A stretch of 54,829 nucleotides of DNA from the NCBI RefSeq assembly GCF_030548295.1, contig NZ_JAUOSB010000017.1, forward strand, positions 1 to 54,829, in the 5' to 3' direction. Both the position numbers and the translations under genes were made by a program. This DNA is from Wenyingzhuangia sp. 2_MG-2023 (lineage in GTDB: Bacteria; Bacteroidota; Bacteroidia; Flavobacteriales; Flavobacteriaceae). Below the pieces are notes generated by a model that worked only from the letters and a program-made list of their open reading frames with translations, was not told where the DNA came from and did not search any database. Every line of letters begins with the position of its first letter. Within the stretch, counting starts at the first letter, position 1. Shown here piece by piece: positions 1-54,829 of this stretch.

Positions 1-40
1 TTGAAAATAATTTTTTCATAGTTTAGTTTAGTTAGTACAG

Positions 41-75
41 AAACCTTCAGCTTCCCTCGCTGAAGGTTTTTGTTT
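41..75 (+). terminator. Intrinsic terminator of a gene left of the window
   Basis: An 11-bp stem (41-51 with 59-69) encloses a 7-base loop and is followed by T-rich sequence on the plus strand. It would end a plus-strand gene lying left of the window. It also sits just beyond the stop of the minus-strand permease, but the T-tract favours plus-strand use. Confidence 0.8.
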
Positions 76-1311
76 TTATGAGAACTTTACCGATTTGGCT
101 GGAGTAATTTTGGTAATAATAATTGACGGAATCAGCATCATCGCAACACAGAGTAACAACGTTCCTATATTTAAAAACAATACATGATAAAAAGTAAGAT
201 ATACAGGTGCTACATGTACATAATAACTGTTAGGGTCTAAGGTTATCCACTCAAATTGATACTGTAAAAACAATAACAAAAGCCCCACTGCATTTCCAAT
301 CAACAAGCCTCTACCTACAATATAAGAAGCATTGTACAAAAATATTTTACGAATAGACCAACTGTTAGCTCCCAAAGTTTTCAACACCCCAATCAACTGT
401 GTTCTCTCTAAAATCAAGACGAGTAAAGCCGTAATCATATTAATTCCCGCTACCACAATCATAATAATTACAATAATTGCAATGTTTCCATCAAACAAGC
501 TCAGCCATTCAAAAATCTGAGGAAACTGCTCAAACAAGCTTCTACTATCTAAAGTAGAATCAATTTTTTGATAAATCTCTTTTGATTTAACATCTATCTG
601 ATCAAAATCTTCTATAAATACTTCAAAACCTCCTACCGCATCTGCTTCCCATTTGTTCAATCTTCTTACTTGATTGATATCTCCAATTATCAAACTTTTA
701 TCAAACTCATCAAAACCTGTATCAAAAACACCTACAACTTTAAAAATTCTTCTACTTGGCAACGCATTGCTATTTTCTTGCACAAAAAAAGTATCAAACT
801 TATCTCCCAAGGTCAATTGCATTCTGTCCGAAATCTTTTTTGATATCAACACTTCACTAGACAATTCATTCCCATAAACAGGCAAATTTCCTATTTTTAA
901 ATATTCTTTAAAAAAAGACCAATCGTAATCTGTTCCAACTCCTTTTAAAATCACACCTTCAAAATCACTCTCTGTTCTAATGATTCCTGGTCTTGTTGCA
1001 AAAACCTGTATATGTTTAATTCCAGAAACGTCCTTAAATTCAGGATAAAAATTTTGTTGTAAATTTATTGGTGATTGTGTTGTCTTGGATTGGTTGTTGT
1101 CATAATTGCTAATAACCACATGTCCGTTGAAGCCTGCTACTTTTTCTCGAATTTTTTTTTGCAGCCCTACACCTGTTGCTATAGAAATCAACATCATAAT
1201 CAACCCCAACGCAATAGCGCTAATTGCTATTTTTATTATTGGAGATGAAATACTATTTTTATACTCTTGAGACTTGGTTAATCTGGTCGCTATAAATAAT
1301 TCAAAATTCAA
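76..1311 (-). CDS. LolC/LolE-type (FtsX family) ABC transporter permease
   Basis: Inner-membrane permease of the MacB/LolCDE class. It has an N-terminal membrane anchor (about residues 30-52), a large periplasmic domain, then three further hydrophobic segments in the last 140 residues, ending in a basic tail. In this family the complex uses ATP to release lipoproteins or move substrates across the envelope; the substrate cannot be read from the sequence. No ATPase gene is adjacent, which is usual for Flavobacteriaceae. The open frame reaches a GTG at 1323, but the TTG at 1311 gives the N-terminus MNFELFIATRL typical of the family and is preferred. A TAnnTTTG-like element on the minus strand (1338-1345) would start a transcript near 1331, consistent with that start. 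Confidence 0.85.
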   Translation of the reverse strand: MNFELFIATRLTKSQEYKNSISSPIIKIAISAIALGLIMMLISIATGVGLQKKIREKVAGFNGHVVISNYDNNQSKTTQSPINLQQNFYPEFKDVSGIKHIQVFATRPGIIRTESDFEGVILKGVGTDYDWSFFKEYLKIGNLPVYGNELSSEVLISKKISDRMQLTLGDKFDTFFVQENSNALPSRRIFKVVGVFDTGFDEFDKSLIIGDINQVRRLNKWEADAVGGFEVFIEDFDQIDVKSKEIYQKIDSTLDSRSLFEQFPQIFEWLSLFDGNIAIIVIIMIVVAGINMITALLVLILERTQLIGVLKTLGANSWSIRKIFLYNASYIVGRGLLIGNAVGLLLLFLQYQFEWITLDPNSYYVHVAPVYLTFYHVLFLNIGTLLLCVAMMLIPSIIITKITPAKSVKFS

Positions 1312-1332
1312 TTGCTTATGCACTTTAAATGG

Positions 1333-2511
1333 ATGTTCAAAAATACATTTTTAATTCATGTATTTTTCTTATTGGCTGTTTTATCCTCGTGCAAGGCTCA
1401 AAATAACCCACAAACAAAAAATATTATAGTTGCTGCCAATAGAACCGAACTGTATTTACCTCTTTTACAAGCTAAAAAAGTGGGAATTGTGGCCAATCAA
1501 ACTTCTGTGATATTTAAAAATACGGGATACACACATCTTATAGATTCCCTTTTGCAACGAAACATTTCCATTCAAAAAGTTTTTTCTCCAGAACACGGAT
1601 TTAGAGGGACTGCTGATGCGGCCGAAAAAGTTAACAACAGTGTGGATGTAACAACTCAACTACCTATTGTATCTTTGTATGGAAAACACAAAAAACCTAC
1701 TACTGAAGATTTGAAAGGCATTGACTTAATGATTTTTGACATTCAAGACGTTGGAGTTCGTTTTTACACCTATATTTCTACATTGCATTATGTGATGGAA
1801 GCTTGTGCTGAGAACCAAATTCCATTATTAGTTTTAGACAGACCAAACCCTAACGGACACTATGTAGATGGTCCTATGCTCAATCCAAAATACAGTTCTT
1901 TTGTAGGAAAACACCCTGTTCCTTTAGTCTACGGAATGACTATTGGTGAATACGCAACTATGATTAACGGTGAAAAATGGCTAGCAAATCAAATTCAGTG
2001 TGATTTGACTCTGATTCCTTTGTCTAATTACAATCACAACAGTAGCTACCACTTGCCTATTAGACCCTCTCCAAATTTGCCAAATGACAAAGCTATCAAC
2101 CTATACCCGAGTCTAGGTTTTTTTGAAGGAACTCCTATAAATGCTGGTAGAGGAACAACGTATCAATTTCAACGTTACGGAAGTTCTTCTTTTCCAAAAA
2201 CAAATTTTTACTACACACCCAAACCCAATTACGGTAGCAAATACCCTAAAGATGACGCTAAAATTTGTTATGGAGTAAATTTGACAAACACCCAAAAACT
2301 ATCTAAAGTATCTATGGATTGGTTGGTAGATGCGTATCATAAATATCCTGACAAAACTGCTTTTTTTGGAAAAACCTTTACCATACATGCTGGAGATACT
2401 ATTTTAGAATACCAATTAAAAAATGGGTTTACGGCAAAAGAAATAGAACAGAGTTGGCAAAGTAAAACCCAGATTTTTAAAAAGTTAAGAAAAAAATACT
2501 TGGTTTATTAA
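1333..2511 (+). CDS. namZ: Exo-beta-N-acetylmuramidase NamZ-type lipoprotein (DUF1343)
   Basis: Member of the DUF1343 family (GH171). Characterised NamZ enzymes release MurNAc from the non-reducing end of peptidoglycan fragments, serving cell-wall recycling or scavenging. Family signatures are visible: VGIVANQTSV, VFSPEHGFRG, and FDIQDVGVRFYTY. The N-terminus is a lipoprotein signal with lipobox LSSC followed by KAQ, so the protein is probably anchored in the envelope. Possible ATG starts lie at 1312, 1318 and 1333; 1333 gives the most normal signal peptide. The gene diverges from the permease with only about 20 bases between the preferred starts. Length is normal for the family. Confidence 0.88.
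   Translation: MFKNTFLIHVFFLLAVLSSCKAQNNPQTKNIIVAANRTELYLPLLQAKKVGIVANQTSVIFKNTGYTHLIDSLLQRNISIQKVFSPEHGFRGTADAAEKVNNSVDVTTQLPIVSLYGKHKKPTTEDLKGIDLMIFDIQDVGVRFYTYISTLHYVMEACAENQIPLLVLDRPNPNGHYVDGPMLNPKYSSFVGKHPVPLVYGMTIGEYATMINGEKWLANQIQCDLTLIPLSNYNHNSSYHLPIRPSPNLPNDKAINLYPSLGFFEGTPINAGRGTTYQFQRYGSSSFPKTNFYYTPKPNYGSKYPKDDAKICYGVNLTNTQKLSKVSMDWLVDAYHKYPDKTAFFGKTFTIHAGDTILEYQLKNGFTAKEIEQSWQSKTQIFKKLRKKYLVY
1338..1345 (-). promoter_or_regulatory. TAnnTTTG -7 element for the LolC/E-type gene
   Basis: Plus-strand CAAAAATA reads TATTTTTG on the minus strand, matching the Bacteroidota -7 element. It lies about 27 bases before the proposed TTG start and within the first codons of the divergent gene. 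No clear -33 TTG was found at the usual spacing. Confidence 0.4.
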
Positions 2512-2614
2512 AACTCAAAGCTAAAAAAGTGTGTTTTTTGTACCAAAATCCAACTTTATTTATAACTTTAAACAAAAACAATCACCCCAGATTGTATGCT
2601 ATACCCAAAACCCC

Positions 2615-2836
2615 ATGAGTTCTAAAACGTCTATTTATACGTGCATCACTATTTTAGATGCTTATCATTTAAAAAATGCAATTCAAAGAGTGTCAGCTAT
2701 TTCTGTTGTTATTGATAAAACAAATAATCAATATAAACTCTATGTAAGCAGTAGTAACTACACAAAAGCAACAGTTATTGTCCAGAACAATCTTAGAACC
2801 TTACCAAGCTTAAGATCCGTAACATTCTCTAGATAA
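2615..2836 (+). CDS. Small hypothetical protein, 73 aa
   Basis: An open frame from the first ATG gives a 73-residue protein with no signal peptide or membrane segment. The frame extends upstream to a GTG at 2531, but those residues look non-coding. The C-terminal half (QYKLYVSSSNYTKATVIVQ...) faintly recalls the alternating pattern of small alpha/beta ligand-binding folds such as SPOR, but too weakly to assign. It lies about 100 bp after the muramidase and converges with the next gene. It could be spurious. Confidence 0.35.
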   Translation: MSSKTSIYTCITILDAYHLKNAIQRVSAISVVIDKTNNQYKLYVSSSNYTKATVIVQNNLRTLPSLRSVTFSR

Positions 2837-2907
2837 TTATAAATAATCACTTATATTTCAGTAGCTTAAAAAAGTAATTTTCAAAATTAACATTTGACAC
2901 ACACTAA

Positions 2908-3243
2908 TTATACCAATCTAAGCACAAAACCCTTATAGGTTAGTTTTAGGTGTTTTACTGGATAAGAATGATTATTAACGCATAAGGTAATTTTAGTTAC
3001 TTGTGAAAAATTTTGAATGGTAGCACTCAATTTTTTCTGTAAATACAAATCTTCAATTTCATAAAAAGTGAATTGAGTTGTTTTGTCTTCAATTTCATCC
3101 TTATCTAAGCCCTTCATCAACTCAAAAGACAATGTTAAAATATTTTGATGTATTTCTGCTTGAAACCTTTTTCCAAAGAACTGCAATTCAGAAACATCAT
3201 CGGAATAACATGTCCCAAAAAATTTAGACAATTTTAGAATCAT
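2908..3243 (-). CDS. Hypothetical protein, 111 aa
   Basis: Unrecognised small soluble protein starting at an ATG. It has no signal peptide or membrane segment and only one cysteine. Alternating hydrophobic stretches in its second half suggest beta structure. It starts 14 bases after the stop of the YkgJ-type gene, so the two are probably co-transcribed. Confidence 0.65.
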   Translation of the reverse strand: MILKLSKFFGTCYSDDVSELQFFGKRFQAEIHQNILTLSFELMKGLDKDEIEDKTTQFTFYEIEDLYLQKKLSATIQNFSQVTKITLCVNNHSYPVKHLKLTYKGFVLRLV

Positions 3244-3257
3244 AATAAATTTTATAA

Positions 3258-3770
3258 TTACCTAGACTTTCCTGCTAACGGAATTGCGGTTTTCAATGCT
3301 TCAATAATATGGTATGCAGCTGGACATATTTCAGCATTTTTCATGGTCAAATCAGTCAACTGAAAAAACTTTTTTCTATTGGTATGAGGATATTCAGAAC
3401 ACGCTTTAGGTCTAACGTCATAAATAACACAAGTATTATCTCTTTCGTCTAAAAAAGTACAGGGTGCTGATTTTAGCACATAGCAATCATCTGAATCTCT
3501 TTCTAGATACGTATCCATAAACTTTTGCTCTTTCATTTTTAAATGTTTTGCAATACGTTCTATATCTTTTTGAAAAAACATTGGACTTGTAGTTTTACAA
3601 CAATTGGCACAAGTTAAGCAGTCTGTTCTCTCAAATTCTTGATCGTGTAAATCTTGCATTACATAATCTAAATTTTTAGGAATTCTTTTTTTCAACCTCT
3701 TAAAATAAGCAACATTTTCTTTCTTATCTTCAAAAGCTTTTTGAGGCAACGACTTTATTAATTCTTCCAT
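3258..3770 (-). CDS. YkgJ family cysteine-cluster protein
   Basis: Member of the YkgJ (CxxCxxCC) family, thought to bind zinc or an iron-sulfur cluster; the biochemical role is not settled. The sequence shows LTCANCC, then CTFLD, DNTCVIYDVRPKACSEYP and a later ICPAAYH, the usual order of family cysteines. The frame opens further upstream (MNAYFCNMNDKMEEL). A TAnnTTTG match on the minus strand at 3787-3794 places transcription start near 3781, so the ATG at 3770 (MEELIKSLPQ) is preferred. It is first in a two-gene operon with the 111-residue protein. Confidence 0.82.
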   Translation of the reverse strand: MEELIKSLPQKAFEDKKENVAYFKRLKKRIPKNLDYVMQDLHDQEFERTDCLTCANCCKTTSPMFFQKDIERIAKHLKMKEQKFMDTYLERDSDDCYVLKSAPCTFLDERDNTCVIYDVRPKACSEYPHTNRKKFFQLTDLTMKNAEICPAAYHIIEALKTAIPLAGKSR

Positions 3771-3786
3771 TTTATCATTCATATTA

Positions 3787-3794
3787 CAAAAGTA
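3787..3794 (-). promoter_or_regulatory. TAnnTTTG -7 element for the YkgJ-type operon
   Basis: CAAAAGTA on the plus strand reads TACTTTTG on the minus strand. It lies inside the longest open frame of the YkgJ-type gene and therefore argues for the internal start at 3770. Confidence 0.45.
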
Positions 3795-3963
3795 AGCATT
3801 CAAAATTTCATACTCTCATTTTATTTATCCCACTTCTATTCACCTAAAGCACTTATTATTTAAAAAAAACAGAAAACACATATGTATTCTTAAAATACTC
3901 ATATGTTCAATCATAAAAGCTAAGATCCTCGTTGTTTTGTTCTATAACTTAAAACAATTTATT

Positions 3964-5175
3964 ATGATAAAAAAAATACTTTTTTCTATTGCTTTTATAG
4001 CAACTACATTGACTTTTGGTCAAGTAAACACTATTACAATTTCAACATCTGCAGGTGCTGGGTTGACTGAATTAGTTGTCTCTGAAAATGGTTTCTTTTT
4101 AGATAGAACCGCACCAGATACATACGCTCAAGTAGACGTAATAATTACATCTACTGTGGTTTTTACAGGGTTAACAGAACCTGTTACTTACGATGATATT
4201 TATTTTCCTTTAAAGACAAAAGAAGATGATATTACCAACCCTAACAAACACGTATTTAGACCTGCTATAGGAAATTTAACCGACGAACTTAAAAGCTCTT
4301 CTGTACTAGTAGATGAAGTAAGAACTAGAACCTGGGTAATAGATCAACTAGAACTCAACCCTGTAGCTAGTGCGGTTCCTCCTGTTGTTGGAGAAACAAT
4401 TGAATATTTAACTTCTGGAGGTGGTGTTGGAACCATTCAAGTACCTAGAACTCCTATTGTTATTGTTCCATCTTACACCATTCCATCCGACGAAAAACAC
4501 GTGTATGAATTTAATAACGATGGTGATTTTGAAGACTTTACAAACAATACAGACTGTACAACTTCAGTATCAGGGGGATTCTTAACCATATCAAACACTA
4601 CAGCAGACGTTTCTTCTTACGTTATCAAAAATTCTTTGACAACCTATGTAGATGCAGACACCTATAAATATGCTCACGTTTTTTACAGAAATACTTCAAA
4701 AAACACACAGTTTAGACTTGAATTTACATCTCCAACTGGAGCTAGTGGAAACCAAAACGCAATTATCGCAGAAATGGGAATATCAGATGCTTTAGAGGTT
4801 GTAAAAATTAATTTAGGAGCTAAAACAGAATGGGCAGGAAACGTAACAACATTAAAATTAATTCCAAGAGTAAATAATACAACTTCTTTTGCTGGTGATT
4901 TTTTTATTGATAGAATTGAATTTTCCGCTACAACAACCTTAAGTAGCTCTTCTCCTAGTTTTAAAAACATAACAGTGTATCCTAATCCAACCACTGGAAT
5001 TATCAATATTTCAGACATTTCTAATATCAACGGAGACATCATGGTTTCTAATGTTTTAGGTCAAGTTGTAAAAACAATAGAAGCTAGCACAACTATAGAC
5101 ATTTCCGATTTGCCACAAGGAATTTATTTCTTACAAACAGAAAACTCATTGATTAAAAAAATAATCAAAAAATAA
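3964..5175 (+). CDS. Secreted protein with T9SS type A sorting domain
   Basis: Secreted protein of about 403 residues. It starts at the ATG at 3964 with a signal peptide (MIKKILFSIAFIATTLTFGQ). The last 70 residues are a type IX secretion C-terminal domain: ITVYPNPTTGIINIS, a VLGQVV strand, DLPQGIYFL and a lysine-rich end. Such domains route proteins through the outer membrane to the surface or medium. A central region beginning near YEFNNDGDFEDF looks like a beta-sandwich of the carbohydrate-binding type, but no catalytic motif was recognised, so the function is open. A strong terminator follows, indicating a single-gene unit. Confidence 0.85.
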   Translation: MIKKILFSIAFIATTLTFGQVNTITISTSAGAGLTELVVSENGFFLDRTAPDTYAQVDVIITSTVVFTGLTEPVTYDDIYFPLKTKEDDITNPNKHVFRPAIGNLTDELKSSSVLVDEVRTRTWVIDQLELNPVASAVPPVVGETIEYLTSGGGVGTIQVPRTPIVIVPSYTIPSDEKHVYEFNNDGDFEDFTNNTDCTTSVSGGFLTISNTTADVSSYVIKNSLTTYVDADTYKYAHVFYRNTSKNTQFRLEFTSPTGASGNQNAIIAEMGISDALEVVKINLGAKTEWAGNVTTLKLIPRVNNTTSFAGDFFIDRIEFSATTTLSSSSPSFKNITVYPNPTTGIINISDISNINGDIMVSNVLGQVVKTIEASTTIDISDLPQGIYFLQTENSLIKKIIKK

Positions 5176-5212
5176 GCTATGGTATAACATACTATCAGTT
5201 TACTAATTTCTC

Positions 5213-5246
5213 AAAAGCCGTTAAATTCAATTTTAACGGCTTTTTT
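5213..5246 (+). terminator. Intrinsic terminator after the T9SS protein
   Basis: Stem of AAGCCGTTAAA paired with TTTAACGGCTT across a short loop, followed by a run of six T residues. It lies 38 bases after the stop codon of the T9SS protein. Confidence 0.88.
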
Positions 5247-5256
5247 ATGTCCGCTT

Positions 5257-5270
5257 GTGACAATTATCAT
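5257..5270. promoter_or_regulatory. Crp/Fnr-type operator upstream of the hemN operon
   Basis: The site reads GTGACAATTATCAT and contains TGA-N6-TCA, the half-site spacing of Crp/Fnr-family operators. Its centre is at 5263.5, which is 29.5 bases from the near edge of the TAnnTTTG element at 5293-5300. That places it around -43 from the expected transcription start, a class II activator position. The same motif at the same distance precedes ccoS (21682-21695). Confidence 0.68.
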
Positions 5271-5292
5271 TTTTCTATAGAGGGTTAGCTAA

Positions 5293-5300
5293 TAATTTTG
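5293..5300 (+). promoter_or_regulatory. TAnnTTTG -7 element of the hemN operon
   Basis: TAATTTTG matches the Bacteroidota -7 consensus exactly. Transcription would begin near 5307, giving a 20-base leader to the ATG at 5327. No -33 TTG is seen at the usual spacing, consistent with an activator-dependent promoter. Confidence 0.62.
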
Positions 5301-5326
5301 TTCTTAATCAATACCCAATCATACAC

Positions 5327-7108
5327 ATGGAAAAACATACCTTTCATATACCCGTTATGGGAATAGGTTATACAGCAGATAGCCCTTTAAAAGTTGCTCC
5401 TTATGGAATAGATTCTGTCATTTCATTGGTTGATGATATTTTATTAGAAAAACTTAGAAAATATTACACACAGTTAAACAATCTTAAATACACAGAAATC
5501 ACCGATAAAACTATTGATTATAGAGCCATCAGAATTACTGCTTATCTAAATTTAGTGCACGATTTGGTTCAAGAAAAAATCAATAAGTTAAAAAACGTAA
5601 CCACGTTAAAATGTCACACCCTGGCAGACTATATCAACCACCTACCTACTCCTTCCTATTTAAAACAGCAACTTCAAAACAGTAAAAATGTAGCAGAAGT
5701 ACAACAATTGATTCGAGAAAATTTATATCAAGGAGCTATTGACGTTAATATTATGACCAAAGTAGACAAAACCAATTATGAAAACAGAGAGGTTTTGCCA
5801 ATTGAGTTCAACGATGCACATGCTGCATTGAGAGGTTTTGCCAATTCCAAACTCAACTCATCTGTTGTTTTTTCCGCAGGAATGAATCCAAGACTGTACA
5901 ATTACCTAGCTACACTTGAAGGTTTTTTCCCTGATGATTTTGGAAACTTTCCAAAGAAAATTATTTTAAAAGTGAGCGATTATCGTTCCGCAATTATTCA
6001 AGGTAAATATTTGGCTAAAAAAGGGTTGTGGGTTTCTGAATACAGAGTAGAATCTGGTTTGAATTGTGGAGGTCATGCCTTTGCTACCGATGGTTTTTTA
6101 ATGGGACCTGTGTTAGAAGAATTTAAAGAAAATAGAGAACAGCTTTACAACGATACTTACGAGCTATTTTCCAATGCGCTTCGTTCTAAAAACAAAGAGG
6201 TCAGTCTTAACAAACCTGTTTTAAAAATATCAGCTCAAGGTGGTGTGGGTACTGCAGAAGAACATCAATTTTTATTAGAAACTTATCAATTGGATTCTAT
6301 TGGTTGGGGATCTCCTTTTTTATTGGTTCCAGAAGCAACTACAGTAGATGACAACACACTACAACAATTAGCAACTGCCAAAGAAAAAGATGTTTATCTA
6401 AGTAATATTTCTCCGCTAGGTGTACGCTTTAACAACCTAATAGGAAACACCAAAGACGAAAAAAAACAAGAAAACATTTTAAAAAACAGACCTGGAAGCG
6501 CTTGTCCCAAAAGACATGTTGCTCTTAATCAAGAATTTAAGAAAGAAGGTCTTTGCATTGCTTCTAGGGAATATCAATATTTAAAAATAAAGCAACTTCA
6601 AGAAAATGAATCTTTAAGTCCTATTCAACTAAACAAAGAAATTAACAAAGTAACCGAAAAATCATGTATTTGTGTTGGTTTGGGAACTTCTGCCCTACTG
6701 GCTTACGGAATTTCAACCAAAATAGAAGGTACAGGAGTATCGGTATGTCCGGGTCCTAACATAGCTTATTTTGATAAAAAAGTAAGTCTATTAGAAATGA
6801 TGAATCATATTTATGGAAAGAAGAATCTTTTACAAAATACCCAAAGACCTCATCTATTTGTCAAAGAATTGAACCTGTATTTAAACTATTTAGACGAGCA
6901 ACTTGAATTGGCTAAAGAGGATCTAACGTTGCAACAAAACAAATACTTAAACCGATTTACAGAAAATTTACAAAAAGGGATTGTTTATTATCAGCAAATT
7001 TTTCAAGATCAATTCAACAATCTATTTCAATCGGCAACATTAAACAGGTTGAAAGCACAATTTGAAGAATTAAAAAAAATACAACAATTGCAATTACAAG
7101 AAATCTAA
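5327..7108 (+). CDS. Uncharacterised 593-aa protein, TIM-barrel-like, co-transcribed with hemN
   Basis: Not confidently recognised. The protein is soluble, with no signal peptide. Segments ESGLNCGGH (243-250), SAQGGVGTAEEH (302-313) and IGWGSPFLLVPEATT (325-339) locally resemble phosphate- and flavin-binding loops of FMN-dependent TIM barrels such as nitronate monooxygenase; this is inference only. Seven cysteines (96, 247, 393, 410, 447, 449, 474) include C393, C410, CIC at 447-449 and CPGP at 474 in the C-terminal half, which could hold a metal or Fe-S centre. The last 100 residues are strongly helical. It lies 12 bases before hemN and behind a Crp/Fnr-type site, suggesting a redox role linked to haem synthesis or low oxygen. 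Confidence 0.9.
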   Translation: MEKHTFHIPVMGIGYTADSPLKVAPYGIDSVISLVDDILLEKLRKYYTQLNNLKYTEITDKTIDYRAIRITAYLNLVHDLVQEKINKLKNVTTLKCHTLADYINHLPTPSYLKQQLQNSKNVAEVQQLIRENLYQGAIDVNIMTKVDKTNYENREVLPIEFNDAHAALRGFANSKLNSSVVFSAGMNPRLYNYLATLEGFFPDDFGNFPKKIILKVSDYRSAIIQGKYLAKKGLWVSEYRVESGLNCGGHAFATDGFLMGPVLEEFKENREQLYNDTYELFSNALRSKNKEVSLNKPVLKISAQGGVGTAEEHQFLLETYQLDSIGWGSPFLLVPEATTVDDNTLQQLATAKEKDVYLSNISPLGVRFNNLIGNTKDEKKQENILKNRPGSACPKRHVALNQEFKKEGLCIASREYQYLKIKQLQENESLSPIQLNKEINKVTEKSCICVGLGTSALLAYGISTKIEGTGVSVCPGPNIAYFDKKVSLLEMMNHIYGKKNLLQNTQRPHLFVKELNLYLNYLDEQLELAKEDLTLQQNKYLNRFTENLQKGIVYYQQIFQDQFNNLFQSATLNRLKAQFEELKKIQQLQLQEI

Positions 7109-7120
7109 AAACTATTAGTT

Positions 7121-8479
7121 ATGGACATCGATCTTATCAACAAATACAACGTACCTGGACCAAGATACACTAGTTACCCTACGGTACCTCATTGGAATGT
7201 ACAAGACTTTAGATTGACAAAATGGAAAAAAAATCTTTTGGAATCTTATCATAAAAGCAACAAATCACAAGGAATCAGCTTATACATACATCTTCCTTTC
7301 TGTGATAGTATGTGTACTTTTTGTGGCTGTAACAAGAGGATTACTAAAAGACACGATGTAGAATCTCCTTATATAGATGCTGTATTAAAAGAATGGTCTA
7401 TGTATTTGAATCTATTGGATGAAAAACCCGTTATTAAAGAATTACATATTGGAGGGGGAACTCCCACCTTTTTTAGCCCTGAAAATTTAAAAAGTTTGCT
7501 AAGTTGTATTATCAATACCTCAACACTTGCAGAAAATTATGAATTTAGTTTTGAAGGGCACCCAAACAACACTACCAAAGAACATTTACAGACCTTGTTT
7601 GATTTGGGTTTTAAAAGAGTTTCTTTTGGAGTACAAGACTACAACAAAACAGTACAAGCAGCCATCCATAGAATTCAACCTTTTGAAAACGTAAAAAAAG
7701 TAACAGAATGGGCAAGAGAAATAGGTTACACTTCTGTAGGTCATGATATTATTTATGGATTGCCATTTCAAACGCTTACAGATGTAGAAAACACACTAGA
7801 AAAAACCAAGAGTTTGGCTCCAGACAGAATTGCATTTTACAGTTACGCACATGTGCCTTGGTTAAAAGGAAATGGGCAAAGAGGTTACTCTGAAGAAAAC
7901 TTGCCTCAAGGAATAGAAAAACTAATGATGTACGAAACTGGGAAAAAAATATTGAAAAACTACGGGTATTACAATATTGGTATGGATCACTTTTCATTAC
8001 CTACCAACAGTCTGTACCAAGCCTTAAAAAATCATAAACTGCATAGAAACTTTATGGGGTATACACACGCAAAAACAGAGGTGATGATTGGTTTGGGTGT
8101 TTCCTCTATTGGAGATAGCTGGAATAGTTTCTATCAAAACGTAAAAAACATTGAAGAATATCAGGAATTGGTTAAAAACAATATTTTTCCAATTGCCAAA
8201 GGACATATTTCCTCTAAAGAAGACCTTATTATAAGACAGCATATTTTAAACCTAATGTGCCATTACGAAACCAAATGGGATGAAGAAACCTTAAAAAGTA
8301 AAACTCTAGAAAAAGCTCCATTAAAAATGTTTCCTTTACTAAATGATGGATTGATTTCTATTTCTAAGTCTCAAATTAAAGTAACTGATAAAGGAAAACC
8401 ATTTATTCGAAACATTTGCATGGCTATAGACCAATATCTGGGAGATCAACCTCAGAATAAATTTTCAAAAACAGTATAA
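7121..8479 (+). CDS. hemN: Oxygen-independent coproporphyrinogen III oxidase (radical SAM)
   Basis: HemN converts coproporphyrinogen III to protoporphyrinogen IX without oxygen, using SAM radical chemistry in the cytoplasm. The radical SAM cluster motif is C61-x3-C65-x2-C68 within YIHLPFCDSMCTFCGC, preceded by GPRYTSYPT, which is typical of true HemN rather than HemW. Further signs are HIGGGTPTF, SFGVQD and the DHFSLP segment. Length of 452 residues is normal. It follows the unknown 593-residue protein by 12 bases in one operon and is closed by a terminator. The upstream Crp/Fnr-type site fits expression at low oxygen. Confidence 0.95.
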   Translation: MDIDLINKYNVPGPRYTSYPTVPHWNVQDFRLTKWKKNLLESYHKSNKSQGISLYIHLPFCDSMCTFCGCNKRITKRHDVESPYIDAVLKEWSMYLNLLDEKPVIKELHIGGGTPTFFSPENLKSLLSCIINTSTLAENYEFSFEGHPNNTTKEHLQTLFDLGFKRVSFGVQDYNKTVQAAIHRIQPFENVKKVTEWAREIGYTSVGHDIIYGLPFQTLTDVENTLEKTKSLAPDRIAFYSYAHVPWLKGNGQRGYSEENLPQGIEKLMMYETGKKILKNYGYYNIGMDHFSLPTNSLYQALKNHKLHRNFMGYTHAKTEVMIGLGVSSIGDSWNSFYQNVKNIEEYQELVKNNIFPIAKGHISSKEDLIIRQHILNLMCHYETKWDEETLKSKTLEKAPLKMFPLLNDGLISISKSQIKVTDKGKPFIRNICMAIDQYLGDQPQNKFSKTV

Positions 8480-8481
8480 AA

Positions 8482-8510
8482 AAACTCCCTAAGTATAGGG
8501 AGTTTTTTTA
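8482..8510 (+). terminator. Intrinsic terminator after hemN
   Basis: Stem AACTCCCTA with TAGGGAGTT around the loop AGTA, followed by a T run. It begins two bases after the hemN stop. Confidence 0.9.
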
Positions 8511-9028
8511 TATGCCATTTTCTTTTTTCTTATAAAAAACTACAACACCAACAACAACGTAAAAAACATTGATTTTATAAGGAGGCTTATTTGTCAAATA
8601 AAAGAATCCTTTTTTCAAAATCTTCCCTAAATAAACATTGTACTATGTAAATAAAAAATAAATGCATTTTTTAAACAAAAATCACAAAACAACAAACATT
8701 TACAACTTAAAAACAACATTCTGTTACATAGATTATCTTTTACTATAGTTTTTAGTTATTGCTATTTTAAAAAAAGGCAACAAAAAACTATACTTCATCT
8801 TTTCACACATCCAAAACCTATTAAAAGTCAATTTAGTTTGTGTAAAAACACGTTAACGCATAACTCTTCAAAATTATAATTTGGCGTTGTCTTAATTAAG
8901 TAATAATTAAGTTTCTATTAAGTCATCTATTTATTAACCCCAAAAACATACAACATCAATTTAAAACATTACTTATTTATCTCAAAAAAACATCAAAAAC
9001 ATTAAACTAAATTTAAACATCCAAGAGT
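8511..9028 (+). other. Long non-coding leader upstream of the susC operon
   Basis: About 518 very AT-rich bases with no credible gene. It should hold the susC promoter. No exact TAnnTTTG was found; the nearest is TAATTTG near 8878. Just after it, the palindrome CTTAATTAAG and a second AATTAAG copy (about 8890-8911) could be an operator. Neither hybrid two-component, sigma/anti-sigma nor SusR-type regulator genes are adjacent. Confidence 0.5.
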
Positions 9029-12000
9029 ATGAAATTAAAAACAATAAGAATTTTGTTACTATTAATTGTAACAACAGTGCAATTCTCATTTGCACAGGAA
9101 AAAATCATGGGAGTCGTAACTGATGACTCTGGACCAATACCCGGAGCAACAATTACTATTAAAGGTACTTCAAAGTCTACAATAACAGATTTTGATGGTA
9201 ATTATTCCATTACTGCCAATCCAGGAGATATTCTTGCATTTAGTTATTTTGGAATGAAAACTGAAGAAAAAACGGTTGGAATAGATAAAACAATAAACGT
9301 AACCTTGTCCGAAGATGTAGAGTCTTTAAATGAAGTTGTAGTAACCGCAATGGGAATTTCCAAAAGAAAAAGAGCTGTTGGATACTCCATTGCAGAATTT
9401 AGTGGAGAAGACATCTCTAAAACACAAGCCATTAATCCTGTAACAGCTGTACAAGGTAAAGTAGCTGGTTTAGATATTTCCTCTCCTCCAACACCAGGAG
9501 GTACACAAAACGTAATTATTAGAGGGGTTTCTTCTTTTGGTAACGTACAACCCATGTATATAGTAGATGGAGTAGTACTTACTAACATACAAGAACGTGG
9601 TGGTAGTAGTTTAAACAACCAAGCAGACTTTGGTTCTGGATTAAATGCTGTTAACCCTGACGATATTGAAAACTTTACTATCTTAAAAGGTGCTGCTGCA
9701 ACTGCATTGTATGGTTCTAGAGCTGCTAACGGTGTTGTATTAATTACAACAAAAAGTGGTAAAGACGGTAAATTAAAAGTAAACTTTAACAGTTCTGTTT
9801 CTGTAAACGTAGTAGGCTTTTTACCCGAAAGACAATCTCAATTTGGTCAAGGTTGGAGTGGAGATCGTGCTTTAGACGAAAACGGAAACTGGGGTGCTGC
9901 ATATGATGGTGTGGACAGAGTTTGGGGTAATATTGTAGACAATAGTCAAAAAATTAAACCTTACGTATACTTAGAAAATAGTTTGAGAGATTTTTACGAC
10001 GTAGGAGAAAGTTATAAAAACTCTATCTCTTTATCTGGAGGAGATGAAAAGAACACTTACTTCTTATCCGCATCTCAAAACAGTGTAGATGGTGTGATAC
10101 CAACAGATAATGATTCTTATAAAAGATATACTTTATCTACCAAAGCATCTCACAAAACAAAAAAATTAAAATTAAGTTCAGCAATGAACTTTAGTAAGCA
10201 AACTATTAATGTTGTACCTTCAGGACAAGGGACATCTTTAAGTAGATCTTTAAATGAAATTGCTAATGATATATCTATTGTTGATTTAGAGGATTATAAT
10301 GATAAATTTAACAACTTAGACAACTACTTTACTCCTTACGGTGTTAATCCATACTATATTTTAAACAACAACACTGCAAGCCAAGATAAATATAAGTTCT
10401 ATGGTAAGTTTGAAGTTGAATATAACATACTAGACAACTTAAAATTGGATTACCGTTTTTCTGGAGATTATGAATCATCTACTGCTGAAGAAAAAACAGG
10501 AATTATTTCTTTTTCTGAAGACGCTATTAACGCAGGATCTAGTACTGCTACACCTGGAGCATATACACAAACAAAAAGAGAAAGAGTACAGTTAAGTCAC
10601 GATGCAATGTTATTATACAACCAAGACTTTACCAAAGATTTATCTTTCAGTGCTATTTTAGGTTTAAATGTTAACGAAAGATCTAACAATTGGTTAGAAG
10701 GTAATATTTCTTCTATTGATGTTCCTGGATTTTACGATTTAGGAAATACTTTAACTCCTGCAACAGCAGACCAAGACAGAGACAAAAGAAGATTAATTGG
10801 TACATATGCTAGTGTAGATTTAGGGTTTAAAGATTATTTATTCTTAAATGCTACTATCAGAAATGACTGGTCTTCTACGCTACCTAAAGAAAATAATTCA
10901 TATATGTATGGAGGAGTTACAGGTAGTTTTATCTTAAGTGAGTTATTAAAAAGCTTAGACTCTAAACCAGATTATTTAAGTTTCTCTAAATTTAGAGTAG
11001 CATACGGTTCTACAGGTAAAGATGCTGAACCTTATAAAGTTTATGACAGATATGTAGTAGGAACATCTGCTAATCCTGGTTTTCCAGATGTTGATGATTT
11101 AAGTTTTCCATTAGGAGGTGTTAATTCTTATACTGTATCAGATTTATTAGGAAACCAAGAATTAAAGCCAGAAATTACAAGAGAATTTGAAGTTGGTTTG
11201 GAAAACAGATTCTTTAGAAGTAGAATTGGTTTTGAATTGTCTTACTACAATAGATTTACAGAAGGTTTAATTGATACACTACCTATTGATTATTCATCTG
11301 GATATACTCAAGTTACTTCTAATTTAGGAGATGTTAGAAATAGTGGTATAGAATTAAACCTAAATTTTGTTCCAGTAAAAACCAAAGATTTTAGATGGGA
11401 TATGGACTGGGCATACACTAAAAACAAAAACAAAATTGAAAAATTAGATGTAAGCGAAATCTACTTATCAGGTTTTAGTACTGTTAGTATTTATGCTGTA
11501 GAAGGAATGGCAATAGGTCAATTTAAATCTACTAAACCAAAAACAGTTATTGTTGATGGTGTAGAAAGTATTGTTGTAGATGGAGCAGGTAATCCTCAAG
11601 CAACTACTGATGCTGAATTGTTAGGAAAAGACGTTAACGAAAAATTCCGTTTAGGTTTAACAAACTCTTTCACTTACAAAGGATTTAGCTTAGCAGGTAC
11701 ATTAGACTTAAGGTATGGTGGTTACATCTACTCTGGTACTAAAGATTACATGCACTGGACAGGTAGTTCTCCTGAAAGTGTTTTAAATGATAGAAATACA
11801 TTTATCATTCCTAACTCAGTAGTTGCAAATGCAGATGGTAGTTATTCTGAAAACTCTACACCAGTAGATCCTACAGCTTTACATACTTTTTATAGTACAG
11901 GTGGTATGGAAGGAGAATCTTATGCAGTAATCGATAAATCTTATTTAAAATTAAGAAATGTTACTTTAGGATATACAATTCCTAAATCATTCTGTGATAA

Positions 12001-12187
12001 AATCAATGTATCTAAAATTAACTTGTCATTAACAGCAACAAACTTCTTGTTATGGAAACACAAAGACAATCCTTATATAGATCCGGAGACTACTACTTTT
12101 GGTAACAATGTAGATGCAAAATTTGGAGAATACAACACTAATCCAACTCAACAAACATATACATTTGGAGTAAACATTCAATTATAA
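9029..12187 (+). CDS. SusC/RagA family TonB-linked outer membrane protein
   Basis: TonB-dependent outer-membrane transporter of 1052 residues that forms the barrel under a SusD lid. It begins with a signal peptide ending SFAQ, followed by a carboxypeptidase-regulatory-like domain (about 24-100: VVTDDSGPIPGATITIKGT, ITDFDGNYSI), then a plug domain with LNEVVVTAMGISKRKRAVGY, VRGVSSFGN-type sequence and LKGAAATALYGSRAANGVVLITTK. The rest is a 22-stranded barrel ending TYTFGVNIQL with the final aromatic pattern. It is first of a four-gene operon (gaps 12, 28 and 16 bases) with no glycosidase or sulfatase. Confidence 0.95.
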   Translation: MKLKTIRILLLLIVTTVQFSFAQEKIMGVVTDDSGPIPGATITIKGTSKSTITDFDGNYSITANPGDILAFSYFGMKTEEKTVGIDKTINVTLSEDVESLNEVVVTAMGISKRKRAVGYSIAEFSGEDISKTQAINPVTAVQGKVAGLDISSPPTPGGTQNVIIRGVSSFGNVQPMYIVDGVVLTNIQERGGSSLNNQADFGSGLNAVNPDDIENFTILKGAAATALYGSRAANGVVLITTKSGKDGKLKVNFNSSVSVNVVGFLPERQSQFGQGWSGDRALDENGNWGAAYDGVDRVWGNIVDNSQKIKPYVYLENSLRDFYDVGESYKNSISLSGGDEKNTYFLSASQNSVDGVIPTDNDSYKRYTLSTKASHKTKKLKLSSAMNFSKQTINVVPSGQGTSLSRSLNEIANDISIVDLEDYNDKFNNLDNYFTPYGVNPYYILNNNTASQDKYKFYGKFEVEYNILDNLKLDYRFSGDYESSTAEEKTGIISFSEDAINAGSSTATPGAYTQTKRERVQLSHDAMLLYNQDFTKDLSFSAILGLNVNERSNNWLEGNISSIDVPGFYDLGNTLTPATADQDRDKRRLIGTYASVDLGFKDYLFLNATIRNDWSSTLPKENNSYMYGGVTGSFILSELLKSLDSKPDYLSFSKFRVAYGSTGKDAEPYKVYDRYVVGTSANPGFPDVDDLSFPLGGVNSYTVSDLLGNQELKPEITREFEVGLENRFFRSRIGFELSYYNRFTEGLIDTLPIDYSSGYTQVTSNLGDVRNSGIELNLNFVPVKTKDFRWDMDWAYTKNKNKIEKLDVSEIYLSGFSTVSIYAVEGMAIGQFKSTKPKTVIVDGVESIVVDGAGNPQATTDAELLGKDVNEKFRLGLTNSFTYKGFSLAGTLDLRYGGYIYSGTKDYMHWTGSSPESVLNDRNTFIIPNSVVANADGSYSENSTPVDPTALHTFYSTGGMEGESYAVIDKSYLKLRNVTLGYTIPKSFCDKINVSKINLSLTATNFLLWKHKDNPYIDPETTTFGNNVDAKFGEYNTNPTQQTYTFGVNIQL

Positions 12188-12199
12188 AAACAACCTAAT

Positions 12200-13735
12200 A
12201 TGAAGAAACATATATTAAATATAACAACTGTTTTCCTATTGATTTTCGCATCGAGTTGTGATAATTATTTAGACGTAAACAACGACCCAAATGTTTTGGG
12301 AGACACTGATGAACCTAAAATTCTTTTACCAACTACAGAAGTAGGCTTAGCCAATACTTTAATGGGATGGGATTTAGGTTTTGCTGGAGGATATTGGTCA
12401 GAATACTGGACACAAAGCTATACAGCATCTCAATTTAAAGTTTTGTGTGAATATGAAGATGGTTCTGTTACAAGTTTTGAAAACGCTTATGAAGAATTAA
12501 CTTCTGGAGTATTAATAGATGCTAAAAGAATTAGTGAATTAGCAAGTGAAAATGGAGAAATAGGATATGCATACATCAGTGAAGCCATATCTATTTTTAC
12601 ATGGCAAGTAATGACAGATTTATGGGGTAATATTCCTTACACTGAAGCATTAAGTGGTAATGATGGTGTTAAATCTCCAAATTTTGATAATGCAGAAGAT
12701 ATTTATGCTGATTTAGAAGCTAGAATTGATGCTTTATTAGCTACGGATATTTCTACATTACCAGCAATAGATGTAGATTTTGATTTTATTTTTAATGGTG
12801 ATTTAGAAAAATGGGAACAGTTTGCAAACTCATTAAAATTAAAATTAATGATGAGACAATCTGAAACTTCTAATTTTGATATTAATGAAGTAATTACTTT
12901 TATTGAAAGTGCAACTTTTTTAACAGAATCTGCTAAAATTGAAGGTTCAGAATACTGGAATGATTCTCAAGAAGGAGGAAGACATCCAATGAGAGAATTT
13001 GAAGCAGGTGGTGCTGGGTTTTTATCTACAAATGTAATTGGTTGTAAAACTTTTATTGATTATTTAAATAAAAATGATGACCCTAGAATAGATGTTTTAT
13101 TTACAGCTACAGGAGACGATCATGAAGGTGCTTTCTTTGGAGATTTTGACTCAAAAGACGATTCTGATGCAGATGGAACAGATGATGAAGATGAAGATTA
13201 TAGTGAAGCTCTATTTGCTGGAGATACTGACATAGTAATAATATCTTCTTGGGAAGTTAACTTTTTTATAGCCGAAGCTTATGCTAGAAATGGAGATCCT
13301 AACACTGCCAAAACATACTACGATTTAGGAGTAACTGCCTCTTTAGCACAAAATGACATCGTTGATACTTCTATTGTCACTACAGGTTATGCTACATGGG
13401 TTACCGGTACTCAAGAAGAAAACATCAAACAAATTGCTATGCAAAAATGGGTAGCCAATGCTAACTATCAACATATAGAATCATTTATTGATAGAAACAG
13501 AACTAAGTACCCAGCTGTCTCAGAAATCGATATCAAAGCAGACAGACAAGCTGCTGATCAAAACTTTCCGTTAGGTGACCTTACCATTTCTGTAAACGGT
13601 AGAGAAAAAACTAACGGTTACTTACCAGTCTCTCCTATTTACCCAACAGATGTTTTAAACAGAAATATTAATTCTCCAGGACAAAAAACTAATTTATTAG
13701 AGAAAATTTGGTGGGATCAAAAAACAGGTAAATAA
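12200..13735 (+). CDS. SusD/RagB-like surface lipoprotein (SusD-like 2 type)
   Basis: Surface lid lipoprotein that captures substrate for the SusC barrel. The lipobox is FASSC followed by DNYLDVNNDPN, a signature of the SusD_2 subgroup. TPR-like helical content is seen throughout, including WQVMTDLWGNIPYTEAL and WEVNFFIAEAYARNGD. Length of 511 residues is normal. Around residues 315-335 there is a very acidic run (DSDADGTDDEDED flanked by more D and E) that looks like a calcium-binding loop of the thrombospondin-3 or EF-hand kind and is unusual here. The SusD_2 subgroup includes lids of peptide importers, so the substrate may be peptide rather than glycan. Confidence 0.93.
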   Translation: MKKHILNITTVFLLIFASSCDNYLDVNNDPNVLGDTDEPKILLPTTEVGLANTLMGWDLGFAGGYWSEYWTQSYTASQFKVLCEYEDGSVTSFENAYEELTSGVLIDAKRISELASENGEIGYAYISEAISIFTWQVMTDLWGNIPYTEALSGNDGVKSPNFDNAEDIYADLEARIDALLATDISTLPAIDVDFDFIFNGDLEKWEQFANSLKLKLMMRQSETSNFDINEVITFIESATFLTESAKIEGSEYWNDSQEGGRHPMREFEAGGAGFLSTNVIGCKTFIDYLNKNDDPRIDVLFTATGDDHEGAFFGDFDSKDDSDADGTDDEDEDYSEALFAGDTDIVIISSWEVNFFIAEAYARNGDPNTAKTYYDLGVTASLAQNDIVDTSIVTTGYATWVTGTQEENIKQIAMQKWVANANYQHIESFIDRNRTKYPAVSEIDIKADRQAADQNFPLGDLTISVNGREKTNGYLPVSPIYPTDVLNRNINSPGQKTNLLEKIWWDQKTGK

Positions 13736-13763
13736 TTAGTTAGAACCTTAAAAACGTAAAAAA

Positions 13764-14435
13764 ATGAAAAAAATTATAAATTATATAATTCCCATGATCA
13801 CAGTACTTTTTCTAAGTTCATGTGAGCAAGATTTAGATACAGAGGATATCTCTAGAATTACCTATTACAATGAAATAGAATTAGTAGGAGATGAAATCTA
13901 CGTAATTGAGCAAGGTTCAACATATGTAGAACCAGGAGCAATTGCTTTCGAAGATGAAGCAGATGTAACTGAAAACATTATTATTTCAGGGGATGTTGAT
14001 ACATCAACCCCAGGGCATTATCTTGTTAGTTACAATATTGTAAATGTTGATGGTTTTGCAAAAACTATTACTAGAAATGTATTTGTATTACCTACAGATA
14101 GAAAAATATCTGACGAGTATAGTGGTAGTTACACTGGTGAAAATTCTGCTGGATCTTTTACAGAAGCCTGTACAATATCTCATTTAGGAGATGGATTGTA
14201 TTATTGTGATGATTTGATAGGAGGTAGATATAATATTGGTTATGATTACGGAGCTGCTTATAAAATACCTGGATACTTTTATATTACATCTGATGGTACT
14301 AGCTATGAAGCCTTACTAACAAGCTCTCCTTGGGGTCCATGGGGTGTTATCGATCCAATACTAGACGGTACTAAATTTAGCCATTATATGCAAAGTGGTA
14401 CTTTTCAAACACCTAGTACTTTAATAAAAGAATAA
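13764..14435 (+). CDS. Ig-like (DUF5011-type) lipoprotein of the SusCD operon
   Basis: Lipoprotein of 223 residues with lipobox FLSSC followed by EQDLDTED, whose acidic residues after the cysteine resemble a Bacteroidota surface-export signal. Residues about 38-110 form an immunoglobulin-like domain of the DUF5011 type (VIEQGSTYVEPGAIAFED, STPGHYLVSYNIVNVDGF). The remainder is a beta-rich domain with SGSYTGENSAG and YITSDGTSYEA, matching the general form of the BT_2262 family. It probably sits on the SusCD complex as an accessory subunit. Confidence 0.82.
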   Translation: MKKIINYIIPMITVLFLSSCEQDLDTEDISRITYYNEIELVGDEIYVIEQGSTYVEPGAIAFEDEADVTENIIISGDVDTSTPGHYLVSYNIVNVDGFAKTITRNVFVLPTDRKISDEYSGSYTGENSAGSFTEACTISHLGDGLYYCDDLIGGRYNIGYDYGAAYKIPGYFYITSDGTSYEALLTSSPWGPWGVIDPILDGTKFSHYMQSGTFQTPSTLIKE

Positions 14436-14451
14436 CTCAAATATAATAAAT

Positions 14452-15135
14452 ATGAAAAAAATTAATATTAAAAAATTATTAGGGTTGTTTACAATGGCAA
14501 CCATTATGTCTCTTACATCTTGTAGTGAAGATGTAGATGTTTGGGATAGTGAAACTTTAGACTATTCTGGTACTTATTTCTTTGAACTATATGACGAAGA
14601 CATGACCACTAAATACGAAAGCTATGACCATAGCGTTCAGTTAATGATTTACAATACTGCCGATAATATAGAAAACACTGTTTGGTTAGACGATGCAGAA
14701 TCAATGTTTCCTTTAAAAAGTAAATTTTCATTTGCAGGTACTTCTGAATCATTTATGAGTGAAAATACAGATTTTGATGATTTAGATAATGATGTGCTAG
14801 CGATAGCAGCTCCTGAATCAAAACCTACAGGGTTAGGAGAAGAAATAACTGAAGAAAGATATAATATCAGAAACTTAGTTTTAGATGGTAAAATATTACC
14901 GAATGCAGGTACAACAGTAAGTGGTAATCCTGTAGACAGTATTTATATTAAAATTAAATTATTAAGTGGTAATGTTAAATTTACAAGCTACGAAGTAGAT
15001 GAATCTTTAAGAGCCAACCCTGAAGTTGCTGAGTATGATTGGGAATATGATAGTGCTACTTACGATGACACATTAGATGAAACTTACGTAATTTCTGGTC
15101 ACAGAAAAACTGGTTTTGAAGAAGATGATCATTAA
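14452..15135 (+). CDS. BT_2261-like (Lipid_bd type) surface lipoprotein
   Basis: Lipoprotein of 227 residues. The lipobox LTSC is followed by SEDVDVWDSE, a good match to the S-(D/E)-rich surface-export signal of Flavobacteria. The body (SGTYFFELYDEDMTTKYESY, LMIYNTADNIENTVWLDD) is beta-rich and resembles the putative lipid-binding family found as the last gene of BT_2264-2261-like operons. It probably completes a four-subunit outer-membrane importer. A terminator follows. Confidence 0.78.
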   Translation: MKKINIKKLLGLFTMATIMSLTSCSEDVDVWDSETLDYSGTYFFELYDEDMTTKYESYDHSVQLMIYNTADNIENTVWLDDAESMFPLKSKFSFAGTSESFMSENTDFDDLDNDVLAIAAPESKPTGLGEEITEERYNIRNLVLDGKILPNAGTTVSGNPVDSIYIKIKLLSGNVKFTSYEVDESLRANPEVAEYDWEYDSATYDDTLDETYVISGHRKTGFEEDDH

Positions 15136-15171
15136 TAAAAAAGGATAGTATTTTGTAATAAGTTTATTTAT

Positions 15172-15209
15172 AAGGTTCGCTTTCTCATTAGAGTTAGCGG
15201 ACCTTTTTT
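15172..15209 (+). terminator. Intrinsic terminator after the SusCD operon
   Basis: Stem AAGGTTCGCT with AGCGGACCTT (one wobble) around a 16-base loop, followed by six T residues. It closes the four-gene operon. Confidence 0.85.
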
Positions 15210-15493
15210 ATGAAATTTAATACAAGTACACCTCTACAATCTTATTGTAAAATTCCCATAATTTTATCTTGATATCTGCTTGTATAATTGTTACAGCTAC
15301 AGTAATACTATCTGAGATATTTGCAAAACAGTAGAAAGGGAAATTAAATATACTAAAAACGGAAAGTGATTATCTAGCTCTAATAAAAAGTAGAACATTC
15401 TAAGGCTAACCTAAGAAAGCTTAATAGTTTAACAAATGTGTTGTAACAGTAGTAGTATTCGTAAACTTATATCAGAGAAAAGTTAATTTAGAT
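15210..15493. other. Intergenic stretch, nothing recognised
   Basis: About 280 AT-rich bases between two convergent operons. There is no open frame of note, no repeat shared with the accessory block and no tRNA-like fold. Confidence 0.6.
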
Positions 15494-15521
15494 AACTCTT
15501 AGAAAATTGTTAGAGTTTTTT
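15494..15521 (+). terminator. Possible terminator between convergent operons
   Basis: Stem AACTCT with AGAGTT followed by six T residues in the plus direction; the T run reaches the stop codon of the TauE/SafE-like gene. In the minus direction there is no T tract. It has no obvious plus-strand gene to serve. Confidence 0.4.
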
Positions 15522-16221
15522 AATGACAACCTACAGGAACCAAATGTATTTGCAAACTCAAGTCTGAAGGAGATACAAAAGCAATTCCTAAGCCCAAACC
15601 CCGTAAAACAAACATAACTCCAACAACCAACAACATTACAGGAACTGCTTTGTTAAAAACCGCTTTGAATTTAGCTGTGCTGATTAATTTGATTCCCATA
15701 AACAAAAACATTAATGGCAATGTACCCAAACCAAAAATAAACAAATACAAGCCTCCCTCCCATGCTGTTCCTAAAGCAATGGCTCCTATTAATGCCACGT
15801 ATAAAGTTCCACATGGCAACAAACCATTGAGCATTCCCAAACTAAAAAAATTTAGTAAAGATTTAGATTTTGCCAATCTTTGGTAACCATTCTTAAACAA
15901 ACTCAATACTTTAAATGTAGATTTTTGTTCCAAATAGCGTAAAACCTTTTTTTGAAATAAAGCAATAACAATCAATATAGCACCTGCTACAATAGACAAT
16001 GTTTGTTGCAATCCTGCCAACACAAATGCTCTTCCAAACAAACCAAACACAACTCCAATAGTTGCATAAGTAAACAACCTTCCCAAATGATAGGCAGAAA
16101 TTTTAAACCATTTTTCACGAGCAGTTCCCTTGTGTACTGGCAAAGCAAAAGCAATGGGTCCGCACATACCAACGCAGTGCAGACTACTTAACAAACCAAA
16201 AATAAAAGCGGAAGCAAACAT
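15520..16221 (-). CDS. TauE/SafE-like (UreH domain) membrane protein of the cbb3 operon
   Basis: Polytopic inner-membrane protein of 233 residues with about six hydrophobic segments. The first helix carries HCVGMCGP, the CxxxC motif found in this family next to cbb3 genes. Homologues at this position are annotated as sulfite exporter TauE/SafE family; a part in copper or metal handling for cbb3 assembly is often suggested, but the substrate is not established. Its ATG overlaps the ccoH-like stop by one base, so translation is coupled. Confidence 0.85.
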   Translation of the reverse strand: MFASAFIFGLLSSLHCVGMCGPIAFALPVHKGTAREKWFKISAYHLGRLFTYATIGVVFGLFGRAFVLAGLQQTLSIVAGAILIVIALFQKKVLRYLEQKSTFKVLSLFKNGYQRLAKSKSLLNFFSLGMLNGLLPCGTLYVALIGAIALGTAWEGGLYLFIFGLGTLPLMFLFMGIKLISTAKFKAVFNKAVPVMLLVVGVMFVLRGLGLGIAFVSPSDLSLQIHLVPVGCH

Positions 16222-16667
16222 TAAAAATAAAATTGTTCTTTTTGATAATAAGTCTTTTTAGGCTCTTTTGCATAATGCCAGGTAATAACAGCATTCCACC
16301 TCCCTTTGACCAATTCATTATCCGTTATTTTAATCTCATCGTTGTAAATTGCTTTGACAAAATCTAATTTGTCGTTAGAAGGTCTATAAAACTGAATTTC
16401 ACCAACAATTCCATCCTCATTTAAATTCGGAATTTTTACAGTCAATACATCATTCACTAATTCAAAAATTACTTTTTGAGACAAATCTTTTGCATTGATA
16501 GATTGATTGATGGTGCTCTGAAAATTCAACTCCTCTTGGTAATATTCTTCAGAAACCAAATTGTAATCGTATTCTTTTTGCGTAAACGTTTTAACTACAA
16601 AATACAGTATAAATGTTATAAAAGCGACAAATGTAATGACGATACTTGTTCCCCAATTGATTTTCAT
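16221..16667 (-). CDS. ccoH: FixH/CcoH family cbb3 oxidase assembly protein
   Basis: Protein of 148 residues with one N-terminal membrane helix (about 8-28) and a periplasmic beta-rich domain (VKIPNLNEDGIVGEIQFYRPS), the layout of FixH/CcoH. In this family it stabilises the assembling cbb3 oxidase. It follows ccoG after a 120-base gap and is translationally coupled to the TauE/SafE-like gene. Confidence 0.85.
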   Translation of the reverse strand: MKINWGTSIVITFVAFITFILYFVVKTFTQKEYDYNLVSEEYYQEELNFQSTINQSINAKDLSQKVIFELVNDVLTVKIPNLNEDGIVGEIQFYRPSNDKLDFVKAIYNDEIKITDNELVKGRWNAVITWHYAKEPKKTYYQKEQFYF

Positions 16668-16787
16668 ATTCTTGTTTCTTTAGACTTTTGCAACTGACGG
16701 TTGTCTATGCAGATTTAATTATTTTTTGGTAACTAGTTTAAATAGAGAGTACTTAAAGATACAATCTCCCTAACACAAAAACATAGA

Positions 16788-18215
16788 TTACCATTTATTT
16801 TTAGGGCTTAAAAAATGTGTTTTAGTACTTGTAATTTCTTTATCACTCTGGTAAATTCCAAGTTCAACCGTTTCATTACTGTCCGTCAAATCTGACTCTG
16901 GAATTTCTATAAATACCGTTCCTTCGTAAATTGCTTGTTCTTTTAATAGCAAATGATCTGTTCCTACCAATTTTACTTTTCCATTAGGATGAGACAACAA
17001 CTGAAAGGATAATGAATCTATTTCTTCACTAGTTTTGTTCACCAATTTGTAGGTGTACACATTGCTAATCACTCTATTTTCCTTTACCTGATACAATTCC
17101 CCTGGCACTCTAAAAAAGTTAGCCTGTACATGACTTCTCACCGTTAATAAACTTATCAAAACAACAACCAATACAGTTAAAATAGCAGTGTAAGCTTTAA
17201 TTCTAACAGTAAATTCAAAAGGTTCGTTTTTCTCAATATTTTCTTCTGAAGCATAACGAATCAGTCCTTGAGGTTGGTTTGTTTTGAGCATCATAAAATC
17301 ACAAGCATCCATACAAGCGGTACAGTTTACACACTCCAACTGCGTTCCATTTCTAATGTCAATTCCTGTTGGACAAACTTCTACACACTGATCACAATCA
17401 ATACAATTTCCTTTTCCTACATCTTCTCTATTTTCATTTTTTCTGAACTTTGCTCTTCCTTTTTTTCCTTCTCCTCTAATGTAATCGTAAGCTACAATAA
17501 TAGATTTATTGTCTAACAAAACTCCTTGTAAACGTCCGTAAGGACAAGCAATAATACATACTTGTTCTCTAAACCACGAAAAAATAAAGTAAAATACTCC
17601 AGTAAAAATCCAAATACTAACAAAACCACCTATGTGTTCGGACACTGGTTCTGTGATGATTTTTAACAAACGATCACTACTAATAATATAAGCCAAAAAC
17701 ACATTAGAAATCACAAAAGAAATGAGCAAATACAATGCGTGCTTAAAAACTCTTTTCTTTATTTTTTCAGCATTCCAATCTTGTTTTGCCAACCTTATTT
17801 GTGCTCCTTTATCTCCTTCTATCCAATAATCTATTTTGCGAAACACCATTTCTAAAAAAATAGTTTGAGGACAAATCCATCCGCAAAAAACACGTCCATA
17901 AATCACTGTAAATAAAATGATAAATACCACACCGACCAACATAGACAGTACTAACAAATAAAAATCTTGTGGCCAAAAAGGGAATCCTAAAATGTGAAAC
18001 TTTCTTTCTACAACATTGAACAAAAAAAGCTGATTCCCATTGATTTTTAAAAATGGAGCAGACAATAAAAATGCCAACAAAGCCATACTAACCCACGTTC
18101 TATATCTGTAAAACCTCCCCTTTGGTTTTTTAGGATATATCCACGAACGCTTTCCTTTCTCATCTATTGTTGAAATAGAATCTCTAAAGACTTCTTTATT
18201 ATCTGCATCCATCAT
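16788..18215 (-). CDS. ccoG: Cytochrome c oxidase accessory protein CcoG (FixG)
   Basis: Membrane-bound 2[4Fe-4S] protein of 475 residues; CcoG homologues reduce copper for cbb3 biogenesis. There are about five membrane helices, with CGWICPQTIF and CIIACPYGRLQ between them. Two ferredoxin-type clusters follow (CIDCDQCVEVCP and CVNCTACMDACD). The C-terminal third is the periplasmic Ig-like FixG domain. It starts 10 bases after the ccoP stop. Length is normal. Confidence 0.95.
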   Translation of the reverse strand: MMDADNKEVFRDSISTIDEKGKRSWIYPKKPKGRFYRYRTWVSMALLAFLLSAPFLKINGNQLFLFNVVERKFHILGFPFWPQDFYLLVLSMLVGVVFIILFTVIYGRVFCGWICPQTIFLEMVFRKIDYWIEGDKGAQIRLAKQDWNAEKIKKRVFKHALYLLISFVISNVFLAYIISSDRLLKIITEPVSEHIGGFVSIWIFTGVFYFIFSWFREQVCIIACPYGRLQGVLLDNKSIIVAYDYIRGEGKKGRAKFRKNENREDVGKGNCIDCDQCVEVCPTGIDIRNGTQLECVNCTACMDACDFMMLKTNQPQGLIRYASEENIEKNEPFEFTVRIKAYTAILTVLVVVLISLLTVRSHVQANFFRVPGELYQVKENRVISNVYTYKLVNKTSEEIDSLSFQLLSHPNGKVKLVGTDHLLLKEQAIYEGTVFIEIPESDLTDSNETVELGIYQSDKEITSTKTHFLSPKNKW

Positions 18216-18225
18216 AACAAAACAA

Positions 18226-19092
18226 CTACTTTTTTTCTACTTTGTATATTTCTCCTTGTGGTTCTTTAGGAGCTTCTGGAGTGGTTCCTTGCAAACTAAC
18301 TACGTATGCAGCAAGTTGTTGTAATTTTTGTGGACTGAAACTATTTTTCCAAGCAATCATTCCTTTTCCAGGTCTTCCTCCTTCGGCAATGGTATTGTAT
18401 ACATTCTCAATACCTCCTCCTAAAATCCAATAATCATCTGTTAAATTAGGTCCTATTTTTCCACCTCCATCAACAGCATGACACACAGCACAGTTACGTT
18501 TGAACAATTTTTTTCCTTCTTCATTACTTCCTGTATCCAAAGCGGTCAAATCCACCTTTTCTTGTGTAGCTTCATAAGCTGCTATTTCTTTTTTTGCCTG
18601 AGCTACTTCTGCCAAATATTCATCTTTTTGAGTATCTCCATCCAACACGTGGTAATACACAATGTATCCAAATGCAAATACAATCGTCATGTAAAAACCG
18701 TACAACCACCATGGTGGTAAATTGTTGTCCAATTCACGAATTCCATCGTAATCGTGGTTCAAAATAATTTCTTCTTCTTCTTCAATAGGTTTTGCATCAG
18801 ACAAACTTTTTACAATGCTTTTCCAATCTGACCAATCTATTTTTTTAGCTTCTTGTTTTTCCAAAAAGGCTTCTTTCTCTTCTTCTGTAGACAAAGACAA
18901 ATACAAGTTGTTCATTTTGTTTACCACATACCTTGCGCTAAACAACGCACCTACAAAAATTAAGTACAAGGTAATTTTTAAAGGAAGTAAAGCGCTGTAT
19001 CCATTTCCAGATGGCAACATCCATTCTATGATAAGACCCACCACCACACTTAAGATGACAAAGCCGACTATTTGTTTGTTTTTTTGATTCAT
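18226..19092 (-). CDS. ccoP: cbb3 oxidase subunit III CcoP, single c-type haem
   Basis: Electron-input subunit of cbb3 oxidase. There are two hydrophobic segments near the N-terminus, then a third near LPPWWLYGFYMTIVFAFGY (about residues 125-150) and a periplasmic cytochrome c domain with CAVCH near residue 200. An axial methionine is probably supplied by RPGKGMIAW. Only one CxxCH is present, while the proteobacterial CcoP has two; mono-haem CcoP is common in Bacteroidota. The frame ends close to ccoG and starts 12 bases after ccoQ. Confidence 0.93.
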   Translation of the reverse strand: MNQKNKQIVGFVILSVVVGLIIEWMLPSGNGYSALLPLKITLYLIFVGALFSARYVVNKMNNLYLSLSTEEEKEAFLEKQEAKKIDWSDWKSIVKSLSDAKPIEEEEEIILNHDYDGIRELDNNLPPWWLYGFYMTIVFAFGYIVYYHVLDGDTQKDEYLAEVAQAKKEIAAYEATQEKVDLTALDTGSNEEGKKLFKRNCAVCHAVDGGGKIGPNLTDDYWILGGGIENVYNTIAEGGRPGKGMIAWKNSFSPQKLQQLAAYVVSLQGTTPEAPKEPQGEIYKVEKK

Positions 19093-19104
19093 ATTTTTGT
19101 CTTT

Positions 19105-19269
19105 TTATTCAAAAGGTAAATTGCTAACTTTCTTTAAATACTCTTTTTTTGCTTTGAACACCCAAAAAAATAAGAGCGTAAAAAACACAAAGAATATTGA
19201 CAATGAGATGATAGGATAAATTTCAATCCCATCAATGGTAACCATGTGATTTTTAATAAATTTCAGCAT
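19105..19269 (-). CDS. ccoQ: CcoQ-like small membrane subunit, 54 aa
   Basis: Small frame read directly from the minus strand: ATG at 19269, TAA at 19105-19107, 54 codons. The protein starts MLKFIKNHMVTIDG, has one membrane helix (about 18-38, rich in F and L) and a basic tail FKAKKEYLKK. Size, topology and place between ccoNO and ccoP fit CcoQ, the small subunit that stabilises cbb3. Its start lies two bases past the ccoNO stop and its stop 12 bases before ccoP. Confidence 0.85.
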   Translation of the reverse strand: MLKFIKNHMVTIDGIEIYPIISLSIFFVFFTLLFFWVFKAKKEYLKKVSNLPFE

Positions 19270-19270
19270 C

Positions 19271-21442
19271 TTATTTTGTTTTTATATCGGTTCCTAATCT
19301 TTGTAAATAAGCTATCAAGGCTACTATTTCTCTTTCTTGAATAGGTACAAATTCCTTTCCTGAAGCTTTTGCTTCTGTTTGAGCACTTTCGTAACTTTCT
19401 ACAAAAGAAGGATCTTGTCTTAAATTCTCTGCAATAATATCTGCCTGAGCACTCATACTTTTCTGAGCATTGTCTATTTCATATTCGGTATAAGGAACTC
19501 CTAAAGAAACCATTGTTTTTAATTTGTCTTCTGTAGCACTCTTATCCAAGGTATTTTTTAACAACCAAGCGTAAGGTGGCATGATAGAACCTGGAGACGT
19601 ACTTTGTGGATCTAACATATGGTTGAAATGCCAACTGTCTGAATATTTCATCCCCACTCTGTGCAAGTCTGGCCCAGTACGTTTGGATCCCCACAAAAAT
19701 GGATGATCATACACAAACTCTCCTGCTTTAGAATATTCTCCATAACGCTCAACTTCTGAACGGAACGGACGAACCATTTGAGAGTGACAGCCCACACAAC
19801 CTTCACGTATGTACAAATCTCTACCTTCTAATTCTAAAGGAGTATAAGGTTTAACACTGCTAATGGTTGGTATGTTAGATTCTACCATCAACGTGGGAAC
19901 AATTTGCACAATTCCCCCTATCAAAATAGCAATGGTTGCAAAAATGGTCAACTGCACAGGTCTTCTTTCCAATTGCTGGTGCCAAGTTTCTCCTGCCAAT
20001 CTTCCTTTTCTAATTCTTTGCAATGGAGCTGCTTCTGCCAAAGTATCCTCTACTTCAGATCCTTTTTTGATGGTTGCTACCATGTTGAACAACATAACAA
20101 TTGCCCCAGAAATATACATAGTCCCTCCAATAGCACGCATCCAATACATAGGTATAATTTGTGTTACTGTTTCTAAAAAGTTACCGTATACCAATGTTCC
20201 ATCTGGGTTGAATTGTTTCCACATAGATGCTTGTACAAACCCTGCAATGTACATTGGAAACGCGTATAAAATTATCCCTAGAGTCCCCAACCAAAAGTGG
20301 ACGTTTGCCATTTTGGTAGAATGCAATTTGGTTTTAAACATAATTGGAACCAACCAATAAATCATCCCAAAAGTCATAAAACCATTCCATGCCAAAGCTC
20401 CTACGTGTACATGAGCAATAATCCAATCTGAGAAGTGTGCAATAGCATTTACACTCTTTAAAGACAACATAGGTCCTTCAAACGTAGCCATACCATATCC
20501 TGTAATGGCAACCACCATAAATTTTAAAACAGGATCTGTTCTTACCTTGTCCCAAGCACCTCTTAAGGTCAACAATCCATTGATCATTCCTCCCCAAGAT
20601 GGAGCAATTAACATTACAGAAAAAGCAACTCCTAAATTCTGAGCCCAATCTGGCAACGCAGTATACAATAAGTGGTGAGGTCCTGCCCAGATGTAGATAA
20701 AAATCAACGACCAAAAGTGAACAATAGACAATCTGTAAGAATACACAGGTCTGTTTGCTGCTTTAGGCACGTAATAATACATCAACCCTAAAAACGGAGT
20801 GGTTAAGAAAAAAGCCACCGCATTGTGTCCGTACCACCATTGCACCAAAGCATCTTGCACTCCTGCATATACTGAATAACTTTTGGTAAAAGACACCGGC
20901 AATGCCAAACTGTTAAAAATGTGCAATACCGCTACCGTAACAAATGTTCCTAAATAAAACCAAATAGCTACGTACAAATGACGTTCTCTACGTTTTAAAA
21001 TAGTTCCAATCATGTTGATACCAAACACTACCCAAATCAGTGCAATTGCAATATCTATTGGCCATTCCAACTCAGCATATTCTTTACTTGTAGAATATCC
21101 TAAAGGCAACGTTATAGCTGCTGCAACTATAATAGCTTGCCAACCCCAGAAGTTGATATTACTTAACAAATCATTAAACATTCTCGCTTTTAGCAATCGT
21201 TGTAATGAGTAATACACCCCAGCAAAAATTGCGTTACCTACAAAAGCAAAAATAACCGCATTGGTGTGTAAGGGTCTCAATCTACCAAAACTCAACCAAG
21301 AAATACCTTGTGTAAGCTCTGGAAAGATGAACATAAAAGCTAATAATAGTCCCACGGACATCCCTATGAGTCCCCAAAACATTGTTGCGTAAATAAATTT
21401 CTTTACGACCTTATTATCGTAATAAAATTGCTCTTTTTCCAT
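19271..21442 (-). CDS. ccoNO: Fused cbb3 oxidase subunits I and II (CcoN-CcoO)
   Basis: Haem-copper oxidase core of 723 residues in which the catalytic CcoN (about 1-480, multiple helices with WWYGHNAVAFFLTTPFLG, HHLLYTALPDW and HVHVGALAWNG carrying the haem and CuB histidines) is joined to the mono-haem CcoO (about 500-723, GCVGCHSQMVRPF and GPDLHRVGMKYSD, with Met in SIMPPYAWL). It reduces oxygen to water with high affinity while pumping protons. The fusion is typical of Bacteroidota. It lies 7 bases after ccoS. Confidence 0.97.
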   Translation of the reverse strand: MEKEQFYYDNKVVKKFIYATMFWGLIGMSVGLLLAFMFIFPELTQGISWLSFGRLRPLHTNAVIFAFVGNAIFAGVYYSLQRLLKARMFNDLLSNINFWGWQAIIVAAAITLPLGYSTSKEYAELEWPIDIAIALIWVVFGINMIGTILKRRERHLYVAIWFYLGTFVTVAVLHIFNSLALPVSFTKSYSVYAGVQDALVQWWYGHNAVAFFLTTPFLGLMYYYVPKAANRPVYSYRLSIVHFWSLIFIYIWAGPHHLLYTALPDWAQNLGVAFSVMLIAPSWGGMINGLLTLRGAWDKVRTDPVLKFMVVAITGYGMATFEGPMLSLKSVNAIAHFSDWIIAHVHVGALAWNGFMTFGMIYWLVPIMFKTKLHSTKMANVHFWLGTLGIILYAFPMYIAGFVQASMWKQFNPDGTLVYGNFLETVTQIIPMYWMRAIGGTMYISGAIVMLFNMVATIKKGSEVEDTLAEAAPLQRIRKGRLAGETWHQQLERRPVQLTIFATIAILIGGIVQIVPTLMVESNIPTISSVKPYTPLELEGRDLYIREGCVGCHSQMVRPFRSEVERYGEYSKAGEFVYDHPFLWGSKRTGPDLHRVGMKYSDSWHFNHMLDPQSTSPGSIMPPYAWLLKNTLDKSATEDKLKTMVSLGVPYTEYEIDNAQKSMSAQADIIAENLRQDPSFVESYESAQTEAKASGKEFVPIQEREIVALIAYLQRLGTDIKTK

Positions 21443-21449
21443 AAATTAA

Positions 21450-21635
21450 TTATTCGATTATTGTTTCTGTTTTATTCTCTTTTTTCTGAACACTCAACGT
21501 ATCGTTAAACAAAATTCTCATGGCTGGAGTTTCATGATCTTCAAACTGACCATTTTTAACCGCAAGAAAAAATACCGCCAAAAAAATGATGGCCACAAAA
21601 AGACTTACAATGATTAAAATATAAATAACTCCCAT
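21450..21635 (-). CDS. ccoS: cbb3 oxidase maturation protein CcoS
   Basis: Protein of 61 residues starting MGVIYILIIVSLFVAIIFLAVFF, a single membrane helix, then GQFEDHETPAMRILFND, the characteristic CcoS tail. CcoS is needed for cofactor insertion into cbb3 oxidase. It is the first gene of the operon here; the copper ATPase gene ccoI, usually just upstream, is absent from this window. Confidence 0.93.
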   Translation of the reverse strand: MGVIYILIIVSLFVAIIFLAVFFLAVKNGQFEDHETPAMRILFNDTLSVQKKENKTETIIE

Positions 21636-21651
21636 GCTGAATTGTTTACAA

Positions 21652-21659
21652 CAAAAGTA
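21652..21659 (-). promoter_or_regulatory. TAnnTTTG -7 element of the cco operon
   Basis: Plus-strand CAAAAGTA reads TACTTTTG on the minus strand. Transcription would begin near 21646, about 11 bases before the ccoS ATG. Confidence 0.62.
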
Positions 21660-21681
21660 TTGGGAAGGCTTTCTCTAAAAA

Positions 21682-21695
21682 ATGACTATTATCAT
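21682..21695. promoter_or_regulatory. Crp/Fnr-type operator upstream of the cco operon
   Basis: ATGACTATTATCAT contains TGA-N6-TCA and differs from the site before the hemN operon in only two of 14 positions. Its centre (21688.5) is 29.5 bases from the near edge of the -7 element, exactly the distance seen at the hemN operon. Confidence 0.68.
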
Positions 21696-21832
21696 AGTTT
21701 GATTTTTTATGCCTTGAAAGGTTGTAAAACCTATTAAAAGAAGCGTTTTAGTCTGAAAAACGCCACTCTCTAGGTTTCAAAAAAAGGGAGATTCTAAAGG
21801 ATTGAAACTTATAAAAATGACATCTAAATAAA

Positions 21833-21974
21833 AACTAACAATTCTTAGTTTTATTCTAAAACAGCGTTAAAGCTCAATAAAAAACAATACTTTTAGATTT
21901 GATAAAAAAGCTAAAATGATGTCGTCCGTGAATGTTGATGGGATGACATTAAGTAACGATGTAAGGGGTTGGCT
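21833..21974 (+). repeat. Repeat A, cassette-like spacer upstream of abiV
   Basis: About 142 bases starting AACTAACAATTC and ending GTTGGCT, 13 bases before the AbiV start. It aligns along most of its length with repeat B at 28533-28683. The best block is AATACTTTTAGA plus flanks, with 31 of 36 positions identical by eye, followed by a second block around GAATGTTG...GTGACAT-like sequence. It contains a TAGATTTG -7-like element (21894-21901) that could drive AbiV. Confidence 0.6.
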
Positions 21975-21987
21975 GTAAAATAAAAAA

Positions 21988-22569
21988 ATGAAACTGAATT
22001 TTGATTCTATATTAAAGGGAATAATTAGCAATGTGATAAATGCACAAGAATTAATAGATGAATCGGAATTACTTTTTAAAAATGACAAATTTGCAAGAGC
22101 ATATTTATTAAGTCATTTTGCAATTGAAGAAGCTTCTAAATGTGCAATGCTACTAAAATTATTATCATTTATTGTCTGGGAAGAAAAAATTGACGAGGTA
22201 GTTGTTCGTAAAAGATATCACAACCATAAAGAAAAAATTCAAAACTTTAAACTATTAAACATATTCAACACTGATAAAGAAATTGATGTGAATATAATGA
22301 ACAACCTAAAAAATCAATCAACATACGTTACTTGGAATAATGAAAATAACTTTAAGTTACCATCTGAATGTATTAATGAAGAGGATGCTAAAGAATTATT
22401 TGAAATGACTTTAAAGTATGTGAAAATTTTCACAAAAATTACCATTCAATTTTCTAATGATAAAGAGAAAAGTATTGATTATATTAAAAACAATAAGGAT
22501 AATCCTTTTATAAAAGACATTATAGATTACGAAAAAAATAGAACTAGCAGAAAAATTAAATTTGGGTAA
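21988..22569 (+). CDS. AbiV family abortive infection (HEPN) protein
   Basis: Protein of 193 residues matching the AbiV family, first known from a lactococcal phage-resistance gene. AbiV proteins are predicted HEPN RNases. The N-terminal helices carry RAYLLSHFAIEEASKCAMLLK (37-57 region), the family hallmark, and R74-x5-H80 (RKRYHNH) fits the HEPN catalytic pattern. No membrane segment is present and the residue bias is strongly K, N and I. It is a stand-alone gene between two repeat-like spacers; no partner antitoxin was seen. Confidence 0.8.
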   Translation: MKLNFDSILKGIISNVINAQELIDESELLFKNDKFARAYLLSHFAIEEASKCAMLLKLLSFIVWEEKIDEVVVRKRYHNHKEKIQNFKLLNIFNTDKEIDVNIMNNLKNQSTYVTWNNENNFKLPSECINEEDAKELFEMTLKYVKIFTKITIQFSNDKEKSIDYIKNNKDNPFIKDIIDYEKNRTSRKIKFG

Positions 22570-22579
22570 AAAATTCTAC

Positions 22580-22725
22580 AGCTAACACTGGCTAAAATTA
22601 ATACGGGTTTGGTTTCTTGCTCAAATTTTGTATATGTTTACTAAGTTGCCAAATACTTGATATCATTCCAATAACTACTTTTAAAATATTGTAACAACAT
22701 TAGATTTAATATGTAAACGTTGAGT
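22580..22725 (+). repeat. Cassette-like tail after abiV (T1)
   Basis: Non-coding tail of about 146 bases starting AGCTAACA 10 bases after the AbiV stop and ending AAACGTTGAGT. The core AATAC-N12-TTGCTCAAA (22600-22625) is shared, without gaps, with the tail after the VOC gene (26242-26267). The two ends match the ends of the tail after map (AGCTAACA, AAACGTTGACT). Confidence 0.5.
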
Positions 22726-22869
22726 TTTGAATTCTTGAGATCTTCTGAAGGAATTTCACATAGCTGAAACACAATCAATCGACCAATAAATTAGCAGTCC
22801 TTTTAATTAAAAAACTGTAGTTACTTTACTAGAATGAGTTAATAGGTTTGTGACTTATAGTAATAAAAA
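22726..22869. other. Intergenic remainder before the ASST-like gene end
   Basis: About 145 AT-rich bases between the abiV tail and the stop of the minus-strand gene. No gene or clear terminator was seen. Confidence 0.45.
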
Positions 22870-24471
22870 TCAGTTAACTATAACTTTTAGTCGTCTGGTT
22901 ATTTTTTCTTTTTCAAACTCAATAAAATAAAAACCTGATTTGACATTTATAGCTAAATGGTCATTAAAAAAGTTTTGGGATGTAGATATAACTTTCCCAT
23001 TAACATCTATTATTCTTATTGCATCTAGCTTGATTGTTTGGTTAAATTTTAGAACATTGTCTATAACTGGATTTGTGATTCTAATATTATTGATCTCGTA
23101 TTGTACAATGCTTAATGTTGCACAAGCACTAGAAATGGAATTTTCATTTTCAATAATACCTTTAGGAGTTAAGTCTTTTCCAGAAAAACCAATATAATTG
23201 CTAGGGTATTTTTCAGCTCTAAAAATAGAATTAGAATAGGGTGAAAAAGTTTCAAATTGATTAAATATGCTATTTCCTGAAGGATTTTTATAAGTCCATA
23301 GGTGCTCACCCATTTTTGTAATTTCAGAAACTTGTCCTAAAGAACTTTCGCATATTATAAAGTTACCATTAGGAAGACTATGTGTTCCAGATTTTATTTC
23401 TTCATACATGGTTTTTTCTAATATAGAGCCACCCCAAGACCAGTTAAAATTTAATGGTTTAAATGTATTGTTCTCTTTAATATAAGTATTACCAGAAATC
23501 TCAGGATCTAATAAATGAACCGTGCTGTAGGCTCTAGTTTCAGTACTTCCATTGTTAAAAACAGAAATTTTACCTTCATCTAAATATCCTGATTCTACCC
23601 ATTTTACATCATGCTGTGAAAATAATTTTTGGTTTTCAACCCCTCCTTGCTTATAAACTCGGGGATTTCCCCATCTCCATAAAACATCTCCTCCAAGATT
23701 TGAATTACCTCCTGTATGACCTAAAGCTTCAGCAGTTGTGGTACTGTGATCAATAATATAAATTTCATTTAAGTTTCTTGCAGAGATCATAATTTGGTCA
23801 AGATTTGCATTATAATCAATACCATTTACATGCGTATAACCTCTTTCGAGATTTTCAATATCAGAATCTATATAGTTTATATCCATAAGTTCAGGGTGAT
23901 TTTCAACAATACCAAAATTTGGTTTTGTATTGTCATAATCTTGAATTATATGGTCTATAAATTTCCATTCCCAAACAATTTCTGCATCGTTCGTTCCAAT
24001 CGGTTTCAATTCAACTATTTTATCAAGGTCAATAACTTGATCAACTGTAAGTGGGTTCTTACCTTGAGCAATAATCTCTGTATTGGTATAACTATCTCTA
24101 ACTATGCATAAAATATTTCCATTTGGAAGCGGCTCAATATCATGGTGTTGATTTAATTCATTAGCATTCATTTCATAGTTCCAAAGTACTGTATTGTCCC
24201 AATCTCTAATTTCTAACATATTTCTTCCTGCCCTTAGTAAAGTTCCATTTTCTAAAAGATAGCAGGTTGCTCCTGGCAACTCCGTAAAAGTCCATTCATT
24301 TACTTTTTCACCACAATTGTTAATTAAATATACGCTATTGTTTACCTCTGGAGTAAATAGCGTGTATCCTTCCGAAACGTTGTCATCTGAAAAAATCAAT
24401 CCAACTGTTGGAGTTTGTGACCTAACGATAGAAACAGTTAAAATAAGTATGAATGTTATGTTTTTAATCAA
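22870..24471 (-). CDS. Arylsulfotransferase (ASST)-like secreted protein with T9SS domain
   Basis: Secreted beta-propeller protein of the arylsulfate sulfotransferase family. Repeated blades are visible: ATCYLLENGTLLRAGRN, HHDIEPLPNGNILCI, THVNGIDYNANLDQIMISAR, SQHDVKW and GTHSLPNGNFIICES. The histidines in these motifs match the ASST active-site positions in kind. ASST enzymes move sulfate between phenols; activity here is unproven. The last 70 residues resemble a T9SS sorting domain (KSGFYFIEFEKE...RRLKVIVN). The frame opens at a TTG at 24507; the TTG at 24471 gives a cleaner signal peptide and is preferred, but neither start is certain. A TATTTTTG element at 24525-24532 probably drives it. 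Confidence 0.8.
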   Translation of the reverse strand: MIKNITFILILTVSIVRSQTPTVGLIFSDDNVSEGYTLFTPEVNNSVYLINNCGEKVNEWTFTELPGATCYLLENGTLLRAGRNMLEIRDWDNTVLWNYEMNANELNQHHDIEPLPNGNILCIVRDSYTNTEIIAQGKNPLTVDQVIDLDKIVELKPIGTNDAEIVWEWKFIDHIIQDYDNTKPNFGIVENHPELMDINYIDSDIENLERGYTHVNGIDYNANLDQIMISARNLNEIYIIDHSTTTAEALGHTGGNSNLGGDVLWRWGNPRVYKQGGVENQKLFSQHDVKWVESGYLDEGKISVFNNGSTETRAYSTVHLLDPEISGNTYIKENNTFKPLNFNWSWGGSILEKTMYEEIKSGTHSLPNGNFIICESSLGQVSEITKMGEHLWTYKNPSGNSIFNQFETFSPYSNSIFRAEKYPSNYIGFSGKDLTPKGIIENENSISSACATLSIVQYEINNIRITNPVIDNVLKFNQTIKLDAIRIIDVNGKVISTSQNFFNDHLAINVKSGFYFIEFEKEKITRRLKVIVN

Positions 24472-24524
24472 AATTTTTTTCAGTATTAGTTCAATAAACA
24501 AACTCAAAAATAGAGAATTAAAAA

Positions 24525-24532
24525 CAAAAATA
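24525..24532 (-). promoter_or_regulatory. TAnnTTTG -7 element for the ASST-like gene
   Basis: Reads TATTTTTG on the minus strand, about 18 bases before the furthest-upstream TTG start. No -33 TTG was found at the expected spacing. Confidence 0.4.
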
Positions 24533-24851
24533 CAAACGTTTGCATAACCGATTGACTTATCTATGCAATAGCTAAAATTTTATCCATCATTCAAATATTC
24601 CTACTCAACAAAAGCTTACATGACTACATCGTGTGAGGATCCTAGCTTATCATATAAATCGGGAGTTTATTTATTTTAAAGAACTAAATATCAGATAAAT
24701 AACTGATAAAATAAAAAACCTAAATCTATAAAAATTATTAGTTTTAAAATTCAAAAACAAATCTTTGTAAATGAACTCAAATTTGTAGCTTAGAGTCAAC
24801 TTAAAATTCAGAAAACAATATTACGTTTTAACATTGATTACCGATCTATAA
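24533..24851. other. Intergenic region between divergent ASST-like and AraC genes
   Basis: About 319 bases of non-coding sequence. It holds an inverted pair TTGCATA...TATGCAA (about 24540-24568) that could be an operator, and an AT-rich stretch before the AraC gene. No gene was recognised. Confidence 0.4.
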
Positions 24852-25667
24852 ATGAATTATCAAACATTTCAGCCTCATCCAGATTTAAAATTAATTATTA
24901 GCTGTTATTGGACTTTAGAAGTTCCTGCTGATCATGATTCTAAAAAACAACGAATTGTTCCTGACGGTTGTATTGAAATGGCTTTTATTCTTGGAGACAA
25001 TATAAAACGATACACATCAGAAGATGAATTTATCTTACAACCTCGTGCAATGGTAATTGGGCACATCAGTAAACCTTTTTATATAGAACCAACGGGGGAT
25101 GTAAATACGTTTGCCGTTCGATTTTATCCATACGGGTTTTCAAATTTCATAAAAAAACCTCTAAAAAACCTAGCAAATACTGAAACCCCAATAGAATTGT
25201 TGTTTGAAAAAAAAATGGCTAAGGAATTAGAAGAAAAAATAATATTAGCCAAAAACGTGAAACAACGAATAGAAATTATTGAAAAATTTTTTCTAGAAAG
25301 GTTAAACGAAAAAGTAACTATTGAGAATATTGTAAAAACAACCATTGACTCTCTTTTATCAACAAATGGCAACGCATCCATAAAAACGATTCTTAAAGGT
25401 GATTTATCCAAAAGAAGACAACTTGAGAGAAAATTTGCCAAACAAATTGGAGTGAGCCCAAAGCAATTGGGTAAATTAATTCGACTTCAAACCGCATTAA
25501 AAATGTTGCTCAACAATGAGACCGAAAGCCTAACAAATATTGCTTACAAAAGTGACTATTATGATCAAGCACACTTTATAAAAGACTTTAAGGAGTTTAC
25601 AGGAACCAATCCAAAAGAATTTTTAGGAAATGAAAACATGACCATTTCTACTCTTTTTTACAAGTAG
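24852..25667 (+). CDS. AraC family transcriptional regulator (DUF6597 N-terminus)
   Basis: Transcription factor of 271 residues. The N-terminal half (YQTFQPHPDLKLIISCYWTLE, RIVPDGCIEMAFILGD, AVRFYPYGF) is the DUF6597-type sensor domain. The C-terminal 100 residues are an AraC HTH domain (RQLERKFAKQIGVSPKQLGKL, LTNIAYKSDYYDQAHFIKDFKEFTGTNPKEF). The ligand is unknown. It lies 74 bases upstream of the VOC lipoprotein start on the same strand, so they may form an operon, and it could regulate the divergent gene. Confidence 0.9.
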   Translation: MNYQTFQPHPDLKLIISCYWTLEVPADHDSKKQRIVPDGCIEMAFILGDNIKRYTSEDEFILQPRAMVIGHISKPFYIEPTGDVNTFAVRFYPYGFSNFIKKPLKNLANTETPIELLFEKKMAKELEEKIILAKNVKQRIEIIEKFFLERLNEKVTIENIVKTTIDSLLSTNGNASIKTILKGDLSKRRQLERKFAKQIGVSPKQLGKLIRLQTALKMLLNNETESLTNIAYKSDYYDQAHFIKDFKEFTGTNPKEFLGNENMTISTLFYK

Positions 25668-25741
25668 ATGGAGTGTCGCATTTTTACAATTTTAACACTA
25701 TAATATCTGCTAATTTTAGATTGTTAATTAAACGTATAACC

Positions 25742-26236
25742 ATGAAAAGAATTTTACTAAACATTACTACAATTTTTATTTTTAGCCTTGTGGCATGTAA
25801 CAATCAAAATAAATCTAAGTCAGAAGTTCAAAAAACAGATTTGAATCAGAAGCAAACAACCAATGATATGAACAGTTTTATTTCACTTTTTGAAATTCCA
25901 GCAACAGATCTTTCAAGAGCAGTCAGTTTTTATCAAGCAATTTTAGAGATTAATATTGAAGAAATGAAAATACCTGGAATGGAAATGGGAATTTTTCCTT
26001 ATAAAAACCAAGCAGTTACAGGAGTTATAGTAAAAGGAGAAGGATACAAACCTAGTTCCAATGGAGTAACTATTTATTTAAACGGTGGTAACAATCTTCA
26101 GACTATTCTAGATAAGGTAGAAAAAAATGGAGGAAAAATTATTGTTCCAAAAACAGCTCATGCTGATGAAAGTGGATTTTTTGCTTTGTTTTTAGATACA
26201 GAAGGAAATAAACTTGGTCTAAATTCACCAAACTAA
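25742..26236 (+). CDS. VOC (glyoxalase-fold) family lipoprotein
   Basis: Protein of 164 residues starting at the ATG at 25742 with lipobox LVAC followed by NNQNKSK. The rest is a VOC domain: FEIPATDLSRAVSFYQAILE, GVTIYLNGGNNLQTILDKVEKNGGKIIVPK and FFALFLDTEGNKLGLNS. VOC proteins bind metal and include glyoxalases, dioxygenases and resistance proteins; the reaction here is unknown. A membrane-anchored VOC protein is unusual, since most are cytoplasmic. It follows the AraC gene. Confidence 0.85.
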   Translation: MKRILLNITTIFIFSLVACNNQNKSKSEVQKTDLNQKQTTNDMNSFISLFEIPATDLSRAVSFYQAILEINIEEMKIPGMEMGIFPYKNQAVTGVIVKGEGYKPSSNGVTIYLNGGNNLQTILDKVEKNGGKIIVPKTAHADESGFFALFLDTEGNKLGLNSPN

Positions 26237-26241
26237 AGCAC

Positions 26242-26305
26242 AAATACAAGATTCCCTCCTTGCTCAAAGTTTTATACTTCTTTACGATGTTCGCTTAAAC
26301 TTATT
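26242..26305 (+). repeat. Cassette-like tail after the VOC gene (T2)
   Basis: The core AATAC-N12-TTGCTCAAA (26242-26267) aligns without gaps with T1, and similarity continues through TTTTATACTTCTTTAC against TTTTGTATATGTTTAC. It begins 5 bases after the VOC stop. The outer CTAACA and GTTG ends seen at other tails are not present here. Confidence 0.45.
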
Positions 26306-26339
26306 TGATTATTTTTAAGTCAATTAAGATTTATACGAA

Positions 26340-27104
26340 ATGTCAATAACAAAAGAATCCGAATTGATCGGAATGAAAAAAATTAGTGAGATTGTTGGAA
26401 CAACTCTTAAACTAATGAGTGCGTATGCCAAAGTTGGAATGTCTACTAAAGAATTAGATGATTACGGAAGTGAAATTCTAAAAAGTTACGGAGCCAAATC
26501 AGCACCCTATGAAACTTATGGATTTCCTGGTTATGCGTGTATAAGCGTAAATGAAGAAGTTGCACATGGAATTCCGTCTGAAAATAAAATACTCAAAGAA
26601 GGTGATTTAATTAATATTGATGTTTCGGCGGAATTGAATGGTTTCTGGTCTGACAACGGAAATTCTTTTGTAATTGGTAAAGATATTCACAACCATCAAC
26701 CTCTTGTAAATGCTTCTAAACATATTTTACACAAAGCCATTAACAATATAAAAGGAGGTGTAAAAATAGCAGATATAGGACTCCTAATAGAAACCGAAGC
26801 TAAAAAGCAGGGATTTAAAGTCATTAAAAATTTAGCTGGGCACGGGGTTGGAAAAAGCTTGCACGAAGAACCTGAAAATATTTTGAATTATAGAGTAAAA
26901 ACAAATCGAGAACGATTTAAAAAAAATACAACCGTTGCTATTGAGACTTTTATCTCAACAAAGTCAACCATTGCTGTTGAATTAAATGACGGTTGGACTC
27001 TAGTAGGAAATAAAGGTGGATATGTTACTCAGCATGAGCAAACAATATTGGTAACAGATAATTCTCCTGTCATTCTAACAGAATCTAATGGTATTTGGAA
27101 TTAA
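26340..27104 (+). CDS. map: Type I methionine aminopeptidase, probably an accessory copy
   Basis: Removes N-terminal methionine from new proteins. The five metal ligands of the family can be placed: D in LINIDVS, D in FWSDNGNSF, H in AGHGVGKSL, E in AIETFIS and E in QHEQTILV, plus the substrate-binding H in VAHGIPS. Two family positions are altered: IETF replaces the usual IEPM-type sequence, and SDNGNSF replaces the common GDTSKMF. Length of 254 residues is normal. The housekeeping map of Bacteroidota lies in the ribosomal-protein cluster, so this isolated gene is probably an extra copy; that is inference. Confidence 0.9.
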   Translation: MSITKESELIGMKKISEIVGTTLKLMSAYAKVGMSTKELDDYGSEILKSYGAKSAPYETYGFPGYACISVNEEVAHGIPSENKILKEGDLINIDVSAELNGFWSDNGNSFVIGKDIHNHQPLVNASKHILHKAINNIKGGVKIADIGLLIETEAKKQGFKVIKNLAGHGVGKSLHEEPENILNYRVKTNRERFKKNTTVAIETFISTKSTIAVELNDGWTLVGNKGGYVTQHEQTILVTDNSPVILTESNGIWN

Positions 27105-27111
27105 AAAATCT

Positions 27112-27200
27112 AGCTAACAAAGATTCAATCTAATAAATACTGTTTTTAAGATTCATAAAACAACTTATTCAGAAAGTGATGTTATTCACAAACGTTGACT
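27112..27200 (+). repeat. Cassette-like tail after map
   Basis: An 89-base segment beginning AGCTAACA 8 bases after the map stop and ending AAACGTTGACT. Its ends match those of T1. Its interior has no clear similarity to the other tails. Confidence 0.4.
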
Positions 27201-27299
27201 GAAGAATATTTTGTTTGTGTGGTACAGACATCTAAAAAAGGTGACAATCCAAGATAAAGAATTTGATCATAGAAATATAAACTCCATCTAAATCAAAAA

Positions 27300-28538
27300 A
27301 TGAAAATTTGCATTGCACAAACAAAATCTTTAAAAGGAAAGGTTCAAGAAAACATTCAAAATCACTTGAGAATGGTTGAATCTGCAATCCAAATAAATTC
27401 AGATTTGATCATATTTCCTGAATTGTCTATAACCAATTACGAACCAGATTTAGCTAAAAAACTTGCAACTGACATAAAAAACAGCATTTTCACCCCATTT
27501 CAAGAACTGTCTGATAAAAATGAAATTACAATTGGAATAGGAATGCCTACAAAAACAACCAGCGGAATACAGATTAGTATGCTCATTTTTCAGCCAAAAG
27601 AAAAAAGCATCGTGTATTCCAAACAAATGCTACATTCAGACGAATTGCCTTATTTTGTTTGTGGAAATAAACAAACAATTTTAACCATTAAAAAGAAAAA
27701 AATTGCCTTAGGAATTTGTTATGAAACTTTACAACGAGAACATTTTCTAAATGCCTCTCAAAACAATATCGATTTTTATATTGCAAGTGTTGCAAAATCA
27801 AAAGATGGTGTGGAAAAAGCATACAAACACTTTTCAAAAACTGCAAAAGAATTTAAAACTCCCGTTTTAATGTCTAACTGTATAGGTTTTTGCGACAACT
27901 TTATGAGTGCTGGACAAAGTGCAATTTGGAACAAACATGGAGTCTTAATTGAACACCTTAACAGTAAAGATCAAGGAATTTTAATTTATGACACCGAATT
28001 AAAAACCACAGAAATCAATCAATTAAAAATAACAAAAGGACAACTAGGCGATTTAAAAGAAATATTTCAAATTTATCTAAACGGTAAAATTAATTTAGAA
28101 AAAAGTAAAATCTATCAATGGACAGCTACCTATCCAACAATCTCAATTATTGAAAATGATTTAAGAAAACATCTTCTTTATACACTAAAAAACAATACCG
28201 AAATAATTGGAGCCATACATATAAGTGAAGAACAGGAAAGCGAATATGAATTGATTCCTTGGGAATTTGATCCTACAAAAGTATTAGTCATTCATAGACT
28301 TATAATTGAGCCAAAACATCAGAGAAATGGCTATGCTAAAAAATTGATGGATTATGCAGAAAACTATGCAAAAGAAAACAACTACACTTCTATCAGATTA
28401 GATGCTTACAGCAAAAATAAAAGCGTTGTTGAATTTTATAAAAAACGAAATTATTGTATACGTGGTAACGTACATTTTCCCGAAAGAGAATACCCATTTT
28501 ATTGCATGGAAAAAGAAATAATAGCTATCAAAAGCTAA
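27300..28538 (+). CDS. Carbon-nitrogen hydrolase fused to a GNAT acetyltransferase
   Basis: Bifunctional cytoplasmic protein of 412 residues. Residues 1-250 are a nitrilase-superfamily amidase with the catalytic E41 (FPELSITNYEP), K108 (YSKQMLHSDE) and C140 (GICYETLQ). Residues about 265-412 are a GNAT domain, with VIHRLIIEPKHQRNGYAKKLMDYAE as the acetyl-CoA-binding motif A and YSKNKSVVEFYKKRNY as motif B. The two are usually separate proteins. The fusion may couple amide hydrolysis with N-acetylation of a small molecule; the substrate is unknown. The stop codon lies inside the first bases of repeat B. No partner in the same operon. Confidence 0.88.
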   Translation: MKICIAQTKSLKGKVQENIQNHLRMVESAIQINSDLIIFPELSITNYEPDLAKKLATDIKNSIFTPFQELSDKNEITIGIGMPTKTTSGIQISMLIFQPKEKSIVYSKQMLHSDELPYFVCGNKQTILTIKKKKIALGICYETLQREHFLNASQNNIDFYIASVAKSKDGVEKAYKHFSKTAKEFKTPVLMSNCIGFCDNFMSAGQSAIWNKHGVLIEHLNSKDQGILIYDTELKTTEINQLKITKGQLGDLKEIFQIYLNGKINLEKSKIYQWTATYPTISIIENDLRKHLLYTLKNNTEIIGAIHISEEQESEYELIPWEFDPTKVLVIHRLIIEPKHQRNGYAKKLMDYAENYAKENNYTSIRLDAYSKNKSVVEFYKKRNYCIRGNVHFPEREYPFYCMEKEIIAIKS

Positions 28539-28683
28539 CAATTCTTAATTTTACTCTAAAACCAATGTATAAACTCACTAAAAAACAATACTTTTAGAAC
28601 TGATAAAATCTATACAAAGTCATGCTGTCTATGAATGTTGGTAGGGTGACATGAACTTTTAATAGGTGTGTAAAGAAGCTGTA
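28533..28683 (+). repeat. Repeat B, cassette-like spacer before the serine hydrolase
   Basis: About 150 bases related to repeat A. It begins AGCTAACAATTCTTA, overlapping the stop of the nitrilase-GNAT gene, and ends around AAGCTGTAG, 31 bases before the serine hydrolase. Strongest shared blocks are at 28575-28605 and 28628-28652. The -7-like element of repeat A is altered here (TAGAACTG). Confidence 0.6.
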
Positions 28684-28714
28684 GATAATTGAAAAACTGT
28701 CGTTCAAGTATATT

Positions 28715-29740
28715 ATGACTAAGAAAAAAAAGACCTTAATAATCAGAATTATTTTGTTCGTTGGAACGGCAATTTCCATGTTGTTTGTTCCATGGATTTT
28801 GGTTAAAGCCTGGATTTTACCTCTACCTGACACTATTCAAGAACAAGTAGATGAAGCTATTGGACATGATTTTGACGGCATGATTGTTTATGTGGACCAA
28901 GCAGGAAAACCTCCAGAATATTACACTGGTGGTTGGAAAGATAGAAAAAATAAAATACCAACAGACCCAAAATCATTGTTCAAAATTGGCAGTATTAGTA
29001 AATTATACTCCGCTCTAGCAGCTACTAAACTGGTCAAAGAGAAGCTTTTGTCTTTTGATAAAACGCTCGCTGATTATCTTCCCGAACTTAGAGGTAGGAT
29101 TGAAAATGCTGAAGAAATTACCGTGAGGATGATGATTCAGCACCGTTCTGGTATTCCAAATTTCACAGATAATCCAGCGTATTGGGAAAACGAACAGAAA
29201 AATGGCAAAAATGCCTTGAATTATGCTCTGGACCTGCCCGCCAGTTTTGAACCGAATAAAGGATATCAATATTCAAACACAAATTACTTATTGCTTCGCA
29301 GCATTATGGACAGTGTTTTAGGGTATAATCACAATCAGTATATCAAAGAGAAAATATTGATTCCACTAGAGCTAGAAAACACTTTTTTTTCGATTACTGA
29401 AGTCGATTTAGATAATGTCATGAGTGGATATTATGTGGGATATGAGGAAGACTTTAAAGCACGTGAATATGGAATGTTGGCTACAGCAGAAGATGTGGGT
29501 ATATTTTTGCGAGCTTTAAACGATGGTTCGGTATTTGACGAAGGAGAAAAGGAAATCTATCCTTATGAATACAATCATGGAGGTTTGGTTGTCGGCTATC
29601 AAAGTCTTGCCGAATACCACGAAGATCTAGATGCGGTAGTGGTTCAATTCATCAATACCACAGATTTTAATGGTTATGAATGGAATTTATCGGAAATCAC
29701 AATTAACCGAATTGTAAAAATCTTAAAAAATAAAAACTAG
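28715..29740 (+). CDS. Beta-lactamase family (class C-like) serine hydrolase
   Basis: Protein of 341 residues with an uncleaved-looking N-terminal membrane anchor (about 8-30). It has the three family motifs: S93-I-S-K96 (GSISK), Y186-S-N188 (QYSNTNY) and HGG near residue 289 (YNHGGLVVGY). These enzymes act as esterases, D-aminopeptidases, or peptidoglycan-linked hydrolases; true beta-lactamase activity cannot be assumed. It stands alone after repeat B and before a long palindrome. Confidence 0.88.
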   Translation: MTKKKKTLIIRIILFVGTAISMLFVPWILVKAWILPLPDTIQEQVDEAIGHDFDGMIVYVDQAGKPPEYYTGGWKDRKNKIPTDPKSLFKIGSISKLYSALAATKLVKEKLLSFDKTLADYLPELRGRIENAEEITVRMMIQHRSGIPNFTDNPAYWENEQKNGKNALNYALDLPASFEPNKGYQYSNTNYLLLRSIMDSVLGYNHNQYIKEKILIPLELENTFFSITEVDLDNVMSGYYVGYEEDFKAREYGMLATAEDVGIFLRALNDGSVFDEGEKEIYPYEYNHGGLVVGYQSLAEYHEDLDAVVVQFINTTDFNGYEWNLSEITINRIVKILKNKN

Positions 29741-29788
29741 CCACAACAATTTGCATAAATAATATGCAGTTTAATTGATCAAAAGACC

Positions 29789-29820
29789 ATATACACAACT
29801 TTGCTCAAAGTTGTGTATAT
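29789..29820. repeat. Perfect 15-bp inverted repeat with 2-base loop
   Basis: ATATACACAACTTTG, CT, then the exact complement. It lies between the convergent serine hydrolase and ABC transporter genes, 48 bases after the former stop. There is no T tract on either side, so it is not a classic terminator. Its second half holds TTGCTCAAAGTT, the same core as in T1 and T2. Confidence 0.75.
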
Positions 29821-29877
29821 AATGACTACTAAATCGTAAAATTTAATTGACTATTAGTAAACTAACACACGATACTC

Positions 29878-31650
29878 TTAAATTTTCCCTTGATAAGTAT
29901 ATAATTGATGATAACGACCTTCCGCAGCAATCAATTCATCATGATTTCCTCTTTCAGCTATTTTCCCTCCTTCTATCACTAAAATTTGATCTGCTTTGCG
30001 AATGGTACTCAAACGGTGGGCAATCACAATCGTAGTTCGGTTTTCTGTCAACTGTGCCAAACTTTTCTGAATCAATACCTCACTTTCGGTATCTAAATTA
30101 GAAGTTGCTTCGTCTAAAATAATAATTTTGGGATCTGCCAAAATAGCTCTTGCAATGGCTATTCGCTGTCTCTGACCTCCAGACAACTTTACCCCTCTTT
30201 CTCCTATCAAAGTATCCAAACCTTCTTCAAAACGATCTGTAAATTCATTAACATAAGCAGCATCCACTGCATTTTGCAATTGTTCTTCCGTAGCATTGGG
30301 TCTAGGAAAAAGAATGTTTTCTCTAATGGTTCCTTCAAACAAAAACTCATCTTGCAACACCACTCCCAAATGTTTTCTAAAACTGTTTAATTTTACTTTA
30401 GACAAATCTTGATTGTCAATCGTTATGGTTCCAGATTTTGGATTTAAAAACGTGGCAGACAAGCCCGCAATGGTAGATTTTCCTGAACCAGAACTTCCCA
30501 CCAACGCAATTACAGAGCCAGAAGGAGCACTAAAACTAATATCGTGCAATACCTCTTTATCTTCTTCATAAGCAAACGAAACCTGGTTGAACTCCAAATC
30601 TCCTTTCAAAGTTTCTAGCTCAATATTTCTATTTTCATCCTCATCTTCTGCTTTCATATTCATCAATTCTTCGGTACGATCCAATCCTGCCAAAGCTTCT
30701 GTCAACTGACTTCCAATATTACTCATTTGTACAATGGGTGCAATCATAAATCCTAAAAGCAATGTAAACGACAAGAAATCTCCCGTTGTCAATTCTCCTA
30801 CCATAATTTTATAACCACCAATCCCCATAATTCCCGTAGAAGCTATTCCTAATAAAAAAGTAGATGTACTGGTCATTAAAGCAGTAGCTGTCAAACTTTT
30901 TTTCACGTTCTGAAACAACAAATCCACTCCTTTTTCAAACGTTTTGTTTTCTTGTTCCTCTGCATTAAAAGCTTTTATAACGCGCACACCTGCCAAGGTT
31001 TCTGTCAATCGCCCCGTAACATCAGCATTTATTTTTCCACGAACTCTAAAAATCGGACGGATGTAGGCAAAAGCTTTTAGAGCAACTACTCCAAAAATTC
31101 CTACTGGCAACAACACAAACAATGTCATAGACCAACTTATTTTGATCAATAAAATCAATGAAATTACAGCAGTAATGGTTCCTCCAACCAATTGTACCAA
31201 GCCCGTTCCAATCAAATTTCGGACTCCTTCTACATCGGTCATAATTCTAGACACCAAAACTCCAGATTTGGTATTGTCAAAAAAGCTAATTGGCAGTGAT
31301 AACACTTTTTTTTGTACTTGTGCTCTCAATTCAGAAATTAAATATTGAGCTTGAACACTTAAAATTTTAGTCAATAAAAAAGACGTTACTGCCTGTATTA
31401 AAATGGCTCCTGCTACCAGTATCAACAAATTGTACAATTCGTCAAAGTTTTTGTTCGGAATCACATCGTCTAACAACACTTTGGTTTTCCATGGCAATAC
31501 AAGACTTGACAAACGACTGAAAACAATCAAGATCAATCCGATAAACACCAAATTTCGTCTCGGCCAAATAATACTCTTAAAAGCCGAAGCTAATGTAATC
31601 TTAGACTTTTTATTTTTTTTATCCTTAGGGTTATTTTGGTACGATTGCAT
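29878..31650 (-). CDS. MsbA-like ABC exporter, fused permease and ATPase
   Basis: Half-transporter of 590 residues that would act as a homodimer in the inner membrane. Residues 1-320 hold six membrane helices. The ATPase follows with Walker A GSSGSGKST, a Q-loop VVLQDEFLFEGTIRENI, signature LSGGQRQRIAIARA, Walker B IIILDEATSNLD and the switch histidine in IVIAHRLST. The family exports lipids, peptides or drugs; a lipid A flippase-like role is possible but unproven. A TATCTTTG element at 31669-31676 is a likely -7 site. Confidence 0.93.
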   Translation of the reverse strand: MQSYQNNPKDKKNKKSKITLASAFKSIIWPRRNLVFIGLILIVFSRLSSLVLPWKTKVLLDDVIPNKNFDELYNLLILVAGAILIQAVTSFLLTKILSVQAQYLISELRAQVQKKVLSLPISFFDNTKSGVLVSRIMTDVEGVRNLIGTGLVQLVGGTITAVISLILLIKISWSMTLFVLLPVGIFGVVALKAFAYIRPIFRVRGKINADVTGRLTETLAGVRVIKAFNAEEQENKTFEKGVDLLFQNVKKSLTATALMTSTSTFLLGIASTGIMGIGGYKIMVGELTTGDFLSFTLLLGFMIAPIVQMSNIGSQLTEALAGLDRTEELMNMKAEDEDENRNIELETLKGDLEFNQVSFAYEEDKEVLHDISFSAPSGSVIALVGSSGSGKSTIAGLSATFLNPKSGTITIDNQDLSKVKLNSFRKHLGVVLQDEFLFEGTIRENILFPRPNATEEQLQNAVDAAYVNEFTDRFEEGLDTLIGERGVKLSGGQRQRIAIARAILADPKIIILDEATSNLDTESEVLIQKSLAQLTENRTTIVIAHRLSTIRKADQILVIEGGKIAERGNHDELIAAEGRYHQLYTYQGKI

Positions 31651-31668
31651 GTTGATTTATTTTGTACC

Positions 31669-31676
31669 CAAAGATA
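31669..31676 (-). promoter_or_regulatory. TAnnTTTG -7 element for the ABC exporter
   Basis: Plus-strand CAAAGATA reads TATCTTTG on the minus strand, 19 bases before the ATG. The nearest CAA (-33 TTG) is farther away than usual. Confidence 0.4.
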
Positions 31677-31769
31677 GGGTACTGATTGTTTATAATTGAC
31701 ATTGTACAATTAGAATTGGTGAACTGAAATATGATGATACATCCATCTCTGTAATTTGTTAACGAATGG

Positions 31770-31988
31770 TTAGTCTGGTAAATCTTGCAACAAAACGCCA
31801 TTACTGTCCAACAGATTTTTAAAAGACGTTGCTGTTAGACTTTCAGTCGTTTCTACCCTAAGTACGCAATCTATATCTTCCAAATCTACAGACCAATCCA
31901 AAATACCTTCTAAATTGTTCAAAAGAGGTTCTACTCTTTTTACATGTGCTTGTGATTTGATATCAGATTTAAATATCAACAATTCCAT
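31770..31988 (-). CDS. Small HMA-like protein, 72 aa
   Basis: Small soluble protein with the beta-alpha-beta pattern of heavy-metal-associated domains (LLIFKSDIKSQAHVKRVEPLLNNLEGILDWSVDLED) but no CxxC metal motif, so it probably does not bind copper in the usual way. It lies 23 bases after the membrane protein gene and probably belongs to the ECF sigma operon. Confidence 0.7.
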   Translation of the reverse strand: MELLIFKSDIKSQAHVKRVEPLLNNLEGILDWSVDLEDIDCVLRVETTESLTATSFKNLLDSNGVLLQDLPD

Positions 31989-32011
31989 ATTTTCTAAAAT
32001 TATTCGGTTGC

Positions 32012-32428
32012 TTATTCTCTGTTAAGTGTTTCTTTTTGCTCTGTTTGTTTTGCTACAAATTCTTGAAAATGAGCATCTCCTTCTTCTTTCCAAAACTGAT
32101 CGTAGTATTTCCATTTAGAAAATTCTGTTTTTGAATTATTTTTACAATCCCAATCGTGTTTTTTGGATCTTTTTTTGGAACCTCCACCTCCACCACACAT
32201 GCCTCCTAACAAGCATTTAGACAAAGCGAACAGTCCCACTGCTTGCCAATAAGACAACATAGGCAAACCAAAAATAGTTGGCATTAGCCAGTTCCACAAC
32301 CACATAATTACAAAGCCAAATAAGATCATCAATCCTACAACAGCTATTATTCCTAAAATTACCATTCCCACAATTTGCACAGGAGATTTTCCTCTAAACT
32401 TGTGCTTTAAAGATTTTTTCATCATCAA
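32012..32428 (-). CDS. Hypothetical membrane protein in the ECF sigma operon
   Basis: Protein of 138 residues with two hydrophobic segments (about 17-45 and 50-70), then a glycine and cysteine patch (GGMCGGGGGSKKRSKK) and a charged C-terminal region with WKYYDQFWKEEG. It starts two bases after the sigma factor stop, so expression is coupled. It has no recognisable anti-sigma domain, but position and topology allow such a role. Confidence 0.75.
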   Translation of the reverse strand: MMMKKSLKHKFRGKSPVQIVGMVILGIIAVVGLMILFGFVIMWLWNWLMPTIFGLPMLSYWQAVGLFALSKCLLGGMCGGGGGSKKRSKKHDWDCKNNSKTEFSKWKYYDQFWKEEGDAHFQEFVAKQTEQKETLNRE

Positions 32429-32430
32429 CC

Positions 32431-32964
32431 TTATTTTAAATTATTAATTTCTATTTCTACCTTTTTACTCAAAATCCCGATGGCTCTATGCCTTCTAGAC
32501 ATCAATGTTCCTTGAGAAATTCCTGTTTGTTTGGAAATTTCTTTGTATGAGTATCCTTCAATATCTACTGCTATAATGATGTCTTTGTATGCTGGCTTTA
32601 GTTCATCAATACATTTTTTTAGCAGTGTTATTTCTTCTGCTAGAAAACCTGAATCTTCTGTATTGACCAAACTCTCAGACAATTTTACCCAACCTTCATC
32701 ATGCACAATATTTGTAGGGGCTTGAACACGCATAACGTCTATAATTTTATTTTTGATAGAACGATACACAAAACCTGCAACATTATTTATAGGAGCATAC
32801 CTATCAGCACCTGAAAACAAACTCAAAGCAACGTCCTGAAGAATATCTTCAGCATCTCTGCTAGCAGTATCCCTAATTTTACTACTTATATAAGCCCGAA
32901 GTGACTGGTATTCTTTACCAAAAAACTCCTGTAGCTTTTTATTATTTTCTGATTCTGATTTCAT
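32431..32964 (-). CDS. ECF-type RNA polymerase sigma factor
   Basis: Sigma-70 family protein of 177 residues. Region 2 is seen in DAEDILQDVALSLF and VYRSIKNKIIDVMR; region 4 is the HTH YKEISKQTGISQGTLMSRRHRAI. It starts a three-gene operon with the membrane protein and HMA-like protein. The stimulus is unknown. Confidence 0.9.
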   Translation of the reverse strand: MKSESENNKKLQEFFGKEYQSLRAYISSKIRDTASRDAEDILQDVALSLFSGADRYAPINNVAGFVYRSIKNKIIDVMRVQAPTNIVHDEGWVKLSESLVNTEDSGFLAEEITLLKKCIDELKPAYKDIIIAVDIEGYSYKEISKQTGISQGTLMSRRHRAIGILSKKVEIEINNLK

Positions 32965-33360
32965 TCTGAGACCTTTTTCAAGAGGCTTTGTTATAAAAGA
33001 CGTAGATTTTAAAATCTATTGCATTTTTTTGAAAAAATTGTTAAAAATATTTCTTCTGATTTTTTAAATATTTTAATTCTTACAAACAGTTTCATTTATT
33101 AATTTTTATATTTTAGTGACAAACCTTGAAACAATACTGACATGATAACAAATTATAAATAAGCAAGATAAACAAAGTACTAATTGGGGTTGTATTCATA
33201 ATTATTATTGGAGTATATTTTTTAGCATTTCCCAAAATAGCAAATACTATATTATCTTCGGAACCTAGAAAACCTAAACTTGAGATTGCAGAAATAAGTA
33301 ATATTAGATAGTAATCTTACCAAGAGTCTGTAAAAAAACACAAATAAAAAGAAGCTTGAA
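32965..33360. other. Divergent intergenic region, sigma factor to zinc-ribbon gene
   Basis: About 396 AT-rich bases. Apart from the start-less frame noted at 33159-33311, no gene, repeat or clear promoter was recognised. Confidence 0.4.
33159..33311 (+). pseudogene. Possible start-less remnant of a small membrane protein
   Basis: An open stretch of 50 codons reads INKVLIGVVFIIIIGVYFL and then a charged tail, like a small membrane protein, but there is no ATG, GTG or TTG start before the helix. It may be decayed or use a rare start. It lies 50 bases before the zinc-ribbon gene. Confidence 0.25.
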
Positions 33361-33699
33361 ATGAATTTATATACCGATTGTAAATCTTGTAAAAAAGAAG
33401 TCCGAATAAAATCATATGCAGTAACCAGACCTGATTTACAAATGGAAAAAGGAGATGATTTTAACATCAATTGCAAAAATTGTGGAACATTTGAAAAAAA
33501 ACACGTTAACGATATCAAAGCAAAACCAAACAACTTTGTTATTCTTATTGGAATTGTAATTGGTATAGTAGTAACCTTTTTTTTATGGACTATCTTTGGA
33601 GCTATCGGTACCATAGGTGCTGTAATTCCTATTCTGTTTTGGCAACAAGAGATGAAAGCAACTAAATCTTTTAATTCCTACACAATTAAAAGAAAATAG
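33361..33699 (+). CDS. Small zinc-ribbon membrane protein, 112 aa
   Basis: The N-terminus carries two CxxC knuckles (CKSCKKEV at 7-10 and CKNCGTFEK near 40), suggesting a zinc ribbon. Two hydrophobic segments follow (about 60-80 and 80-96), then a basic tail. The function is unknown. A long bidirectional terminator separates it from RNase Y. Confidence 0.8.
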   Translation: MNLYTDCKSCKKEVRIKSYAVTRPDLQMEKGDDFNINCKNCGTFEKKHVNDIKAKPNNFVILIGIVIGIVVTFFLWTIFGAIGTIGAVIPILFWQQEMKATKSFNSYTIKRK

Positions 33700-33739
33700 A
33701 TATTGACTAAAAAACAAGATGTAAAAAAATACACATAAA

Positions 33740-33778
33740 AAAAACTCGAAATAGTAATTTACTATTTCGAGTTTTTTT
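33740..33778. terminator. Bidirectional terminator between the zinc-ribbon gene and rny
   Basis: A 16-bp perfect stem (33742-33757 with 33759-33774) around a single central base, with A-rich sequence before it and T-rich sequence after it, so it can work for both convergent transcripts. Confidence 0.88.
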
Positions 33779-33814
33779 GAATTTTCAGCACCTTAAGCAC
33801 CTAAATTTATTTCC

Positions 33815-35377
33815 TTATTTGGCTACATTCACAGCTCTTGTCTCACGGATTACCGTAATTTTTACTTGACCTGGATACGTCATTTCTGTTTGAATTTTTT
33901 GAGAGATGTTGAATGACAAATCTACTGCTGCTTCATCAGAAACTTTTTCGCTTTCTACCAAAACTCTTAATTCACGTCCTGCTTGAATTGCATATGCTTT
34001 TTGAACTCCTTTAAAACCAAAAGCCAAATCTTCTAAATCTTTCAAACGTTGAATATATGAATCCAATACTTGACGTCTTGCTCCTGGTCTTGCCCCAGAA
34101 ATAGCATCACAAACTTGCACAATAGGTGCAATCATTGTTTTCATTTCTATTTCGTCGTGGTGTGCTCCAATAGCATTACACACATCTGGTTTTTCTCCAT
34201 ATTTCTCAGCCCACTGCATTCCTAAAATAGCGTGAGGCAATTCGCTTTCTGTATCTGGTACTTTTCCAATATCATGTAACAAACCAGCTCTCTTAGCCGT
34301 TTTCACATTCAATCCTAATTCTGCAGCCATCAATCCACACAAATTGGCAACTTCTCTAGAGTGTTGTAACAAGTTTTGTCCGTAAGAAGAACGGAACTTC
34401 ATACGTCCAATTGTTTTGATCAATTCTGGATGCAATCCATGAATTCCCAAATCTATAACTGTACGCTTACCAACCTCAATAATTTCTTGATTGATTTGTT
34501 TCTCTGTCTTTTCTACAACTTCTTCAATTCTTGCTGGGTGAATACGACCATCTGTTACTAATTTGTGTAAAGACAAACGAGCAATTTCTCTACGAACAGG
34601 ATCAAAACAAGATAAAATAATAGCTTCTGGAGTATCATCTACAATAATTTCAACTCCTGTAGCAGCCTCAATCGCTCTAATATTTCTTCCTTCACGACCA
34701 ATGATACGACCTTTTACATCGTCAGATTCAATATTAAACACAGACACACAGTTTTCTATAGATTGCTCTACTCCTACTCTTTGAATGGTGTTTAAAATAA
34801 CCTTTCTAGCATCTTGTTCTGCTGTCAATTTAGCTTCTTCTAATGTATCACGAATATACCCCATGGCATCCGTTTTAGCTTCTGCTTTTAAAGAATCTAT
34901 CAACTGAACCTTTGCATCATCCGCAGACAAACCAGAAATAGACTCTAACATGTCTACCTGTTTTTTGTGCATTTTGTCAAGTTCAGACTGTTTCTTTTCT
35001 AAAATTTCTAAACGATAGGTATAATCTGCTTCTTTTTCTTCCAAAGATTTTGACAACTTTCGTTCTTTTTCAATCTCTTTGTTCAACTGAGTCTCTTTAT
35101 CTTTGACTCTTTTTTCAGCATCCGATATTTTTTTATCTCTTGCCAAAATCACTTTCTCGTGTTCTGCTTTTAGCTCAATAAATTTCTCTTTTGCTTGTAA
35201 TATTTTGTCCTTTTTTAAGGCTTCTGCAGTAAGTTTAGCTTCTTTTATGATAGAGTTAGACTCTTTTTCAACGTCTTTCAATATTTTTGAAGCTTTGAAC
35301 TTCTCCAATATTTTAGCCAAAATATAGCCTAATAAAATTGCTCCTGCAGCAATCAGTATAATTGTAGTGTTATTCAT
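33815..35377 (-). CDS. rny: Ribonuclease Y
   Basis: Membrane-anchored endoribonuclease that starts mRNA decay. From the ATG at 35377 it is 520 residues, the usual family length; the longer frame to 35446 would run into the terminator of the preceding ncRNA. It has an N-terminal helix ([21 protein letters not shown]), a long coiled coil (about 30-190), a KH domain ([19 protein letters not shown]) and an HD domain ([10 protein letters not shown] with later AHHDE). Confidence 0.96.
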
Positions 35378-35401
35378 TAGTATTGATAAAATTTGATATA
35401 T

Positions 35402-35420
35402 AAAAAAACCTACTAAGGTT
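35402..35420 (-). terminator. Intrinsic terminator of the 6S-like RNA
   Basis: On the minus strand: AACCT, TAGT, AGGTT, then seven T residues. It lies 25 bases before the RNase Y ATG and ends the preceding non-coding transcript. Confidence 0.72.
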
Positions 35421-35550
35421 AGTTTTATAAACTCCAAAAAAAACATTTTTTAGGACTAACAGTGTGATCAAGTATCTGTTCTAAGACAGCTCGCTTTAGC
35501 ACACTAGACTTATCCTTTTTAAAGATATAGTGTTGAGTTTATCAAACGAA
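35405..35550 (-). ncRNA. ssrS: Probable 6S RNA (6S-Flavo type)
   Basis: 6S RNA mimics an open promoter and sequesters RNA polymerase. Between zapA and rny the minus strand has a non-coding stretch whose ends pair perfectly over eight bases (ATAAACTC at 35542-35535 with GAGTTTAT at 35434-35427), a span of 116 bases. Inside are further stems: ACACTA with TAGTGT, CTGT with ACAG, and AGTGTG with CACACT. A terminator follows. Size, single-rod layout and the place next to zapA (also the 6S neighbour in E. coli) support the call; it was not tested with a covariance model. The 5' end is approximate. Confidence 0.62.
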
Positions 35551-35591
35551 AACCAAAGTAGGCAGTGTTTTTATTTCTATGTAAAGAACTT

Positions 35592-35888
35592 CTAAGTATC
35601 TAAATACGACTCTAATTTAGCATTTAATTTTGATATTTTAGTCATCATTGCTTCATTTTCTTCCTGTTTGATTACTTTATTTACTTCTATAAAAGAAGCA
35701 AATTGCAACGCACACATCGCCAACACATCTTGTTTATCGTTTACTGCATAATTACTTTCGTAATCTGAAATCAACTTATTGATGTTATTTGCAGCTGCTC
35801 TTACCCCTTGTTCTTCTTCTGTAGATTTTACAGAAACAGGGTAATTTCTCCCTCCAATAACAACATTAATTTTATATGTATCAGCCAT
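35592..35888 (-). CDS. zapA: Cell division protein ZapA
   Basis: Small FtsZ-ring stabilising protein of 98 residues: YKINVVIGGRNYPVSV (beta strand and turn), VRAAANNINKLISDYE and a C-terminal coiled coil. Family length is normal. It lies 7 bases after a coiled-coil gene and before the 6S-like RNA. Confidence 0.92.
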   Translation of the reverse strand: MADTYKINVVIGGRNYPVSVKSTEEEQGVRAAANNINKLISDYESNYAVNDKQDVLAMCALQFASFIEVNKVIKQEENEAMMTKISKLNAKLESYLDT

Positions 35889-35895
35889 AAAGAAC

Positions 35896-36186
35896 CTATG
35901 TATTTAATTCTTTAATACAATGATCTATTTCTGCAATTAAAAAATCAATTTTAGCCCTCGTATCTCTCTTATATCCTTCACTGCCTTCTAATGTTTTAGC
36001 AATTTTTAACGTTTGGAGCTGTTCATGATAAAAAGAAATTTCATCTTTTTGCGATTTGTTTTCTTGTTGTAACAAGAAATTTCTATTCGCCAAAATATCA
36101 TTCTCCTTTTGTAAAAACTCATAACGTTCAAGAAGCTTTTCAATATTAGCCTCTAAACTGGCTATCATTTTTTGTTCACTTCCCAT
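35896..36186 (-). CDS. Coiled-coil protein upstream of zapA, ZapB-like in form
   Basis: Protein of 96 residues that is almost wholly coiled coil (SLEANIEKLLERYEFLQKEN and following heptads). The ATG at 36186 is preferred over 36195 because the -7 element at 36213-36220 puts transcription start near 36206. It probably works with ZapA in cell division; a ZapB-like role is inferred from position and form only. Confidence 0.82.
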   Translation of the reverse strand: MGSEQKMIASLEANIEKLLERYEFLQKENDILANRNFLLQQENKSQKDEISFYHEQLQTLKIAKTLEGSEGYKRDTRAKIDFLIAEIDHCIKELNT

Positions 36187-36212
36187 AATTACCATCGCTA
36201 AAACAATACTTA

Positions 36213-36242
36213 CAAAAATAGCATTGTTATTTTTAAATGCAA
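36213..36242 (-). promoter_or_regulatory. Promoter of the coiled-coil gene-zapA operon
   Basis: On the minus strand, TTG at 36242-36240 and TATTTTTG at 36220-36213 are 19 bases apart, a full match to the Bacteroidota -33/-7 pattern. Confidence 0.65.
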
Positions 36243-36321
36243 TTTTTTGAGCCTCTAATTATTAAATTCATTATTAAGTTTGTTTATCAGACTTTTATAG
36301 GTTCGTTTTTAAGATATTGTA

Positions 36322-36329
36322 TATTTTTG
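36322..36329 (+). promoter_or_regulatory. TAnnTTTG -7 element for the M23 peptidase gene
   Basis: TATTTTTG at the start of the longest open frame; transcription would start near 36335, which makes the first TTG (36317) untranslated and supports the TTG at 36353 as the start. Confidence 0.5.
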
Positions 36330-36352
36330 TAAGCCTATTAAATTCTATTTTC

Positions 36353-38038
36353 TTGAAAAAATCAATCATTTTCTTACTTTTCATCAATATTTGCTCCTCT
36401 TTTGCGCAAAAAAACTATCCTCAAAATCAATTTAGAAATCCTTTGGACATTCCTATTGTTCTTGCAGGGACATTTGGAGAATTAAGAACCAATCATTTTC
36501 ATTCAGGAATTGACATCAAAACAAATGGAGTTTCGGGTAAAAAAGTATATGCAGCCCATCAGGGTTATGTTTCTAGAATTAAAATTTCTTTGTGGGGTTA
36601 TGGAAAAGCAATTTATGTAACCCACCCTAATGGTTACACCACCGTATATGCGCATTTGAAAAAATTTAGTGATAAGATTGAAAATTATATCAAAGCAAAA
36701 CAATACCAAAAAAAATCGTTTGAAATTCAACTCTTTCCAGGAAAGGGAGAACTGCCAATTGAAACAGATGAAATAATAGCCTATTCTGGAAACACAGGAG
36801 GCTCTACAGCTCCACATTTGCATTTTGAAATTAGAGATACTAAAACAGAAAAAATCATCAACCCTCTACTTTTTGGTTACGATGTAAAAGACAACATACA
36901 TCCAACGGTTTTAGGTTTGAGAATAAGCCCTTTGGGTAAAAAATCAGCCATCAATAATTTGCCTGTAGCACAAGAAATTCCTTTGACAAAAATCAATGCT
37001 AAAACCTACGTATCTAAAACCATAAAAGCTACAGGGAAAATTGGAATTTCCATAAGAACACATGATTTACTCAACTACGCACCTAATAAAAATGGAGTTT
37101 ACAGCATTGAAACTTATGTGAACGATACACTAAAATACCATCATGATTTAGAAACATTTTCTTTTGATGAAAGCAAATACATCAATTTGTTGATTGATTA
37201 TGCTTACTATGCTACAAAGTCTAGAAAATTTCAGAAAACATATGTTGAACCTTTTAACAAATTGTCTATTTATAAAAACACTGTTAAGAAAGGGTATCTC
37301 AACATTTCAGATCAAAAACAATACACTGTACTCATCAAAATAAGCGACTTTGCCAAAAATGTGACAACAGTAAAAATTCCAATCCAAAGAGACTCTATCA
37401 TCACTCCTGTTTTAAAAGAAGCAACTAAAACACCTTATTACATTCCCACAAATCAGTATTGTGTGTTTAAAAACAAAAACGTGGAATTACGATTTCCAAA
37501 AGCTACTTTTTACGAAAACATGTATTTAGATTTTAATGTAGAAGACGATCATATTCACGTTCACAAACCAACACTTCCTTTGTCTAAAAACTATACCATT
37601 GCCTATTTTATGGACAGTATTAGTCCTAAACAACAAAAACATGCTTATTTAGCTCTTAAATATAGAAACAATTACAATTATGTTTCCAGCGATAAGAAAG
37701 GCAATAAGCTGTATGCAAACACAAAAAGTCTGGGTGATTTTACTGTAAAATATGATAGTATAGCACCAAAAATTGAACATTTAAGTTTTTATAAAAATCA
37801 AAATTTAGCAAACCATAAAAGTATTAGTGTTGTAATTAAGGATTTGCAAACCGACATCAAAAGCTATTATGCAACCATAGACAATGAATGGATTTTGATG
37901 GAGTACGAACCTAAAAAAAATCTCCTTACTTTTGACTTAAATGACCTGAAAACCCAAAATAAAAAACATATATTTCAGCTAAAGATTGAAGACCTTCTAG
38001 GGAATACAAATTCTTTAACGATTGATTTTACAAAATAA
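36353..38038 (+). CDS. M23 family metallopeptidase
   Basis: Secreted zinc peptidase of the lysostaphin/LytM type, 561 residues from the TTG at 36353. The signal peptide is LKKSIIFLLFINICSSFAQ. The M23 domain lies in the first 190 residues: GTFGELRTNHFHSGIDIK gives the H and D zinc ligands and PHLHFEIRDT the HxH motif. The remainder has beta-rich Ig-like repeats. It probably cuts peptidoglycan cross-links. It is followed after 9 bases by a TonB-dependent receptor, a pair common in Flavobacteriaceae. Confidence 0.9.
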   Translation: MKKSIIFLLFINICSSFAQKNYPQNQFRNPLDIPIVLAGTFGELRTNHFHSGIDIKTNGVSGKKVYAAHQGYVSRIKISLWGYGKAIYVTHPNGYTTVYAHLKKFSDKIENYIKAKQYQKKSFEIQLFPGKGELPIETDEIIAYSGNTGGSTAPHLHFEIRDTKTEKIINPLLFGYDVKDNIHPTVLGLRISPLGKKSAINNLPVAQEIPLTKINAKTYVSKTIKATGKIGISIRTHDLLNYAPNKNGVYSIETYVNDTLKYHHDLETFSFDESKYINLLIDYAYYATKSRKFQKTYVEPFNKLSIYKNTVKKGYLNISDQKQYTVLIKISDFAKNVTTVKIPIQRDSIITPVLKEATKTPYYIPTNQYCVFKNKNVELRFPKATFYENMYLDFNVEDDHIHVHKPTLPLSKNYTIAYFMDSISPKQQKHAYLALKYRNNYNYVSSDKKGNKLYANTKSLGDFTVKYDSIAPKIEHLSFYKNQNLANHKSISVVIKDLQTDIKSYYATIDNEWILMEYEPKKNLLTFDLNDLKTQNKKHIFQLKIEDLLGNTNSLTIDFTK

Positions 38039-38047
38039 ACCTTTCTA

Positions 38048-40516
38048 TTGAAAACACTTATCTATCTCTTTAGCTTTTTACACTGCCTGATTGTTTTTTC
38101 TCAAAAAACATACTTAAAAGGTAAGGTTACCAATAAGGACAAAGAACCTATTGTAGGTGTGAGCATTAGCTACTTAGAAAAAGGGACTGTTACCAATAAA
38201 GACGGAAATTATCTTTTGGAAATTCCTGAAAATGAAAAAATTCTTGTAAAATTCTCTTATTTAGGCTACGGATCTGTGATCAAATCTATCAAAGGACGAA
38301 AAAACAAAACCATCAACTATTCTCCAATTTTGCAAGTACAAACAGAAGAGATAGAAACAGTTACGCTTAAAAGTTATCAAGCTGCACAAGAAGGTTTGGT
38401 AAAAATGAAAGCAGAAAAATACAAACGAATTCCGGGTGCCAATGCAGGAATAGAAAACCTGTTAATGACACAACCTGGAGTAAACAACAGCAACGAATTG
38501 AGCACACAATACAGCGTGCGTGGTGGTAATTTTGATGAAAACTTGGTTTATGTAAATGGAATTGAAATTTACAGACCTTTTCTGATTCGTTCTGGACAAC
38601 AAGAAGGGTTGAGCTTTTTAAACACAGACATGACGGAAAATATCAATTTTTCTGCTGGGGGATTTGAAGCCAAGTATGGAGATAGGCTTTCTTCCGTTTT
38701 AAACATTCACTACAAAAAACCTACTCAAGAGCAAACAACTTTTAACGCTAGTTTGTTGGGAGCAAGTTTAACGTATGAAAATCTTTTTCTCAACAAAAAA
38801 TTATCTACATTGATTGGAGCCCGTTATCGAAACAATCAACTGTTGGTAAACTCTAAAGACACACAAACCAATTTCAAACCGATATTTGCAGACATTCAAT
38901 CTTATCTTTCATATCAAATCAATACCAAAAGTAGTTTAGATTTTTTAGGAAATATTTCTGTCAACAACTATAATTTCACACCTATTTCTAGAGTCACCAA
39001 ATTTGGAGGATTGGTACAACCTAGAGAGTTGACTGTTTTTTATGAAGGGAACGAACAAGATGATTTTAAAACTTATTTTGGAGCTTTGAGCTACAAATAC
39101 AAAATCAATCCAAAAACTTCTTTAGACCTTACCACTTCTATGTTCAACACACAAGAACAAGAATATTACGATATTTTTGGAGCGTATAGCATTGCTGAAA
39201 TAGATCCTGTAAGTGGAGAAGATTTGTATGTTTCTGGTGTAGGAAGTGAATTGAATCACGCAAGAAATGATTTGGATATTCTCATTCAAAATATAAAAAT
39301 TTCTGTACAACACCGGGTTAATAAACATCATTTTGATATAGGAGCCAAATTTCAAAAAGAAAATATTCGAGACCGAATCAACCAATGGACAACGGTTGAT
39401 GACAATGGTATTACATTAAGAGCCCCTGATGATAATGTAGAAAACAACCAACCCGAAACTCCATTTGTAGCAGCCATCACCCCCTTTTACAGTGTTAAAA
39501 GTCAGAACGATGCCGATATTTATCGATTTTCTGGATATTTTCAATGGAACAAAAAATGGCACGTAGGAAATCATATCCTTTGGCACCATGTGGGGGTAAG
39601 GACTCAAACCTGGTGGTTAAAAAATAATTTCAATTCTTTCAAATCAGAAACCAAACAAGTCATTAGTCCTAGGTTTAGACTTTCTCTAAAACCAGATTGG
39701 GAAGATACAGACATGGTGTTCCGTTTGGCTGCTGGTTATTACCACCAACCACCATCTTACAAGGAACTGAGAAATCCGCAAGGGAATTTGGTTTACAACC
39801 TAGATGCACAAGAAGCTATTCACTATGTTTTTTCTAACGAATACAGTTTTGAACTATGGAAACGTCCTTTTAAAATGACTTCGGAAATCTATTTCAAACA
39901 ACTAAACAACGTAAACGCTTATAGTTTAGACAATGTTAGAATTCGTTACGACGCCAACAACCAAACACAAGCCTACGCTACAGGATTGGATTTAAGAATG
40001 AGCGGTGAATTTGTTCCAGGAAAAGAAAGCTGGATCAGTTTGGGGTTTCTAAAAACTGAAGAAAACACCAACAACAGAGGCTACATAGCCAGACCTACCG
40101 ATCAACGTTTTAAATTTGCGATGTTGTTTCAAGACTATGTACCTAGTAACCCAAATTTTAAAGTCTATTTAAACTTGGTACTAAACGCTCCACTACCAGG
40201 AGGTTCTCCAATCAATGCAAGTGCAGATTCAAATGCTGCTGTTGATCGATACGATTTTCAAACACGTTTAAGACCTTACCGAAGAGCAGATTTAGGAGCT
40301 TCATATATTGTTGTTGATAAAAGTAAACAATACACTTCTGGATTTTTTAGCCTTTTTAAAGAATTGGATTTAGGTGTAGAGCTTTTCAATATTTTTGACA
40401 TACAAAATACCACAACCAATACTTGGATTTACGATGTAGACAGCAAACGTTACAACAGTGTACCCAATATTTTAACAGGGAGAATTTTAAACTTTAAACT
40501 AGGAATGGTCTTTTAA
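38048..40516 (+). CDS. TonB-dependent receptor with carboxypeptidase-like N-terminus
   Basis: Outer-membrane receptor of 822 residues. It starts with TTG; no ATG fits. Signal peptide ends FSQ, followed by a CarboxypepD_reg-like domain (LKGKVTNKDKEPIVGVSISY), a plug (GIENLLMTQPGVNNSNELSTQYSVRGGN) and a barrel ending FKLGMVF. No SusD partner is adjacent, so it is a classical receptor rather than SusC. The substrate is unknown; it is probably co-transcribed with the M23 peptidase. Confidence 0.9.
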   Translation: MKTLIYLFSFLHCLIVFSQKTYLKGKVTNKDKEPIVGVSISYLEKGTVTNKDGNYLLEIPENEKILVKFSYLGYGSVIKSIKGRKNKTINYSPILQVQTEEIETVTLKSYQAAQEGLVKMKAEKYKRIPGANAGIENLLMTQPGVNNSNELSTQYSVRGGNFDENLVYVNGIEIYRPFLIRSGQQEGLSFLNTDMTENINFSAGGFEAKYGDRLSSVLNIHYKKPTQEQTTFNASLLGASLTYENLFLNKKLSTLIGARYRNNQLLVNSKDTQTNFKPIFADIQSYLSYQINTKSSLDFLGNISVNNYNFTPISRVTKFGGLVQPRELTVFYEGNEQDDFKTYFGALSYKYKINPKTSLDLTTSMFNTQEQEYYDIFGAYSIAEIDPVSGEDLYVSGVGSELNHARNDLDILIQNIKISVQHRVNKHHFDIGAKFQKENIRDRINQWTTVDDNGITLRAPDDNVENNQPETPFVAAITPFYSVKSQNDADIYRFSGYFQWNKKWHVGNHILWHHVGVRTQTWWLKNNFNSFKSETKQVISPRFRLSLKPDWEDTDMVFRLAAGYYHQPPSYKELRNPQGNLVYNLDAQEAIHYVFSNEYSFELWKRPFKMTSEIYFKQLNNVNAYSLDNVRIRYDANNQTQAYATGLDLRMSGEFVPGKESWISLGFLKTEENTNNRGYIARPTDQRFKFAMLFQDYVPSNPNFKVYLNLVLNAPLPGGSPINASADSNAAVDRYDFQTRLRPYRRADLGASYIVVDKSKQYTSGFFSLFKELDLGVELFNIFDIQNTTTNTWIYDVDSKRYNSVPNILTGRILNFKLGMVF

Positions 40517-40797
40517 TAGCAACTGTACTTCGCTACTTTTTATCAACCATTTATCTTTCTAAAAAACGAATTGTTTTGCCTTTCTTGTTTCTTAAAACAC
40601 TAGTCTCCTATTCTATATTATTTTTCCTAAAAAAATAATCTTCAAAAAAGTGACAGAGAGTAAACCTCTAGCAATTACACGTTTTAAAAAAAATAAATGT
40701 TTCATGTAAGACATTTGTTACAGGCTAAAAATCATTTGTTTTTAACTAGCTCAGTCTAAATTAAGACATTTACTCTAGTTAAATAACATATCAATTC
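40517..40797. other. Upstream region of the sulfatase cluster
   Basis: About 281 AT-rich bases with no gene. Two near-copies of ACATTTGTT (about 40713 and 40734) occur shortly before the first sulfatase and could be an operator; no exact -7 element was found. Confidence 0.4.
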
Positions 40798-42609
40798 ATG
40801 AAACATTTCTATTACATTTTAGCTTTACTTTTCTTTTCCATAAGTTGTACAAATGCTACAACAAACAAAAAAAACAAACCAAACGTAATATTGGTAATGA
40901 CAGACGATCAAGGTTACGGAGATGTTGGTGCTTTGGGAAATCAAATCATCAAAACACCTAATATTGACTCTTTTTACAAAGAAAGCGTTCATTTAACAGA
41001 TTTTCATGTTGGACCTACTTGTGCTCCAACACGTTCTGCTTTAATGACTGGAAGGTACGCTAATAGCGTTGGTGTGTGGCATACCGTTGGAGGTTGGTCT
41101 TTATTAAGGGAAAGAGAAAAAACTTTGGCAGATATGTTTAGTGAGAACGGTTACAAAACTGGAGGATTTGGAAAATGGCACTTGGGTGACAACCATTCTT
41201 TTAGACCCGAAAACAGAGGTTTTCAAGAAACCGTAATGCACGGTGGTGGTGGTGTACAACAAACACCTGACTATTGGGGAAACACATATTTTAACGATAC
41301 TTACTTCAAAAATGGAAAGCCTCAAAAATACGAAGGTTATTGTACTGACATCTTTTTTGGAGAAGCTCTAAATTTTATAAAAGAGCACAAAGATGAGCCG
41401 TTTTTTTGCTACTTAGCTCCCAATGCTCCTCATGGTCCTTACAACGTACCTCCTGAATACTACAATATGTACAAAGACGTTAGCAAAGACAAACTAACGG
41501 ACAAACAAAAAAGATTTTACGGAATGATTACCAATATTGATGATAATTTTGGAAAATTAAGAAAAACTTTAGAAGACTTAAAAATTGCAGACAACACCAT
41601 TTTGATTTTTATGACCGACAATGGTACTGCTGCTGGAGTTGCTTACAAAAACGGAAAAGTATTAGGAAATACTGCCGGAATGAAAGGCCACAAAGGAAGT
41701 CATTACGAAGGTGGACATAGAGTTCCTTTCTTTATTCACTGGAAAAACGGAAAGTTATCCAAAGCAAAAGACATTCAACAATTGACTGCTCAAATAGATA
41801 TCATGCCTACTTTGGCTGAACTGTGTCAAATCAATTTACCCAAAAACCACATGCCTTTAGATGGTAAAAGTATTGTGCCTTTCTTAAAAGATACATCTAA
41901 AAAAGATGATAGAATGGTGGTTACGGATTCTCAACGTATTCAGCATCCTGAAAAGTGGAGAGGTTCTGCTGTTATGCAAAACACATGGAGATTGATCAAC
42001 GGAAAGGAATTATACAACATAGAAAATGACAAAGGTCAAAAAAATGACATAGCAAGTAGTCATCCAGAAAAAGTAGCTGAAATGCGTGTTTTTTATGAAA
42101 AATGGTGGACAAAAGTATCTGCTGATTTTGACAAAGAAGTATACATTAAAGTTGGAATTCCACAAGAAAATCCCGTAACATTAACGGCACATGATGTTCA
42201 TGCACCTAATGGAAATCAACCATGGAACCAAGTATACATCCGAAAAGGAAGCAAAGGTTATGGTTATTGGACTTTGGATATTACCGAAAATGCTAAATAC
42301 AAAGTTTCTTTAAGAAGATATCCTATAGAATCTGGTTTAAAAATCAACACAACAACTCCTGCTATTACAAAACAAGAAGTTCCTGGCTTGGAAGAAAACA
42401 TTCCAGCAGGTGTCAACTTACACTACCAAAAAGCAATCATTCAATTTGGAGACAATTCCGCAGTAGAGACTCGTATTGAAAACAATGCAATGTCTGCTGA
42501 TTTCACCCTTAACTTGGCAAAAGGAAAAACAAATCTAACAGCTAAATTTATAGATGATAAAGGAGAAGAAAATGTAGCATACTACGTTTACATTCAAAAA
42601 CTTAATTAG
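40798..42609 (+). CDS. Sulfatase (S1 formylglycine type), lipoprotein
   Basis: Removes sulfate esters from polysaccharide. Lipobox C17 (FSISC) anchors it. Metal ligands D36-D37 lie in VMTDDQGYGD and the FGly site is C75 in CAPTR. Other family motifs are GKWHLGD and FMTDNGTAAG. It is 603 residues long because of an extra C-terminal beta-sandwich of about 120 residues (GYGYWTLDITENAKYKVSLRRYP). First gene of the cluster. Confidence 0.93.
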   Translation: MKHFYYILALLFFSISCTNATTNKKNKPNVILVMTDDQGYGDVGALGNQIIKTPNIDSFYKESVHLTDFHVGPTCAPTRSALMTGRYANSVGVWHTVGGWSLLREREKTLADMFSENGYKTGGFGKWHLGDNHSFRPENRGFQETVMHGGGGVQQTPDYWGNTYFNDTYFKNGKPQKYEGYCTDIFFGEALNFIKEHKDEPFFCYLAPNAPHGPYNVPPEYYNMYKDVSKDKLTDKQKRFYGMITNIDDNFGKLRKTLEDLKIADNTILIFMTDNGTAAGVAYKNGKVLGNTAGMKGHKGSHYEGGHRVPFFIHWKNGKLSKAKDIQQLTAQIDIMPTLAELCQINLPKNHMPLDGKSIVPFLKDTSKKDDRMVVTDSQRIQHPEKWRGSAVMQNTWRLINGKELYNIENDKGQKNDIASSHPEKVAEMRVFYEKWWTKVSADFDKEVYIKVGIPQENPVTLTAHDVHAPNGNQPWNQVYIRKGSKGYGYWTLDITENAKYKVSLRRYPIESGLKINTTTPAITKQEVPGLEENIPAGVNLHYQKAIIQFGDNSAVETRIENNAMSADFTLNLAKGKTNLTAKFIDDKGEENVAYYVYIQKLN

Positions 42610-42672
42610 AGATTTTATCGCCTTTTGTTATTCCCCATTAAGAACTAAGGTGATTTTTTAAAACAATAGATT

Positions 42673-45165
42673 ATGACAACAACCTACACCAAACTTGTGA
42701 AAAAAAGCATTCTTTTTCTTGCTACGCTTGCCCTTTTTTCATGCAATTCTTCTATAGAAAAAAACACTTCTATAGCCGATTTAGATTTTAACAAAAACTG
42801 GTTGTTCATAAAAGACACTTTAAACGGTGAGAAAATAGACTTAGACGAAAGTCAATGGAGAAAACTAGACCTACCTCATGATTGGGCGATAGAAGGTCCT
42901 TTTAGCAATACAAACAATGCTCGAACCGGAGGTTTGCCTGTTACAGGAGAAGCTTGGTATAGAAAACATTTTACGATTGATAAAAAACATCAAAATAAAG
43001 TTATTTCTATTGAATTTGATGGAGCCATGAACAATGCAAAAGTCTGGTTAAATGGAGATTATATTGGTGAAAGACCTTACGGATATATTGGTTTTGAATT
43101 CAATTTAAGCCATTATATAAATTTTGGAAAAGACAATGTTATAGCTGTACAATTGTCTCCAAAAGACTTGTCTGCAAGATGGTATCCTGGAGCTGGAATT
43201 TATAGAAATGTTCGTTTAAAAATCAACGATGGCATACACATTCCACAATGGGGGACTTATGTTACCACTCCAAAAATCAACAAAGAAAAAGCTAAAATCA
43301 ACATAGAGACTAAAATCATTAATAGCTACAACACCACTTCTTCTGTTGTATTAAAAACAAACATCATTGCTCCAAATGGAAACATTGTTCATCAACAAGA
43401 ACAAGATGTCACTATTAACAAAAAAACGGTTTCTAAAGTAAACGTGACTGCTGAAATTGAAAATCCATCATTATGGGATTTAAAAACACCACAAATGTAC
43501 ACTGCTGAAAGTACACTTATTGTGGACGGAAATATTACTGATGTTTACGAGACTTCTTTTGGTATTAGAACTATTAAAGTAGATAAAGAAACTGGTTTTA
43601 CCCTAAACGGAAAACATATCAAATTTCAAGGAGTTTGTATGCATCATGATCAAGGTCCTTTAGGAGCCGCTATTAATTTTAGAGCCAAGCAAAGACAATT
43701 AGAAATTATGAAATCTATGGGAGTTAATGCCCTTAGAACAAGTCACAACCCTCCTTCTCCAGAAATTTTAAAAGTTTGTGATGAATTAGGAATTGTAGTT
43801 ATTGTAGAAGCTTTTGACGAATGGAAATTAGGTAAAGTAGAAAATGGATATCACTTATATTTTGACAAATGGCACGAAAAAGATTTACGTGACATGATCA
43901 AAAGAGATCGTAATCACCCTTCTGTAATTATGTGGAGTATTGGAAATGAAATTTTAGAACAATCTAGAAAAGATGGGTGGAAAATTACCAAAGAACTAAA
44001 TGATATTTGCCACGATGAAGATCCTACAAGACCCACAACTATTGGTTTTAATTACTTCCCTGCCCCTTTTAAAAACAAATTAGCTAATTATGTTGATGTA
44101 GTGGGAATGAATTACTGGCCAGAAGAATACGGTAATATTTTAAGAGACCATCCTGATATGATTGTGTATGGATCAGAAACATCATCATTAACAAGTAGTA
44201 GAGGTGTTTATCATTTACCTATCGATTATCATCAACAACACCATACCAATCATGTGTCTAGCTACGATGTTATTGTAGGGCCACCTTGGGCTTATGCTCC
44301 TGATGTTGAATTTGATGCTTTAGCAAAAGAACCTCGTGCCTTAGGTGAATTTATCTGGACAGGTTTTGATTATTTAGGAGAGCCTACTCCTTATGGAGGT
44401 AGAGACAATTCTACCAATGGATATTGGAATGACGATTGGCCATCACGCTCATCATATTTTGCTCCTGTTGATTTGTGTGGTTTTCCAAAAGACAGGTATT
44501 ATTTATACCAAAGTCAATGGACTACAGAACCAATGGTACACGTATTACCACATTGGAATTGGAAAGGACAAGAAGGTGAAAACATTCCTGTAATTGCTTA
44601 TACCAATTGTGATGAAGTAGAATTGTTTGTAAATGGTAAATCTTTTGGTAAAAAAATTAAAGGAAAAGATGTAACAGAAATTCCGTCGGAATATCATGGG
44701 TTTAAAAAAGGAATGTATAAATCTAAATATAGATTAAGTTGGAATGTTCCTTACCAACCAGGAAACATTAAAGTAGTTGCTTATAAAAACGGTAAAGAAG
44801 CTGCTAGCAAACAACTATTTACAGCTGGTAAACCTGCTAAAATTGGATTAATTGCAGATAGAAGTCAAATCAAAGCCAACGGAGTAGACTTGTCTTATGT
44901 TACGGTAAGAGTAGAAGATAAAGATGGAAATTTATGTCCTAATGCAAACAACACAATCAATTTTAGTGTAGAAGGAGCAGCTACATTGGCAGCTGTTGGA
45001 AATGGAGATCAAACTTCTTTGGCTTCTTTTCAGGCTAATCAAAGAAAAGCATTTAATGGATTGTGCTTGGCGGTGTTAAAATCAACTGAAAAATCAGGTA
45101 AAATTACACTAACAGCTACCTCTAAAGAATTAGAATCAGCCACAATAACGATTAGTACAAAATAA
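42673..45165 (+). CDS. GH2 family glycoside hydrolase, beta-galactosidase-like, lipoprotein
   Basis: Exo-acting glycosidase of 830 residues with lipobox C24 (LFSC). GH2 domains run in order: sugar-binding jelly roll (40-190), Ig-like (195-300), TIM barrel (305-600), then a DUF4982-like domain and a C-terminal Ig-like domain. The acid/base is E426 in MWSIGNEILE and the nucleophile probably E502 in VYGSETSSL. Specificity is probably beta-galactose but beta-glucuronide or other sugars are possible. It starts 63 bases after the first sulfatase. Confidence 0.9.
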   Translation: MTTTYTKLVKKSILFLATLALFSCNSSIEKNTSIADLDFNKNWLFIKDTLNGEKIDLDESQWRKLDLPHDWAIEGPFSNTNNARTGGLPVTGEAWYRKHFTIDKKHQNKVISIEFDGAMNNAKVWLNGDYIGERPYGYIGFEFNLSHYINFGKDNVIAVQLSPKDLSARWYPGAGIYRNVRLKINDGIHIPQWGTYVTTPKINKEKAKINIETKIINSYNTTSSVVLKTNIIAPNGNIVHQQEQDVTINKKTVSKVNVTAEIENPSLWDLKTPQMYTAESTLIVDGNITDVYETSFGIRTIKVDKETGFTLNGKHIKFQGVCMHHDQGPLGAAINFRAKQRQLEIMKSMGVNALRTSHNPPSPEILKVCDELGIVVIVEAFDEWKLGKVENGYHLYFDKWHEKDLRDMIKRDRNHPSVIMWSIGNEILEQSRKDGWKITKELNDICHDEDPTRPTTIGFNYFPAPFKNKLANYVDVVGMNYWPEEYGNILRDHPDMIVYGSETSSLTSSRGVYHLPIDYHQQHHTNHVSSYDVIVGPPWAYAPDVEFDALAKEPRALGEFIWTGFDYLGEPTPYGGRDNSTNGYWNDDWPSRSSYFAPVDLCGFPKDRYYLYQSQWTTEPMVHVLPHWNWKGQEGENIPVIAYTNCDEVELFVNGKSFGKKIKGKDVTEIPSEYHGFKKGMYKSKYRLSWNVPYQPGNIKVVAYKNGKEAASKQLFTAGKPAKIGLIADRSQIKANGVDLSYVTVRVEDKDGNLCPNANNTINFSVEGAATLAAVGNGDQTSLASFQANQRKAFNGLCLAVLKSTEKSGKITLTATSKELESATITISTK

Positions 45166-45170
45166 AAAAC

Positions 45171-46682
45171 ATGTCTATTAAAAAAACATTATTTATACTC
45201 TCTTTTTTAGCCATTGCTAATTTTAGTACAGCACAAGAAAAATACAGCCCCAACTGGGAAAGTTTAAAAAAACACAAAGCTGTACCCGATTGGTTTGCTG
45301 ATGCTAAACTAGGAATTTACTTTCATTGGGGAGTTTATTCCGTTCCTGCACACGGAGGAGAGTGGTACGGACGTTGGATGTATACACCTGACAGAATTGG
45401 TTGGGGAAGCACCATTTACAAACAACACAAAAAGGATTATGGAGAAAATTTTGAGTATCACGATTTTATTCCAATGTGGAAAGCTCCAAAATTTGATGCC
45501 AAAGAATGGGTCGATCTATTCCAAGGAATGGGAGCTAAATTTATTGGTTCTATTGCAGAACACCACGATGGATTTTCTTTATGGGACAGTAAGGTAAACC
45601 AATGGAACTCTGTAAACATGGGACCCGGTGTAAACGTGGTAAAGGCCATTGCAGAGGAAACAAAAAAAAGAGATTTAAAGTTTATGGCTACTTTTCATCA
45701 TGGTTTCCACAACTTGTTTTTCGCAAAACAAGAAGGTTCCGTGTTACGTCCTGCTAGTAGACATTTGTTGAGTTATGAAAGTGTAGAAACACCACAAGAA
45801 GAACGTTTAAAAAAACTATATGGAAATTTATCTTACGAAGCCGAAAACAACATTTGGTTAGCTAAATTAAATGAAGTAGTAGATGAGTTTTTACCCGATT
45901 ATATTTGGATGGATTTTGGACAGCGTTATATTGATGAAGCTCACAGAAAACAATTCTTAGCTCACTATTTTAACAAGGCACAACAAAACAACAAAGAAGT
46001 CGTGGTAAATACCAAAGGAGACTTCTTCCCTACCGAGCTATCCGTAGTAAATGTAGAAAGAGCTACCATGGAAGATATTACTCCAGAAGTTTGGATTACC
46101 GATTTTATTCTAGGAAGCGCATGGTGTTATGACAAAACCAAACGTACAGCTATAGACCCTAAAAAAGCCATTAGAATGTTAGCTGAAGTAGTTAGTAAAA
46201 ATGGAGTTATGTTATTGTCTGCGGGTCCTATGGCTGATGGAACCATGCCTATAGAACAAGTACAAGCCATGGAAAAAATTGGAGCTTGGATGAAACTTTA
46301 TGGTGAAGCTATTTATAACACTCGCCCATTTATTAAATTTGGAGAAGGACCTACCGTTTTAAAAAGAGATGAAAGTGATGCCTGGAATGCTTACGGAGCC
46401 ATTAAAAAAGGATTAGGAAATTTAAACAGTAAAGACATTAGATATACAACCAAAGGAAAAACTGTATATGCTTTACAATTAGGTTGGGATGCTAAAGATG
46501 GAGAACGTACTTTATCTGTTTTTACTAAAAAAAACCAAGTAAAGGTAAAATCTGTAACAGTTTTAGGAAGTACCGAAAAAATAAAATGGAAACAAAACTC
46601 TAAGGGGTTAACAGTCCATCAACCTAACAAAAAACCACTAGAAGCTGATGCTGCTTTGGTTTATAAAATAACATTAAAATAA
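45171..46682 (+). CDS. GH29 alpha-L-fucosidase
   Basis: Secreted fucosidase of 503 residues; the signal peptide ends NFSTAQ. The GH29 barrel has WFADAKLGIYFHWGVYSVPA, IAEHHDGFSLWDS, and the nucleophile D248 in YIWMDFGQ. A C-terminal beta domain follows. It releases alpha-L-fucose, which points to a fucose-containing substrate. It lies 5 bases after the GH2 gene, so the two are in one operon. Confidence 0.94.
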   Translation: MSIKKTLFILSFLAIANFSTAQEKYSPNWESLKKHKAVPDWFADAKLGIYFHWGVYSVPAHGGEWYGRWMYTPDRIGWGSTIYKQHKKDYGENFEYHDFIPMWKAPKFDAKEWVDLFQGMGAKFIGSIAEHHDGFSLWDSKVNQWNSVNMGPGVNVVKAIAEETKKRDLKFMATFHHGFHNLFFAKQEGSVLRPASRHLLSYESVETPQEERLKKLYGNLSYEAENNIWLAKLNEVVDEFLPDYIWMDFGQRYIDEAHRKQFLAHYFNKAQQNNKEVVVNTKGDFFPTELSVVNVERATMEDITPEVWITDFILGSAWCYDKTKRTAIDPKKAIRMLAEVVSKNGVMLLSAGPMADGTMPIEQVQAMEKIGAWMKLYGEAIYNTRPFIKFGEGPTVLKRDESDAWNAYGAIKKGLGNLNSKDIRYTTKGKTVYALQLGWDAKDGERTLSVFTKKNQVKVKSVTVLGSTEKIKWKQNSKGLTVHQPNKKPLEADAALVYKITLK

Positions 46683-46697
46683 ATTTATAATCACAAA

Positions 46698-48353
46698 ATG
46701 AGAAATACATTCAAAGCAATTGCTGTATGTTGTAGTCTATTTTTTATAGCTGCCAAAGCACAAGAACAACCTAATATTGTTTTTGTTCTTACAGATGATC
46801 AATCTTACAACTTATTAGGTTGTACAGGAAATGAAATTGTAGAAACTCCTAACATAGACAAACTTGCCAAAGAAGGAGTTCTATTTACCAACGCACACGT
46901 ATCTAGTGCTATTTGCACACCTAGTAGAGTTTCTATCTTACTAGGTCAATACGAACGTAAACACGGTGTAAATTTTAACTCTGGTACATCTGTATCAGAC
47001 AAAGCCTGGGAAAAATCATACCCAATGGTAATGCGTAAAGCAGGGTACTATACAGGTTGGATAGGTAAAAATCACGCTCCCATAGGTGAAGGAGGTTATG
47101 AAAGTGGTCTTATGGAAAAAAGTTTTGACTATTGGTATGCAGGTCACGGACATTTAGGATTTTATCCAAAAGCAAGGCACAAAATTTTTAACGATGCTAT
47201 TGCCAATACACAACCAGAAGTAATTAATGAGGGGGTTGATGAATTTTTAGATCCTAATGCTCGTAAATTAAAAGGAGCTATTAAGTTTTTAGAATCAAGA
47301 CCTTTAGACAAGCCTTTTATGTTGTCTATCAACTTTAACTTACCACATAGTGCTAGTACAAGTACTATGAAATTAAAACCTACAGATGATGCTTTGTACA
47401 GAACCAAATACAGAGACATAGACATTCCGTTACCAGATAATTTTATTGCTAAAAAAGACATTAAAACTCCTAAATTACCAGCAGATTTATTAAGAGCTGA
47501 AGATAGACAAGCCGGATACAATTACTCTGATACTCCAGAAGGCTTTAAAGAAAGATACATTCGTCAGTTAGAGGCTATGACTGGGATTGACAGATTGGTT
47601 GGTAATTTAAGACAAAAATTAAAAGACTTAAAAATCAATAAAAAAACCATCATCATCTTTACTTCTGATCATGGATTATTTATGGGAGAACAAGGTTTAG
47701 GTGGTAAAGCATTGTGTTATGAAAAAACAACTCATGTACCTATTATAGTCTTAGATCCTAATGCGAAAAGAAAAACTAGAGGAATAAAAAGTGATGCCTT
47801 AGTACAAACTATAGACATTGCTCCTACTATGTTAGCGTTGGCTGGAATTGATATTCCTAAAGAAATGCAAGGAAAAGATATTTCTAACCTAATTAAAGGA
47901 GGAAACAAAGAAGTAAGAGACTATACCTACACAGAAAATTTATGGTCTACTCATTTTGGAAATCCTAAATGTGAAGCAGTGCAAGATAAAGAGTGGAAGT
48001 ACATTCGTTATTACAAAAATACCAACAGATCTGCAACACAAGAAATTAAAACAGCTAAAGCTATGGGAATTCCTGTAAACAAAATGTTATATGCTGTTCA
48101 CGATCCAGATATTGCTTACTACAGACATTTAGTAGAGTCTTCTTTACAAGGGGAACAACCTGTTTATGAAGAATTATACAATCTCAAAAAAGACCCTAAT
48201 GAATTGCATAATTTAATCAATAATAGAGAACATAGTGCTGTTCTTACAAGATTAAAAGCAGCTTGGAAAACAGAAATAAAAAACGCAAGAGGAACAGAAA
48301 AACCAGCTGTGTTTAGATATACAAATGATAGTCATCCTGATGGAGGGCATTAA
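46698..48353 (+). CDS. Sulfatase (S1 formylglycine type), secreted
   Basis: Protein of 551 residues with signal peptide ending AAKAQ. Metal ligands D33-D34 (LTDDQSYNLL) and the FGly site C73 in CTPSR are clear; FTSDHGLFMGEQGLGGK and later NLKKDPNEL are further S1 motifs. It may act on a different sulfate position from its neighbours. It lies 15 bases after the fucosidase. Confidence 0.93.
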   Translation: MRNTFKAIAVCCSLFFIAAKAQEQPNIVFVLTDDQSYNLLGCTGNEIVETPNIDKLAKEGVLFTNAHVSSAICTPSRVSILLGQYERKHGVNFNSGTSVSDKAWEKSYPMVMRKAGYYTGWIGKNHAPIGEGGYESGLMEKSFDYWYAGHGHLGFYPKARHKIFNDAIANTQPEVINEGVDEFLDPNARKLKGAIKFLESRPLDKPFMLSINFNLPHSASTSTMKLKPTDDALYRTKYRDIDIPLPDNFIAKKDIKTPKLPADLLRAEDRQAGYNYSDTPEGFKERYIRQLEAMTGIDRLVGNLRQKLKDLKINKKTIIIFTSDHGLFMGEQGLGGKALCYEKTTHVPIIVLDPNAKRKTRGIKSDALVQTIDIAPTMLALAGIDIPKEMQGKDISNLIKGGNKEVRDYTYTENLWSTHFGNPKCEAVQDKEWKYIRYYKNTNRSATQEIKTAKAMGIPVNKMLYAVHDPDIAYYRHLVESSLQGEQPVYEELYNLKKDPNELHNLINNREHSAVLTRLKAAWKTEIKNARGTEKPAVFRYTNDSHPDGGH

Positions 48354-48428
48354 GAACAGTTATTTTAAAGACTTTCAACATCATTACCCCTATATTAACA
48401 CATATGTATTCTTTTATGTCTATATATA

Positions 48429-48462
48429 TTGATAATGTAATGAAAGTGTTTTTATATTTTTG
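48429..48462 (+). promoter_or_regulatory. Promoter of the third sulfatase
   Basis: TTG at 48429-48431 and TATTTTTG at 48455-48462 are 23 bases apart. The 134-base gap before this sulfatase and this element suggest that it can be transcribed separately from the operon before it. Confidence 0.5.
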
Positions 48463-48487
48463 ATAACATCAAATATTTATTAAAGCT

Positions 48488-50008
48488 ATGTTTATAAAAC
48501 AAATTCTATTCATCTCTTTAAGTTTAGCTTTGGCTAGCTGTGGTGGTAAAGACAACAAAAAGAAAGAACAAAAAGAGAAACCAAATATTGTTTTCATTTT
48601 TACAGATGATCAAACCTACACTTCTATTCACGCATTAGGGAATAATGAAATTATTACCCCTAACATGGATAAACTAGTACATAATGGAACCACACTAACC
48701 CATACCTACAACATGGGTTCTTGGAGTGGAGCTGTTTGTTTAGCTTCTAGAGCCATGATGAATACAGGTAGATCTGTTTGGAATGCAGAAAAATTCACTC
48801 ACAAAATTAATAAAGAAGACAATCCAAATAAAACTTGGTCTAAGTTATTACAATCTGGAGGATATGAAACTTACATGACAGGTAAATGGCACGTACATGT
48901 AAATGCAGAAAAAGTATTTAACCATACGGCACATGTAAGAGGTGGAATGCCTAAAGACAATTGGGATCACTTTAAAATGGTGACTAAATTTGACTCTATT
49001 TCAAAAATAAAAGGAGCCAACCCTGATGATATTATGCCTATTGGATATAATAGACCTCAAAATGAAAATGACCATTCTTGGGATCCTACCGATCCTAAAT
49101 TTGGAGGATTCTGGCAAGGAGGTAAACACTGGAGTGATGTTGTAAAAGATGATGCACTTTCTTTTATAGACCAAGCAAAATCATCAGAAAAACCATTCTT
49201 TATGTACTTGGCTTTTAACGCACCTCATGATCCTAGACAAGCTCCACAAGAATATCAAGATTTATACGATGTGAATAAAATTTCTGTTCCAAAAAGTTAC
49301 CTTCCTGAATACCCTTTTAGAAAATCTATTGGTAACGGAAATAATTTAAGAGACGAAGCTTTAGCTCCATTCCCAAGAACAGAATATGCTATTAAAACAC
49401 ATACAAAAGAATACTACGCTAGTATTACATATGCAGATAAGCAAATAGGGTTGATTTTAGATGCTTTAAAAAAGTCTGGAAAAATGGACAATACTTACAT
49501 TATTTTTACTGCAGATCATGGTTTGGCTATGGGGAGACATGGTTTGTTAGGAAAACAAAACTTATTTGATCATAGTATGAGACCTCCAATGGTTATTGTT
49601 GGACCAGAAATTCCAAAAAACAAAAAAGTAGATACAGATGTTTATTTACAAGATGCTATGGCTACTGCTTTAGACATTGCTGGAGTAGAAAAACCAACTT
49701 ATATAGACTTTAATAGCTTCTTAAACATAGCTAAAGGAAAAGAAACCAAAAGCTACTACCCTGCCATATATGGTGCTTATTTAGATGTACAACGTGCCAT
49801 TAGAAAAAATGGATATAAATTATTGGTGTATCCAGAAATAAAAAAAGTGTTGTTGTTTGATTTAAATAATGATCCTGAAGAAATGCACGATATTGCAACA
49901 AAACCCGAACAAAAAGAAAGGGTACAAAAATTATTCAAAGATTTATTACAATTGCAAAAAGACATGAACGATCCTTTGGATATATCTGCTATATATCAGC
50001 AACTATAA
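48488..50008 (+). CDS. Sulfatase with CxAxR formylglycine motif, lipoprotein
   Basis: Protein of 506 residues with lipobox C18 (LALASC followed by GGKDNKKK). Metal ligands D40-D41 (FTDDQTYTS). The FGly site is C84 in CLASR, with alanine instead of the usual proline; C-x-(P/A)-x-R is accepted for bacterial maturation. Other motifs are TGKWHVH and FTADHGLAMGRHGLLGK. It is flanked by its own promoter and a terminator. Confidence 0.92.
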   Translation: MFIKQILFISLSLALASCGGKDNKKKEQKEKPNIVFIFTDDQTYTSIHALGNNEIITPNMDKLVHNGTTLTHTYNMGSWSGAVCLASRAMMNTGRSVWNAEKFTHKINKEDNPNKTWSKLLQSGGYETYMTGKWHVHVNAEKVFNHTAHVRGGMPKDNWDHFKMVTKFDSISKIKGANPDDIMPIGYNRPQNENDHSWDPTDPKFGGFWQGGKHWSDVVKDDALSFIDQAKSSEKPFFMYLAFNAPHDPRQAPQEYQDLYDVNKISVPKSYLPEYPFRKSIGNGNNLRDEALAPFPRTEYAIKTHTKEYYASITYADKQIGLILDALKKSGKMDNTYIIFTADHGLAMGRHGLLGKQNLFDHSMRPPMVIVGPEIPKNKKVDTDVYLQDAMATALDIAGVEKPTYIDFNSFLNIAKGKETKSYYPAIYGAYLDVQRAIRKNGYKLLVYPEIKKVLLFDLNNDPEEMHDIATKPEQKERVQKLFKDLLQLQKDMNDPLDISAIYQQL

Positions 50009-50030
50009 TTTAGCTCATATTTAGTTTTAA

Positions 50031-50063
50031 AAATCCCTAAGTGCATTACTTAGGGATTTTTTA
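50031..50063 (+). terminator. Intrinsic terminator after the third sulfatase
   Basis: Stem AAATCCCTAAGT with ACTTAGGGATTT around GCATT, followed by T residues; it lies 22 bases after the stop. Confidence 0.9.
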
Positions 50064-50237
50064 TTATGTATACACTGTTCCAATCAAAATAACATTACAA
50101 AAACATTATTTTGGTTTGTTATTTGCACCAATATTATAAGCACGATATTGTGTCTATACAATTGTGATGAGAATTTGATAGCCGTAGTCGCTAATTTTAT
50201 TCTTCAAAGAAATCTCATCTTAAAAACAAATCACTTT

Positions 50238-50876
50238 ATGAAAGTATTAATCATAGGAGCTAACGGAAACATTGGAACTATACTTGCTAAGAAATTAAAA
50301 AAATCGAATCACCAGCCTGTTGCTATGCTAAGAAAAACATCTCAACAACCAACTTTTCACAACAAAGGCATCAAGACTGTTATAGCAGATTTAGAAGAAA
50401 ATTTTGAACACGCTTACCAAGGTATAGATGCTGTTGTTTTTACAGCAGGTAGTGGTGGAAACACAAGTGATGAAAAAACGCATTTGATAGATAGACAAGG
50501 AGCCAAAAAAGCGATTGATTTAGCCATTAAAAATAAAGTCAATCGTTTTGTAATGGTAAGTTCTATGGGATCCGGAAAAACACAAGATCAATGGCCTAAA
50601 GAATTAGTTCCTTATTTACAAGCCAAAACAGATGCTGATGAACATTTACTACAAAGTGGTTTAAATTATACCATTTTAATGCCTGGAACGCTAACCAATA
50701 ATTTGGGAACCAATAATATTACTATAGATACTCAATTAAACGGGGCTACTATCCCTCGTACCGATGTAGCTACCGTAATAGAGAAAGTTTTGGATCACCC
50801 CAATGCTTATGAAAAAAGTTTTGAATTTGTGGGTGGAACAACTCCTGTTGACACAGCTATTGAGTCACTTTCTTAA
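50238..50876 (+). CDS. NAD(P)-binding SDR-like protein
   Basis: Atypical short-chain dehydrogenase/NmrA-like protein of 212 residues starting at the ATG at 50238. The Rossmann motif GANGNIG lies at 7-13; MVSSMGSGKTQDQWP follows. A catalytic YxxxK is not obvious, as in NAD(P)H-binding YhfK-like proteins. A role in handling released sugars is conceivable but not shown; the gene is in its own unit between two terminators. Confidence 0.87.
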   Translation: MKVLIIGANGNIGTILAKKLKKSNHQPVAMLRKTSQQPTFHNKGIKTVIADLEENFEHAYQGIDAVVFTAGSGGNTSDEKTHLIDRQGAKKAIDLAIKNKVNRFVMVSSMGSGKTQDQWPKELVPYLQAKTDADEHLLQSGLNYTILMPGTLTNNLGTNNITIDTQLNGATIPRTDVATVIEKVLDHPNAYEKSFEFVGGTTPVDTAIESLS

Positions 50877-50908
50877 TCCCTACTGATATCCCCGTATAAA
50901 TACGGAGA

Positions 50909-50934
50909 AAACAACCACATTACGGTTGTTTTTA
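50909..50934 (+). terminator. Intrinsic terminator after the SDR-like gene
   Basis: Stem AACAACC with GGTTGTT around ACATTAC, followed by T residues. A smaller hairpin (CCGTA with TACGG, about 50892-50905) precedes it. Confidence 0.82.
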
Positions 50935-50976
50935 TCAAAACTTTCAACATTTGAAGTACAATAAAAAACAACCGTA
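50921..50976. repeat. Inverted repeat between the SDR-like and second GH2 genes
   Basis: TACGGTTGTTTTTAT (50921-50935) pairs with ATAAAAAACAACCGTA (50961-50976), with one extra base, around a 25-base loop. The left arm overlaps the terminator, so the two structures would compete. Confidence 0.6.
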
Positions 50977-50987
50977 ACAAGCTTTAA

Positions 50988-54293
<3,306 letters not shown>

Positions 54294-54316
54294 TATTTAA
54301 ATCATTTTATTTTAAA

Positions 54317-54353
54317 AAGTCTCACTAACTTCTTTTGTTAGTGAGCTTTTTTA
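54317..54353 (+). terminator. Intrinsic terminator after the second GH2 gene
   Basis: Stem CTCACTAAC with GTTAGTGAG around a 7-base loop, followed by C and six T residues. Confidence 0.9.
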
Positions 54354-54829
54354 AAATAAAAGTATCTAATTAAATTTCCCCACATTCTTTCAAGAATTTC
54401 TTCTTTATACAATTTAAACTCTAATCTAAGTCGAAATAACTACTTATCTTATACCTAAACACTTAACATAATAAAACAAACATTGATAGTTTATACATAA
54501 GTGCTATTATACAATCTAACAATAATACATCCCTAAAAGTCTAAGTCAAGTACTATACTCATAATAAGATGTAGTCTCCATTTTAATAAATTTCACCCTC
54601 AAAATGTTGAAATAAATAACAAGCACAAATCTTATCCAACACAACTCATCCAGCAGTTTGTACTGAACCTAGTCGAAGTAAATTCGGGATGGATTTCAGT
54701 AAAGGCATTTTATATACCGCTAATGATTTCTATAAAAGTTGAGAGGTAATATTGGATCAAGCCCAAAAGTTGTGTGTGAATTAGGATAGCATTAATTTAG
54801 GAGTTTTTAAACTGACTTATATTGGAATT
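54354..54829. other. Non-coding right edge
   Basis: About 476 AT-rich bases with no credible gene. From about 54660 the sequence includes ACTGAACCTAGTCGAAGT, which resembles the short CTGA-N-CGAAGT intergenic repeats seen across Flavobacteriaceae. The right end may be the leader of a gene outside the window. Confidence 0.45.

Follow-up and report, generated by a model that had tools for sequence, protein, structure and literature searches.

A putative FNR-like class II promoter arrangement at low-oxygen genes in many Flavobacteriaceae

The window, i.e. the whole stretch of 54,829 nucleotides of Wenyingzhuangia sp. 2_MG-2023 DNA that was analysed, carries two Crp/Fnr-type palindromes, one upstream of hemN and one upstream of the cbb3 oxidase operon that begins with ccoS, each followed at an identical distance by a promoter -7 element. 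The same spacing recurs at orthologous genes of the family and, given published promoter coordinates (PMC9723704), it places the operators at the class II position. We consider it likely, with a probability of roughly three in four, that both sites serve class II activation by an FNR-like protein of the type represented by the Wenyingzhuangia protein L010, and so act as a low-oxygen switch. The sequence comparisons support an FNR-like class II arrangement that appears common to many Flavobacteriaceae, extending an earlier note on this DNA in which a shared geometry at the two operons had been proposed.

Promoter geometry in the window

The palindrome GTGACAATTATCAT (5257..5270, + strand) is followed by a TTT just past the operator (5272..5274) and by the -7 element TAATTTTG (5293..5300). 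On the minus strand, the palindrome before ccoS (21682..21695) reads ATGATAATAGTCAT in the operon direction and ATGACTATTATCAT on the + strand, and is followed by a TTT (21678..21680, by our placement) and by the -7 element TACTTTTG (21652..21659, as read on the minus strand). Both palindromes have the TGA-N6-TCA form of a Crp/Fnr operator, and both -7 elements are exact matches to TAnnTTTG, the -7 element of Bacteroidota sigma-A promoters. All four elements lie where the earlier note had put them, with 29.5 bases between operator centre and element in each case. The agreement at 12 of 14 positions that it gave for the two palindromes holds with both read on the + strand; in the direction of the respective operons it falls to 10 of 14, which matters little for a palindromic site.

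The textbook class II position for Crp and FNR is an operator centred at -41.5. Transcription starts have been mapped in Flavobacterium psychrophilum, where TAnnTTTG spans -12 to -5 (PMC9723704). With the first T of the element at -12, both operator centres are therefore predicted at -41.5 and not, as formerly suggested, near -43, and both TTT triplets at -33 to -31, in the T-rich -33 region. On the same coordinates, transcription would start near 5305 (+) and 21647 (-), giving leaders of ~22 and ~12 bases, respectively.

The window has a GC content of 0.326 and contains, on both strands together, 17 TGA-N6-TCA palindromes and 88 TAnnTTTG elements. The composite TGA-N6-TCA-N23-TAnnTTTG occurs exactly twice, namely at the hemN-side and ccoS sites, against a mean of 0.04 in 100 dinucleotide shuffles of the window, none of which reached two, in agreement with the earlier view that the matching positions exceed chance.

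The minus-strand operon comprises ccoS (21450..21635; TIGR00847 above cut-off), a ccoNO fusion for cbb3 oxidase subunits I/II (19271..21442), a gene for a ccoP-like cytochrome c subunit (18226..19092; FixP_N over the Pfam cut-off, TIGR00782 ccoP below its cut-off), ccoG (16788..18215; TIGR02745 above cut-off) and ccoH (FixH; 16221..16667). The last gene in the same direction, encoding a DsbD_2 membrane protein (15520..16221), is probably also a member. An AbiV-family (HEPN) abortive-infection gene (window 21988-22569) lies just upstream of the cco operon.

On the other side, the operon that the earlier note named after hemN (7121..8479, +; oxygen-independent coproporphyrinogen III oxidase, TIGR00538) has hemN as its second gene; the first encodes a 593-residue protein (5327..7108, +) with no match among Pfam or NCBIfam models at E 0.001. 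This protein belongs to a strongly conserved family present in 91 of 249 family genomes. When 250 bases before the chosen start were searched in 30 loci, the best matches out of the 91 genomes, the gap-23 site was found in 20, including that of the window (17 with TAnnTTTG and three with another first base); two of the remainder had near versions, three a palindrome without the element and five none. hemN follows in only 3 of the 30 loci, a count repeated with a looser motif and including one locus with fewer than 1200 bases downstream, so hemN was rejected as the usual partner of this gene. Structure prediction gave a low-confidence model (mean pLDDT 63.4), the best Foldseek match of which is the enoyl reductase domain 4cw5 (E 5.9e-4, TM 0.23 and 0.29), and a PDB profile search returned one match at E 0.79. 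The likeness to enoyl reductase weakly suggests a lead and nothing further, and the protein may possibly be a low-oxygen enzyme.

Spacing across the genome and the family

In the Wenyingzhuangia genome TGAN6TCA-N23-TAnnTTTG occurs nine times, against three in a backward control, and three of the nine (L001, L004 and L009) fall within longer frames and look like chance matches. With TGAYN4RTCA as the palindrome, gaps of 8-38 together gave 15 matches versus 10 in the backward control, hence no clear excess over the whole range; at gap 23 there were 4 of the 15, with none in the control. Two of the four are the window sites, a third precedes a YceI gene (L007) and the fourth lies by a thioredoxin/OsmC/ArsP-permease cluster (L003); the identities of the YceI, RNase Y and L003 genes were borne out on recheck. 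Taken alone, this evidence is modest, because two of the four sites are those that prompted the question. Allowing one mismatch raised the matches to 25, versus 13 in the control; one is the ccoI site TGATAATAATCA-N23-GATTTTTG, which is divergent from an FNR-like gene, and the same scan revealed a second -7-like element on the opposite side of the L003 palindrome, toward the thioredoxin gene. We also observed TGAGATGAATCA-N23-TATCTTTG, with an unusual half site, before a class II fumarase gene (L008, C200:141674-141716).

It is the family-wide counts, not those of the single genome, that are decisive for the spacing. TGAYN4RTCA-N23-TAnnTTTG occurs 1402 times in 199 family genomes, whereas the ten other gaps of 18-28 combined give 758 occurrences (mean 75.8 per gap), making gap 23 ~18 times commoner than the mean neighbouring gap; the backward control gave 29 at gap 23 and 413 at the ten other gaps. 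No exact composite was found in 26 of the 199 genomes, and the Wenyingzhuangia genome, with four exact sites, is below the average of related genomes. Spacing is thus kept over many promoters, as in class II Crp/FNR-dependent promoters. The random scatter that the earlier note had named as counting against it was not seen, as gap 23 dominates and stands before a set of low-oxygen genes.

Chance likeness between two AT-rich intergenic regions has in its favour the low GC content of the window and the small difference between the genome and its backward control over gaps 8-38. Set against it are the shuffles of the window, the conservation at hemN, ccoS and yceI and the behaviour of the control gene (see below), and the family-wide spacing counts, forward and backward, refute it; we regard its probability as negligible.

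Conservation at individual genes

The loci compared for each gene were the best matches of each search rather than a random draw, with at most 30 for hemN, yceI and rny. We searched 300 bases before the codons for PRYTSYP for hemN, 450 bases before ccoNO for ccoS, and 350 bases before the start of the match for yceI and rny; one mismatch in the -7 element was permitted for ccoS, yceI and rny.

The exact composite lies directly upstream of hemN in 26 of 29 relatives, and no spacing other than gap 23 was seen over gaps 0-60 in the 30 loci. The other four of the 30 comprise the Wenyingzhuangia locus, where the site is before the preceding gene, two without a palindrome and one with TACTTTCG. The hemN counts and those for the 593-residue protein come from different draws of genomes.

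For ccoS, 80 loci gave 41 exact composites, 16 with one mismatch, two at gap 22, one at gap 24 and 19 without a composite, one further locus being too short; three of the 19 are titled or named as members of the Flavobacteriaceae. For 55 of these loci (L027-L078, L085, L089 and L092), a subset defined by title and by order in the list, the corresponding numbers were 36, 13, two, one, two and one. A ccoI-like frame is present in 61 of the 80 loci, with gap 23 and NAnnTTTG upstream in 33 and absent in 28. The name ccoI is based on a cation-ATPase domain match of a partial frame, a weak copper-ATPase match below cut-off, and context. By distance, 37 promoters were assigned to ccoI, 33 of them before a confirmed ccoI-like frame and four unconfirmed.

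At yceI, 30 loci including that of the Wenyingzhuangia genome comprised eight with an exact composite, 19 with one mismatch, two with a palindrome only and one with neither. By contrast, the control gene rny (RNase Y) had the composite in 0 of 30 loci and a bare palindrome in four; when the search was re-anchored on a conserved peptide, the composite was found in 0 of 29 loci and a bare palindrome in nine, one locus not being anchored. The fixed operator spacing on low-oxygen genes that the earlier note had proposed is therefore upheld, both by the dominance of gap 23 and by its presence before hemN, ccoS, the ccoI-like gene and yceI but not rny.

Consensus and the first base of the -7 element

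From 125 promoters (42 of ccoS, 37 of the ccoI zone, 26 of hemN and 20 of the 593-residue gene) we derived the consensus aTGAYAwwTRTCATaTTTT, followed by TAnnTTTG. The T after TCA is present in 99 % of them and T at -33, -32, -31 and -30 in 86, 90, 79 and 81 %, respectively, positions that played no part in the selection of the promoters.

The T-rich -33 region directly after the site is what might be expected were the palindrome to repress, or to serve mainly as part of that region, rather than as an activator site. A position that stays constant across many genes and genomes fits class II activation instead, as repressor sites would probably not need to hold one position, and under oxygen limitation in F. 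psychrophilum cbb3 is strongly up and haem enzymes are also up (PMC9723704). We consider this alternative to be very improbable.

The first base of the -7 element differs between genes. It is other than T in 30 of the 33 confirmed ccoI promoters (e.g. L032 and L046) and in 18 of the 19 one-mismatch yceI promoters, i.e. in 18 of the 30 yceI loci (e.g. L236 and L237), in comparison with 1 of 42 ccoS promoters and 3 of 20 promoters of the 593-residue gene; such variants were looked for in the 30 hemN loci and none was found. A base other than T at this position may mark promoters that lean more on the activator.

Candidate regulator

The Wenyingzhuangia genome encodes four HTH_Crp_2 proteins above cut-off. 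One of these, L010, is an FNR-like protein encoded divergently from the ccoI-like gene, with a site of the same kind between the two. Among solved structures, those closest to it are of a Porphyromonas gingivalis Crp/Fnr protein (2gau) and of Aliivibrio fischeri FNR (PDB 5e44, 5cvr); with the latter protein it is homologous almost end to end and shares the same fold. Its best NCBIfam model is Fnr (NF008365) at 96.5 bits, below the cut-off of 228.

We aligned 31 sequences of this type, i.e. the Wenyingzhuangia protein and 30 of 32 hits in the 80 ccoS loci; the Crp hits of L033 and L039 were left out as their frames ran on, and L088 was also left out later. Residues 12 and 15 are cysteine in 30 of the 31 rows (one row being gapped), and residues 61 and 114 in all 31. 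The C-x2-C pair C12 and C15, together with C114, aligns with cysteines of FNR, including the CxxC motif and a later cluster cysteine of A. fischeri FNR, which we take to be cluster ligands. In contrast with A. fischeri FNR, the L010 type lacks the third N-terminal cysteine (C29 in E. coli FNR numbering), the aligned residue not being cysteine in the 31 rows, and at position 61 has an additional cysteine that does not vary. Because one defining cysteine is missing, we class L010 as FNR-like rather than as a strict four-cysteine FNR, and an oxygen-labile cluster is thus not assured. A tentative reading, which we hold to be possible but less probable than not, is that a cluster is held by the rearranged set C12, C15, C61 and C114, with a ligand in the effector domain taking the place of the third N-terminal one; in the same joint reading these proteins would form a separate FNR-like clade running a Flavobacteriaceae low-oxygen regulon at one class II position on the -33/-7 promoter of the phylum, and a conserved base other than T at -12 would keep a ccoI/yceI subclass weak and so make it lean more on the activator.

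Occurrence of the sites was compared with that of the protein in the 199 genomes, the tallies not being controlled for genome size or for reduced genomes. The 117 genomes with a clear L010-type match (E at most 1e-50) have a mean of 8.97 sites, each having at least one; the mean is 5.83 in the 58 genomes in which the Crp matches are all weaker, nine of these being without sites; and the 24 with no match, many of them small, have a mean of 0.58, with 17 lacking sites and seven having at least one. These tallies indicate that the sites go together with a Crp/Fnr protein, for which the L010 type is the best, not the sole, candidate; the persistence of sites in the 58 genomes with weaker matches implies that other Crp/Fnr proteins may use them.

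Class II Crp/Fnr operators for which the usual binder is another member (the L011 type, or L012/L013), or which several members share, would be consistent with that persistence in genomes without a clear L010 type and with the number of HTH_Crp_2 proteins above cut-off. A second FNR-like protein, L011 (C211:77040-77255), starts with an FNR-like C-x2-C-x4-C pattern, and its best NCBIfam model is likewise Fnr, below cut-off. The L010-type gene adjoins the ccoI-like gene in divergent orientation, a site of this type separating the two, which argues for L010 instead, as does the finding that none of the 117 L010-type genomes lacks sites, in a tally sorted by L010-type match alone; overall, we judge another or a shared usual binder to be rather unlikely. 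The L011 gene is flanked by a gene for an NMT1-like substrate-binding protein on one side and one for a pyridine-nucleotide oxidoreductase on the other.

Mechanism and relation to known systems

In the mechanism that we favour, class II activation by an L010-type protein, a dimer of this FNR-like Crp/Fnr protein would bind aTGAYAwwTRTCAT centred at -41.5, where the operator adjoins the T-rich -33 region and lies 23 bases before TAnnTTTG. The bound dimer would aid RNA polymerase in starting transcription at low oxygen, switching on hemN for haem precursor synthesis, ccoS-ccoNO-ccoP-ccoG-ccoH for the cbb3 oxidase, the ccoI-like cation pump and the YceI operon. We infer that the protein divergent from ccoI is the usual binder, that it activates, and that it would sense oxygen via an iron-sulphur cluster on its conserved cysteines.

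E. coli FNR class II promoters are alike in having palindromes with TGA/TCA cores at -41.5 and in controlling low-oxygen genes. They differ in the operator, which is TTGATnnnnATCAA rather than ATGAYAwwTRTCAT, and in the core promoter, which has sigma-70 -35/-10 elements in place of the Bacteroidota -33/-7 elements. In Proteobacteria, FixK/ANR-type regulators control cbb3 and hemN, i.e. the same target genes, but in another phylum, with another core promoter and by another regulator subgroup. An Anr box before hemN is described in PMC6588701. Sigma-A promoters of F. psychrophilum likewise have TAnnTTTG, at -12 to -5; neither Crp nor Fnr is named in the main text of PMC9723704. In another study (PMC8510549), CRP/FNR homologues in Ignavibacteria, Flavobacteriales and Saprospiraceae genomes were predicted to sense carbon availability.

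Our literature searches turned up no description of this operator from Flavobacteriaceae; an earlier mention is possible. To our knowledge, how Bacteroidota sense a fall in oxygen has been little worked out. One motif with one spacing, a candidate protein and a short list of targets together offer an oxygen regulon that could be tested directly in a laboratory flavobacterium that is not a pathogen, and the -41.5 activator rule could help to interpret further promoters in the family.

Variant arrangements

Some loci depart from a single operator with a single element. Tandem palindromes 22 bases apart occur before ccoS in L075, L086, L095 and L101, the nearer one being at gap 23, and L101 has tandem palindromes further upstream as well. 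In two Lutibacter loci (L070 and L074) the ccoI and ccoS sites are all at gap 22. A genome-wide shift of spacing in this genus was considered and rejected, as 24 of the 34 listed sites of Lutibacter oceani (G249) are at gap 23, six at gap 22 and four at gap 24; the shift to gap 22 is therefore local. Single palindromes flanked on both sides by -7-like elements at gap 23 are present in L033, L038, L039, L041, L054 and L068, and likewise in the Wenyingzhuangia genome at C12:82155-82228, as if one dimer might serve two divergent class II promoters.
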